IMG/VR virus record: IMGVR_UViG_3300035698_004931
Location: 1 to 35,435 of that record
Length of the DNA: 35,435 nt
DNA from: a virus
Direction: 5' to 3' (one strand)
Shown here: piece after piece, positions 1-35,435 of the stretch
Numbering within the stretch: the stretch's first letter is position 1
Layout: each line of letters starts with the position of its first letter
Notes under the pieces: generated by a model
The model's database searches: none
What the model saw: the letters and a program-made list of their open reading frames with translations, nothing else
Told to the model about the DNA's origin: nothing
Translations under genes and position numbers: made by a program

Positions 1-224
1 TCCTGACAAGGTGGAGAGCCTATAACCATATCCACCATGCTATAGTCTAACGCAACGGATAAGCAGGAAGACAAATCCACCTCATGGCAAGGATGATCAA
101 AGTTAGCCCGATACGTTGCTACGGCGTCTTTGTTGTTGTCGCATGCCGCGCTTATAGTAATATTGGCCCGCTGAATTCCTAGGGACAGCCCGCCGCATCC
201 GCAAAATAGGTCTATCGCTCTCAT
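1..224 (-). CDS. C5 cytosine DNA methyltransferase, N-terminal part (cut by window edge)
   Basis: This reading frame is open to the window edge and encodes the first 74 or so residues of a cytosine-5 DNA methyltransferase, which transfers a methyl group from S-adenosylmethionine to cytosine. Motif I (DLFCGCGGLSLG, residues 5-16) forms the cofactor site, and motif IV (GSPPCQ) at the cut edge holds the catalytic cysteine. The start at 224 follows a GAGGAG ribosome binding site by about 8 bases and puts motif I at the extreme N-terminus, as is normal for the family. The gene lies at the end of the visible early operon and overlaps the preceding small gene by 122 bases. In phages such enzymes commonly protect DNA from host restriction. 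The target sequence cannot be read because the recognition domain is outside the window. Confidence 0.9.
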   Translation of the reverse strand, partial: MRAIDLFCGCGGLSLGIQRANITISAACDNNKDAVATYRANFDHPCHEVDLSSCLSVALDYSMVDMVIGSPPCQ

Positions 225-381
225 TAGTGATTTGCTCCTCTTCTTTTTCCACAGCCTTTTGATACTTGTCTAGTGCGACGCTCAACTCGAAATAACCCCC
301 ATACCCTTTGAGATATCGTTCTACTACGAGAGGGAGCGCCGCTTTACTGAATTTAAGAAAGGTTTCTTTAGTTACTGCCAT
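103..381 (-). CDS. hypothetical protein, 92 aa, overlapping the methyltransferase start
   Basis: I do not recognise this protein. The first 60 residues look like a normal soluble protein with a lysine- and glutamate-rich helix (about residues 38-52). The last 40 or so residues are rich in Arg, Gln and Tyr and are encoded by bases that also encode the methyltransferase N-terminus in another frame, so this tail may carry little function. The start overlaps the end of the exonuclease gene by 10 bases, which suggests translational coupling within the early operon. The long overlap with the next gene is unusual. Confidence 0.6.
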   Translation of the reverse strand: MAVTKETFLKFSKAALPLVVERYLKGYGGYFELSVALDKYQKAVEKEEEQITNESDRPILRMRRAVPRNSAGQYYYKRGMRQQQRRRSNVSG

Positions 382-956
382 TGTCGCAACTTTTCCGGCA
401 GGGCGAAGTAAACGGCAATGGTGGCCTCCACGTCCGCCAACGCATTATGGAAATTGAACGTCTTACCGGGGAAACAGTGCTCGGTTAATTCTACCAATTG
501 GGGCCATTTATAGCCGTATCTGCCGGGGAGTTTTAATAAAGGGGTGTAGGCTTCCATCGTGCAAAAACAATCTCCGGGGAATTCGGGCAAATTATTGCCC
601 AACCGCCGCGATGCAATCCGCATAATCTGCGTATCGAATTTAACGTTATGACAGACTACACGCTCCGTATTGGCGAGCAATTCATCAAACATCTTTAATG
701 CAGTGTAGGGGCTTATTCCGCCGTTTTTACAATCTTCGACAGTAATTCCATGAACCTCCGTTGCGCGCTCCGGGATGGAATCGAACAGATTCGGCTCCAT
801 CAAAAGGCACGTTCTAGCCAGTTCCTTGTACCCGCTATCTTTCACGTCCAGCAGCACGGCGCCCAACTGCACTAAGTTAGGTTGACAGGGATCATATTCA
901 TCTGCTTTGAAATTGATAGTGCCCGTTGTTTCTGTGTCAAAAAACAGAGTATTCAT
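372..956 (-). CDS. DnaQ-like 3'-5' exonuclease (DEDDh family)
   Basis: The 194-residue protein has all three exonuclease motifs of the DEDDh branch of the RNase T/DnaQ superfamily. Exo I is FDTETTG with D7 and E9; Exo II is HNVKFDTQ with D108; Exo III is HNALADVEAT with H170 and D175. The family removes nucleotides from the 3' end of DNA or RNA using two metal ions. The protein is a stand-alone exonuclease domain, so it may proofread for a polymerase encoded elsewhere, trim DNA ends in recombination, or degrade host nucleic acid. An AAGGA ribosome binding site precedes the start, and ATGA overlaps the stop of the upstream zinc-finger gene, indicating coupled translation. Confidence 0.92.
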   Translation of the reverse strand: MNTLFFDTETTGTINFKADEYDPCQPNLVQLGAVLLDVKDSGYKELARTCLLMEPNLFDSIPERATEVHGITVEDCKNGGISPYTALKMFDELLANTERVVCHNVKFDTQIMRIASRRLGNNLPEFPGDCFCTMEAYTPLLKLPGRYGYKWPQLVELTEHCFPGKTFNFHNALADVEATIAVYFALPEKLRQWQ

Positions 957-1174
957 TTTAAGTTATCCTTTGCATTCGTCCACCGTCCTTCAAAAGCATT
1001 CTGGCAGGATTCTTTTTCGCATATATACAGCCCGTTTTCGTCAACAGCGCATTCGGGACAAATTATTTCCCCGCATGATTCACACTGCATTAGCCTGCCG
1101 TGGTGTTTTTCTTCACAGTATGGACACCGTCGGCGCAACCATAGAAAAAAACTTTTAATCTGTTTAATAAGCAT
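953..1174 (-). CDS. small zinc-finger protein, 73 aa (FYVE-like cysteine spacing)
   Basis: The protein begins with a basic, hydrophobic segment (residues 1-16) followed by eight cysteines spaced C-x2-C-x10-C-x2-C-x4-C-x2-C-x9-C-x4-C. This should bind two zinc ions in a cross-brace or treble-clef fold. The same arrangement, including a CG dipeptide after the fourth cysteine, recurs in three other proteins of this early operon (7477-7686, 7786-8100, 8218-8490). The layout recalls eukaryotic FYVE fingers but lacks the basic RR/KHHCR lipid-binding patch. An AAGAGGG ribosome binding site precedes the start. Its place between the primase and the exonuclease suggests a DNA-metabolism role, but the function is unknown. 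Confidence 0.8.
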   Translation of the reverse strand: MLIKQIKSFFLWLRRRCPYCEEKHHGRLMQCESCGEIICPECAVDENGLYICEKESCQNAFEGRWTNAKDNLK

Positions 1175-1182
1175 TGGCCCTC

Positions 1183-2700
1183 TTAATAGTTAGTTTCAAA
1201 AGATTTTACGTCGAAATCCTCATCCTGTAGACTTCCAGGATCAATGATCCAAGCGCTAATAGTCCTCCCTTTCAGCCTCATTCTAACACTGGACGCTCCT
1301 AGGTCGTGCAACACGCTAACCATTTCGGCTTCTGTAAGAAGAGTAAAGCCCTCCCGCTTAACATAGGCCCGGATGTCCTTAAGGCAAACATGTATATTAT
1401 TCTCATCATCTTGATACACATTGCTTGATAATAACTGCTCTTTATCCTTGGTTAACCGCTTAGCAATAAAGTCTTTCAGATATTCAATGAACATTCCTTT
1501 CGGTGTCGCATCCTTCGGGACAGTTATAACGCTTTTTCGAGCAACAATGGAATCTATAAAATCATCCCACGCTTTAGCGGACACTTTCCCCGGATACATG
1601 CCTAAGAACTCCGCGCATAATTTACGCATAGTAATTTGTGACATGAGCGTATCAAACCCGGCCCGCAATTGGATGCGCTTTTCGTTCATGTCTACGATAA
1701 TAATAGCAGGCTCCGTCATTAGGTGCGTCACGTCGCCAATGGTCACGCCTTGCAGCGGTACGCCTTGCATTTTACCAATACCGAAGGGACGTTGAATACA
1801 TAGTTTTCGGTCACATCGAGAGCACAGCGGCTCCTTTTGGCATGTGTAATGATAGGAATCGCCCCCGGTAGCCATTGATTCACTTATCCGCTGAATCTCT
1901 CCAGAGGGTAACGGCTCCACTAAATCGGCGTTGTACTCCATTAATGGAACATCGAAAGAGTCTTGAAACTTCATATAGAAATAAAGAGCGAATTGAAACA
2001 TAGCAGTATTACGCATGCCCTCTTGTACACCCTCCGCATCAAGTCTTTGTAAGCAGGGCGGGCCATCTGCAAATCGAGAATCCGCTTTTAGGCCCGTATC
2101 GAGTGACAAAAACCGGGCCTGATTAGTTATTTTCTTCTTAGTAACAACCGCTAAAAATACCTTGAATGGTTGTTCTTTACCTTGTATAAAGGCCTGTCTT
2201 TCCTTACCGTGGAATGGAAGATTAATCCAGTGGCCCACGTCATGCCCTTTGAGTCGTTCTCCCGTCGGTGGGAATATTTCAGAACCTCCGTAGCCCAAGT
2301 AGGCGCTTATCTGCATTAACTTAGCAATAATAGGCTTGGCGGGAACGGGCTTATCAAAGAAAAACCATACATGCACCCCGCCGGATTTCGACCGGGTTAT
2401 AACACCGGGGATTGATTTGTCGAGTAATTTCTTTTCGATAGCGGCGCAATCTAAATCTTTATAAACATCGATATCAATAGCCGCGAATTTAATATGGTGT
2501 CCGTCATCCATTAAGGGTATAGCGCCCAAACTGGGCCACCCCCCGGAAAAATGATGTTTCCATGTTTCAAGGGGCGCCGCCCCTACAACAGTGTAGGAGC
2601 GGCATTCTGCTTTACCCTTTTCGTTGACGCCGCCTGTAAGATCGGTTGCGCCGTGATTCGCTTGTGAGCCTTCAAAAAGGCCCCTTAATTGGTCATGCAT
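1183..2700 (-). CDS. AEP-superfamily DNA primase
   Basis: This 505-residue protein carries the archaeo-eukaryotic primase signature. AIDIDVY (residues 74-80, D76 and D78) supplies metal-binding aspartates, SKSGGVHVWFFF (104-115) supplies the S-x-H nucleotide motif around H110, and GHWINLPFHG lies at 156-165. A cysteine cluster at C287, C293, C296 and C301 should bind zinc, as in many phage primases of this type. The enzyme would make primers or extend strands at replication forks. The remaining 200 C-terminal residues have no motif I recognise; they could be a helicase-interaction or DNA-binding region. Its neighbours in the same operon are a candidate ssDNA-binding-like protein, an exonuclease and, further upstream, an SNF2-like helicase. 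No polymerase is visible in the window. Confidence 0.85.
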   Translation of the reverse strand: MHDQLRGLFEGSQANHGATDLTGGVNEKGKAECRSYTVVGAAPLETWKHHFSGGWPSLGAIPLMDDGHHIKFAAIDIDVYKDLDCAAIEKKLLDKSIPGVITRSKSGGVHVWFFFDKPVPAKPIIAKLMQISAYLGYGGSEIFPPTGERLKGHDVGHWINLPFHGKERQAFIQGKEQPFKVFLAVVTKKKITNQARFLSLDTGLKADSRFADGPPCLQRLDAEGVQEGMRNTAMFQFALYFYMKFQDSFDVPLMEYNADLVEPLPSGEIQRISESMATGGDSYHYTCQKEPLCSRCDRKLCIQRPFGIGKMQGVPLQGVTIGDVTHLMTEPAIIIVDMNEKRIQLRAGFDTLMSQITMRKLCAEFLGMYPGKVSAKAWDDFIDSIVARKSVITVPKDATPKGMFIEYLKDFIAKRLTKDKEQLLSSNVYQDDENNIHVCLKDIRAYVKREGFTLLTEAEMVSVLHDLGASSVRMRLKGRTISAWIIDPGSLQDEDFDVKSFETNY

Positions 2701-2709
2701 GGCGTCCGC

Positions 2710-3615
2710 CTAGTAAAGCGATTTTTCATTGTCTACGGCGGTGTTATTCTCATCTGCGACAGGGCTAGATTCAACGCTATCCGGTTGGACAATAAAACCT
2801 TTCTGGAATTCTCCGGCGAGAATATCACATTCTTTCCATATTTCGACGCCCTTGGTAAGGTCGAACGTATGGACTGTGCTTCCATCTTCTCGTAAAACAG
2901 GGGCGAATACAGGCAAGGCCCAAGTACCGGAGGGATTAGTATCTTTCCTCGTGGTTACTTTCCAAGGTCGCGCCCAGCGGATATAATTTTCCTCATCGGC
3001 CACCCTGAATTTTATAATCTTTGTATTTAATTCTTTGGACACGGCCAAGAACGTGGAAGACATGGCTATAATAGCCTGCTCAACGCTGCCGTCTTCTCCT
3101 ACAATCATCCCGGCCCAGTAGGCCGTTTCAATTAGATCATTGCCGTTAGGAAGAACAGTGGCAACCTTTTTATTCTCGGCTCGATGACAGGTTTTGATCA
3201 ATTCCTTAAAGTTCTGTAAGCCATGATCCATAACCAAGCCGCCGCCCTGATTACGCGGTTCCCATTCAATCCCGGTACGAGAATAAAAGATCGGTATAAA
3301 AGTAAAGCCTTCGTTACCTTTCCATATCTTGCCGGAAGAATTAAAAAAGTCGCCGAATTCCAGGCCTGCATATATCCCGGTTACGTCGTCCAATTGCGGA
3401 GTAGTCTTTTGCGCTACCTTAATCCAAGGAAGCGCTTGATCTCCCATTTCAATTACTTCTTTAGTGGCATGTTTGGCGGATGCGCCTAAATCGATTCCCG
3501 CCGGAATGGCCGGGGCCGTGTATGTGCCCTTAGCCAATAAAGCCCCTTTTTCTTCTTTAGCGGCTGTAGTGGCTTCAACATCCTTTTTTGTGAAATCTTC
3601 GGTTTTCTTTGACAT
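2710..3615 (-). CDS. hypothetical phage protein, 301 aa, possible replication accessory factor
   Basis: The protein has a charged, low-complexity N-terminus (about residues 1-35), then a globular centre with aromatic-rich segments such as FTFIPIFYSRTGIEWEPRN, and an acidic tail ending in DNEKSLY. The core resembles in outline a common phage family with an LPWIKVAQ-type start and a W-x-P-R motif next to a GGG loop. This is recollection, not a database match. An acidic C-terminal tail next to a primase gene is what one would expect of an ssDNA-binding protein, but no OB-fold signature is clear. A purine-rich AAGAAAGAGAG site precedes the start, which lies inside the end of the upstream gene. 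Function is not assigned. Confidence 0.7.
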   Translation of the reverse strand: MSKKTEDFTKKDVEATTAAKEEKGALLAKGTYTAPAIPAGIDLGASAKHATKEVIEMGDQALPWIKVAQKTTPQLDDVTGIYAGLEFGDFFNSSGKIWKGNEGFTFIPIFYSRTGIEWEPRNQGGGLVMDHGLQNFKELIKTCHRAENKKVATVLPNGNDLIETAYWAGMIVGEDGSVEQAIIAMSSTFLAVSKELNTKIIKFRVADEENYIRWARPWKVTTRKDTNPSGTWALPVFAPVLREDGSTVHTFDLTKGVEIWKECDILAGEFQKGFIVQPDSVESSPVADENNTAVDNEKSLY

Positions 3616-4130
3616 TGATCTTGACTCTCTTTCTTAGTCTTTAAGATGGCCCGGCGCCAAGGACTGGCACCGAATATATTAAAGGGCACGTCCACGCCTT
3701 GCTTTAAGTCTTTGCGCAACGCCGCCTTTAATGACGAAGTGTTTATCGTGCTATCCAATGAGGAAGAATAGCCCATGTCTAATAATCGTTTTTGCAGTTG
3801 AACAGCGTTAGCATGTTTTTCTTTTACAAAGCCAATGCTTACCGTAGATTCTAGTAGGTTTGAATGGCCGTGCACTATTAACCATTTAGTAGCGGCTGTT
3901 TCGTCACCCGTCTTCCAGGATAATGAAAAATCTGACTTAACCTGTATGTTTACACCGTCACCATTATACCTAGTGATATTTAATGAATCCATTAAAGAGG
4001 GCAACATGTCACATTCAATATCGGCCAAGGCCGCTTTTGCTTCCTTTAACACCTCCTCTGCCACTTCTACAGCGGCGGCTTTCTCGTGATATGACGTTAT
4101 TAACTGCTGAAATGCTTGGTGTACGTTCAT
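3486..4130 (-). CDS. hypothetical protein, 214 aa, with N-terminal coiled coil
   Basis: Residues 1-45 are alanine-, glutamate- and lysine-rich and predict a coiled coil (HEKAAAVEVAEEVLKEAKAAL). The middle looks globular and ends with a conserved-looking SLKAALRKDLKQG segment near residue 140. The outline matches a widespread group of small phage early proteins with a coiled coil followed by a compact domain, but I cannot name a function. From about residue 172 the sequence becomes unusually rich in Lys, Arg, Gln and Pro. That stretch overlaps the first 130 bases of the 301-residue gene in another frame and is probably a readthrough tail. It belongs to the early operon and lies directly upstream of that gene. 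Confidence 0.65.
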   Translation of the reverse strand: MNVHQAFQQLITSYHEKAAAVEVAEEVLKEAKAALADIECDMLPSLMDSLNITRYNGDGVNIQVKSDFSLSWKTGDETAATKWLIVHGHSNLLESTVSIGFVKEKHANAVQLQKRLLDMGYSSSLDSTINTSSLKAALRKDLKQGVDVPFNIFGASPWRRAILKTKKESQDQCQRKPKISQKRMLKPLQPLKKKKGLYWLRAHTRPRPFRRESI

Positions 4131-4161
4131 GGATTAAACCTACTCCTCTAAGCGGTTTGAC

Positions 4162-4431
4162 TTACGAAACGGCAGATTCCAGGGATGGAGCAGTTCCCAA
4201 GGGTATGGCATTTATTGCCCGCGCGATATCGTCCAAAGTAAGGCCCCGTTCCTGTGCGTCTCGATTCAGCGCCGCAACTAAAGTATTAGAGGCAGTCGCT
4301 ACATTATCAAGTTGCTTTGTGAGTAAGGCCCCGGCGTCTTGATCAATGGTTAGCCCGTCATCAAGTACCCTTGCGCTTAACCGCTGGTATAGTTCGTCAC
4401 TTATTGTTACTGTACGTATTTCGTCAGCCAT
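4162..4431 (-). CDS. hypothetical protein, 89 aa
   Basis: A small, mostly helical soluble protein. It opens with RTVTISDELYQRL, a strand-then-helix pattern similar to ribbon-helix-helix DNA-binding proteins, followed by a long helical region. The resemblance is too weak to call it a regulator. An AAGG ribosome binding site lies about 11 bases before the start. It sits in the early operon between two other unknown small genes. Confidence 0.6.
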   Translation of the reverse strand: MADEIRTVTISDELYQRLSARVLDDGLTIDQDAGALLTKQLDNVATASNTLVAALNRDAQERGLTLDDIARAINAIPLGTAPSLESAVS

Positions 4432-4478
4432 GAGATAAAGCCTTTCATATTACGTCAATCGGCGCACCGCTTAAATCC

Positions 4479-4799
4479 TTAAACTTGTTGCATCATTCGG
4501 TTAACAATGGTATCCATGATAGATATATATTCCATTGCTTCAATTTGGCTGTTTTGAATCAATGATAACAGCGAAACATCCCCGATGGTATCTACCATTA
4601 TAGGAGTGGGTGGGTCGTTCTCCGGGGGGCCTACTAAGCGGGATTCCAGGTTCCGTATTTTAACGAAAAGGTTTGCCAAGTTGGCATTATTTTGACTACT
4701 TCCCGTTAAAATGTTTGTTATGGCCCGGTCGTCCTTTGCGGCAAGAGGGGCCGCTGTGGCGTTAGGCGCTCCCCCGTTTACAGTGGTATCGTTTGACAT
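4479..4799 (-). CDS. hypothetical protein, 106 aa
   Basis: I do not recognise this protein. The first 30 residues are rich in Asn, Ala and Thr and probably disordered. The rest predicts helices separated by a proline-rich linker (GPPENDPPTP, about residues 57-66). A strong AAGGAGC ribosome binding site precedes the start. It is one of a run of small early genes between the helicase and the primase. Confidence 0.6.
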   Translation of the reverse strand: MSNDTTVNGGAPNATAAPLAAKDDRAITNILTGSSQNNANLANLFVKIRNLESRLVGPPENDPPTPIMVDTIGDVSLLSLIQNSQIEAMEYISIMDTIVNRMMQQV

Positions 4800-4839
4800 T
4801 CTACTTGCTCCTTGGTTGTAGTCGAATCAATCCGACGTT

Positions 4840-5298
4840 TTATTTGTCTCTTAGTTGTAGCCGAATCGCTTCGGCATATTGCATCTTGGCGCTGTCTCCA
4901 GAGCCACTTAGCATATCCGCAAAATTCTTTAGGGCTAAGCGCATTTCATTAAAGCCAAAGCAGTCCATAACTACGTAATGCTCCGGGTTAGGGAGCGGCG
5001 CGCCATCCGGGGCCGCTATAATATATTCATTCAGCGTCACGCTTTCCGACAGGGGCTTCGCATATTCAATCGTGGACGCCTTCGGCATAACATATATTTG
5101 TTCTTCCACAAATTCAGCACTAACTTTGCGGCCTAACTCGGTATCCGCCTTGTCGTATGTGGGCGATTTATAATGAGGGATTGCCGCTACAATGGCATAT
5201 AAAATACCATTTATAGCGACGTCGCCCTCTTTCGGAAAGTCCCCGAATACTAGGGTAATTTGTTCTTGGGTTTCAATATTGACTATCTTTTTAGGCAT
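4840..5298 (-). CDS. hypothetical protein, 152 aa, shares an N-terminal domain with its neighbour
   Basis: The first 40 residues are strand-rich (KIVNIETQEQITLVFGD, then GDVAINGILYAIV) and align with the start of the next protein upstream in the operon (5301-5516). Both have a polar strand containing ET-x-E-x-I, an acidic turn, and a second strand ending in Y-x-V-V or Y-x-I-V. The C-terminal part is helical. The pair probably arose by duplication. AAAGGAG precedes the start. No function can be assigned. Confidence 0.65.
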   Translation of the reverse strand: MPKKIVNIETQEQITLVFGDFPKEGDVAINGILYAIVAAIPHYKSPTYDKADTELGRKVSAEFVEEQIYVMPKASTIEYAKPLSESVTLNEYIIAAPDGAPLPNPEHYVVMDCFGFNEMRLALKNFADMLSGSGDSAKMQYAEAIRLQLRDK

Positions 5299-5300
5299 TT

Positions 5301-5516
5301 CTACTCCTTTGACCTAACGTAAAAACATAGTTCGTCCAACCGGAAAAGATCATCGGGGGCGTCTTTATCATCAAAAGTAATTTGATCATATTTCGCCACC
5401 TTAAGAACAACGGTATACCGCTTTTCTCTTATAATGACCTCCTCCGCCTCAATCAAATCATGCTCTACACGGGCTATAATCTCGTTGGTTTCAACATCGA
5501 TGATTATTTTAGTCAT
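5301..5516 (-). CDS. hypothetical protein, 71 aa, paralogous start to 4840-5298
   Basis: A short, strand-rich acidic protein. Its first 40 residues (IIIDVETNEIIARVEHD followed by a strand with YTVV) match the pattern of the 152-residue protein just downstream, and the two genes are separated by only 2 bases. The remaining 30 residues carry many aspartates. A GGAGGG site precedes the start, which overlaps the end of the upstream gene by 8 bases. Function unknown. Confidence 0.6.
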   Translation of the reverse strand: MTKIIIDVETNEIIARVEHDLIEAEEVIIREKRYTVVLKVAKYDQITFDDKDAPDDLFRLDELCFYVRSKE

Positions 5517-5724
5517 GCTGCTTGCTGCCCTCCGTCAATGTTACTAGTACTGGATCAAGCACATGCACTTTACCGCGCATCTGGACTCTATAGAGCCTCT
5601 CGGCCTCCCCCTTACTTGTTGCGTAAATATCACGGGCCGTGTCGCCTGTTTCCCATCGTCCATTGGACAGGGCACAGCGATATATATTTTTTACACGCAT
5701 CCCGTGTGATACATAAGTCTGCAT
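5509..5724 (-). CDS. hypothetical protein, 71 aa
   Basis: A small basic protein with no recognisable motif and mixed strand and helix. A strong AAGGAGG ribosome binding site lies 7 bases before the start, inside the end of the coiled-coil gene. It overlaps the next gene by 8 bases, so it is likely translated as part of the early operon. Confidence 0.6.
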   Translation of the reverse strand: MQTYVSHGMRVKNIYRCALSNGRWETGDTARDIYATSKGEAERLYRVQMRGKVHVLDPVLVTLTEGSKQHD

Positions 5725-6015
5725 TTACTTCCTCCTTTCTCTTGCCACTGCTTCGAGCCTTGAGTTCTCATTTTTAAGGCGCATGTTTTCGCTTAACAAG
5801 TGGCTGTTCTTCTCTTCCAATGTTTTAATATACCGCAATTTCTGCACTCTATCCTTTTCGGTTACTAAAGGAAATTCATTTTTCTCCTTTTTGAGTCGTT
5901 CAATTTCCTGCAACAGGGCGAAATGATCTTTCATAAAAGCGCTATTGTTGCGGTCTAACTCGGCAAGGGCTTCGACGTTTCCTTGATACCGTTCCCCTAT
6001 TCCTCTTTCTGGCAT
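5725..6015 (-). CDS. coiled-coil protein, 96 aa
   Basis: Residues 15-95 form an almost continuous heptad pattern rich in Leu, Glu, Lys and Asn, for example LLQEIERLKKEKNEF and SENMRLKNENSRLEA. It most likely dimerises as a coiled coil, and the spacing resembles a leucine zipper. I chose the ATG at 6015 because GGAAGGG lies 8 bases upstream; a GTG three codons earlier (6024) is possible. The start overlaps the end of the helicase gene by 19 bases, suggesting coupled translation. It could be a helicase partner, but this rests only on position. Confidence 0.7.
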   Translation of the reverse strand: MPERGIGERYQGNVEALAELDRNNSAFMKDHFALLQEIERLKKEKNEFPLVTEKDRVQKLRYIKTLEEKNSHLLSENMRLKNENSRLEAVARERRK

Positions 6016-7484
6016 TTTAACCACCCTTCCAATTTACGGCCTGTTAATTCTGATTCCACTTCAAACTTATTTAACAAGGATTCAATAATCTTTTCGTCTA
6101 TTGTGCCCGCCGCCGCCATATCTAAAAATAAGCAATGATGGGCCTGTTGTTTTGCGGCTAAAATACGCCCCTCCGCCTGTAAGCGTTCTTTAAGGTTGTA
6201 CCCATTGGAGAAAAAAATCATCTGATTAGCGTTATATAGAGAGAAGCCTATTCCCCCGCTGGCAGGGTTCGACACAAGGAAACGGACTGTTCCCTCTTGA
6301 AATTTCTGCCTGTCTGCGTCGCGCGTTCGCTTATCTGATCCGCCGTAATATGTTACAACCTGCCCACCGCCATATTCAGCGGCCAAGGCGTCCCTTATAG
6401 CCTCTATCTCTGCCCGATAAGAAGCCCATACGATAACTTGGCCCCCCAAAATTTCAATCTTACTTAGCAAAGCCGTTATCCGTGGATTAACTACATTGAT
6501 AGGCCACATAATGCCCGCCTCATCCGGCAGATATCCGCCCAACACTTGGCGCAATCGGGTGCACTTTTGAATGGCTTGGGGAGCGCTTATGTCCTTTCCG
6601 TGGAATTCCACGAGTAGGGAATTCTTGAGGTCGCTATAAAGTTCTTTTTGCGCCCCGCTCAGGACAACCGGGATTCTACCATACAGGCAGGGCGGCAAGT
6701 CGTTGCACTCTTCAGTATGAATGGTGTAAGTGTATGGGGCTATTTTCTCTTTCAACTCATGCAAATATTTATATTTTATTTTGCCCTGACTGTCGGTAGC
6801 GGGAATTATAATAGGGCGTCCCCGTCTATCCGTCTTTCCAGGTAGGGCAAATTGCTCAACGTAATGATCTTTAAATTTAGTGAAGCAATGGCCCAATAAT
6901 CCGCCACATAACCAATTATATTGTGTAAAATAATGTATGGGCTGTCCCGCTGTCCCTGTCAGGGTGCGGCGGAAATCCGCCAATTTGCCTAATCGATTAA
7001 GCGTCTTTGTTCTCGCGGCCCCCGGAGATTGGATTTGATGCGATTCATCCAACACGAACATTACCTTGTGATCTTTCAGCCATTCTCGAACAATCTTTTC
7101 GGCCCGCTTTGAAGCCGCCGAAAATGCCTCTATGTTAAAAGAAATTATGGAAAAGTCTTTTGTGTTCAACGCATCAATAAAATTATTTGAATCTTCTCCA
7201 CGCATACTGTACGCCCACCATGCCGCCTTGTGCGGTACGCACCCCGGCCAAAACTTGGCTACCTCTTCCAATATCCATTTACGATGAACTCCAGAGGGGG
7301 CCACTATGAGCAGTCCATTAATATGATTAAGGAAAGCCAAACGAGACGCATTCAGCAGGGCCACCGCACTTTTGCCCGTTTGAACGCCCATTCGTAGCAT
7401 GAAAGCCTTTTTATTCCATGATTGCCTAAAGGCTTCTTTTTGATGTTCGTAAGGCTCCCAATCAATCCGCCATTCTTTAGTCAT
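5997..7484 (-). CDS. SNF2-like DEAD/DEAH-box helicase (superfamily 2)
   Basis: The 495-residue protein has both RecA-like lobes of a superfamily 2 helicase. Walker A is MGVQTGKSA (K38), motif II is DESH (residues 146-149), motif III is TLTGTAGQP (174-182), motif V lies around SNPASGGIGFSL, and motif VI is QAEGRI near residue 436. The DESH box, the TGTAGQP and the motif V-VI pattern fit SNF2-type translocases, which many phages use as replicative or remodelling helicases. The usual motif VI arginines appear as GRILAAKQ, with only one arginine visible, so strand separation is not certain. It sits in the early operon upstream of the primase and the exonuclease. The start follows a GAGGAC site and overlaps the preceding zinc-finger gene by 8 bases. 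Confidence 0.9.
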   Translation of the reverse strand: MTKEWRIDWEPYEHQKEAFRQSWNKKAFMLRMGVQTGKSAVALLNASRLAFLNHINGLLIVAPSGVHRKWILEEVAKFWPGCVPHKAAWWAYSMRGEDSNNFIDALNTKDFSIISFNIEAFSAASKRAEKIVREWLKDHKVMFVLDESHQIQSPGAARTKTLNRLGKLADFRRTLTGTAGQPIHYFTQYNWLCGGLLGHCFTKFKDHYVEQFALPGKTDRRGRPIIIPATDSQGKIKYKYLHELKEKIAPYTYTIHTEECNDLPPCLYGRIPVVLSGAQKELYSDLKNSLLVEFHGKDISAPQAIQKCTRLRQVLGGYLPDEAGIMWPINVVNPRITALLSKIEILGGQVIVWASYRAEIEAIRDALAAEYGGGQVVTYYGGSDKRTRDADRQKFQEGTVRFLVSNPASGGIGFSLYNANQMIFFSNGYNLKERLQAEGRILAAKQQAHHCLFLDMAAAGTIDEKIIESLLNKFEVESELTGRKLEGWLKCQKEE

Positions 7485-7686
7485 TGCTGTAGTCCTCTTC
7501 GTCTAATTCGGATAGTTCAATTCTAAAAGTCTCGTCGTAGTATTCCGCACATTCAGGGCATAGGTCATACCCTCCCAATGTTTCCGGGATGTGCGAACAA
7601 TTACTGCATATACTGGCCCCGCAATAAATACAGGCCTGTATAGTGTCGAATTCATCTGTAGTAGTGCAGAAATCACATGCCCTCAT
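7477..7686 (-). CDS. soluble zinc-finger protein, 69 aa (FYVE-like spacing)
   Basis: Eight cysteines are spaced C-x2-C-x11-C-x2-C-x4-C-x2-C-x12-C-x2-C, enough for two zinc ions. The central CIYCGASICSNC block and the following PETLGGYDLCPEC resemble the FYVE finger core but lack the basic lipid-binding motif. The tail is acidic (SELDEEDYSND). The sequence is close to the finger of 8218-8490: both have a His after the sixth cysteine, then a P-x-(S/T)-L stretch and a final C-x2-C followed by YYD. Unlike that protein it has no membrane segment. GGAGG precedes the start, and the gene overlaps the helicase gene by 8 bases. A helicase-linked role is plausible but unproven. Confidence 0.8.
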   Translation of the reverse strand: MRACDFCTTTDEFDTIQACIYCGASICSNCSHIPETLGGYDLCPECAEYYDETFRIELSELDEEDYSND

Positions 7687-7740
7687 TTTACAGCCTCCGC
7701 TTAAGTCTAACAGTTATATTTTACCGCAATCAACGGCCCA

Positions 7741-7770
7741 ATTACATTGATTTGCATAAGGCTTTATCAA
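7741..7770 (-). promoter_or_regulatory. possible secondary early promoter
   Basis: The 99-base gap before the 69-residue zinc-finger gene contains TTGATA (7765-7770) and TGTAAT (7741-7746) with an 18-base spacer. A second weaker option is TTGGGC with TATAAC (7713-7741). Either could boost helicase and primase expression separately from the membrane-protein genes. The match is moderate, so the call is tentative. Confidence 0.35.
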
Positions 7771-7785
7771 CTGCCGGAAGGGTCA

Positions 7786-8100
7786 TTATTCATTTCGCGG
7801 CAAACTCCCGAACTTCCCATGCGCGCATTTTATAGAGCATAAAGCAGCGGAGGACGTGCTTACCATGCCTTGATAACAATTAGGGCACATTAATTCTCCG
7901 CATATAACGCAAGGTCTGACGGCTTTATATGGATGCACCGCGCCGCAATCACACCGCCGATTCAACTGAAAGGGCCTTAGACTAAGCAAATAGCGCCCAT
8001 CCTTTGGATGGGTTAAGTAATAGCAAATCCAAATGATAAATAAAACGCCTATCTGCATTACTATAAATATGCTTAAAGCGATGTAATCAGTAGCAATCAT
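7786..8100 (-). CDS. membrane-anchored zinc-finger protein, 104 aa
   Basis: Residues 5-30 form one hydrophobic segment (YIALSIFIVMQIGVLFIIWIC), followed by a short linker and a cysteine domain with spacing C-x-C-x11-C-x2-C-x4-C-x2-C-x12-C-x3-C. The layout of one N-terminal membrane helix and then a FYVE-like finger is the same as in the protein at 8218-8490, so the two are tandem paralogues. I chose the ATG at 8100 because GAAAGGAAAAG lies just before it; a longer version starting at 8139 would add 13 unlikely residues. Its start lies inside the end of a 44-residue membrane peptide gene. The finger is probably cytoplasmic, but the topology is inferred. Confidence 0.8.
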   Translation of the reverse strand: MIATDYIALSIFIVMQIGVLFIIWICYYLTHPKDGRYLLSLRPFQLNRRCDCGAVHPYKAVRPCVICGELMCPNCYQGMVSTSSAALCSIKCAHGKFGSLPRNE

Positions 8101-8221
8101 TATTCTTTTCCTTTCGTGTAATTTTATAAGAGCGCCCAAGCCAAACGGCCCCCTCTACAAGGAATATAATGACCGTCGCGGCCCCAATAAGAAACGTACC
8201 TATTACAATAAAATCAATCAT
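8087..8221 (-). CDS. small membrane protein, 44 aa
   Basis: This short frame encodes one hydrophobic segment (IVIGTFLIGAATVIIFLV, residues 5-22) and a basic tail (YKITRKEKNNDCY). Its ATG overlaps the TGA of the preceding zinc-finger gene as ATGA, and it overlaps the start of the next zinc-finger gene by 14 bases, so it is embedded in the operon. Its start resembles that of the 31-residue membrane peptide at 8487-8582 (an F near residue 3-4, a G near residue 7-8, then aliphatic residues). The two probably belong to duplicated pairs of membrane peptide and membrane zinc finger. Confidence 0.65.
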   Translation of the reverse strand: MIDFIVIGTFLIGAATVIIFLVEGAVWLGRSYKITRKEKNNDCY

Positions 8222-8490
8222 TGTTCTTTTACTTTCGCGGGCCTCTCCCCTCCGTCATAATATGGGATGCAATCATCACATACAACAACGCCCGTAAGGG
8301 ACTTTGGATAGTGCTGGCAGTTTGGGCAAACCGTTTTTCTACAAACAGAACACCTCTGCAAATCCTTAGAGGGCCACCGCGCGCCGCAAGAACACCGAAT
8401 AAGATCAAACTTAAACAGGCTGTAGGCCACGACGCCTAAACCAGCACAAATAAGAGCGGCGGTCGTGTATATCACTACATACTCAATCAT
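8218..8490 (-). CDS. membrane-anchored zinc-finger protein, 90 aa
   Basis: One hydrophobic segment (residues 3-25, VVIYTTAALICAGLGVVAYSLF) precedes a cysteine domain with spacing C-x-C-x11-C-x2-C-x4-C-x2-C-x12-C-x2-C. The finger is similar to those at 7477-7686 and 7786-8100. I placed the start at 8490, where AAGGAGGAAGGGCC precedes ATG; an upstream ATG at 8598 would add 36 residues encoded by a different gene's bases. The ATG overlaps the TGA of the 31-residue peptide gene, and its own TGA overlaps the ATG of the 44-residue peptide gene, so the chain appears translationally coupled. The tail is basic (GERPAKVKEQ). Confidence 0.8.
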   Translation of the reverse strand: MIEYVVIYTTAALICAGLGVVAYSLFKFDLIRCSCGARWPSKDLQRCSVCRKTVCPNCQHYPKSLTGVVVCDDCIPYYDGGERPAKVKEQ

Positions 8491-8582
8491 GGCCCTTCCT
8501 CCTTGGAAACAAAAAATCCTACCACTACGTGAACTACTCCGACGACGACCACTAGGGCCATTCCTAATAAAACAAATTCCAT
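8487..8582 (-). CDS. tiny membrane peptide, 31 aa; first gene of the early operon
   Basis: The frame encodes almost nothing but a membrane helix (FVLLGMALVVVVGVVHVVVG, residues 3-22) and a short KEEGP tail. It has a strong GGAGGTAATTAAT ribosome binding site and lies about 40 bases downstream of the predicted early promoter start point, so it is the first translated gene. Its stop overlaps the start of the membrane zinc-finger gene as ATGA. The coding bases also carry the ribosome binding site of that gene. Such tiny genes are easily missed by automatic annotation. Confidence 0.65.
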   Translation of the reverse strand: MEFVLLGMALVVVVGVVHVVVGFFVSKEEGP

Positions 8583-8620
8583 TATTAATTACCTCCATCC
8601 GATTTAATTCTAATGATCCA

Positions 8621-8635
8621 CTAAACTTAGTTTAC
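8621..8635. promoter_or_regulatory. left operator
   Basis: CTAAACTTAGTTTAC is a near-perfect palindrome whose minus-strand reading is GTAAACTAAGTTTAG. It covers the -10 box and presumed start point of the leftward early promoter. The same motif appears at 8945-8959 in the same relation to the other promoter, so one protein, probably the regulator at 8961-9179, could bind both. Confidence 0.65.
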
Positions 8636-8656
8636 ATGGATAATCCACGTTGTCAA
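8629..8656 (-). promoter_or_regulatory. leftward early promoter
   Basis: On the minus strand TTGACA (8651-8656), a perfect -35 box, is followed after 16 bases by TAAACT (8629-8634) as -10 box. The predicted start near 8622 leaves a leader of about 40 bases before the first small gene at 8582. The -10 box lies inside the left operator. Confidence 0.7.
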
Positions 8657-8712
8657 CTTTTATTTTGATTATTTTGCAAATATCTTTGATGCGGCAATAT
8701 TTGCCGTGTCAT

Positions 8713-8869
8713 CCTATAATGCGCACGGGAACAGTTTCAATAATAACTAGTAGTTAAAACATAACTTGATAGGTGGGTGATTGACACAGCACATAATCAG
8801 TAGTGGAACGGGATTTTTTCAATACTACAAATCCTTATTATTAAAACATACCTACGTGTGCATTATAGG
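8713..8869. repeat. imperfect inverted repeat, 34-35 base arms
   Basis: The left arm (8713-8746) reads CCTATAATGCGCACG, six bases, then GTTTCAATAATAA. The right arm (8835-8869), read on the minus strand, is CCTATAATGCACACG, seven bases, then GTTTTAATAATAA. Each block differs at only one position. The centre near 8791 coincides with the midpoint of the two operators and the two promoters. The TATAAT within each arm lacks a good -35 partner, so these may be binding sites for a second protein rather than promoters. Confidence 0.6.
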
Positions 8870-8922
8870 GAGCGGTTGAACATAAAAGCAAAACGTGGAT
8901 TGAGGATAAAAATAAATATTAC

Positions 8923-8951
8923 TTGACACGCTGACCAAATATAAGTAAACT
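8923..8951 (+). promoter_or_regulatory. rightward promoter of the regulator gene
   Basis: TTGACA (8923-8928) and TAAACT (8946-8951) are separated by 17 bases, the optimum. The expected start point falls 2-5 bases before the ATG at 8961, so the transcript would have almost no leader. No ribosome binding site precedes that ATG. TATACT at 8955-8960 is an alternative -10 element but would start transcription inside the gene. Confidence 0.65.
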
Positions 8952-8959
8952 AAGTATAC
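8945..8959. promoter_or_regulatory. right operator
   Basis: GTAAACTAAGTATAC is a palindrome with one mismatch and the same half-site (GTAAACT) as the left operator. It covers the -10 box and start point of the rightward promoter, a position suited to autorepression by the gene that follows. Confidence 0.6.
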
Positions 8960-8960
8960 T

Positions 8961-9179
8961 ATGGAAAGCCAAAATCAAATAAACACTGTGGATGAATTGA
9001 AAAAAGCCATTACTGACCTTGGGTGCAACACGCATTCTTTTTCTGAATTATTGAGTAAACACGGTATCGAAGTTTCTAAACAGGCTGTGTGGAAATGGAC
9101 ACGAAATAAAACGCATAAAATACCCTGCTATATTGGGTATTTTTTAAGAAAAGAGTTTGGAATATTGAAACAGAGTTAA
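8961..9179 (+). CDS. Cro-like helix-turn-helix regulator
   Basis: The 72-residue basic protein contains a helix-turn-helix at about residues 27-50: FSELLSKHGIEVSKQAVWKW, where SKQAVWKW has the pattern of the recognition helix in Cro and YdaS-type proteins. It is the only convincing plus-strand gene. It stands opposite the early operon with a shared control region and ends in its own terminator, which is the usual setting of a phage repressor or Cro-like switch protein. The absence of a ribosome binding site and the promoter position suggest a leaderless mRNA, as with lambda cI from its maintenance promoter. Whether it represses the early operon, itself, or both cannot be told from sequence. 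No larger repressor partner is visible. Confidence 0.82.
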   Translation: MESQNQINTVDELKKAITDLGCNTHSFSELLSKHGIEVSKQAVWKWTRNKTHKIPCYIGYFLRKEFGILKQS

Positions 9180-9197
9180 GGGCAGGTGGAAGTTATG

Positions 9198-9236
9198 GGG
9201 GCGAGAAACTCAGTTTCTCGCCCCATTTTTTATTTA
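9198..9236 (+). terminator. intrinsic terminator after the regulator gene
   Basis: A perfect 12-base stem (GGGGCGAGAAAC with GTTTCTCGCCCC, 9198-9224) has a 3-base loop and is followed by ATTTTTTATTT. This is a textbook rho-independent terminator for the plus strand. It also overlaps the presumed end of the late minus-strand transcript (stop at 9234), but the minus-strand side lacks a good U-tract. Confidence 0.92.
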
Positions 9237-9392
9237 ATCGTCTATATGCTCCTGCATGGCTGATCCGCCGTCAACAGTGATATTGCCGAAGGGGTGCGAT
9301 GTGGCCTTGTACATCCTCTCTAAGGCCTCCGGTACGTTTACCCCTACGTTTCCAGACAAACCGCGCTCGATTACAATAGTGCCACCGGATGT
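9234..9392 (-). pseudogene. continuation of the lipoprotein gene in another frame
   Basis: Read one base forward of the 9271-9609 frame, this stretch encodes a normal-looking sequence (SGGTIVIERGLSGNVGVNVP, then a segment ending MQEHIDD) and stops with TAA at 9234-9236. It has no convincing start codon or ribosome binding site, and a TGA at 9393-9395 closes it upstream. The simplest reading is that it is the true C-terminal part of the lipoprotein, separated by a +1 shift near 9388-9392. A sequencing error, a real mutation or programmed frameshifting could all cause this. Confidence 0.6.
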
Positions 9393-9609
9393 TCACATTA
9401 TTGGCCGACATGATCCCGCCTTGTTGCCATGCGCCCGCTATGGGGATTCCTTCAACAGGGAATTCGGCCTCCACTACGTTTCCAGGGGCTGACATGACGC
9501 TATCTGTGGACAAATCCGATATGATCAAAAGATGAAAGCCGCTGATTGATACCGTGTCCGTCTTCTCCGATGCGGCGCACCCTAATAGGCCGATCAGCAC
9601 GAATAGCAT
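9271..9609 (-). CDS. putative lipoprotein, last late gene, apparently frameshifted
   Basis: The first residues (MLFVLIGLLGCAAS) form a short hydrophobic signal ending in a lipobox LLGC with the modifiable cysteine at position 11, so the product may be an outer or inner membrane lipoprotein. Residues 12-73 look like a normal soluble domain. After about residue 73 the frame gives an implausible Arg-, Trp- and Cys-rich tail (for example RFVWKRRGKRTGG), while the neighbouring frame becomes protein-like, so the reading frame seems to be shifted. The joined product would be about 125 residues. Its place after the holin-like gene could suggest a spanin-type lysis lipoprotein, but there is no sequence proof. 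The signal lacks the usual N-terminal basic residues. Confidence 0.6.
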   Translation of the reverse strand: MLFVLIGLLGCAASEKTDTVSISGFHLLIISDLSTDSVMSAPGNVVEAEFPVEGIPIAGAWQQGGIMSANNVNIRWHYCNRARFVWKRRGKRTGGLREDVQGHIAPLRQYHC

Positions 9610-9636
9610 GCAGACCGCTAATAGAACCCCTCTTTC

Positions 9637-9807
9637 CTAACCGCTCTGTGCATGGCCCATGCCTTTACATTGCCGTAAACAGCCCACCGCGAACACCGCG
9701 CAGAATCCGCCCATTATAGAACCGCCCACCATTGCTACAGGATGAGTGCTACTCATACATAAATAGAGGGCGCTGGATGCTACGATAAACCCGATTATAT
9801 TAAGCAT
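9637..9807 (-). CDS. small membrane protein, 56 aa
   Basis: Two hydrophobic stretches (about residues 3-19, NIIGFIVASSALYLCMS, and 24-43, VAMVGGSIMGGFCAVFAVGC) predict a helical hairpin. The ATG at 9807 directly follows the stop of the holin-like gene; an earlier ATG at 9831 would add eight residues and overlap that gene. Position in the lysis block suggests a holin or antiholin partner, but this is inference. Confidence 0.6.
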   Translation of the reverse strand: MLNIIGFIVASSALYLCMSSTHPVAMVGGSIMGGFCAVFAVGCLRQCKGMGHAQSG

Positions 9808-9808
9808 T

Positions 9809-10066
9809 TTATGCTTGGCCTTTCTTGGCAATAGTGGTCTTGGCCGTCATTCGTCCGTACACAACGATTAATTGATTAACTGTTTGCCATAGGGCCAATA
9901 CAGCCACGCATAAGGCATTTAGATTGTTAGTGATCCCGGCCTGTGTTTCGCCGTCAAGGTCAAGACCGAAGAACACTCCCACTAAGGCGGCGGTGGAGAC
10001 CATTTCAGATATGGCCCCCTTAATCGTCTTTGATTGTAACGCTGTTTTCGTCTGATCCTGTTGCAT
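9809..10066 (-). CDS. holin-like membrane protein, 85 aa
   Basis: The protein has an N-terminal polar segment, a hydrophobic stretch at about residues 22-36, a short loop with acidic residues (GLDLDGETQ), a second hydrophobic helix at about 50-70, and a basic tail (RMTAKTTIAKKGQA). The pattern of SKTIKGAI at the start and VYGRMTA after the last helix is typical of small phage holin-like proteins encoded near endolysins. Holins open the inner membrane so the endolysin can act. The gene overlaps the preceding one by 47 bases. Confidence 0.65.
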   Translation of the reverse strand: MQQDQTKTALQSKTIKGAISEMVSTAALVGVFFGLDLDGETQAGITNNLNALCVAVLALWQTVNQLIVVYGRMTAKTTIAKKGQA

Positions 10067-10394
10067 GGTATTTTATCTCCTGTTCTATTATGTCTATCTT
10101 TTCAGATATCCGCGCCCAGTCTAACCGGGTTAGAAATCTGAAAAACATATCTGCCATTGGTATTTGAGCGTATTGAGAGAAATATAAAAAGTCCTCTGTC
10201 CGTTGCCTCATGGTTTCAACATCGCCATACACGGCTAACAAACATTCAACATTACGCCTGTTTAATTGGCTAATAACAAAGTCGGTAGGATTATATTCAT
10301 TACGCTTCAAGACCGCTGTGCGGAGTTGTAAGGCTGTTCTACCGCCCGTTTGGTACTGCTCTATAAAATGGATCATTTCCAGGGCTGTCCACAT
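10020..10394 (-). CDS. hypothetical protein, 124 aa
   Basis: A soluble, mostly helical protein with an internal acidic-basic pattern and no recognised motif. A GAGGTT site precedes the start. It lies between the shortened KpsC-like gene and the holin-like gene, and its last 47 bases overlap the latter in another frame. Function unknown. Confidence 0.6.
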   Translation of the reverse strand: MWTALEMIHFIEQYQTGGRTALQLRTAVLKRNEYNPTDFVISQLNRRNVECLLAVYGDVETMRQRTEDFLYFSQYAQIPMADMFFRFLTRLDWARISEKIDIIEQEIKYHATGSDENSVTIKDD

Positions 10395-10395
10395 G

Positions 10396-10866
10396 TTATA
10401 ACCTCAATAACCGCTTGAACGGCTCCCCCGTCGCCCCGTGTTGATGCGCCACAAGGATTCTACTACCCGTGGACATCCAGGGCTTTAGTTCAACGTGTAG
10501 AGCCTGCCATCTATCCGGCGGGCATTCTGAGAAGGGCGCTTCTGAGTATGTGTTAAGGGCATTCAGCGAAATGGCCCAATACCCGGAAGAATATCTCGGC
10601 AATGAATCCACGGGGCGTTTAATATAGCCGTCGGAAATGGTAATAAATGGCTTGCCGAAGATGCGGGCTTTAGCGCCTAACGCGATAAAGCCCTTTCGCG
10701 GCTTCCATCCTATTGTAACGATGGCCCTGTATGCTTTAAGGTCTTCCCGTCCGACGTCGCCTATGCTTACATATTTGACGTCATCCAGTTGATTTAAGCC
10801 TGTCAGGGTCTTTGCTTCTAACGCTCCGTGTAGTTCATCAACAGCGGGAGTGACGAATAATATCAT
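10396..10866 (-). CDS. KpsC-like N-terminal domain protein, shortened paralogue
   Basis: This 156-residue protein matches the first half of the 372-residue protein at 27389-28507. Shared blocks are VTIGWKPRK against LTVGWNHTI, GKPFITISDGYIKR against GKPSLSISDGFLRR, DRWQALHVELKPW against DRWSKLKIKLRPW, and ILVAHQHG against ILLAHQHV. The S/E-DGF-x-R motif is typical of the KpsC family, which adds beta-Kdo in capsule synthesis. The second half, which carries the HPRD and EALLHG motifs in the long version, is absent, so the protein is probably not a complete glycosyltransferase. It lies directly after the endolysin and has a strong GGGAGGG ribosome binding site. Confidence 0.6.
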   Translation of the reverse strand: MILFVTPAVDELHGALEAKTLTGLNQLDDVKYVSIGDVGREDLKAYRAIVTIGWKPRKGFIALGAKARIFGKPFITISDGYIKRPVDSLPRYSSGYWAISLNALNTYSEAPFSECPPDRWQALHVELKPWMSTGSRILVAHQHGATGEPFKRLLRL

Positions 10867-10867
10867 A

Positions 10868-11500
10868 TTATCCCTCCCTTAGTTTCATCGCGTTATCAAT
10901 TTCAGACCATGAGTACAAATCATTTACCGTACCCGCTGGTTGTTGAAGATGAACGCTATCCTTTCGTGACCAGTTATACCCGCAAATCAGGCCGTTAGCG
11001 ACGGCGGCTTCTGCATACACGGCATAGCCGGGATGCGTTGAAGACCAAATAGCGGAGCCTGAATCAGAGCACAGAAAGCAATCCACGGCTAACCCCCATT
11101 GATGCCAACTTTGACCGGGTAGGGCGTTAGTTGCCCAGCGGCCATGTTGCGCGCCAACTGCTCGCAATACGGACGCCACGAAGGGGGCGCTTCTTTCTAT
11201 CTTACGGGTTACTCTTTCAATTTCCGACGTGGGCCGGGATTGCCTCCATAGGCGGGCTTGGTCATAGATAGAGCGGAGGGCGCAATAAGGCTTAAATACA
11301 TAGCCCTTACTTGCACAATCTTTTAAGGTCTTTTTGACGGCTTCTGAAAAGCCAGAGTCTAGCATATCAACATCATTAACAGCACGCTTTGGTTTGAGCG
11401 TTTCTAGCGCCTTCATTATGGTAACAGCGGCAGCGGCATGTAATTCATGATCGTATTGCAGAGTAATATAGACGTCGTTTATGATGTAGGTCTTTTCCAT
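10868..11500 (-). CDS. endolysin, M15-type D-alanyl-D-alanine or L-alanyl-D-glutamate peptidase
   Basis: The 210-residue protein carries the zinc ligands of VanY/M15 peptidases: SWHQWGLAVD (H133 and D140) and DSVHLQ (H184). Upstream, ALRSIYDQARLWRQSR matches the conserved R-S-x(n)-Q-x2-L region before the active site. The family cuts peptide bonds in peptidoglycan stem peptides. The first 40 residues are extra and of unknown role. There is no signal peptide and no wall-binding domain, which suits a holin-dependent enzyme for a Gram-negative host. It is flanked by the XhlA-like and KpsC-like genes. Confidence 0.9.
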   Translation of the reverse strand: MEKTYIINDVYITLQYDHELHAAAAVTIMKALETLKPKRAVNDVDMLDSGFSEAVKKTLKDCASKGYVFKPYCALRSIYDQARLWRQSRPTSEIERVTRKIERSAPFVASVLRAVGAQHGRWATNALPGQSWHQWGLAVDCFLCSDSGSAIWSSTHPGYAVYAEAAVANGLICGYNWSRKDSVHLQQPAGTVNDLYSWSEIDNAMKLREG

Positions 11501-11521
11501 TTGTGGGGCCTTCTTTTGTGT

Positions 11522-11719
11522 TTACATTTTTCCTTTTAAGACATAAATAACTAGGGCGCCGACGGCAGTTAAAAAACCGCCTGCCGCCCCCCATAAGCCC
11601 GCTTTTACTTTCAACGCCGACACATCCTCATGTATTGTCCATAACTTAGAGTAGATATCTCGTAGTTGATCGTCTTGCGTTTGCTGCTGAAATTTTATTA
11701 ATTCCTCATTAAGCGGCAT
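11522..11719 (-). CDS. XhlA-like small membrane protein, 65 aa
   Basis: An amphipathic, coiled-coil-like N-terminal half (FQQQTQDDQLRDIYSKLWTI) is followed by a hydrophobic C-terminal segment (AGLWGAAGGFLTAVGALVIYVL) and a KGKM tail. Haemolysin XhlA and related phage lysis proteins have this layout. I chose the ATG at 11719 because AAAAGGAA lies 10 bases upstream; a TTG at 11758 would add 13 residues and overlap the spike gene. It lies directly before the endolysin and may be a holin or holin partner. Confidence 0.65.
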   Translation of the reverse strand: MPLNEELIKFQQQTQDDQLRDIYSKLWTIHEDVSALKVKAGLWGAAGGFLTAVGALVIYVLKGKM

Positions 11720-11738
11720 ACGGTTTATATTCCTTTTC

Positions 11739-14729
11739 TTAATCAAGGCCCGCCCCAACGACGATTATTTTACCAACGGTTGCGCTACTATAGACCACCC
11801 GTGCAAAGGGTGCCATTCCCGCCGATGGTGGCGTATCTGTCAGCGCTCCAGGAGTGTTGCTTAAGTATAGCGCATCATTGGTAGAAAAGGCAGAAGTGTC
11901 TACTTGATCGGCTAACAGGCCTCCCCATATAATCTGACCGCGACCTCCATTCGCGATGGCGGCAAATGTTATACCAATCGCCGGTGTAAATCCGGCGTCG
12001 TAATCTGCCAATTCTATTTCTATTCGGTTCAACCCGGTATTGTATCCGGCCATGTACACGAGTTGACCTGCCGCAATGGAGGTTCCGCTACTGTTTCGCA
12101 CGTCCAATAGCAGGGCCGAAGGGTCTGTAGACGTGTTGGGGTGTGACTGAATCAGCCAATTATTTTCGGCTCCGTTAAAAAAGAAAGTAATAGTTGAATG
12201 AGGCTGTAGCGAAGTGCTCCCCCCGCCTGCTTCTATGCCGGAGCCCGATCTAGTATCAATGGAAGGGAATTCCGCTACAAAGTCGCTCAAGTTATGTAAA
12301 TACAAAATCTGCCCGTCATGCTGGGCCTTTAGAATGATAGGCGTTGAAGAGAACACGTAATCAGCGGCAAGGCTAATGTTTTGGTATGAGTTCTTGGTTT
12401 CAAATTGATATGCCGCCGATGAAATGGTAGTCGTTACGCCCTCTATAGCAAACCCGGCCACCGTGGCGACATCGGACGACGAAAGGATTAATTGGCTCCC
12501 TAACATTTGGTGTCCTAAGACGCGAGACGGTAAGTTATCATGGCCCGTGTTCTCGTGAATGGTTTCGGTGTACGATCCCTTATAAATATTACCGTTCAAT
12601 ATCAATCTGTCGCATGGATCGCCCACATCATCATCTAAAATTATGGCATAATCTGGCGTATCTGAATAAAAAACGTTATCCTTTACTATAGTGTCATCGG
12701 TAGCCATTAAAAAAATGTCCGCATCGGTGGAGGCGTTCCCATTATCCAAGAAAAGATTTGCCACAATTAAGGCCCGGTCTACGCCTTCATTATAATTGCC
12801 TATCGAAATTCCATAATCAGCCGCCCCCGATATCATGTTAGCCGTTATATGCGCATCGGTGGAATTATTTATTTCTATGCCATTATCCCCCGTGGTTGTT
12901 ATTTCATTATCTGAAATAAAAGCCCTGTGCCCCGCATTGCCCGCATAAATACCGTCATACGCAACATTATAAATAGTATTTCCTGATATGCTCGCGTCCG
13001 CCGCGCTCGTGTCTATTTGAATACCGTACCCGGCTAAAGTGTCTATGATTTGATTATGGGTAATCATATTATGAACACCACTTGCTTTAATTCCGAATCC
13101 GCTATCCGAATCCGAAACGCAATTACTTACTATTCCATAGTCAGCGTTTTGAAATATCCCTCCGCTCGTGTTATCATAACTAAAGCAATCGATTACGTTA
13201 ACATAATTACCCGATGTTATATAAAAGCCGTCATCGGCGTTCGAGACAGCGGAGCAGTGTATAAAAGAACAGTAATTCGCGCCTGCTTCTATGTACGCCC
13301 CGTAATTAGGGCCGTTATAAAAGGAACAGTTTATAATTAAGGAATAATCGCACGCTATTAGGGTTATCGCCCCTAAAGTGGTTGAGCAATCCGAAAAATG
13401 GCAATTAGAGGCTAAGCCATAATCCGATGCAAATTCGAGCCCCGCGCCTTTGGTATTTTCAACATTAACATTGTAAATGCTACTATAATTACCGCCTATG
13501 GTAACGCCCACATTATCCGTGTCCGTATAGGTAGCCGCCCCACCATAAACATAGAAATCTCTAAGGACGTTCGCATCCCCCATCATATACAGAAAGCCTA
13601 TCGTTCCCCCGGTTTCGTTATACTTACGTATAAACCGAGTGCCCTGTCCTTCGCCGCTAAGCGTCACGCTGTCCGTGGTGCATAATACAATAGCCGCCAT
13701 GTTATAGGTGCCCTCTAACACCATGACACGGCCCCCGCCGTTAAGTTCATCGATGGCAGTTTGAATTTGCACATTATCCGCCGTACCGTCACAAACATAA
13801 TCAGCAATAGCCGCATAAGGGGAGTCCGATTGCGCTACTATTGAGTAAGGATTATCCCCGCTACCCGCTCCTCCGGCGGCTTCTGTCCATTTTCCGGTGG
13901 CGCTGTCATAGGTTAAAACATCATTATCACTAGGGGCCGTTATATCCACATTATTAATATCGGTCAAGGCCTGATTAAATATATGGTTATACCATGCTAC
14001 GCCGTTATGCTGTAAATATTCCCCGGAGGCCGGGGAAATAAGGGCGGTATCTGTAAGGCCGTCTAAAGTGGTTGAACCACCGCCGCCCGCCTCCGCTGAC
14101 CACTGCCCAGTGGCGCTGTCGTAGGTTAAAACATCATTATCACTAGGGGCCGCTATAACCACATCATTAACATCGGTCAAGGCCTGATTAAATGGATGAT
14201 TAAACCATGCTGTCCCGTTGTGCTGTAGGTACTCCCCGGAGGCCGGAGCAATAAGAGCGGTATCTGTAAGACCATCTAAAGTGGTAGCCCCGCCGCTGCC
14301 TGAACTTTGAGGAGTGGCCGACCATACCGAATCAGAAGCATTCCAGTAGAGGACGTCGCCCTCCGCTTTAGTGGAAGTGGTTACGTTGGTGATATCATCC
14401 AAAGCGGCTAAAATAATCTCTCTTAATGCTATATCGTTAACCGTTGAATTAAACAAAAGCCCGTACCCGTCCATCGAAGCGGACAGAACCGGGATGTTGA
14501 TTTCGACTTCCGAAGCGCCTAAAATCATCGTAGCCGCTTTAATGGTGGTTGTGGCAGAGAACTTTTGAGCCGTGGAGCCATTGCCGCCGTAGACGTCCCA
14601 ATCTCCGCCAACATTGGCGTTGCCATGCCAAAGCCGTCTAGAAACCTGCGCCTCTGAAAATAAAGCAACAAAAAGTAATCCTAATAAAGCACAAATAAAG
14701 ATTAATCCAGTGTAAAAACGATTCGTCAT
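11739..14729 (-). CDS. tail spike or fibre with beta-helix domain and N-terminal signal sequence
   Basis: The 996-residue protein starts with a signal-peptide-like segment (TNR, a hydrophobic core of 17 residues, then FSEA before QV), which is unusual for a tail protein. Residues 100-290 contain three repeats of a fibre motif (ALTDVNDV, then a GD-x-L-x-Y-x5-G-x-W pattern). From about residue 290 to 720 there is a right-handed beta-helix of the pectate lyase-like type, opening with DGTADNVQIQTAIDELNGGG and continuing with many short N, D, G and I-rich turns. The C-terminal 270 residues are glycine- and serine-rich and probably trimerise or cap the spike. Such proteins bind and often degrade surface polysaccharide. 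An AAGGATG ribosome binding site supports the start. Confidence 0.85.
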   Translation of the reverse strand: MTNRFYTGLIFICALLGLLFVALFSEAQVSRRLWHGNANVGGDWDVYGGNGSTAQKFSATTTIKAATMILGASEVEINIPVLSASMDGYGLLFNSTVNDIALREIILAALDDITNVTTSTKAEGDVLYWNASDSVWSATPQSSGSGGATTLDGLTDTALIAPASGEYLQHNGTAWFNHPFNQALTDVNDVVIAAPSDNDVLTYDSATGQWSAEAGGGGSTTLDGLTDTALISPASGEYLQHNGVAWYNHIFNQALTDINNVDITAPSDNDVLTYDSATGKWTEAAGGAGSGDNPYSIVAQSDSPYAAIADYVCDGTADNVQIQTAIDELNGGGRVMVLEGTYNMAAIVLCTTDSVTLSGEGQGTRFIRKYNETGGTIGFLYMMGDANVLRDFYVYGGAATYTDTDNVGVTIGGNYSSIYNVNVENTKGAGLEFASDYGLASNCHFSDCSTTLGAITLIACDYSLIINCSFYNGPNYGAYIEAGANYCSFIHCSAVSNADDGFYITSGNYVNVIDCFSYDNTSGGIFQNADYGIVSNCVSDSDSGFGIKASGVHNMITHNQIIDTLAGYGIQIDTSAADASISGNTIYNVAYDGIYAGNAGHRAFISDNEITTTGDNGIEINNSTDAHITANMISGAADYGISIGNYNEGVDRALIVANLFLDNGNASTDADIFLMATDDTIVKDNVFYSDTPDYAIILDDDVGDPCDRLILNGNIYKGSYTETIHENTGHDNLPSRVLGHQMLGSQLILSSSDVATVAGFAIEGVTTTISSAAYQFETKNSYQNISLAADYVFSSTPIILKAQHDGQILYLHNLSDFVAEFPSIDTRSGSGIEAGGGSTSLQPHSTITFFFNGAENNWLIQSHPNTSTDPSALLLDVRNSSGTSIAAGQLVYMAGYNTGLNRIEIELADYDAGFTPAIGITFAAIANGGRGQIIWGGLLADQVDTSAFSTNDALYLSNTPGALTDTPPSAGMAPFARVVYSSATVGKIIVVGAGLD
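13860..14285 (-). repeat. two tandem 213-base repeats in the spike gene
   Basis: Two copies of a 213-base (71-codon) unit lie at about 13860-14072 and 14073-14285. The DNA is highly similar, for example GGTTAAAACATCATTATCAC in both. Each encodes TTLDGLTDTAL, SGEYLQHNG, NQALTD and VLTYDSATG blocks. A degenerate third unit precedes them in the protein. The repeats probably set the length of the fibre stalk and could expand or contract by recombination. Confidence 0.85.
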
Positions 14730-14741
14730 TTTATATCATCC

Positions 14742-15392
14742 TTATACGTAGTATAGTAATTCTATATTTGATCCTGCTGGCATTGCGTCGTTATATTCCG
14801 GCGTTAATTGATCAAAATTACCAGAGGCGGGCACTGATTCAGTAACTTGATAATCCTTGCCTGATCCCCTTCTAAGCCGTATTCCGTCACAGTAGGCCTC
14901 CGCTGTGGCCGAATCTATGTTAGCCCCAATGGGCTGAACAGTAGTTCCTCCAAGCCCTGTTAACCATGCGGCTGTCTTTTCTATCGCCTGAGAGGCGCCC
15001 GTAGAACCCAAGGAGGACACGGCGACTACATTCGTCCCGTCGCAATATAAAAATTGGGCGTCCGTAGTGGAAAGCGTTATCCCTGTTCCTGCCGCTGTTT
15101 TAACGGTAATGTCAAAACCAGTGGCATTGTTCAAAACCATATAAATTTTACGATTATCAGGAACAATGAGATTAAGCGCCCCGGCCAATGCGCCGGATAT
15201 TCGTAGTACCATCGCTCTGATTAATGAGTCACTATCCGGCGTGTAATCGCCAGATTCCCCCGTAAGATCAAGAGTAGCCATTCCTGCAATAGCGCCGTCC
15301 AGTATATCAAACGCCTCATTTGCGGTAACTTCCTTTTGATTCTGGCCCTCTTGAATATGGGCTATTTCTAGGTTAGTCGTTTCGGTTGCCAT
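14742..15392 (-). CDS. DUF2793-like tail protein
   Basis: The opening (EIAHIQEGQNQKEVTANEAF) matches the start of the DUF2793 family, phage proteins found next to tail fibres. The rest is strand-rich, with a TTDAQFLYCDGTNV segment typical of fibre-associated domains. It lies between the tail tip protein and the spike, so it may be an adaptor or part of the fibre network. The GGAAGGGTG ribosome binding site supports the start. Confidence 0.75.
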   Translation of the reverse strand: MATETTNLEIAHIQEGQNQKEVTANEAFDILDGAIAGMATLDLTGESGDYTPDSDSLIRAMVLRISGALAGALNLIVPDNRKIYMVLNNATGFDITVKTAAGTGITLSTTDAQFLYCDGTNVVAVSSLGSTGASQAIEKTAAWLTGLGGTTVQPIGANIDSATAEAYCDGIRLRRGSGKDYQVTESVPASGNFDQLTPEYNDAMPAGSNIELLYYV

Positions 15393-15396
15393 TTAA

Positions 15397-18300
15397 TCAC
15401 CCTTCCCTCAGTGTAACATCCGCCACAAATCCGCGCCCAGCGATAGCGCTTATCTGATATAAGTTTATATTAATTTCAGTCTGTGGGCTACCGAAATCAA
15501 TAGTTTGTTGTGCGTCGGTATATGTCCAAGCCTCCGAAGTCAAATCAATCACCGTTCTAACCACAACGCCCGAAGCGTTAAGAACGTCTATAGAGTACTC
15601 TTCCGCTGCCTCATTGAGGGGGACTGTGCCTATTCCATTAAGCCACGTTCCCCCGTAGCGCGTTCGTCTTTCCCATGTGACCGATATGTCATCCGTCGCC
15701 GGATCATCCCATGTAGCCAACACATTGGCGGGAGACCAAGGTTTCAGGCTCTTGGCCGTCACAGTGCGGCTCAGTGATTGTGTATTATCAATTACGGCGC
15801 CAATCGTGGAAGCGGCAATATATCGAGTAGCATTCAAAGCATCCAGGTCAAGATCAAAACGTTTTATAGTCTCCTCAGTAAGTAGAATAAAAAGCGCGCC
15901 AATGTTATGAGCCTGTTCATTGTTAGTGCCACGGCGTCCACGGAGTAGATTTTCTATTTTGTAGATACCGCCCGTTTGATCGGTCACAGTGGCAAACTGA
16001 ATCAGTTCAAAACCATCCGCATCATTGCCCACTAAAGCAGCGTTGGCTCCATTCAATACGGCTAACTCGGTCGCCGATTCTGGAGAACCGTTAGCCATCT
16101 TAACAGAGAAATATCTGAATCTGTCCCACGTTCCCCAATTAGAGGCCGTTAAATCTGTTGTTAAATGACCATACTCTACATTTTCAGCGGCCCCAAAGAA
16201 CAGCACATCTAAAAAGGAAGCGCCGTCCTTTGATTTGAAATAAGAGGCACCCCGCCAATCGGTAGAGTAGGATATAACGCCGCCATATACTCGAATGCTC
16301 GCGTTAAGAGCGTCAGCGTCCATGTCTCGTAAAAGGGGGACATCGAATAATAGGGGCGTCGTAATGGATACCCTTGGCACTTCTCCGGCGTCTTGGTCTC
16401 TGCCAGAGTCTCCCTCTATCGTTTGATTATACGCTATTGAGTCCTCTTGGGCCGCATCTATATCTATTACAAAAGAACCTAACTTTGTATTGTTCAATGT
16501 TACGGGAAAAGTAATGCCATCATAAATAATGGAGCCTACATCGGTAGGGTCGAGTAGTAGCCACTTTTGCGACACGTTGCACTTGTAGGCGTTCTGAGAT
16601 ACCCATAAGCGGTACATCCAAGCGGCGGCTATTTGCTTTGCTTCTGATCCGGTTAACAGTATGGGATAACTAAGTTCTTGACGGCGTTTAGATTGCAGCA
16701 AGTTTGCCCTACGTGCATAGACAGCCTCCCCCGGCTCTGAATCGTTATCGGCGTCTTGATATTTAACGTATACCTGCCGGGGTAGTTCGATTTCTTGATT
16801 AATTACCTCTGTTAAATCGGGGGGCCGTGATCCTGAATGATGGGCGGCTAAATCAGCCGCATTAATTGTAAAGACGCTGGCCCCTCCGGCCATAACAAAC
16901 TTTAACACCCAATCAGACTCTACAGCATCAAAGAAAAAGGCGCTTGATAAGGGAGCGATGGCGCTACGCCCGCTTGTCTGCTGACTAATCAAATAGCCCC
17001 TTACCGTTTCCCCTGTGAGTGCGGATACATCCAGCAGGGCTGAATCAAGCCCGCTTCTATCGCTCAAATCATCCACTACGGATGATAGCAACTCCGGGGC
17101 GCCTGCCGCTCTATCCAACCATTCTCTACTAGCAAGATTAATAGGGAGAGCGTTAATAGCCCGGTAAACAGATTGACTCGGTTCATCGAAAAAATAACCG
17201 GAGCGGTGTTTTATTCCCCAATCATTCTCATCATATATTTCCTCTACTTCAAAAGTAGCCGGATTGAATATTACACTTGTGCCAGAATTGCTTAAAAATA
17301 GTTTACCGTTTTGTATTCCATATTGAAAATTGCCATATCCGGCGCCGCCTGCTACCCCGATTAAGTTATCCGGCGAAATATAGCGCTCTGTTACAGTTTC
17401 CGATGAAATATCAAACTTAAGAAGGGACGTTCTATTTGAACTTAACTGTGTAGAACTCGCCCCAATTATTAAAGAATCATCATCGGCGCTATAACATATA
17501 TAATTAAATGCATATATTAACTCAGCCGATAAATCGAAAAATTCAGCCGTATAATAAATAGTTGATTTATCAACATAACCGTAATCGAGCACTGCCCCCC
17601 GGCTATTGATAACTATTTTAATAAGGCCCTTTCCACCTGTTGCCACCCACAAAGTACCATTCTTATCAATACATAGGGCGTTACCGTGGTTTCCTGTCCA
17701 ACCGCCTATTTCAGAGAATAAAATATCCCCCTCATAGCCTAACTCAGGGACTCCCAACGGGTTAGACACCATCGCTACTTGGGCGCTGCTTAGCGTAAGT
17801 GTTAAATCAACTATTCTATTCTGAGACAGGAAGGTTATTCTATTCCCGAAATGGGTTAGCACGGCAAGCATATCGGGATAATCTGCATTTAATTGCGGAA
17901 GATAAACAGAGGCGCTATGACTTAGATTACTTATATACCTAGAATAATTTACAGCAGAGGAGGACGGGCCAATCCCGCCGATAATGCTTAATGATTCAGA
18001 ATCAAACTTATAAAAGGGCGCTGCGTTAGTATTGCCTAATTGAGCAAATAGACTACCGTCGGCCCCTAAAACTATTCTGGATGCTAATAGGAGGTCTGGC
18101 AGGTCACAAGAGGCTATTTCGGCCCCCGTAATAATATTATATTTTACTAATTGATGATGATTAGCCGCCCAAAGATACGGGCGGGCCTTATCCTTTGCCC
18201 AGCAGTCACCATTCGGATAATAATAATTAGCGTTTGAGGGCGTTACATCCGTTGCTAAATGGGCTGTAGTACCATTAAAGGCAATGTCCGCCGTAATAGA

Positions 18301-18900
18301 TGGAATTCGATTACCGTAATCGGACAGTTCTAAATCTTCAAATACGATATAAACAACGCCCTTATAAGCCGGAGTATTGCCTATGCCCTTTTCGGCTTCA
18401 ATCAAAGAGTCTGGCTCTTGGGTCTCTGTGCCAAGGTATGACCTGAATAAAATACCCTTATTGGCCTCTGTGTTAATGTCCCCGGCTTCGGCGGTCACAT
18501 CGTAGATCAGTTTTGAATCAGCCCATATTCTTAGTACGTGCGACGCTTCTCTATGAGCAAGGGCCACCGCAAAAGAGCAAGTATAAGTATAAGATATTTG
18601 TGTAGCGGATGGCCCACCCTTGCCGCCTACCTTCTTTTTGTTTCGAGTCTCCTTGATGTCCGTTGACCAAATACAGTTACCGGGGGTTCTCACAGTCCCG
18701 TATCCGATAGGGATAGGTTGCCCATACGTGGACGTGGTGACGCGCAAATCGTCCAACCTTGGGCCTTCGGCGGTGGTTTTAGGAGCAAATAGCCACGCGC
18801 CGAGCAGTGATCCGGCTAAAAAGCCTATTTGCGCGCCTTTACCTCCGAATGCTTTGCCGCCAGCGGCAGCGCCGCCTATTGCCATTGCTAATTGAGCCAT
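15397..18900 (-). CDS. tail tip / host-specificity protein (gpJ- and GTA gp15-like) with propeller-like insert
   Basis: The 1167-residue protein starts with an Ala- and Gly-rich hydrophobic stretch and then YGQPIPIGYGTVRTPGNCIW (residues 59-78), the hallmark of phage tail tip proteins of this class. Residues 100-210 continue the hub domain and end with YGNRIPSITADIAFNG. Residues about 210-590 differ from the usual TIM-barrel region: they contain repeated W/Y-D/N and G-D-G/N-G-T-LW elements, such as LVLGADGSLFA- and CIDKNGTLWVATGG-type blades, suggesting a beta-propeller. The C-terminal 570 residues resume the tip architecture with Ig-like domains and an RRGTNN motif. It acts at the distal end of the tail in receptor contact and DNA ejection. 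Confidence 0.85.
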   Translation of the reverse strand: MAQLAMAIGGAAAGGKAFGGKGAQIGFLAGSLLGAWLFAPKTTAEGPRLDDLRVTTSTYGQPIPIGYGTVRTPGNCIWSTDIKETRNKKKVGGKGGPSATQISYTYTCSFAVALAHREASHVLRIWADSKLIYDVTAEAGDINTEANKGILFRSYLGTETQEPDSLIEAEKGIGNTPAYKGVVYIVFEDLELSDYGNRIPSITADIAFNGTTAHLATDVTPSNANYYYPNGDCWAKDKARPYLWAANHHQLVKYNIITGAEIASCDLPDLLLASRIVLGADGSLFAQLGNTNAAPFYKFDSESLSIIGGIGPSSSAVNYSRYISNLSHSASVYLPQLNADYPDMLAVLTHFGNRITFLSQNRIVDLTLTLSSAQVAMVSNPLGVPELGYEGDILFSEIGGWTGNHGNALCIDKNGTLWVATGGKGLIKIVINSRGAVLDYGYVDKSTIYYTAEFFDLSAELIYAFNYICYSADDDSLIIGASSTQLSSNRTSLLKFDISSETVTERYISPDNLIGVAGGAGYGNFQYGIQNGKLFLSNSGTSVIFNPATFEVEEIYDENDWGIKHRSGYFFDEPSQSVYRAINALPINLASREWLDRAAGAPELLSSVVDDLSDRSGLDSALLDVSALTGETVRGYLISQQTSGRSAIAPLSSAFFFDAVESDWVLKFVMAGGASVFTINAADLAAHHSGSRPPDLTEVINQEIELPRQVYVKYQDADNDSEPGEAVYARRANLLQSKRRQELSYPILLTGSEAKQIAAAWMYRLWVSQNAYKCNVSQKWLLLDPTDVGSIIYDGITFPVTLNNTKLGSFVIDIDAAQEDSIAYNQTIEGDSGRDQDAGEVPRVSITTPLLFDVPLLRDMDADALNASIRVYGGVISYSTDWRGASYFKSKDGASFLDVLFFGAAENVEYGHLTTDLTASNWGTWDRFRYFSVKMANGSPESATELAVLNGANAALVGNDADGFELIQFATVTDQTGGIYKIENLLRGRRGTNNEQAHNIGALFILLTEETIKRFDLDLDALNATRYIAASTIGAVIDNTQSLSRTVTAKSLKPWSPANVLATWDDPATDDISVTWERRTRYGGTWLNGIGTVPLNEAAEEYSIDVLNASGVVVRTVIDLTSEAWTYTDAQQTIDFGSPQTEININLYQISAIAGRGFVADVTLREG

Positions 18901-19308
18901 TTAATCTACTCCGGGGAATGTCCACATAGACTTAATGCGGCCCATCCAGTCTTTAGACAATCTGTTTTCAATAACACGGCCTCTACTAGAAGAAGCATGA
19001 ACTATTGTATTCTCTTTTGTATAAAATGCCAAATGTGAAGGATACAAGGGCAGCGATAAAACTAAGATGTTACCCGGCTTTTGTTCGGACGTCCGAACTA
19101 GATATTTACTGATAGCGTCCAGGAACTCCCCCGGCTGTGGTGAACGTTCGTAGGCTGTAAAATCCACGTTTACCAATCCCAAATTATGCCCAACGGCAAT
19201 AATAAGCCCTACGCAGTCCATGCCCTCTATCGTGCGGCCTTGATGCTTAAAAGGCGCGCCAATAAATAAGCGCGCCTCCCTAATAATATTAGTTCGTGCT
19301 TGATTCAT
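18901..19308 (-). CDS. NlpC/P60 tail tip peptidase
   Basis: The 135-residue protein has the NlpC/P60 cysteine peptidase triad: C32 in GMDCVGLI, H92 in YPSHLAFY and a polar residue near H104 in IVHASSS. In tailed phages it stands before the tip protein and helps to cut peptidoglycan locally during DNA entry or matures tip proteins. Its start overlaps the stop of the DUF2163 gene as TAATG. Length is normal for the phage version. Confidence 0.9.
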   Translation of the reverse strand: MNQARTNIIREARLFIGAPFKHQGRTIEGMDCVGLIIAVGHNLGLVNVDFTAYERSPQPGEFLDAISKYLVRTSEQKPGNILVLSLPLYPSHLAFYTKENTIVHASSSRGRVIENRLSKDWMGRIKSMWTFPGVD

Positions 19309-20198
19309 TAGGCTCTCGCGTCCGGGTAGTTTAAGTAGCGGTCTTGACCGGGAATGTCCGGGAATCCCCGGTAGTAATCTTGTCTGTTAAAAAATTGGCA
19401 TGTAGCAAACCTTTTGTCACATCCGGCCTGTACATTGAAAGCGTCACCTGCTTGGATGGTGAACGGGGCGCTTAGATATAGCGTAAAGGTAGCGGTGGCC
19501 GAAACGGCAAACTTTAACTCTTGAGAAATGCCTGTATTGAGGCCCGATACCCATTCAATTTGACCGTAACGATAGCCATAAGAGGGCAATCCGGCCAAGG
19601 AGAAATCGATTCCAGCATGCCCGGAGCCTATGGACTCGGCCACCGTGAACACTTGACGGGCCGTGTCTATGGAAACCACGGTAGACGACTGCTCCAAGGC
19701 AGCCGCACTGAATCCACAACGGGCGTCCCCGAAATCGGCTTGACATTCGGTAGTGTATAGTTCGAGTATTTCATTAGATAAGTATTGCGATAGTCCTTGC
19801 AACTCGGCCACATATATTCCATTTTTTAATTTAACCTCTCCAATAATTCCCCGGCGCATCTTAATTATGCCATCGGCGGGCGTTTCCCAGTTGATCATAA
19901 AGACATAAATAGTAGCCCCATTATACAGGCCTGCTCTTAAGTCGGATTCCGTAATCTCGGCAGAATCAAATAGCCCCTGAATGTCCAGGCTGTCAATGCT
20001 TAGGTCAAAACTGGATTCAATAGCGGAGCGTGTAAAGCCTGTAGCGGCTTTATAAGTAATCGCATCATAAGGGATATCTACATCATGATCAGTAAACGCT
20101 AGAACAGTGTTATCCACCCGCTTAATACGCCAACAAGTAGAAAGAGTGGTTGTGTCCTGCTGAATATGGGCTGTTAGATTAGCGGACGCCGTTTTCAT
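19308..20198 (-). CDS. DUF2163 tail tip (hub-associated) protein
   Basis: The 296-residue protein matches DUF2163 with its C-terminal BR0599-like domain. Four cysteines sit in ECQADFGDARCGF (C152, C161) and GCDKRFATC (C260, C267), followed by RGFPDIPGQD. In gene transfer agents the related protein binds an iron-sulphur or metal site at the tail tip. The gene lies in the standard DUF2460-DUF2163-NlpC-tip order, and its start overlaps the stop of the DUF2460 gene as ATGA. Confidence 0.9.
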   Translation of the reverse strand: MKTASANLTAHIQQDTTTLSTCWRIKRVDNTVLAFTDHDVDIPYDAITYKAATGFTRSAIESSFDLSIDSLDIQGLFDSAEITESDLRAGLYNGATIYVFMINWETPADGIIKMRRGIIGEVKLKNGIYVAELQGLSQYLSNEILELYTTECQADFGDARCGFSAAALEQSSTVVSIDTARQVFTVAESIGSGHAGIDFSLAGLPSYGYRYGQIEWVSGLNTGISQELKFAVSATATFTLYLSAPFTIQAGDAFNVQAGCDKRFATCQFFNRQDYYRGFPDIPGQDRYLNYPDARA

Positions 20199-20815
20199 AT
20201 TGTGCCCTCTGGTAGTTCAACTAACGGGATACCGTCCCAACTGGACAAATCGTATGCCACTAAATCAATGCCCATATCGTCAGAATCAAAACGGGCAGGC
20301 AGGTCGAATTCAAACGTAGCCGTTATAGGAGCCGACAATACCGGAGCCACCATAAACGTAATGATCCCCGTGGTAGTATCTACAGTGAAATCCACGGCTA
20401 ATGTTTGTTCGACCGTACTAACGAAGATATGCACCGTGCCCGCTACGGGTTTAGTGATCGTCCGTTCATAATTATTTATGGAGGAGGCGTCAGCGTATGT
20501 TTTTGTTAATTGAAAGGCAACCTCTGACGCATCGCCCGTACCGATTGAAGTCAACGTCGCGGTATAATCTGACCAGTCCTTAAAGCGAAAGCCCCGCGCC
20601 CGGCCCCGTCTTGCCCGGAAAAAGGCTATTAGGTCTTCTAACTCGGTATCGAATTTTAATTTGTGGCCCACCTTCCAGGCCCCTTTCGACCGCTCCCAGT
20701 TCTGATTTCTCTGTTCATAGCCTGTAGCCATTGGGACGACCGTAGTCGAGAAGGTAGCCCCGCCTACGGCTCCGTAACTTATTTCTGGATTAAACTGTAT
20801 TTCATCGATAGCCAT
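20195..20815 (-). CDS. DUF2460 distal tail protein
   Basis: This 206-residue protein has the family start (EIQFNPEISYGAVGGATFST) and the central RRGRARGFRFKDWSDY motif of DUF2460. The family forms the distal tail ring that links tube and tip. It directly follows the tape measure gene in transcription, as in gene transfer agents and related siphophages. Confidence 0.9.
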   Translation of the reverse strand: MAIDEIQFNPEISYGAVGGATFSTTVVPMATGYEQRNQNWERSKGAWKVGHKLKFDTELEDLIAFFRARRGRARGFRFKDWSDYTATLTSIGTGDASEVAFQLTKTYADASSINNYERTITKPVAGTVHIFVSTVEQTLAVDFTVDTTTGIITFMVAPVLSAPITATFEFDLPARFDSDDMGIDLVAYDLSSWDGIPLVELPEGTI

Positions 20816-20817
20816 TA

Positions 20818-23139
20818 TTAAGCCTTTCGCCGCATGGCGCGCTCTACTGCCGCGCCTATCTGCTGAGCGGTTTGTCTCTCAGAAATCATTACATTACCGC
20901 CCGTCTCATCTTTTAGGCTAACGGTTATATTAACATTGCTGCTCGTCTCTTGCGCCTGCATTACATCGGGCATTCTGGACAATGGAATAACAGCCTCCGG
21001 CCCTGATTCCCCTAATATAGTGTTAGTCGGTTGCGTTACGATTCCTCCGGTTGCCATAGGCAAAGGAGTAACCGCCCCGGCGCCGGATGATCCGCCGCCA
21101 AATAGATTACTTAATATTCCACCACCGCCCCCACTGCCGAAGCCCTTAATAACATCTATCATCGGCCCGACTATTAATTGACGAGTGAGAATGCGGTTAA
21201 TATCATTTAGTACTGAATCCGCCCACTGTTCAAAGCCAAAAGAGCCAGTTGAAAAGAACGTGGTGAATGTGTCCTCCATGCCTTTTACACTGTTCGTGAC
21301 AGCGTCCTCTACATCGGAGCCAACATCCTTAATGGCGTCCCTGTATTTGTCCAGGCCCTCTATGGCTCCCTCTGTCCAGGTTCGATGAATAGGCTTATTT
21401 AACTCTTCCTCTAAGTTTTGGATATCTCCAATGATGCTTTTTATATTTTTACTTTCCGCCGAATGCATGGAGAGGCCAATTTTACGAGAAATATTCAGGG
21501 CGTCTATGGAGGATGCAGCGTCTTTATATTCTTTGATTCCTTGTTTACGGGCGTCATTTAACAAAGTTAAATTATTCCGCTCTGTTATTAAGTCATCCAG
21601 GGTCTTGACCACTAATTCCCTGTGCGCCCGTTCTTCATTTACCTTTTTAATTTGAGCGGCTAATTCAGCCTGTGCAGTTATATTATTATAAATGGTTGTC
21701 GTCAGGCCCCGCAAAAGTTCCCCGGATTGCTTTGTTCCCATTAACCCGGATTCCCTCAGTTGCTTGGTAGCGTCTAATTCGGCCTGTAGGTGTCGATAGG
21801 CTTTATTTTGAATGTCCAAGGCAACGCCATTCTCTAAAACGAAATCAGTCTGACGCTGTAAGCCCATCGTGGATGACATTAAAGAATTCCTGTATTCATC
21901 CAGGCCCTTTATGGCTTTTTCCATAGCGGCCTTTTTCTTTTCTTTATCACTAAGACCGCCATCCCCTACATCATCCCAGTCGGGCTTATATCCATTCTCT
22001 TTCGCCCCGAATGCTTTAGCGGCGGCGCCTGCCTTTTCCTGCTCGAACAGTTTATTTATATCGTTGAATGAAACGCCCTCCCAAACGGACAACGCCCGGT
22101 TAGCGATTTGATCGTAGAATTCATTTATTCCTGTATAGAATTTAGGCAATAAGGACAGTACCCACCCTATGGACTCGCCTATATAAAGGAAAGACTTTCC
22201 AACGATTCGCCCGAACGATTCAGCCAATCCACTAGAAACAAGATCATTAAATAATTTAGTAAAGGATTTCGACAATTCTGCAAGCGACTGATTTATCCCA
22301 CTATTGGCGATTGTAGCGGACAGCCGAAAGATGGACGTATTGAACCGGGAGAATTCGGCAATAGTACCCATAGCCGCATCTTTCGCCCCCTTGCCAAAGC
22401 GTTCGTGCAGAACCTTTGCCATTTTAGGGAGCATGTCCGCTGCCGTGACCTGTCCCATTTCGAGCATTTTACCGAGTTCTCTGGTAGTCTTGCCCATCGC
22501 TTCCGCCGCAATATTAAAGGCGCCGGGGATACGTTCGCCCAATTGGCCCCGGAGTTCTTCGGCTTGCACCGTGCCCTTAGATATCATCTGCGTAATGGCT
22601 CGAATGGCTCCGCTTGTATCGTCAGCCGATAAACTGAGCGCTCTAGCGGCTTCAGAAACACCAATAAAGATATTCTTCATCCTATTGCCTTCTAAGGATG
22701 TCCCGCGCGCTGACGCTGTTAACTGTGCGTATGCTTTGGCCGTGGTGGCTAAGTCAAGGCCTAACGTCTCCACGGTTTCATCTATAAAGGACATGTGTAG
22801 GGCAGCGTCCGCCGCTGAATCAGAAACGGCTCTAATAGCAGTTGCCAACCGTTCCATTTTAAGACCTGCTTCAACTAGGGCTTTACCACTTAGCGCCACG
22901 CCAAAGACAGCAAAGGCGCCCGATAGTGAAAACAGAGCCTTACGCAATGTAGCAAAGACGGCCTTTAATTTAAGAAAGCCGCCCTTCATTCGCTTAAAGT
23001 GCTTTTGCGCCGAGTCCGCCATGCTCCGTAAATGCTTACGCGCAGCGGCAGATAATCCTTTTAAGGATAACTTGAACTCATCCGCGCCCTTTTTGGCTTT
23101 TTGGGAATCGATGAATAAGGCTATTCCTGTTTTAACCAT
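20818..23139 (-). CDS. tape measure protein
   Basis: The 773-residue protein has basic helical segments at the N-terminus (residues 1-60), a hydrophobic stretch (about 65-95, ALFSLSGAFAVFGVALSG), the conserved tape-measure core TQMISKGTVQAEELRGQLGE at about 185-205, coiled coils, and a glycine-rich C-terminal region (GFGSGGGGGILSNLFGGG). It sets tail length and passes into the host membrane during ejection. By the usual rule of about 0.15 nm per residue the tail would be near 115 nm. Its ATG overlaps the stop of the frameshifted chaperone gene by one base. Confidence 0.95.
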   Translation of the reverse strand: MVKTGIALFIDSQKAKKGADEFKLSLKGLSAAARKHLRSMADSAQKHFKRMKGGFLKLKAVFATLRKALFSLSGAFAVFGVALSGKALVEAGLKMERLATAIRAVSDSAADAALHMSFIDETVETLGLDLATTAKAYAQLTASARGTSLEGNRMKNIFIGVSEAARALSLSADDTSGAIRAITQMISKGTVQAEELRGQLGERIPGAFNIAAEAMGKTTRELGKMLEMGQVTAADMLPKMAKVLHERFGKGAKDAAMGTIAEFSRFNTSIFRLSATIANSGINQSLAELSKSFTKLFNDLVSSGLAESFGRIVGKSFLYIGESIGWVLSLLPKFYTGINEFYDQIANRALSVWEGVSFNDINKLFEQEKAGAAAKAFGAKENGYKPDWDDVGDGGLSDKEKKKAAMEKAIKGLDEYRNSLMSSTMGLQRQTDFVLENGVALDIQNKAYRHLQAELDATKQLRESGLMGTKQSGELLRGLTTTIYNNITAQAELAAQIKKVNEERAHRELVVKTLDDLITERNNLTLLNDARKQGIKEYKDAASSIDALNISRKIGLSMHSAESKNIKSIIGDIQNLEEELNKPIHRTWTEGAIEGLDKYRDAIKDVGSDVEDAVTNSVKGMEDTFTTFFSTGSFGFEQWADSVLNDINRILTRQLIVGPMIDVIKGFGSGGGGGILSNLFGGGSSGAGAVTPLPMATGGIVTQPTNTILGESGPEAVIPLSRMPDVMQAQETSSNVNITVSLKDETGGNVMISERQTAQQIGAAVERAMRRKA

Positions 23140-23977
23140 TATTTTTTACCCTTCGTCCCCATCATATCCAAGTAAGCCCGGTCTACCTGTTGCAAGATAC
23201 GACGATAGAACGCCCTATCTTCTATTACTATAATTTCTTCCTCATCCAAAAAAGAAGATATAGACTCGTAAGTTATCGCCCCTCTTCCAAAGCCGACGGG
23301 GCGCGAGTGGCTTAGTTCCCAAAAAGACCGCCAAAGGTCGCCATTATCTGGCTCTACCTCCGGCTTTTCCTCATCCGGGAGCCGTCCCTCCCATCCTTCC
23401 TTTTTTAATTCCTTGAACCATTCATCATCTGATAACTTGTCTCCCTCTTTTTTATGACCAAACTTGACGGAGTAAGTGAGACAAGCCGTTAGTTTTTTAC
23501 TATTTCCTCTTCCGCCGCTGCCTCATTGCCGAATAACTCTTCATCCTGGCATAGATCACAGATAAACAAAAGAAAGGCCTCATCATTGAACATGGCATTA
23601 TAACCAGATTCGACCGTGTAAGGGGCGTCCTTGGTCGTGGATGCTTCCTTAAATCCTGTCCAGGCATGCAAGCCAAACATCGCAACGGCCCGGATGTCTA
23701 TCTTATCGATATCGGTCAGCGTTAAGGCCCCGCGCCGAATGCGCTTTTTGTTCTTTAGGGCCTGATCCCGTAACCAGCGCCGATATGGTTCATTGGGCAG
23801 AAAGGATACTGTTACCGTGCCGCACTCTTTTTTAGCAACGGGGGACTCTTCCGCCCACTCATACCACCCGTCCGATAATCCATAAATATTACTTTCGTCC
23901 GCATGGAATATATGAACGGTGCGCTTTTCGGTGTAGTTCTTTTTCTGCTTAGTGGTTAGATCAATTAAGATAGACAT
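23139..23977 (-). CDS. tail assembly chaperone GT, -1 frameshift product, 279 aa
   Basis: The bases after the 162-residue chaperone gene hold an open frame of 117 residues (from LTACLTYSVK to DMMGTKGKK) without its own start. It is reached exactly by a -1 shift at AAAAAAC (23492-23498). The join is complement 23977-23492 then 23492-23139, with base 23492 read twice. The shift gives a fused G-T protein as in lambda gpG/gpGT, which guides tape measure and tube assembly. The T part is acidic and aromatic (DDEWFKELKKEGW, DLWRSFWEL). It ends where the tape measure gene begins, the normal layout. Confidence 0.85.
23489..23977 (-). CDS. tail assembly chaperone G, 162 aa
   Basis: The zero-frame product ends with VKN and a stop directly after the slippery site. 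The protein is soluble with basic and acidic patches; it has no catalytic motif. Position between the tail tube and tape measure genes, length, and the frameshift signal at its end identify it as the short tail chaperone. It should be made in excess over the frameshifted form. Confidence 0.85.
   Translation of the reverse strand: MSILIDLTTKQKKNYTEKRTVHIFHADESNIYGLSDGWYEWAEESPVAKKECGTVTVSFLPNEPYRRWLRDQALKNKKRIRRGALTLTDIDKIDIRAVAMFGLHAWTGFKEASTTKDAPYTVESGYNAMFNDEAFLLFICDLCQDEELFGNEAAAEEEIVKN
23492..23498 (-). promoter_or_regulatory. -1 programmed frameshift site (A AAA AAC)
   Basis: On the minus strand the codons are GTA AAA AAC TAA, so the heptamer A-AAA-AAC is in the correct phase for tandem -1 slippage, one codon before the zero-frame stop. 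After slippage the next codon is CTA and the frame stays open for 117 residues. A small H-type pseudoknot could form just downstream (ACGG with CCGT, CTTG with CAAG), but its stems are only 4 bases each. Confidence 0.85.
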
Positions 23978-23984
23978 TTGTTTT

Positions 23985-25160
23985 TTATACCTCTATTGCA
24001 TCGATTTGTAGGGTGTAATCATACCCGGTGTCTTTGTTAACAGGCGCGTCAAAATCCATCGGCAATACTACATCATCTTCTCCACCCGATGCATCTGGAC
24101 TGCCTGCGTTAAAGTATACCTTTGGAATTGTGAATACAAAGGCGTTTCCGTCAATATCAGTGACGCGCCAAGTAAGGATTACGGGCGTATGATCAACTAA
24201 CTTATTGTAGAGGGTATGATCTTCAAAATAGGCCTCTACAGAGCCGCTCTGTGTGAACTTGCCGCGCCCGATTCCGTTAGAATACTTGCTTCCCAATTGG
24301 GGGCGCTCACGTAGCCCGTTATCAATGGTAGAAACGATTCCTTTAAGAGGAATACCGATAGCCGCATTATCCATTAAGATAGTGCCAACATTAGCGGAGG
24401 CCGTAACCTGTTCATTCGTGCTCGCGTCAGCAATTGAGCCCGCTATGCTGGAATCTATCGGGACGCCTTGCTTACCTTGAATTTGAAAGACACCGTTTAA
24501 GATGCCGAGAGCGTTAAGATTGAGCGTCATTCCACCCACGACACAGCCGGGATAATAGATGTATTTGGTAATGTCGGTAAAGCCCTTTTGAATAAGATAG
24601 GAATGCTTTTCCACTCCATTTCTTATGTATTTTCCCGCAACTGTAAAGGGTGTTCCGGCGGCTTCGTCTACTAGACTAGAAGCGCCATTCGCTACGGTCA
24701 ACGCACCATCGGCGCGACCAGTAACTCGAAATAGCCCGTTATTTTCGGCGTTATAGGCGTCCTTTACATTAACCCACATATTGCGAGTGAACCCGGCTAA
24801 CTCTGTGAAGCCGTCCCCTGAATCCCTTATCTGTTGAGTAGCCGCATCGAATGAAACGGAAGCCGCTGTAACAGAAGCCGTAACAAAACTTGACCGCAAG
24901 GCGCCTTCTATCAACTTATCATAATCCCCGAAAATTAATTCATAGTTAATAGCGCCGCCACCGCTGGCCCCTAATTCAAGATTAGCGTTTACCTGTGCAT
25001 CCTTTCGGATGGTGTCTGTATTAGTGGTCTGCTTGATGTGGGCCAAACTCTCGCCGGAAAAAGGAATCTCTTCCATAGCAGGGGACGACGGCGTTTCCCC
25101 CCACGCGCTTTCTTCATATATCGCTAATTGTGTCTGGTCACTCTCGGCGTTGTTTCCCAT
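23985..25160 (-). CDS. major tail (tube) protein
   Basis: The 391-residue protein begins with a segment typical of phage tail tube proteins (QTQLAIYEESAWGETP, then EEIPFSGESLAH and TIRKDAQVNANLELG). It is strand-rich, has a GYDYTLQIDAIEV end, and lies directly before the chaperone genes. Tube proteins form stacked hexamers around the DNA channel. Its length is larger than many, with an Ala- and Thr-rich middle (residues 90-170) that may be an extra surface domain. Confidence 0.88.
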   Translation of the reverse strand: MGNNAESDQTQLAIYEESAWGETPSSPAMEEIPFSGESLAHIKQTTNTDTIRKDAQVNANLELGASGGGAINYELIFGDYDKLIEGALRSSFVTASVTAASVSFDAATQQIRDSGDGFTELAGFTRNMWVNVKDAYNAENNGLFRVTGRADGALTVANGASSLVDEAAGTPFTVAGKYIRNGVEKHSYLIQKGFTDITKYIYYPGCVVGGMTLNLNALGILNGVFQIQGKQGVPIDSSIAGSIADASTNEQVTASANVGTILMDNAAIGIPLKGIVSTIDNGLRERPQLGSKYSNGIGRGKFTQSGSVEAYFEDHTLYNKLVDHTPVILTWRVTDIDGNAFVFTIPKVYFNAGSPDASGGEDDVVLPMDFDAPVNKDTGYDYTLQIDAIEV

Positions 25161-25172
25161 GAGAATTACTCC

Positions 25173-25613
25173 TTATCGCGTATCCCTTATATAAGGGATA
25201 ACTACATTTATTTGAAACCACCCGCCCGGATCAATTCCTACTATGTCAGCATTCGGAGAAGTACCGGGGATGTTTCTTATTAAGCCGGAATTCACGCCGT
25301 TAATAGCAAATTGTCGAAATATACTTATAACAGCGTCGCTCATTTTCTCGGCAATGTCAGTACCCGTTTTAGCCCTTTGAAAGCATTGGATCGTTATCTG
25401 ACCGGTAGCCCGGTAAATCGCTTCTGATTGCATTGTTTTTTGTCGGGCGTCAGATTCATTGCGAGATATTCTTAGCCAAGCGGTGTTGCCCTTGGCGTAC
25501 CGTTGGGCGTCGTTCTCATATCCCTGATATGCTATCAACTCAGCGCGCCCTTGAATGGCCCACTGAGCCTTAAAAAAGGATTGTATTTCAGTAGTGGTAG
25601 CATAAATAGACAT
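25173..25613 (-). CDS. tail terminator-like protein
   Basis: The 146-residue protein has the length, order and pattern of phage tail terminators (DUF4128/gpU-like), which cap the tail tube at the head end: a helical N-terminus with YATTTEIQSFF, a central strand-rich part, and a C-terminal IVGIDPGGWFQINVVIPY. It stands between the HK97 gp10-like gene and the tube gene. Its last codons contain a 20-base palindrome. The family assignment rests on pattern and order rather than on a catalytic motif. Confidence 0.75.
   Translation of the reverse strand: MSIYATTTEIQSFFKAQWAIQGRAELIAYQGYENDAQRYAKGNTAWLRISRNESDARQKTMQSEAIYRATGQITIQCFQRAKTGTDIAEKMSDAVISIFRQFAINGVNSGLIRNIPGTSPNADIVGIDPGGWFQINVVIPYIRDTR
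25181..25200. repeat. perfect 20-base palindrome
   Basis: TATCCCTTATATAAGGGATA reads the same on both strands and covers the last codons of the tail terminator gene, just before the tube gene. It could form a hairpin in the mRNA or be a binding site. No U-tract follows, so it is not a classical terminator. Confidence 0.8.
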
Positions 25614-25619
25614 GGTAGT

Positions 25620-26108
25620 TTATCCTAAAATTGCATCCAATGTAGAATCGACGTCTGCTTCAACTTCGGCCAACGCTAAATTGAGCATCCCATGTGCGGC
25701 CTGCTGTGAGTGGCCCTCTTCCAGCGGCTTGGCGTATGGCAAATTATTAAACACATACCATAAAGCATAAGCGCGCTGATGATCTAAGAAGTTTCTTTTC
25801 TTTTGTTCGGCTAATATATCAACTGAGTTAGGCTCATCCGATGCACTGGGAGGGGCGCCCGGATCATCCGGGATGGCATCCTGAGACAGCCCCCACGATG
25901 CACGAAAGCGCCCCGTTCTAACGGGAGAGAGAAAGTTAACAGCGGCAAATAAATCGTATACAACCTTTTGGACAGCAGAGCCGAAATTAATATCTAAGTT
26001 TTTGGCTAATTGCTTTAAGTCAGCATCGAACCGCTTAATAGTACGGGTCTTTGTTGACCGCATAAACTTAACACGCTTACGCCCTGCGCCCTTCTCTGCT
26101 TTTGCCAT
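25620..26108 (-). CDS. HK97 gp10-like tail completion protein
   Basis: This 162-residue protein matches the HK97 gp10 family in layout: a basic N-terminus, VRTGRFRASWGLS at about residue 63-75, and YAKPLEEGHSQQAAHGML at about 125-142. The family joins the neck to the tail. It overlaps the start of the previous connector gene by one base. Confidence 0.85.
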   Translation of the reverse strand: MAKAEKGAGRKRVKFMRSTKTRTIKRFDADLKQLAKNLDINFGSAVQKVVYDLFAAVNFLSPVRTGRFRASWGLSQDAIPDDPGAPPSASDEPNSVDILAEQKKRNFLDHQRAYALWYVFNNLPYAKPLEEGHSQQAAHGMLNLALAEVEADVDSTLDAILG

Positions 26109-26473
26109 TATCCCGCTCTCAATACTAAGATGTATAGAACTACCTTGGCCCCGGAAGGGCCAACAGCCTGAATGGAATCAACGAAAAACGTATCACCCCC
26201 TATTAATAGCCTGTCCCCCTGCCGTGGTGTAAAGAGCAGAGCCTTAGCGTCCAATAAGAAGCGCGCATCGCCTTTTTCAACTAATGTGCCCTCAATAAAA
26301 GCCTGCTTGGTCTTCGTGCGTACTCCACGGATTGAATATGTTGTATCCGTGGCCGATTGGGTTCTATCAGTGGGGTCGTAATTGGATGCGGCAACTTGGG
26401 TGTACGAAAAAGTACCACCGTACTTTTTAATGAGCCGAGAAGCCGTCTTTAACATTCCGTCATAAAATCCCAT
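26108..26473 (-). CDS. head-tail connector (stopper-like) protein
   Basis: A 121-residue strand-rich protein containing FTPRQGDRLLIGGDTFFVDSI, the pattern of head-tail joining proteins of the SPP1 gp16/HK97 gp7 type. It stands between the adaptor-like gene and the gp10-like gene, as expected for a stopper. An AAGGGC ribosome binding site precedes the start. Confidence 0.75.
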   Translation of the reverse strand: MGFYDGMLKTASRLIKKYGGTFSYTQVAASNYDPTDRTQSATDTTYSIRGVRTKTKQAFIEGTLVEKGDARFLLDAKALLFTPRQGDRLLIGGDTFFVDSIQAVGPSGAKVVLYILVLRAG

Positions 26474-26475
26474 GA

Positions 26476-26994
26476 TTAAGCCCTTACTGTTCTGTTTTCA
26501 TTTTCGAGCAGACCGCTTAAGAGGGCGTCTACCCCTTCAAATACGGTCTCCGTGGAAGCATCCGCAAAATACGAAGTTGATATAACGTCCACCTCCTCCG
26601 ATTTAACACGGCCTCCGTGGGCCTGATCTTCAAATATATCGTCGCCGTCTGCTATCCTCATAGCAATCTCACATTGAGCACGTTGCATACGGCGCGGAAT
26701 AGTTGTGCTAGGGACATCTAACCCGTCCTCATCCTGCACGTTGTAACGGGGCCAATCTAACGATTGGGTTTGAACGGTTTTAGAACCCTTCCAGCGTTTC
26801 CTATACTTCCGATCAAGCGCATACGCCGCTTGCCGTAAAATAACATCCCGCCGATTGGCGCTAAGGCCGAGATACGCCGCCGCTTTGGTATCATACTCTG
26901 AATAAACAGAGTCCAAAAACGCCGACGCATCCGCGCTCGTTATATAGGAATCGGCCCCCGCCACCACTGCGCCCGTTTCAACGATTAGAGCCAT
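26476..26994 (-). CDS. head-tail adaptor (DnaT-like domain family)
   Basis: The 172-residue protein has the family start (VETGAVVAGADSYITSADA) and a helical core with LRQAAYALDRKYRKRWKG, SLDWPR and a PRRMQRAQCEIAMR helix. Databases often label this family as DnaT-like, but its position before the stopper shows it is the connector that binds the portal. I see no sign of a replication role. Confidence 0.85.
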   Translation of the reverse strand: MALIVETGAVVAGADSYITSADASAFLDSVYSEYDTKAAAYLGLSANRRDVILRQAAYALDRKYRKRWKGSKTVQTQSLDWPRYNVQDEDGLDVPSTTIPRRMQRAQCEIAMRIADGDDIFEDQAHGGRVKSEEVDVISTSYFADASTETVFEGVDALLSGLLENENRTVRA

Positions 26995-26996
26995 TA

Positions 26997-27158
26997 TTAG
27001 TTACCTGCGGGCGTGTTGGGCTGTGCAACATTCAGCACTTTGGCTTGTGATCCGGTAGCGGAAAAGTTCTTATCCGTGTTTTCTCCGGCTTGCTTAGTTA
27101 CCCCAACCGGGGTAATCGTAGGGTTTTTTTCTGGAATTTCAGTGGTAGCAATAACCAT
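26997..27158 (-). CDS. small hypothetical protein, 53 aa
   Basis: A short frame with a good GGAGATAATAAG ribosome binding site that fills the gap between the 66-residue gene and the adaptor gene, ending 2 bases before the latter. The sequence is rich in Thr, Pro, Asn and Ala (ATTEIPEKNPTITPVGV, then VAQPNTPAGN) and probably disordered. It may be a head decoration or a linker peptide; the function is unknown. Confidence 0.6.
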   Translation of the reverse strand: MVIATTEIPEKNPTITPVGVTKQAGENTDKNFSATGSQAKVLNVAQPNTPAGN

Positions 27159-27172
27159 CTTATTATCTCCAA

Positions 27173-27373
27173 TTATCCGATAGTCTGCTTAAGGAACGTA
27201 TCCAACATATTCTTTTTAGTCCCTTTAAGCCCTAGCCCGTATCTTTCGCGGGCTACCTTTACAAGAGCCGCCTTTGTTAAAGCGGCCCATCGTTCCCGGC
27301 GCTGCTCGTCTGTCTCCGTGCTTCGCCGTCCCATTTGTGAGCCGTTCGTGAAATCCTCAAGTATCTGCGCCAT
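27173..27373 (-). CDS. small protein with SAP/Rho-N-like helical motif, 66 aa
   Basis: The basic C-terminal half (LVKVARERYGLGLKGTKKNM followed by LDTFLK) resembles the helix-extended loop-helix fold of SAP, LEM and Rho N-terminal domains, which bind nucleic acid or proteins. Such small proteins are frequent next to head genes in tailed phages. Its N-terminal half is polar. The gene is separated by 15 bases from the KpsC-like gene. Confidence 0.55.
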   Translation of the reverse strand: MAQILEDFTNGSQMGRRSTETDEQRRERWAALTKAALVKVARERYGLGLKGTKKNMLDTFLKQTIG

Positions 27374-27388
27374 TCATGGCCTGTCCCG

Positions 27389-28507
27389 TCACATTGAAGC
27401 GTGTATGCATCGGCCTACTAATAATTCTTTGGCTTCGCGTATATTGGCTTTAATGCCCTTATCCGTTAAGTACTCAACCAATCCGGGAGGCTCCATGCGG
27501 AGGAAGTGATCCCGCCTAGCGCTGATTGCATCGGCCAAGGCCGGATTTGCAATTTCTCGAATTACGTCGGCGGGAGTTTGACCGCTCTTGACATTCCAAT
27601 CAGTCAGAGCGTCTGATAAGGTCTCCCATGTGCTGGCATATTCATAATCTGCCTCTACCGCTGGGACATCTACCGGGGATGCTAACCCGTTATCAATTAA
27701 ATGCATAAATGGCAAGCCCGCCCTTAATTCGTTCACACTCCATTGACAATAAGCCAAATCATGCGCCCATTGTTGCCTATCGGGATGCTGTGGCGTTTCA
27801 ATTTGCTCTAAGTCACGGCATGCCAACGGATCAGCCTTCGTTTTTCCTTGTGTAAATGCCGAAACCCCGTGCAGCAAGGCTTCAACAACCATATTAGAAT
27901 CATACGTTACAACCGCCCACGCGCCCTCTAAGTCTTCCCTAAAACTACGGTTCGATATAAGGCACCCTTTGGGTAAGGCCCCGTGGCTCTTATCCCGTGG
28001 ATGTGGGCGAAGCACAATTTCTCTGCCTGTTATCTTCTTAAGCCGTTCGATTGCCAAGGTAAACCAAGGCTGTCGTGAGTGCCCGTCCCAAGTATCAACG
28101 TGTTGATGTGCAAGTAGAATGTGTCCCTCTTTGTTGTCTTGCCACGGGCGAAGTTTTATTTTTAACTTAGACCAACGATCACCCGGCATACTGCCTATTT
28201 GATCACCATAGGCATGTAGGCCGTTTCTCGTCATTGCGAAATATGAACCGGGCGCCCATCCACGCCGTAGAAATCCATCTGAGATAGATAAGGATGGTTT
28301 CCCGGTTGCTATTTGATCTCTATGAATCTGCGCTATGGTGTGATTCCACCCAACCGTAAGCACGATGTCAGCAGGCTCGTATTCTTTGTAGGCCCCAAAG
28401 TAACGCCATCCAATAGAACAGCCGTTTTCGGAGAGCCAACTAGTAAACTGCCTTAAGAGTGCATCGCTACGGCTTGGCGGGCCGGGTGAAAAAACAAGAA
28501 CGCGCAT
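27389..28507 (-). CDS. KpsC-like glycosyltransferase-fold protein, 372 aa
   Basis: The order of motifs resembles the KpsC family of beta-Kdo transferases: LTVGWNH (about residue 50), SISDGFLRR (about 78-86), a GLHAYGD segment followed by DRWSKL (about 120-125), ILLAHQH (about 133), LRPHPRDKSHG (about 165-175), TYDSNMVVEALLHGVSAF (about 203-220). KpsC enzymes add Kdo to a lipid in capsule synthesis. Here the gene lies between head genes and is much shorter than bacterial KpsC repeats. It may glycosylate the capsid or alter surface sugars; both are guesses. A paralogue of the first half is at 10396-10866. A TGAGGAG site precedes the start. Confidence 0.6.
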   Translation of the reverse strand: MRVLVFSPGPPSRSDALLRQFTSWLSENGCSIGWRYFGAYKEYEPADIVLTVGWNHTIAQIHRDQIATGKPSLSISDGFLRRGWAPGSYFAMTRNGLHAYGDQIGSMPGDRWSKLKIKLRPWQDNKEGHILLAHQHVDTWDGHSRQPWFTLAIERLKKITGREIVLRPHPRDKSHGALPKGCLISNRSFREDLEGAWAVVTYDSNMVVEALLHGVSAFTQGKTKADPLACRDLEQIETPQHPDRQQWAHDLAYCQWSVNELRAGLPFMHLIDNGLASPVDVPAVEADYEYASTWETLSDALTDWNVKSGQTPADVIREIANPALADAISARRDHFLRMEPPGLVEYLTDKGIKANIREAKELLVGRCIHASM

Positions 28508-28525
28508 TCAGTTTCTCCTCAGTGC

Positions 28526-29518
28526 TTATGCGGCTTTAACGTTAAGCATTACTCCAAGACAATCCTTGTCACTTGTTACGACTTGCTCCCAATTGGCGGA
28601 AGCCGCAAGGGTGGCGGCAGTCGGATTGACTCCGGCGGTGGTCTTGTAACTGTAACCACGTAGGCCCATGTTATAGGCATACTCGCCTTGCCAACGAATG
28701 ACCAAGTTAGCCAGACCGGAAACAGGGGCGAGAATAGCGTCGCGCTCTTCAGATTCGATGATTTGCATCGCATCTTCAGTCAGACCGAGCACATGGTAAG
28801 TGTCATCGGCGGCAGAAGATGGAGAGTTCAACGAAACCAGAGAATCACTATCTGAAATGATAGTCGGTTTGCCCAGCGTCGGGGTGATACCTTCCGCTAC
28901 GGCCATATCCGCAACATTCACGATCTTATCAGTCAAAGCCTGACCAACTAAATCATAATAAATGTTGGAATGCATAACCCAACAAACGATTCTTGAGGCT
29001 CTGTCGCCCATAAGGGCCATAGTTTCGAGTAACTTTTTGTGAGTAATAGTGGTAGTGGCATAGTTTTTGACGAGAGCAGCGTTGCTCTTAGTCGCTGCCA
29101 CAGCGGAAGTAATCGCGGTGTTGAGATAATCAACAGCAATCGCCGCGCCTGCCTGCTCGCCGAGAATATAAGAGAGTTCTTCGGGCGACTGGGCAATCTT
29201 TCGGAAAGAATCTTTTGTAGCCGCGACAGGGCCAATCATGCGGTTGCACTTAACGTTAACGTGCTCGCCCTGAGATAGCGCCTTGTCGGCCACGACCGCA
29301 ACCGATGAAGGATCACGCCGGGTAATCAAGGAGGCAATGTTCTTCATGAAGGTTGTTTTCTCGTATTCGCCCCGGATTTGGCGGGGTATAATACGAATCG
29401 CGTTTCGAGAGGCCGCATTAAACACGTTAGCATTTTGCAGCAAAACCTCTGTAAGTCCCGTAAAGTATTCTAAATCATAAATGGTGAAATTGTCTATAGT
29501 TCCTGCTGAACTAGCCAT
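28526..29518 (-). CDS. major capsid protein
   Basis: The 330-residue protein follows the scaffold gene and has the composition of a capsid protein, with few cysteines and alternating helix and strand. Features are SRNAIRIIPRQIRGEYEKTTF near residue 38-58, a helix with EQAGAAIAVDYLNTAI near 120, a CWVMHSNIYYDL strand-helix near 183, and TLGKPTIISDSDSL near 215. This pattern matches a family of HK97-fold major capsid proteins common in metagenomic siphophages. It should be the most abundant protein. AAGAGGTAAGAAC precedes the start. Confidence 0.88.
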   Translation of the reverse strand: MASSAGTIDNFTIYDLEYFTGLTEVLLQNANVFNAASRNAIRIIPRQIRGEYEKTTFMKNIASLITRRDPSSVAVVADKALSQGEHVNVKCNRMIGPVAATKDSFRKIAQSPEELSYILGEQAGAAIAVDYLNTAITSAVAATKSNAALVKNYATTTITHKKLLETMALMGDRASRIVCWVMHSNIYYDLVGQALTDKIVNVADMAVAEGITPTLGKPTIISDSDSLVSLNSPSSAADDTYHVLGLTEDAMQIIESEERDAILAPVSGLANLVIRWQGEYAYNMGLRGYSYKTTAGVNPTAATLAASANWEQVVTSDKDCLGVMLNVKAA

Positions 29519-29543
29519 CTGTTCTTACCTCTTTGCTTTGGAT

Positions 29544-30395
29544 TTAACCGCTTGGCGCGGTGGCCGGGAGAGCAAAGAAGGCGTCACTAGCCTTTTCTTT
29601 ATCTCCGCCGTTGGCCTCTGTCAGTGCTGCTAAGTAAGCCGTTTTCGTGCTTGCATCCTTTAAGTCTGCACGAGATTTAACGTTAGCGAATTTGTTACCT
29701 TCGCCCGCTGGCAATCCCGTTCCTGTGGTATTAACAGCCCCGCTGCCACTGGCTTTTGATCCATCGAAAACAAAGCCAAAATCTTTATTAACTTTTATTT
29801 CTTCAACAAACTCGCCCACTGTCTTAAATACTGAGCCATCCTGCGTTGATACTTCGTGACCTTCGCCCGACTCTTTTTTGATCCGAACGGTAAAGGCTCC
29901 GGTATCGCCTTCAACAACATCTACCCGGTCACGCAAAAAGACACTCATCATATCTAACGCCCCGCTTTTGACTCCGGTCTTAATCAAGGCGTCCTTAATT
30001 GCAGTGTCCCGCTGGGACTGTGAAACGCGAGCTTGAATAGTTTTTAATTGGGTGTCTTTTTCATCCAATTTGCTTTTATACTCTGTTTCCAAATCAATCT
30101 TGATTTGGGTTAATTGCTTTTCAACGTCGGGCGCTTTGCCCTTCGTCTTCTCCAGAACGTCTATTTTAGCCAAGGCCTCTTTAAGGGCCGTTCCGCTCCC
30201 GGCTTCCAGGGCAGTAAGTTTTATTTGTAGGGCTTCCTTCTCGGCAAAGGCTTCATTACGATTCTTAATCAGCCCCTTAACGCGCGTATCTTCCTTATCA
30301 TCTACGTCTAAGAAGAATTTGCCGTCCTTTTCCTTGTAATGTGTCTTTTCAATATCGCTTAAGCCTTCTAGTGTGGTTCTTTGATATGCCAACAT
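29544..30395 (-). CDS. head scaffolding protein
   Basis: The 283-residue protein has a long acidic and basic coiled coil (about residues 45-125: EKEALQIKLTALEAG, DVEKQLTQIKIDLETEYKSKLD) and a C-terminal part with an SGSGAVNTTG linker. This composition and its place right before the capsid gene mark it as the scaffold. No protease motif is visible, so scaffold removal may need another protease or occur without cleavage. GGAGGTC precedes the start. Confidence 0.85.
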   Translation of the reverse strand: MLAYQRTTLEGLSDIEKTHYKEKDGKFFLDVDDKEDTRVKGLIKNRNEAFAEKEALQIKLTALEAGSGTALKEALAKIDVLEKTKGKAPDVEKQLTQIKIDLETEYKSKLDEKDTQLKTIQARVSQSQRDTAIKDALIKTGVKSGALDMMSVFLRDRVDVVEGDTGAFTVRIKKESGEGHEVSTQDGSVFKTVGEFVEEIKVNKDFGFVFDGSKASGSGAVNTTGTGLPAGEGNKFANVKSRADLKDASTKTAYLAALTEANGGDKEKASDAFFALPATAPSG

Positions 30396-30443
30396 CGTTT
30401 TTGACCTCCGGGTCAGTTAGTTTGTGTTACTAAACATAATAGC

Positions 30444-30477
30444 ATGATATTATAATGACCTAACATTATAATATCAT
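30444..30477. repeat. AT-rich inverted repeat before the scaffold gene
   Basis: Two 14-base arms (ATGATATTATAATG and CATTATAATATCAT) are perfectly complementary and separated by six bases (ACCTAA). It carries TATAAT on both strands and lies just downstream of a candidate promoter. It could be an operator or an mRNA hairpin; AT-rich arms make a terminator unlikely. Confidence 0.75.
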
Positions 30478-30503
30478 AATATCATAAAATTCGTAACTTG
30501 CAA
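30476..30503 (-). promoter_or_regulatory. candidate internal late promoter for scaffold and capsid genes
   Basis: On the minus strand TTGCAA (30498-30503) and TATTAT (30476-30481) are separated by 16 bases, in the only AT-rich gap (110 bases) of the head block. It would raise expression of scaffold and capsid. The inverted repeat at 30444-30477 covers the start region. Confidence 0.5.
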
Positions 30504-30505
30504 GG

Positions 30506-30739
30506 CTATATTACAGTACCGGGAGGGAGTGGGTCTAATTGAAGGGATTCTCTTAGCAGTTCATCTGTAACGGGCACTCTGTCGGCCTTTTCCACGTCTA
30601 TTAAATTATTGCGGCATAGTTGGCCCGCCCGTACTATCCATGCTTTCGACTGGCCCCATGTGGCGGGGGAATCATCATAAGCATCCCGGTAAGCATTTAT
30701 CCAACCTATGGCCTGTTTAACATTCATCTTTTTAAGCAT
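30506..30739 (-). CDS. hypothetical protein, 77 aa
   Basis: A small helical protein with three tryptophans in the first half (GWINAYRDAYDDSPATWGQ). I do not recognise it. Its ATG overlaps the stop of the MuF-fusion gene, suggesting coupled translation, and it ends just before the candidate promoter for the scaffold gene. Confidence 0.6.
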   Translation of the reverse strand: MLKKMNVKQAIGWINAYRDAYDDSPATWGQSKAWIVRAGQLCRNNLIDVEKADRVPVTDELLRESLQLDPLPPGTVI

Positions 30740-33258
30740 TATTTAATACTCCGCATTAGTGATTCAAACTTACTCGATACTCCCGGCGTGAAATACTCGA
30801 ATATCTTTTTGAATAATGGCCCATACGTTTTATGGGTAGTCAGCGGCCAATACTGCGCCCATGCCTCCATCGATTGCATGGGGTAGCGTGTCGTAGAGCC
30901 TAAATCACGCACCCGGTACTTGTTAAAATAGTCGGCGGAGTGACCGAAACCGATCTTTGTTTTAGTCATAGCGGCAAAGTAATCGTTTAAGGAGCCGTAT
31001 AGATCATTTTCTACGCTGCTATAACCGCCAACTAATCCCCGCGCGCTACGCAAGAAAGACCGGGCGTCCTTCTTTTCAATGGCGGCAATCAACTCGGCGC
31101 GGTCGCCTATAACCGGGGCCATCTGCTTTAATTCAATATCAGTGAAAGGATTATTTCCGGCCTTTCTCGTAGCCTTTATCTTATCGTCAAGAGCGGCCAT
31201 CTTATCCGGGGCCTTGTCGTATGTGCTTTTTGTCCAAGAGGCCTTTTTTGCTGCATTGTACTTATTCATTGTACTCTTAGAACGGGCTATCATTCGTTTG
31301 ATTGATACGGCCCTGCTATCAACATACTTAAACGTTGTAGACTGCTGCATTACATAAGCAATCTGCTCAATGTCAGCATTGCGCATCTGCCGCAATATGC
31401 TAAGGTAGTCTTCCGCTTGCCCTTTTCCATGCATCATTACCTTTAAGAATTCTAACTGCGTCTTTCGAGTGGCCCCCGGCATTCCTTGCACTACTCGAAC
31501 CCATGCGAACTCTTTCTTTTCGAGCACGGCTTCTACATTGCCTAATAGCGTCCGCGCCGCCTTATCAATCTCCTCATGAGCAGCACATGACAAGCCGGGC
31601 ATGTTGGCAAGCCTTGTGCCCTGCAATACTTGAGTATTGGTCATATCGATATGATGCATAGTCTCATGGAGCATCGTTAAGGATTGATCCTCATAACTAC
31701 CCTTCACCATCTGTATAGTTCGACTCGATGGCAAATAACGAGAAGGTTTACTGGAGACTTCGTCAACGATGGCATTCAACAGCGGCGCCTTATCCACTAT
31801 GCTTCGTAGCCGATCATCATAATTCACCAACGCCCCTTGCAACTTATCCCGAACGTCTATATTTTGCTTTTTGAGTGCGGGCATAATGCCTGTTTTAGTA
31901 ACAGGCTTCGGCTTGGGAACAGGCTTCGGCTTGGGCTTCGGCTTGGGCTTGGGCTTCGGCTTGGGCTTCGGCTTCGGCTTGGGCTTCGGCTTGGGCTTCG
32001 GCTTGGGAACAGGCTTCGGGGCCGGGGTCGTTTTCGGTAGGCTCTTTTTCACATAGGCGCCAAGGTTCAACGGACGACCAGAGTTATCGGTCAGTTGCCG
32101 CACGTTTTTTATGCGGCCCTCTTTCCATAGTTCCTGTCGTCTTGGGCCAAGGGCTTCTATTTGGCGGGCCTCCGATTGATCTTTCAACCATGCGTTATAA
32201 TCGGTTTCTCTTGCTACGGCCCCATCCATTGCCGCCCGTGTCTTGCCCTTCATTGTATCAATCTGAGCGTCACTGAATCCGCGCTTTTTCAACCGCTCTC
32301 TATACCGTTTTTGGAAAGTGGTATTTTCAATTTTCTTTCCTGACAACTCCGCCCAAGATGCTGTAACGGGGTTAAGTGTGCTACGACAAGCCCAGTGTCG
32401 GGGAGGGCCATAGTGCAGACCACCGTAAGCGTCAGTATTGGCGAAAGCCTTATCATGCCCAACCGGGCGATAGTCCACGCCGTCCTTATTGTGAACGATA
32501 AGCCACGTCAGGCCGGAATATGACTTGCAAATATTGGTAGTGCTAGAATCCAACGTAGAAATCTGTTGAACCTTCTTGATGACTTGAGCGCTGCCCTTGT
32601 CAGTGTACAAATCCCGGCGGGCCTTATTTGCCACCGCCTGCACGGATGTTCTAACCAAGGCGGCAGCGTCCCGCTGATATTTTTTCATGAGACCAGCACT
32701 AGGCGGGGCTGTTAACACGCCGTCTTTATATTTGCCCTTCGCTGTGCCACGAATCCGCCGGATGATTTGGGCGTTGGTCTCCCCGGACAGTACCCCGGTT
32801 CTTACCGCTGCTTCAAACTTATTTTGCAAGCCTATTTTTTGCCTGCTCCACCATTGCGAAGATGGAGCGCCAGCAATAAGCGTACCATCCACCGACGCCT
32901 TAACTACCCGTGGATCAAGGCGAACCGATAGGATGGGTGAACCGATAGCGTGATTTATTACATTTTTTGCATAAGTTTTTTCGGTCTCGTAGACAGTTCT
33001 AAGAGCCTTTAATCGGGCTGTGCTTATAGTCTTATAATTACGGGCTATTGTGGCCCGTGTCTGTTGTAGGAGGGCTTCTGTTCGTGCAGCATTAAAGGCC
33101 GTCAGTTTCTTTGAGCCTCTAAGCGTTGCAATAAGTTCTTTCTCTACTTTACGCAGTGCGGTCAACGTTTTTTTACGCTCTGACTCAGACAATCTGTCCA
33201 AAGTAATAGCGTGTAAATTAAAATCATCCCGTATAACATCATTGACCGCTTTAACCAT
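30739..33258 (-). CDS. MuF-like head protein fused to a putative zincin metallopeptidase domain
   Basis: The 839-residue protein has three parts. Residues 1-310 are a MuF-type minor head domain with a helical start and a characteristic end: STLDSSTTNICKSYSGLTW, then YGGLHYGPPRHWACRSTLNP. Residues about 405-455 are a lysine-proline dipeptide repeat linker. Residues about 470-839 hold LHETMHHIDM (H531, E532, H535), the HExxH zinc-peptidase motif; a possible third ligand is E798 in MEAWAQYW. MuF-fused effector domains carried in the virion and injected with DNA are known in some phages, and this is a good candidate. The gene follows the portal, as MuF genes do. Whether the peptidase is active is inferred only from motifs. 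Confidence 0.85.
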   Translation of the reverse strand: MVKAVNDVIRDDFNLHAITLDRLSESERKKTLTALRKVEKELIATLRGSKKLTAFNAARTEALLQQTRATIARNYKTISTARLKALRTVYETEKTYAKNVINHAIGSPILSVRLDPRVVKASVDGTLIAGAPSSQWWSRQKIGLQNKFEAAVRTGVLSGETNAQIIRRIRGTAKGKYKDGVLTAPPSAGLMKKYQRDAAALVRTSVQAVANKARRDLYTDKGSAQVIKKVQQISTLDSSTTNICKSYSGLTWLIVHNKDGVDYRPVGHDKAFANTDAYGGLHYGPPRHWACRSTLNPVTASWAELSGKKIENTTFQKRYRERLKKRGFSDAQIDTMKGKTRAAMDGAVARETDYNAWLKDQSEARQIEALGPRRQELWKEGRIKNVRQLTDNSGRPLNLGAYVKKSLPKTTPAPKPVPKPKPKPKPKPKPKPKPKPKPKPKPKPKPVPKPKPVTKTGIMPALKKQNIDVRDKLQGALVNYDDRLRSIVDKAPLLNAIVDEVSSKPSRYLPSSRTIQMVKGSYEDQSLTMLHETMHHIDMTNTQVLQGTRLANMPGLSCAAHEEIDKAARTLLGNVEAVLEKKEFAWVRVVQGMPGATRKTQLEFLKVMMHGKGQAEDYLSILRQMRNADIEQIAYVMQQSTTFKYVDSRAVSIKRMIARSKSTMNKYNAAKKASWTKSTYDKAPDKMAALDDKIKATRKAGNNPFTDIELKQMAPVIGDRAELIAAIEKKDARSFLRSARGLVGGYSSVENDLYGSLNDYFAAMTKTKIGFGHSADYFNKYRVRDLGSTTRYPMQSMEAWAQYWPLTTHKTYGPLFKKIFEYFTPGVSSKFESLMRSIK
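31904..32018 (-). repeat. lysine-proline codon repeat
   Basis: About 115 bases of repeated AAG-CC(N) codons in the MuF-fusion gene encode a KPKP linker of about 38 residues. The two variants AAGCCC and AAGCCG alternate irregularly. The stretch is a likely hotspot for length variation, and the rigid extended linker separates the head and peptidase domains. Confidence 0.92.
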
Positions 33259-33261
33259 TGT

Positions 33262-33468
33262 CTATTCTCTTGGGCGTATAGTAATAATCGCCTTTGCTTC
33301 CACCACATCCAGCGCCATATTATGCGCCAATATACTGATATCTTTCCACAATAGAGAAGGCAGAGAATGGCTTATCGTGACCTCAAACCGTTTCCGCCAA
33401 GCGTCGAACGTGGCCTTCTGAGCCTTGGATAATTCCCGCCCGTTAAGCCTTGGGTAAGCGTAATCCAT
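33262..33468 (-). CDS. hypothetical protein, 68 aa
   Basis: A short soluble protein of mixed helix and strand with no recognised motif. It has a good GGAAAGGA ribosome binding site and fills the space between the portal and MuF genes. It ends 3 bases before the MuF gene start. Confidence 0.6.
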   Translation of the reverse strand: MDYAYPRLNGRELSKAQKATFDAWRKRFEVTISHSLPSLLWKDISILAHNMALDVVEAKAIITIRPRE

Positions 33469-33472
33469 CTAA

Positions 33473-34960
33473 CTAGTCCTTTCCATAGTCATCATCGTTT
33501 TCATCATCATCGTCGGGGCCTTCGGCTTCTGTGAGTTGCACCTCAATCTCAACATCCACATCATCCCCAAGCAGGCCCCGCCGCTTGATTTCTTGTAGGT
33601 AGGTCTCTTGCGTTATTTGCTTTGCTAATCTCGATTGCAAAAGGGTCGTGGCTTCTTGGAATGAAGCAGCAGACAATCCGAAATCTTTGTAAATGGTGGC
33701 CGTTCCTACTGAGGCTTCATCCTCTCCCAACCATTCAGCGGTTATGGTGTAGCACTGCTGTAAGAAATCCTGATAGCGCGTAACCATATCCTGTAATTCG
33801 CTTGTTGCTTCGTCGGAGTCAATCACCTTCTGTGTTGCGGTCACTCTTGCCGGATCACGAACCAAGATTTCGGCTCCCATGATCCGCATTCTATTTTCCA
33901 GGTCAGTCAATGCATCCCGGCCCGCTTGGATAGCAGCGCCCGAATGTTCAACATAGGCCAACTTAGAATCAGAAGGCCCTTTGATCCATCTTGAAGAGCC
34001 TATCTGAATTGTATCCCCATCATAAAAACCACTGCCGAAAAGAATAGGCACACGGGCAACATGGACGATGTTTTCTTGATCAGATTGTGACTGCCAATGT
34101 AACACGTTCATGTAAGCCAAATCAAGCAAAGTCGGGGTCGTGACATACAGGGCCGTCGGCAATGTTGAATAGAAAGGCACTAACGGAATCTTATCTAGTA
34201 CCGTGCCATCGGCCTTTAAGAATTGCCCGTCGTCAATTCGTGCCCAGGCCCCCTTATCATTCTGCTCGAATAACTCAAACCCTCCCAGCTTAAGCACTCT
34301 AACTCTGTGACGTACCTTCTCGCCATAATCTCCATCGGGGACGGCTTCCTCTTCCCTGATTCGGACTTGGATAGGATATTCTTTGCCGCCCCTGCTTTCG
34401 GATTGCCAACCGATGATATCACTCGCCCTGATCTTCCGCCAAAACGGGCGTAGATCATTGACGCGCTCATCTTCCAGCGTCGGAGCATCCACGGGGCGGG
34501 CCGTGTGGTCAACAAATACGAAGGCGTGCCCGTGGGCCAAGCCATCAAAGAAAACGTGGCGGGCAAATACATCGATGCTGTTGCCCTGTAAATCTATATT
34601 TTTATTGAGGTCTAGCAGTTTTGCGGAGTAGCCCTCAAACGTGATTGGCCGTGAGAAAGGGCGTCCTGTGGATGTGGTGCATGTTTTCTTGTAGGCGGCG
34701 AATAAGACAGACCGGGCCAACCGGATATCGTAGGCGTCTTTGGATTCGGCAGGCTCAGCAGGCAGGAACTTTTCGGCCTCTGTTCGCATTGCTCCCGTGC
34801 CCTCAATCAAGGCATTAGTCATCTTCCAGCGCTCATTCAAAACTCTGTATTGAGTGGAAGGCATATCAACGGAATCGTTGCCTTGATTATCGAGAGCGGG
34901 CGCTCTAATGTGGCCCGTTACATCTTTGCCTTTTGCCAGTTGAGACGGTAGATTTCCCAT
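33473..34960 (-). CDS. portal protein (DUF4055 type)
   Basis: The 495-residue protein resembles DUF4055 phage portals: a FLPAEPAESKDAYDIRLARS start region, a GLAHGHAFVFVDH strand, LRPFWRKIRASDIIGW, a LDLAYMNVLHWQSQSDQENI helix near residue 280-300, and an acidic C-terminus (DDDDENDDD). The portal is the ring at one capsid vertex through which DNA enters and exits. It stands between the terminase and the MuF gene, as normal. A GAGGATT site precedes the start. Confidence 0.9.
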   Translation of the reverse strand: MGNLPSQLAKGKDVTGHIRAPALDNQGNDSVDMPSTQYRVLNERWKMTNALIEGTGAMRTEAEKFLPAEPAESKDAYDIRLARSVLFAAYKKTCTTSTGRPFSRPITFEGYSAKLLDLNKNIDLQGNSIDVFARHVFFDGLAHGHAFVFVDHTARPVDAPTLEDERVNDLRPFWRKIRASDIIGWQSESRGGKEYPIQVRIREEEAVPDGDYGEKVRHRVRVLKLGGFELFEQNDKGAWARIDDGQFLKADGTVLDKIPLVPFYSTLPTALYVTTPTLLDLAYMNVLHWQSQSDQENIVHVARVPILFGSGFYDGDTIQIGSSRWIKGPSDSKLAYVEHSGAAIQAGRDALTDLENRMRIMGAEILVRDPARVTATQKVIDSDEATSELQDMVTRYQDFLQQCYTITAEWLGEDEASVGTATIYKDFGLSAASFQEATTLLQSRLAKQITQETYLQEIKRRGLLGDDVDVEIEVQLTEAEGPDDDDENDDDYGKD

Positions 34961-34965
34961 TTTGT

Positions 34966-35220
34966 TTAATCCTCATATAGCGACTTGTCAAGCAACCTAT
35001 GTGCAGCAGCAGACAATAACGCCCCTATTCGTAACCTATCATGGTCAGTGTTCCTGATATCAATTACCCGTTTGCCACCTTTTCTGTCCAGGCAGACAAT
35101 GGCTAACTCTTTGGGCATTATATCCCCGTCCTTTACTTTTTGCAATACAGATTCTAGCAGCAGGACGGCGGCGCTCTTTGGGGCCTCATCTTTTGTGGGA
35201 TTTATTGTTATTAAGTTCAT
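34966..35220 (-). CDS. hypothetical protein, 84 aa
   Basis: A small protein between terminase and portal. It begins with MNLITINPTKDEAP, and its start at 35220 overlaps the terminase stop as TAATG, with GAGAGG upstream; the longer frame starting at 35277 would overlap the terminase gene. A helix-strand-helix pattern with VLLLESVLQKV and LRIGALLSAAAHRLLD is visible. Function unknown. Confidence 0.65.
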   Translation of the reverse strand: MNLITINPTKDEAPKSAAVLLLESVLQKVKDGDIMPKELAIVCLDRKGGKRVIDIRNTDHDRLRIGALLSAAAHRLLDKSLYED

Positions 35221-35435
35221 TAGCCTCTCAGCGCCCCTGTCAATACTTGCGGTACTAAAACGGGGAATTCTGACCACACTAAATAACCGAGAGCATCCGG
35301 CAAGTGATCAAGTCCTAACGTTTTATCGGGTTCGTTCGTCCCCGACTTATAAGTAAGCCCATCCAGACACCGTATAAGCGTTTTGCATCTAGGGTGTACC
35401 ATAAGGCGCCTTTGGCCGTTGGCATTGCACAGCAA
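35220..35435 (-). CDS. terminase large subunit, C-terminal end (cut by window edge)
   Basis: The frame is open to the window edge, so the gene starts outside. The 71 visible residues contain the end of the nuclease domain: HPRCKTLIRCLDGLTY, and LDHLPDALGYLVW with the conserved aspartate at the end of the RNase H-like active site. The large terminase pumps DNA into the capsid and cuts it. The next gene overlaps its stop. Confidence 0.88.
   Translation of the reverse strand: MLCNANGQRRLMVHPRCKTLIRCLDGLTYKSGTNEPDKTLGLDHLPDALGYLVWSEFPVLVPQVLTGALRG

Follow-up and report, generated by a model that had tools for sequence, protein, structure and literature searches.

Small FYVE-like zinc fingers, multiplied and partly joined to predicted membrane helices, in a putative early operon of a phage

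Four small proteins of the phage analysed here (A, B, C and D) belong to the known small prokaryotic binuclear treble-clef fingers, which in this phage are FYVE-like, multiplied and, by hydropathy, membrane-anchored. Three of them (B, C and D) are encoded in one block, and we regard it as quite possible, if somewhat short of probable, that their expansion supplies membrane-tethered protein-docking adaptors, which hold a host (or phage) protein in host takeover or exclusion. The window, i.e., the whole stretch of DNA that was analysed, is the entire IMG/VR record IMGVR_UViG_3300035698_004931 (35,435 bases); the record may be a fragment of a larger genome, and its portal protein is closest to those of Variovorax, Xanthomonas and Pseudomonas phages (about 38%). 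The features of the region are as follows:

8961 to 9179, plus strand: putative regulator of 72 aa, divergent from the finger block; a similar ORF occupies the same place in the sister phage L004
8629 to 8656, minus strand: promoter-like site TTGACA-16-TAAACT, 47 nt ahead of the block's first ORF, a consensus match only
8622 to 8635, no strand: palindrome TAAACTTAGTTTAC covering the -10 box, a possible operator, with a matching copy at 8945-8958
8487 to 8582, minus strand: 31-aa membrane-only ORF (MEFVLLGMALVVVVGVVHVVVGFFVSKEEGP) with GGAGG upstream, KD 2.94, probably coding
8218 to 8490, minus strand: D, 90 aa, predicted membrane helix at residues 5-23 and FYVE-like finger at residues 33-74; an ORF with the ribosome site AAGGAGG
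8087 to 8221, minus strand: 44-aa membrane-only ORF, sharing an ATGA overlap with D and a 14-nt overlap with the start of C
7786 to 8100, minus strand: C, 104 aa, predicted N-terminal membrane helix at residues 7-25 followed by a FYVE-like finger; paralogue of D
7477 to 7686, minus strand: B, 69 aa, soluble FYVE-like finger with an acidic C-terminal tail; an ORF with an AF2 model
5997 to 7484, minus strand: superfamily II helicase (SNF2/ResIII type; phrog_62, E 4.5e-80; Pfam), the operon's next gene
953 to 1174, minus strand: A, 73 aa, an ORF with the same type of finger, between primase and exonuclease

Read from the promoter-like site, the order is 31-aa ORF, D, 44-aa ORF, C, B and helicase, with A further on, and most junctions of the block are ATGA or short overlaps: the stop of the 31-aa ORF, the first gene of the block, overlaps the start of D, and the 3' end of B overlaps the start of the helicase by 8 nt. 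This layout, together with the gene content, suggests that the finger block is expressed early. The 72-aa putative regulator, which matched no Pfam family, has a TTGACA-17-TAAACT site of its own, and matching palindromes of the TAAACTTAGTTTAC type lie over both -10 boxes, that of the block's promoter-like site and that of the regulator. The two membrane-only ORFs, interleaved with the fingers, had not been listed in the original prediction. A longer start for D (ATG 8598, 126 aa) was ruled out because good ribosome sites are present both at the 31-aa ORF and at ATG 8490.

All four proteins carry the pattern C-x(1-2)-C-x(10-11)-CxxC-x4-CxxC-x(9-12)-C-x(2-4)-C. The spacings C1-C2/C2-C3/C4-C5/C6-C7/C7-C8 are 2/10/4/9/4 in A, 2/11/4/12/2 in B, 1/11/4/12/3 in C and 1/11/4/12/2 in D, with two residues inside the C3-C4 and C5-C6 pairs throughout, and the fingers probably bind zinc. 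A loose regular expression for the pattern, applied to the six frames of the window, returned exactly these four places and gave 0 matches in 200 dinucleotide-preserving shuffles of the window, which confirms the four patterned ORFs of the original prediction, all on the minus strand. The core CxxCG-x3-CxxC, which had been noted in two of the proteins, is present in three (A, B and C), and a closing CxxC followed by YYD is found in B and D but not in A and C.

It had also been proposed that the four fingers represent one expansion, which holds for B, C and D and is doubtful for A. A tblastn search with D against its own genome recovered B (3e-8) and C (6e-8). When non-cysteine residues were shuffled with the cysteines kept fixed, the similarity was significant for B-D (p = 2e-4), C-D (4e-4) and B-C (0.007), with p = 0.017 for A-C, 0.04 for A-D and 0.27 for A-B, and A was no closer to B, C or D than some unrelated phage fingers are. 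Since the similarity of B, C and D exceeds that of the cysteine-preserving shuffles, these three are, on sequence comparison, true paralogues, whereas A is not separable from unrelated fingers; B, C and D share about 35% identity and have kept all eight cysteines. Traces of duplication are also left in the DNA: a 20-nt stretch at the start junction of the 44-aa ORF recurs with 90% identity at that of C, and an 18-nt stretch over the first CxC matches at 89% between D and C. We read this as local duplication having produced B, C and D; A would be either an ancient copy or have been acquired separately. The best matches of A are to one domain of a Drulisvirus protein about 650 aa long (phrog_6980, E 0.0013).

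The usual view of FYVE domains is that they are membrane-targeting modules of eukaryotes, and in human cells FYVE fingers dock proteins on membranes. The phage fingers share with FYVE (PF01363; EEA1, Vps27, Hrs, RUFY1) the order of the eight cysteines, the CxxC-G-x3-CxxC core and the predicted fold. An AlphaFold2 model of B, based on an alignment (A3) of the four window proteins and 13 phage, archaeal and bacterial fingers (17 members), reached a pLDDT of 82.6 (85-94 over a 50-residue core). Foldseek placed FYVE structures at all of ranks 1-9 (E 0.017-0.13, probability 0.98-1.00), and in VIA ranks 1-20 were all FYVE or Rab-effector FYVE-like (Z 4.1-6.4), among them melanophilin (Z 6.4) and Vps27 (Z 6.3, rmsd 2.8 over 56 residues), ahead of PHD (Z 3.7 or lower), RING and LIM, the first classical RING structures ranking below both FYVE and PHD. 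The model of D, built from the four window proteins alone and of modest confidence (pLDDT 63.5), gave the same ranking as B, its best structural matches being FYVE and FYVE-related Rab-effector fingers (Z 3.3-4.6); its best Foldseek match, EEA1, was not significant (E 0.21), and a Foldseek search against viral predicted structures returned nothing at 1e-3. For both models, no Foldseek match fell below 1e-3 and no VIA Z reached 8. The comparison with FYVE and RING folds thus put FYVE-like structures first for B and for D alike, as the original prediction had it, and the prediction supports a FYVE-like fold, closest to FYVE and FYVE-related fingers.

Sequence profiles likewise put FYVE proteins first. 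Searched against PDB sequences, A3 matched RUFY1 (2.4e-5) and EEA1 (2.6e-5) best, followed by the RING of RNF4 (1.8e-4), a preference for FYVE over RING that is partly built in because the added members were picked by FYVE-like spacing, and cysteine-rich profiles score high against each other. Pfam FYVE was matched by 9/17 members of A3 (best 1.1e-5), and none of the four window proteins singly reached a Pfam cut-off (A scored 11.4 bits for PF01363 against a gathering score of 27.8; B, C and D had no PF01363 match), so that the profile search placed none of them in a known Pfam family. Nothing useful for the fingers was returned by NCBIfam or PADLOC, and no PADLOC defence family was recognised among the finger proteins. 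The FYVE spacing CxxC-x(9-39)-CxxC-x4-CxxC-x(n)-CxxC is present, with a first pair of C-x1-C in C and D and a longer last pair in A and C. By contrast with FYVE, the RR/KHHCR lipid patch is missing, as had been noted, and so are WxxD and RVC: none of the motifs WxxD, R(R/K)HHCR and RVC occurs in A, B, C or D, and the C6-C7 loop has 9-12 residues versus 16 in EEA1. We therefore speak of a FYVE-like fold and not of a FYVE domain, since the lipid-binding motifs are missing and no Pfam cut-off was reached. To our knowledge, a phosphoinositide target is not expected in bacteria.

FYVE_2 or Rab-effector fingers (melanophilin, RIM2, Slp4, rabphilin) are among the 20 best structural matches of B, and RAB GTPases are the partners of the FYVE_2 domains in RIM, rabphilin and melanophilin (PMC11231147). 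Judged from the models, the phage fingers are no less similar to Rab-effector fingers than to lipid-binding FYVE domains, although the former are flanked by long helices and the phage finger stands alone or follows a single membrane helix. Among prokaryotes, the account by Burroughs, Iyer and Aravind (2011), as cited in PMC4506424, reportedly deals with binuclear treble clefs (Prok-RING, B-box, AN1, LIM), which are likewise small binuclear fingers. Prokaryotic B-boxes have roles in folding, stability and proteolysis of membrane proteins (PMC4506424). A-D differ from the Prok-RING, B-box, AN1 and LIM families in that they reached none of the Pfam cut-offs and do not show the ligand patterns of RING, PHD, LIM or B-box: the C3HC4 pattern of RING, C-x2-C-x(9-39)-C-x(1-3)-H-x(2-3)-C-x2-C-x(4-48)-C-x2-C, the histidine that is the fifth ligand of PHD (C4HC3), and the LIM and B-box ligand patterns are absent from all four. 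The standalone fingers of Hadarchaeota and other phages (e.g., L294, L320, L375) fall into the same eight-cysteine spacing class and give profile matches of 1e-5 to 1e-9 and better.

The prediction that two copies are membrane-anchored is borne out by hydropathy. Strongly hydrophobic segments are found in C, D and the two small ORFs, and C and D each begin with a hydrophobic helix (Kyte-Doolittle 19-mer maxima of 2.69 and 2.02) of at least 19 residues with a charge bias: in D and C, as in the 44-aa ORF, the net charge is -1 ahead of the helix and +2 behind it. The helix of C and D would thus lie N-out/C-in in the membrane, and, by the positive-inside rule applied to this charge bias, the fingers would face the cytoplasm, a compartment in which free thiols and zinc binding can plausibly be expected. 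The N-terminus of A is short and basic/hydrophobic (MLIKQIKSFFLWLRRR) and may be amphipathic. When the membrane segments of C, D, the 31-aa ORF and the 44-aa ORF were compared, no convincing homology emerged, the best pair being the 31-aa ORF and C (p 0.01 before correction for six pairs). In other records an anchor is rare: a membrane helix beside the finger was seen only in L054 (C-terminal) and L277, in which the finger also follows a hydrophobic N-terminus, and the finger of L324 has a shorter hydrophobic start.

Close relatives of C and D were not found in IMG/VR, nor were close relatives of the 7.0-9.3 kb region or of any of the fingers among 50,697 phage records; against plasmids, C gave only HypD and other weak matches. 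Weak phage matches (Gordonia Ziko gp140, Eggerthella LE2-3, Sinorhizobium) lacked the finger pattern wherever this was examined and were put down to chance. Initial pattern scans of the whole collection were dominated by low-complexity, cysteine-rich reading frames and gave no usable frequency. Proteins with CxxC-x11-CxxCG-x3-CPxC are common in IMG/VR (at least 119 stretches), and about 60 of the 80 open-frame matches listed were, by eye, plausible fingers. Of 24 other virus records scanned whole, several of them fragments, 19 had a match and none a second one at 1e-3 or better, versus four matches in the 35 kb analysed here; that the others have no more than a single clear copy agrees with the earlier view that the expansion is unusual. 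In cellular genomes, the finger profile matched 9/28 Hadarchaeota, 0/369 Gammaproteobacteria, 1/289 genomes of the class of Methylobacterium (Alphaproteobacteria), the matching frame holding stops, and 1/398 genomes of the phylum. The helicase of the sister phage L004 is 52% identical to that of the window, but there the regulator and the helicase are 333 nt apart (about 1.5 kb in the window), with no finger between them and none on the rest of the 17-kb contig. The finger block is therefore an accessory cassette.

Small anchored proteins tether replication in some other phages, and the fingers might similarly bring helicase, primase and exonuclease to the inner membrane, a reading that we consider rather doubtful. 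The overlap of B with the helicase start and the position of A between primase and exonuclease would fit it, as would the lone fingers of other phages, which lie near replication or recombination genes in 5/7 loci looked at (within about 5 kb of DNA polymerase in L364 and L284, DNA ligase in L320, Erf/NinB in L298 and a polymerase processivity factor in L277). Such proximity is weak evidence, however, because in early regions replication genes stand side by side with accessory genes unrelated to them. Recruitment of the replication machinery to the membrane, put forward in the original prediction, is weakened, since L004 keeps the regulator-helicase arrangement with the same helicase and without the block, and a finger was likewise not found next to the primase/helicase genes of DSL-LC04, 023Pt_psg01, ct3Et533 and DMU1.

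That the proteins are generic small phage zinc fingers, i.e., independent accessory proteins with a role unrelated to membranes, whose duplication here came about by chance and means little for function, is in our view unlikely: the commonness of such fingers in IMG/VR, several of which A resembles as much as it does B-D, speaks for it, but three diverged paralogues have retained the eight cysteines, two of them anchored, and second copies are lacking in the other virus records scanned. It seems highly improbable that they target a bacterial ubiquitin-like conjugation system as a RING-like E3 or substrate adaptor, as the RING domains of MAT1, RNF4 and NOT4 among the weak sequence matches and a weak Pfam match of Prok-RING_2 to C (0.0054) might suggest; C3HC4 spacing and a RING-first structural ranking are both wanting, and the part of the window searched against family libraries showed no recognisable E1, E2 or ubiquitin-like gene.

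Under the adaptor reading that we prefer, a small binuclear zinc finger of the FYVE-type treble-clef fold would have been multiplied in tandem in this lineage specifically to give B, C and D, which form a cassette between an early promoter and the helicase gene. The N-out/C-in helix of C and D would anchor them in the inner membrane and present the finger to the cytoplasm, B being the soluble form. As in the FYVE-related Rab-effector fingers, the fingers would dock proteins, with the helix replacing phosphoinositide binding; protein docking is likelier than lipid binding because the lipid-binding residues of FYVE are absent. Presumably made first after infection, the proteins would retain or sequester at the inner membrane a protein of the host (or of the phage). 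A role directed at the host (takeover, exclusion or counter-defence) seems to us likelier than a core one in replication, since these genes open the unit and a relative does without them. The closeness of lone fingers elsewhere to replication genes counts against a host-directed role.

The presence of a FYVE-like fold without lipid motifs in phages and Hadarchaeota is relevant to the question of whether the fold preceded its lipid function or evolved more than once. It is conceivable, if rather unlikely in our estimate, that the FYVE-type fold of phages and archaea predates phosphoinositide binding and has here been multiplied and joined to a helix as an early membrane-docking system; if so, the helix would do the job of eukaryotic lipid recognition. 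If they are made first after infection, small proteins that combine a transmembrane segment with a finger would offer a compact handle on phage action at the inner membrane.

Standalone fingers of the same class as those of the window, with similar eight-cysteine spacing, were found by profile search in nine of the 28 Hadarchaeota genomes searched. These archaeal proteins (L375, L376, L379-L382, L385 and L386) are 61-80 aa long and follow the pattern RCSVCGREFPE..CYECGKAYCPEC...GVCPDCEE. Among phages, finger A, the eight-cysteine protein encoded between the primase and exonuclease genes, showed weak similarity (phrog_6980, E 0.0013) to a stretch near the C-terminus of the roughly 650-aa Drulisvirus protein encoded by gene 10 of Klebsiella phage VLC1 (L246). 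In IMG/VR, L410 and L470 encode phage proteins, 425-443 aa long, that carry CxxC knuckles in long tandem runs.

Outside the fingers, the following reading frames were annotated:

1183-2700, primase, matching Pfam AEP-TOTE (4.2e-12) and the primase family phrog_21866
2710-3615 and 3486-4130, two proteins akin to gp34 and gp33 of cyanophage Pam3
30739-33258, an 839-aa reading frame with a long PKPKPKP repeat in mid-protein

The Pam3-related frames overlap, sharing 3486-3615. The Pfam family matched by the primase takes its name from TOTE conflict systems.

Around the small putative regulator gene (8961-9179, plus strand), divergent to the block encoding fingers B, C and D, the following elements were identified:

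8622-8635 and 8945-8958, near-palindromic TAAACTTAGTTTAC sites, each covering one -10 box in a divergent pair of promoter-like sites
8713-8727 and 8855-8869, between these sites, a 15-nt inverted pair, CCTATAATGCGCACG / CGTGTGCATTATAGG
9198-9224, plus strand, directly 3' of the regulator gene, a strong terminator-like hairpin (12 pairs, then a T run)

The near-palindromes and the inverted pair together probably constitute the operator region of this putative regulator.

Follow-up and report, generated by a model that had tools for sequence, protein, structure and literature searches.

We found that, in the tail genes of a viral genome, a programmed -1 shift at an A_AAA_AAC heptamer very probably makes a predicted, low-abundance 279-aa fusion, GT, beside the tail assembly chaperone G. 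The sequence itself, the homology of the -1 frame, and the conservation of the slippery site and of its frame relation in related phages are established here. The frameshift device is well known in phages, and the pair described below appears to be a further example of the kind printed for Loki, KL1 and phiCbK-type phages, as far as the relevant passages of those reports describe it. The DNA analysed, hereafter the window, comprises the 35,435 bases of an IMG/VR virus record and has a GC content of 0.468.

The slippery site and the -1 frame in the window

The coordinates of the region are collected in Table 1. The pair lies on the minus strand, and the strand was left unsaid in the first-pass annotation of this DNA.

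Table 1. Features of the G/T region, in positions of the window
Feature	Positions	Strand	Remarks
Tail tube protein gene, immediately upstream of G	23985..25160	-	Pfam Phage_tube_2, E 4.4e-39; phrog_290
Gene G, tail assembly chaperone, zero-frame product	23489..23977	-	162 aa, ATG 23977 to TAA 23489
Slippery heptamer A_AAA_AAC (AAAAAAC), in phase with G	23492..23498	-	last two sense codons AAA AAC
TAA stop of G	23489..23491	-	adjoins the heptamer; first two bases complete the Leu codon CTA when read at -1
T region, -1 frame	23139..23492	-	117 codons plus TAA; starts at the C of the heptamer; C-terminal part of the predicted 279-aa GT
Possible stimulatory hairpin	23434..23487	-	10-bp stem (23487-23478 with 23443-23434), 34-nt loop, 4 nt past the heptamer; marginal
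Tape measure protein gene	20818..23139	-	773 aa; phrog_2335, E 1.6e-66; Pfam TMP_3 and Tape_meas_lam_C above cut-off

Upstream of G, genes for the tail tube (Phage_tube_2), the tail terminator, the neck and head closure were observed. Downstream, the tape measure gene is followed by genes for a DUF2460 protein, a hub protein resembling phiJL001 gp84, an NlpC/P60 protein and a tail-tip protein whose C-terminal domain is Rcc01698-like. No tRNA genes were detected in the window by ARAGORN. This gene set suggests the tail module of a siphovirus-like phage. Two overlapping frames lie between the tail tube and tape measure genes, an X_XXY_YYZ heptamer lies in phase in their overlap, and the second frame stands at -1 to the first, all of which agree with a G/GT arrangement.

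The final codons of G read GTA AAA AAC TAA on the minus strand, and a slip of -1 on the heptamer leads into CTA ACG GCT and onwards through 117 open codons. The first base of the tape measure ATG (23139) is the last base of the stop of T (23141-23139), and with ATG, GTG and TTG as permitted starts the sole ORF of at least 20 aa in the T frame is one of 36 aa from the TTG at 23249. The first-pass annotation had described a heptamer directly before the stop of G and a -1 frame of 117 residues, without a start of its own, that ends at the tape measure start and completes a 279-residue fusion; the heptamer, the coordinates, the frame and the fusion length were all confirmed from the sequence, the frame meeting the tape measure gene in a one-base overlap. 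Its reading of the pair as the G and GT tail chaperones of a -1 frameshift is in agreement with the homology of T, the place between tube and tape measure, the relatives, and the predictions printed in the passages cited below.

The open -1 frame is more than chance, as indicated by shuffles, the match to a tail chaperone profile, and recurrence in relatives. A fixed frame stayed open in 4 of 5000 dinucleotide shuffles of the 347-nt gap. Counted in any phase, AAAAAAC and GGGAAAC together number 13 on the minus strand of the window and 6 on its plus strand, and of these 19 only the one at 23498 has a stop triplet directly after it. Homology is stronger evidence than either of these counts. The -1 frame matches phrog_3817 'tail chaperonin' (E 7.8e-12) and, just below the cut-off of 27 bits, Pfam Phage_TAC_18 (E 9.3e-6, 26.1 bits). 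The 279-aa fusion matches phrog_8233, a 271-aa tail assembly chaperone profile (E 5.9e-9), in one stretch of residues 57-244 that spans the junction. Because this profile is matched by four of six G sequences and by all six T sequences, it is probably a G-T fusion itself. Both G and T therefore show homology to known tail chaperones, which is clear for T and for the fusion; window G alone matches phrog_313 'Tail assembly chaperone' weakly (E 0.0058), and this profile is matched at E ≤0.01 by all six sequences in alignment A2 of G, among them that of the window. A two-sequence AlphaFold model of G (alignment A3) reached a mean pLDDT of 46.6, which is too poor for use, and profile searches against the PDB returned nothing credible; the best-scoring entry for the G profile (E 0.53) was a protein other than a tail chaperone.

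Conservation in relatives and rival explanations

Profile scans of viral contigs yielded two loci: the tape measure retrieved L002, and the tail tube retrieved L003. The scan with the window fusion retrieved no relatives among the viral contigs, and the scans with the tape measure, the tail tube, the T of L003, the T of Achromobacter phage 83-24 and the alignments A3 and A4 retrieved only L002, L003 (repeatedly) and the IMG/VR copy of 83-24. One scan of genome contigs returned no relatives and hence pointed to no host. Among phage records, 26 matched the window fusion at E ≤10, and 234 and 282 matched the T of Iggy and the T of 83-24, respectively. Twenty-six loci were then examined, comprising L002 and L003, which were brought in by the tape measure or tail tube and not by T, and 24 phage loci that were hand-picked from the listed matches to cover diverse hosts and identities rather than drawn at random; some of these phages entered on weak matches (E up to 2), and related phages are not independent. 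L008, L030 and L031, on the same contig as L003, and L009, the same phage as L006, were not counted. The script sought the G frame solely in -1 relation to T. The T of L003 ended at 1336 in alignments A1 and A4, and its frame is open to 1414.

An in-phase heptamer was observed at the G/T junction in 24 of the 26 loci, as A_AAA_AAC in 12 and as G_GGA_AAC in 12, and every one of these heptamers ends in AAC. A G frame of 132-173 codons in -1 relation to T was present in 25 of the 26. The stop of G follows the heptamer directly in 20 of the 24 loci; it comes one codon later in Mwe-JY26 and Vibrio PS10B.1 and 13 codons later in FP1 and M6. In Escherichia phage Halfdan, recorded with E. coli MG1655 K-12 as its host, AAAAAAC adjoins a TAA. 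RHph_X3_2 (L028), counted as a miss, has a G/T pair without a canonical heptamer and may slip at U_UUU instead. CRP-2 (L026) was rejected as a relative, its match being a chance one inside an unrelated long ORF, and it was nevertheless kept in the count of 26. The first-pass annotation had named mutated slippery sites in close relatives as the result that would speak against a frameshift; instead, L003 has the identical GTAAAAAACTAA (GTAAAAAACTAACGG), and the in-phase heptamer is kept as counted above. The order tube, G, T, tape measure is shared by the window, CcrBL10, Mwe-JY26, Erythrobacter L02 and RHph_X3_2, and in phages such as KL1, Loki and M6 one additional gene precedes the tape measure.

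These data also bear on other explanations of the two frames. Translation of T as a separate protein, by re-initiation after the stop of G or from a non-standard start and without any fusion, might be suggested by the records of the relatives themselves. Of the 24 phage records fetched, 21 are annotated, or 20 without CRP-2, and T is listed as its own ORF in 16 of these 20; a joined CDS is given in three (RcThunderbird, KL1 and Loki), and HD01 leaves T unannotated. However, the T frame of the window offers no ORF beyond the short TTG one, the heptamer is retained in nearly all loci, and, among the tblastn matches listed, homology extends as far as the slipped codon, which is level with, or upstream of, the annotated starts of T that were seen. 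With the T of Iggy and of 83-24 as queries, all 80 listed matches begin at that codon, the first residue of the query; with the T of L003, 24 of 35 matches begin after the first residue. Separate translation is thus very improbable.

A frame break caused by an assembly or sequencing error in the A run, or a broken gene, might be suspected in an IMG/VR record, and runs of A are error-prone; yet an identical break with the same frame relation recurs in many phage genomes that were deposited independently, and half of the 24 loci (12) carry GGGAAAC, without a long run. This reading appears to be largely refuted, and we give it almost no credence. The same 12 loci argue against slippage of RNA polymerase, rather than of ribosomes, as the source of the fusion: the six consecutive A's of the window might permit it, but GGGAAAC has only three, and polymerase slippage usually needs runs of about eight or more, which makes this origin highly unlikely. 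Ribosomal -1 frameshifting thus remains the preferred explanation. The points that stand against it are the weaker A_AAA_AAC motif, the marginal hairpin and ordinary 120-nt fold in the window, the weak match of G and the poor quality of its structural model, the absence of the heptamer from RHph_X3_2, and the starts of the tblastn matches obtained with the T of L003.

Several of the relatives have been described in print. For Acinetobacter phage Loki (gp12/gp13), the passage concerned predicts an AAAAAAC site next to the stop, as in the arrangement proposed here, and notes the same site for IME_AB3 (PMC5313236); the joined product is annotated in the record of Loki. Unlike the window, Loki carries a further gene, for tail completion, between T and the tape measure, and the 60 nt after its site fold more strongly (z -3.48 versus -1.88 against synonymous recodings). 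In Burkholderia phage KL1 (gp18/gp19), the heptamer likewise lies immediately upstream of the stop and leads to a -1 fusion, and the passage on this site proposes a stem-loop (PMC3483164), but the motif is GGGAAAC, the stop is TGA, and an extra gene precedes the tape measure. AAAAAAC and GGGAAAC sites have been predicted in phiCbK-type phages (PMC3556154, in the part dealing with these genes), and AAAAAAC is mentioned as a possible site in a passage on a Paenibacillus phage (PMC6003738). The phiCbK-type Caulobacter phage CcrBL10 resembles the window in having AAAAAAC followed by TAA and the tape measure right after T, whereas its genome measures 221 kb and its G and T are 23% and 28% identical to those of the window. 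The closest relative found, L003 (IMGVR_UViG_3300017813_000006), has an identical AAAAAACTAACGG, with G and T 39% and 42% identical to those of the window, and a much stronger hairpin after the site (z -5.38 versus -2.39 in dinucleotide shuffles). The heptamer of lambda is GGGAAAG. The logic of lambda G/GT is the same, in that a low-level -1 shift gives a fusion that links the tape measure and the tail-shaft protein (PMC5009743, in its section on lambda); this likeness is one of arrangement.

RNA downstream of the site

The 60 nt after the site in the window fold at -14.8 kcal/mol (z -2.42 versus shuffles, 6 of 200 as good), and three longer stretches gave z values of -0.92, -0.66 and -0.16. 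Against synonymous recodings, the 60-nt stretch reached z -1.88 (9 of 200 as good) and the 120-nt stretch was ordinary (z -0.26). The window's own hairpin is therefore plausible but only marginally better than chance: of four stretches only the 60-nt one stands out, the z value against recodings is weaker, and the 130-nt fold pairs the hairpin arm differently. The first-pass annotation had suggested that a small pseudoknot may follow the site. This suggestion did not hold up: in a simple test with one stem, pairing of the loop with the next 45 nt as an H-type pseudoknot was equalled in 620 of 1000 shuffles of the window, where a simple hairpin is possible if marginal, and the same simple test with one stem gave 709 of 1000 for L003.

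In the family, the tests covered 25 heptamer-bearing sequences, namely the 24 loci and the window, with z values that ignore relatedness. With dinucleotide shuffles, the mean z was -1.68 for the first 60 nt (12 of 25 below -2) and -1.78 at an offset of a further 60 nt, and values at the 27 remaining offsets ranged from +0.29 to -0.78. The stricter test with synonymous recodings kept the family signal and weakened that of the window. The mean z was -1.44 for the first 60 nt (10 of 25 below -2), -2.48 for the first 120 nt (16 of 25 below -2) and -0.97 for nt 62-122 alone (6 of 25 below -2), and the following two 60-nt stretches stood at -0.18 and -0.20. These results, uncorrected for relatedness, speak for an RNA element downstream of the heptamer in the family, and the evidence does not show one in the window. 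The pairing pattern varies between lineages. A long-range stem, AAGTTCT/AGAACTT, occurs in five KL1-like loci; it gives no covariation support because it is nearly invariant and lies within coding sequence. The mean z of the immediate fold was -2.41 for the 13 sequences with AAAAAAC and -0.88 for the 12 with GGGAAAC, and the link between heptamer type and immediate folding was not significant (Mann-Whitney p 0.077).

Proposed mechanism and significance

From these observations, we infer that slippage takes place and how often, what G and GT do, and how the stop and the RNA affect it. Most ribosomes would translate G and end at the TAA. A small fraction would slip back one base on A_AAA_AAC with the Lys and Asn codons in the ribosome, pass the TAA, read CTA ACG GCT and continue through T, giving the low-abundance 279-aa GT. 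In lambda, G is produced in excess over a small amount of GT, the tape measure is bound by both, and the tail-shaft protein is recruited through T, according to the section of a review that treats this system (PMC5009743). By analogy, many G and few GT might coat the tape measure, the T part might bring in tail-tube subunits, and G and GT would both leave before the tail is completed. The G:GT ratio is probably set in part by the stop adjoining the site and, in many relatives, by RNA folded within the ~120 nt that follow.

The first-pass annotation had called the site a textbook one, which is true of the motif itself. In the same review, however, A_AAA_AAC is reported to be much less shift-prone than A_AAA_AAG in E. 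coli (PMC5009743, in the part on slippery motifs). Also cited there is a plant virus whose -1 site is followed, 3 nt on, by a stop that matters for shifting (PMC5009743). Sites in the PRFect training set lie on average 26 nt from the stop, as stated in the relevant part of that report (PMC10885494), and direct adjacency of the stop therefore looks like a trait of this family more than of tail chaperone sites generally. The constant AAC together with the adjacent stop leads to the idea that a stop in the decoding site might contribute to slippage. Herein, we tentatively propose that XXXAAAC and the stop act as one unit, so that slippage would befall the ribosome whose decoding site is occupied by the stop, and competition with the release factor, together with an RNA fold of ~120 nt that is variable in pairing between lineages and constant in position, would set the G:GT ratio. 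We consider this proposal rather unlikely to be correct; it draws on the adjacent stop in 20 of 24 loci, AAC in all 24, the z values below -2 in 16 of 25 sequences (120 nt, synonymous recodings) and the plant virus precedent. No earlier description of the family-wide stop adjacency and 120-nt fold was found in the portions of the open-access literature that were searched.

The finding corrects the annotation of a predicted 279-aa chaperone that plain ORF calling misses. Moreover, the conserved, stop-adjacent AAC sites, of a kind reported in the cited part of the review as weakly slippery in E. coli (PMC5009743), would provide a compact natural set of variants for the way in which a stop and downstream RNA may tune bacterial -1 frameshifting.

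Primase and genes of the head region

The primase product matched Pfam AEP-TOTE (E 4.2e-12) and the primase family phrog_21866 (E 9.1e-72). In the head-morphogenesis protein, the best match spans residues 1-401, and weaker matches to head proteins extend to residues 547 and 655, and the C-terminal ~180 residues are covered by none of the PHROGs and Pfam matches listed. The 372-aa ORF returned no match in PHROGs at E <= 0.01 or in Pfam at E <= 1. It is separated from the adaptor gene by 394 bases, in which the sole minus-strand ORF listed (threshold, at least 60 aa) is of 66 aa.

Features of the window and of the KL1-like loci
Feature	Position	Strand	Match or context
Primase, archaeo-eukaryotic type	1183-2700	minus	Pfam AEP-TOTE; phrog_21866
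372-aa ORF	27389-28507	minus	flanked by head-tail adaptor and major capsid genes
Head-morphogenesis protein, 839 aa	30739-33258	minus	best match phrog_241
Possible long-range stem AAGTTCT/AGAACTT	first ~120 nt after slippery site		L012, L014, L015, L017, L022

G/T junctions in related phages

Downstream (3') of the slippery site in the five KL1-like loci, AAGTTCT could pair with AGAACTT as a predicted long-range stem enclosing inner hairpins; covariation support is lacking because the stem sequence is nearly invariant and lies within coding sequence. In Rhizobium phage RHph_X3_2, G and T are arranged at -1 as in the window. No in-phase X_XXY_YYZ heptamer was found at this junction (L028 1115-1135), where six consecutive T's occur; this run suggests possible single-tRNA slippage at U_UUU in this phage.
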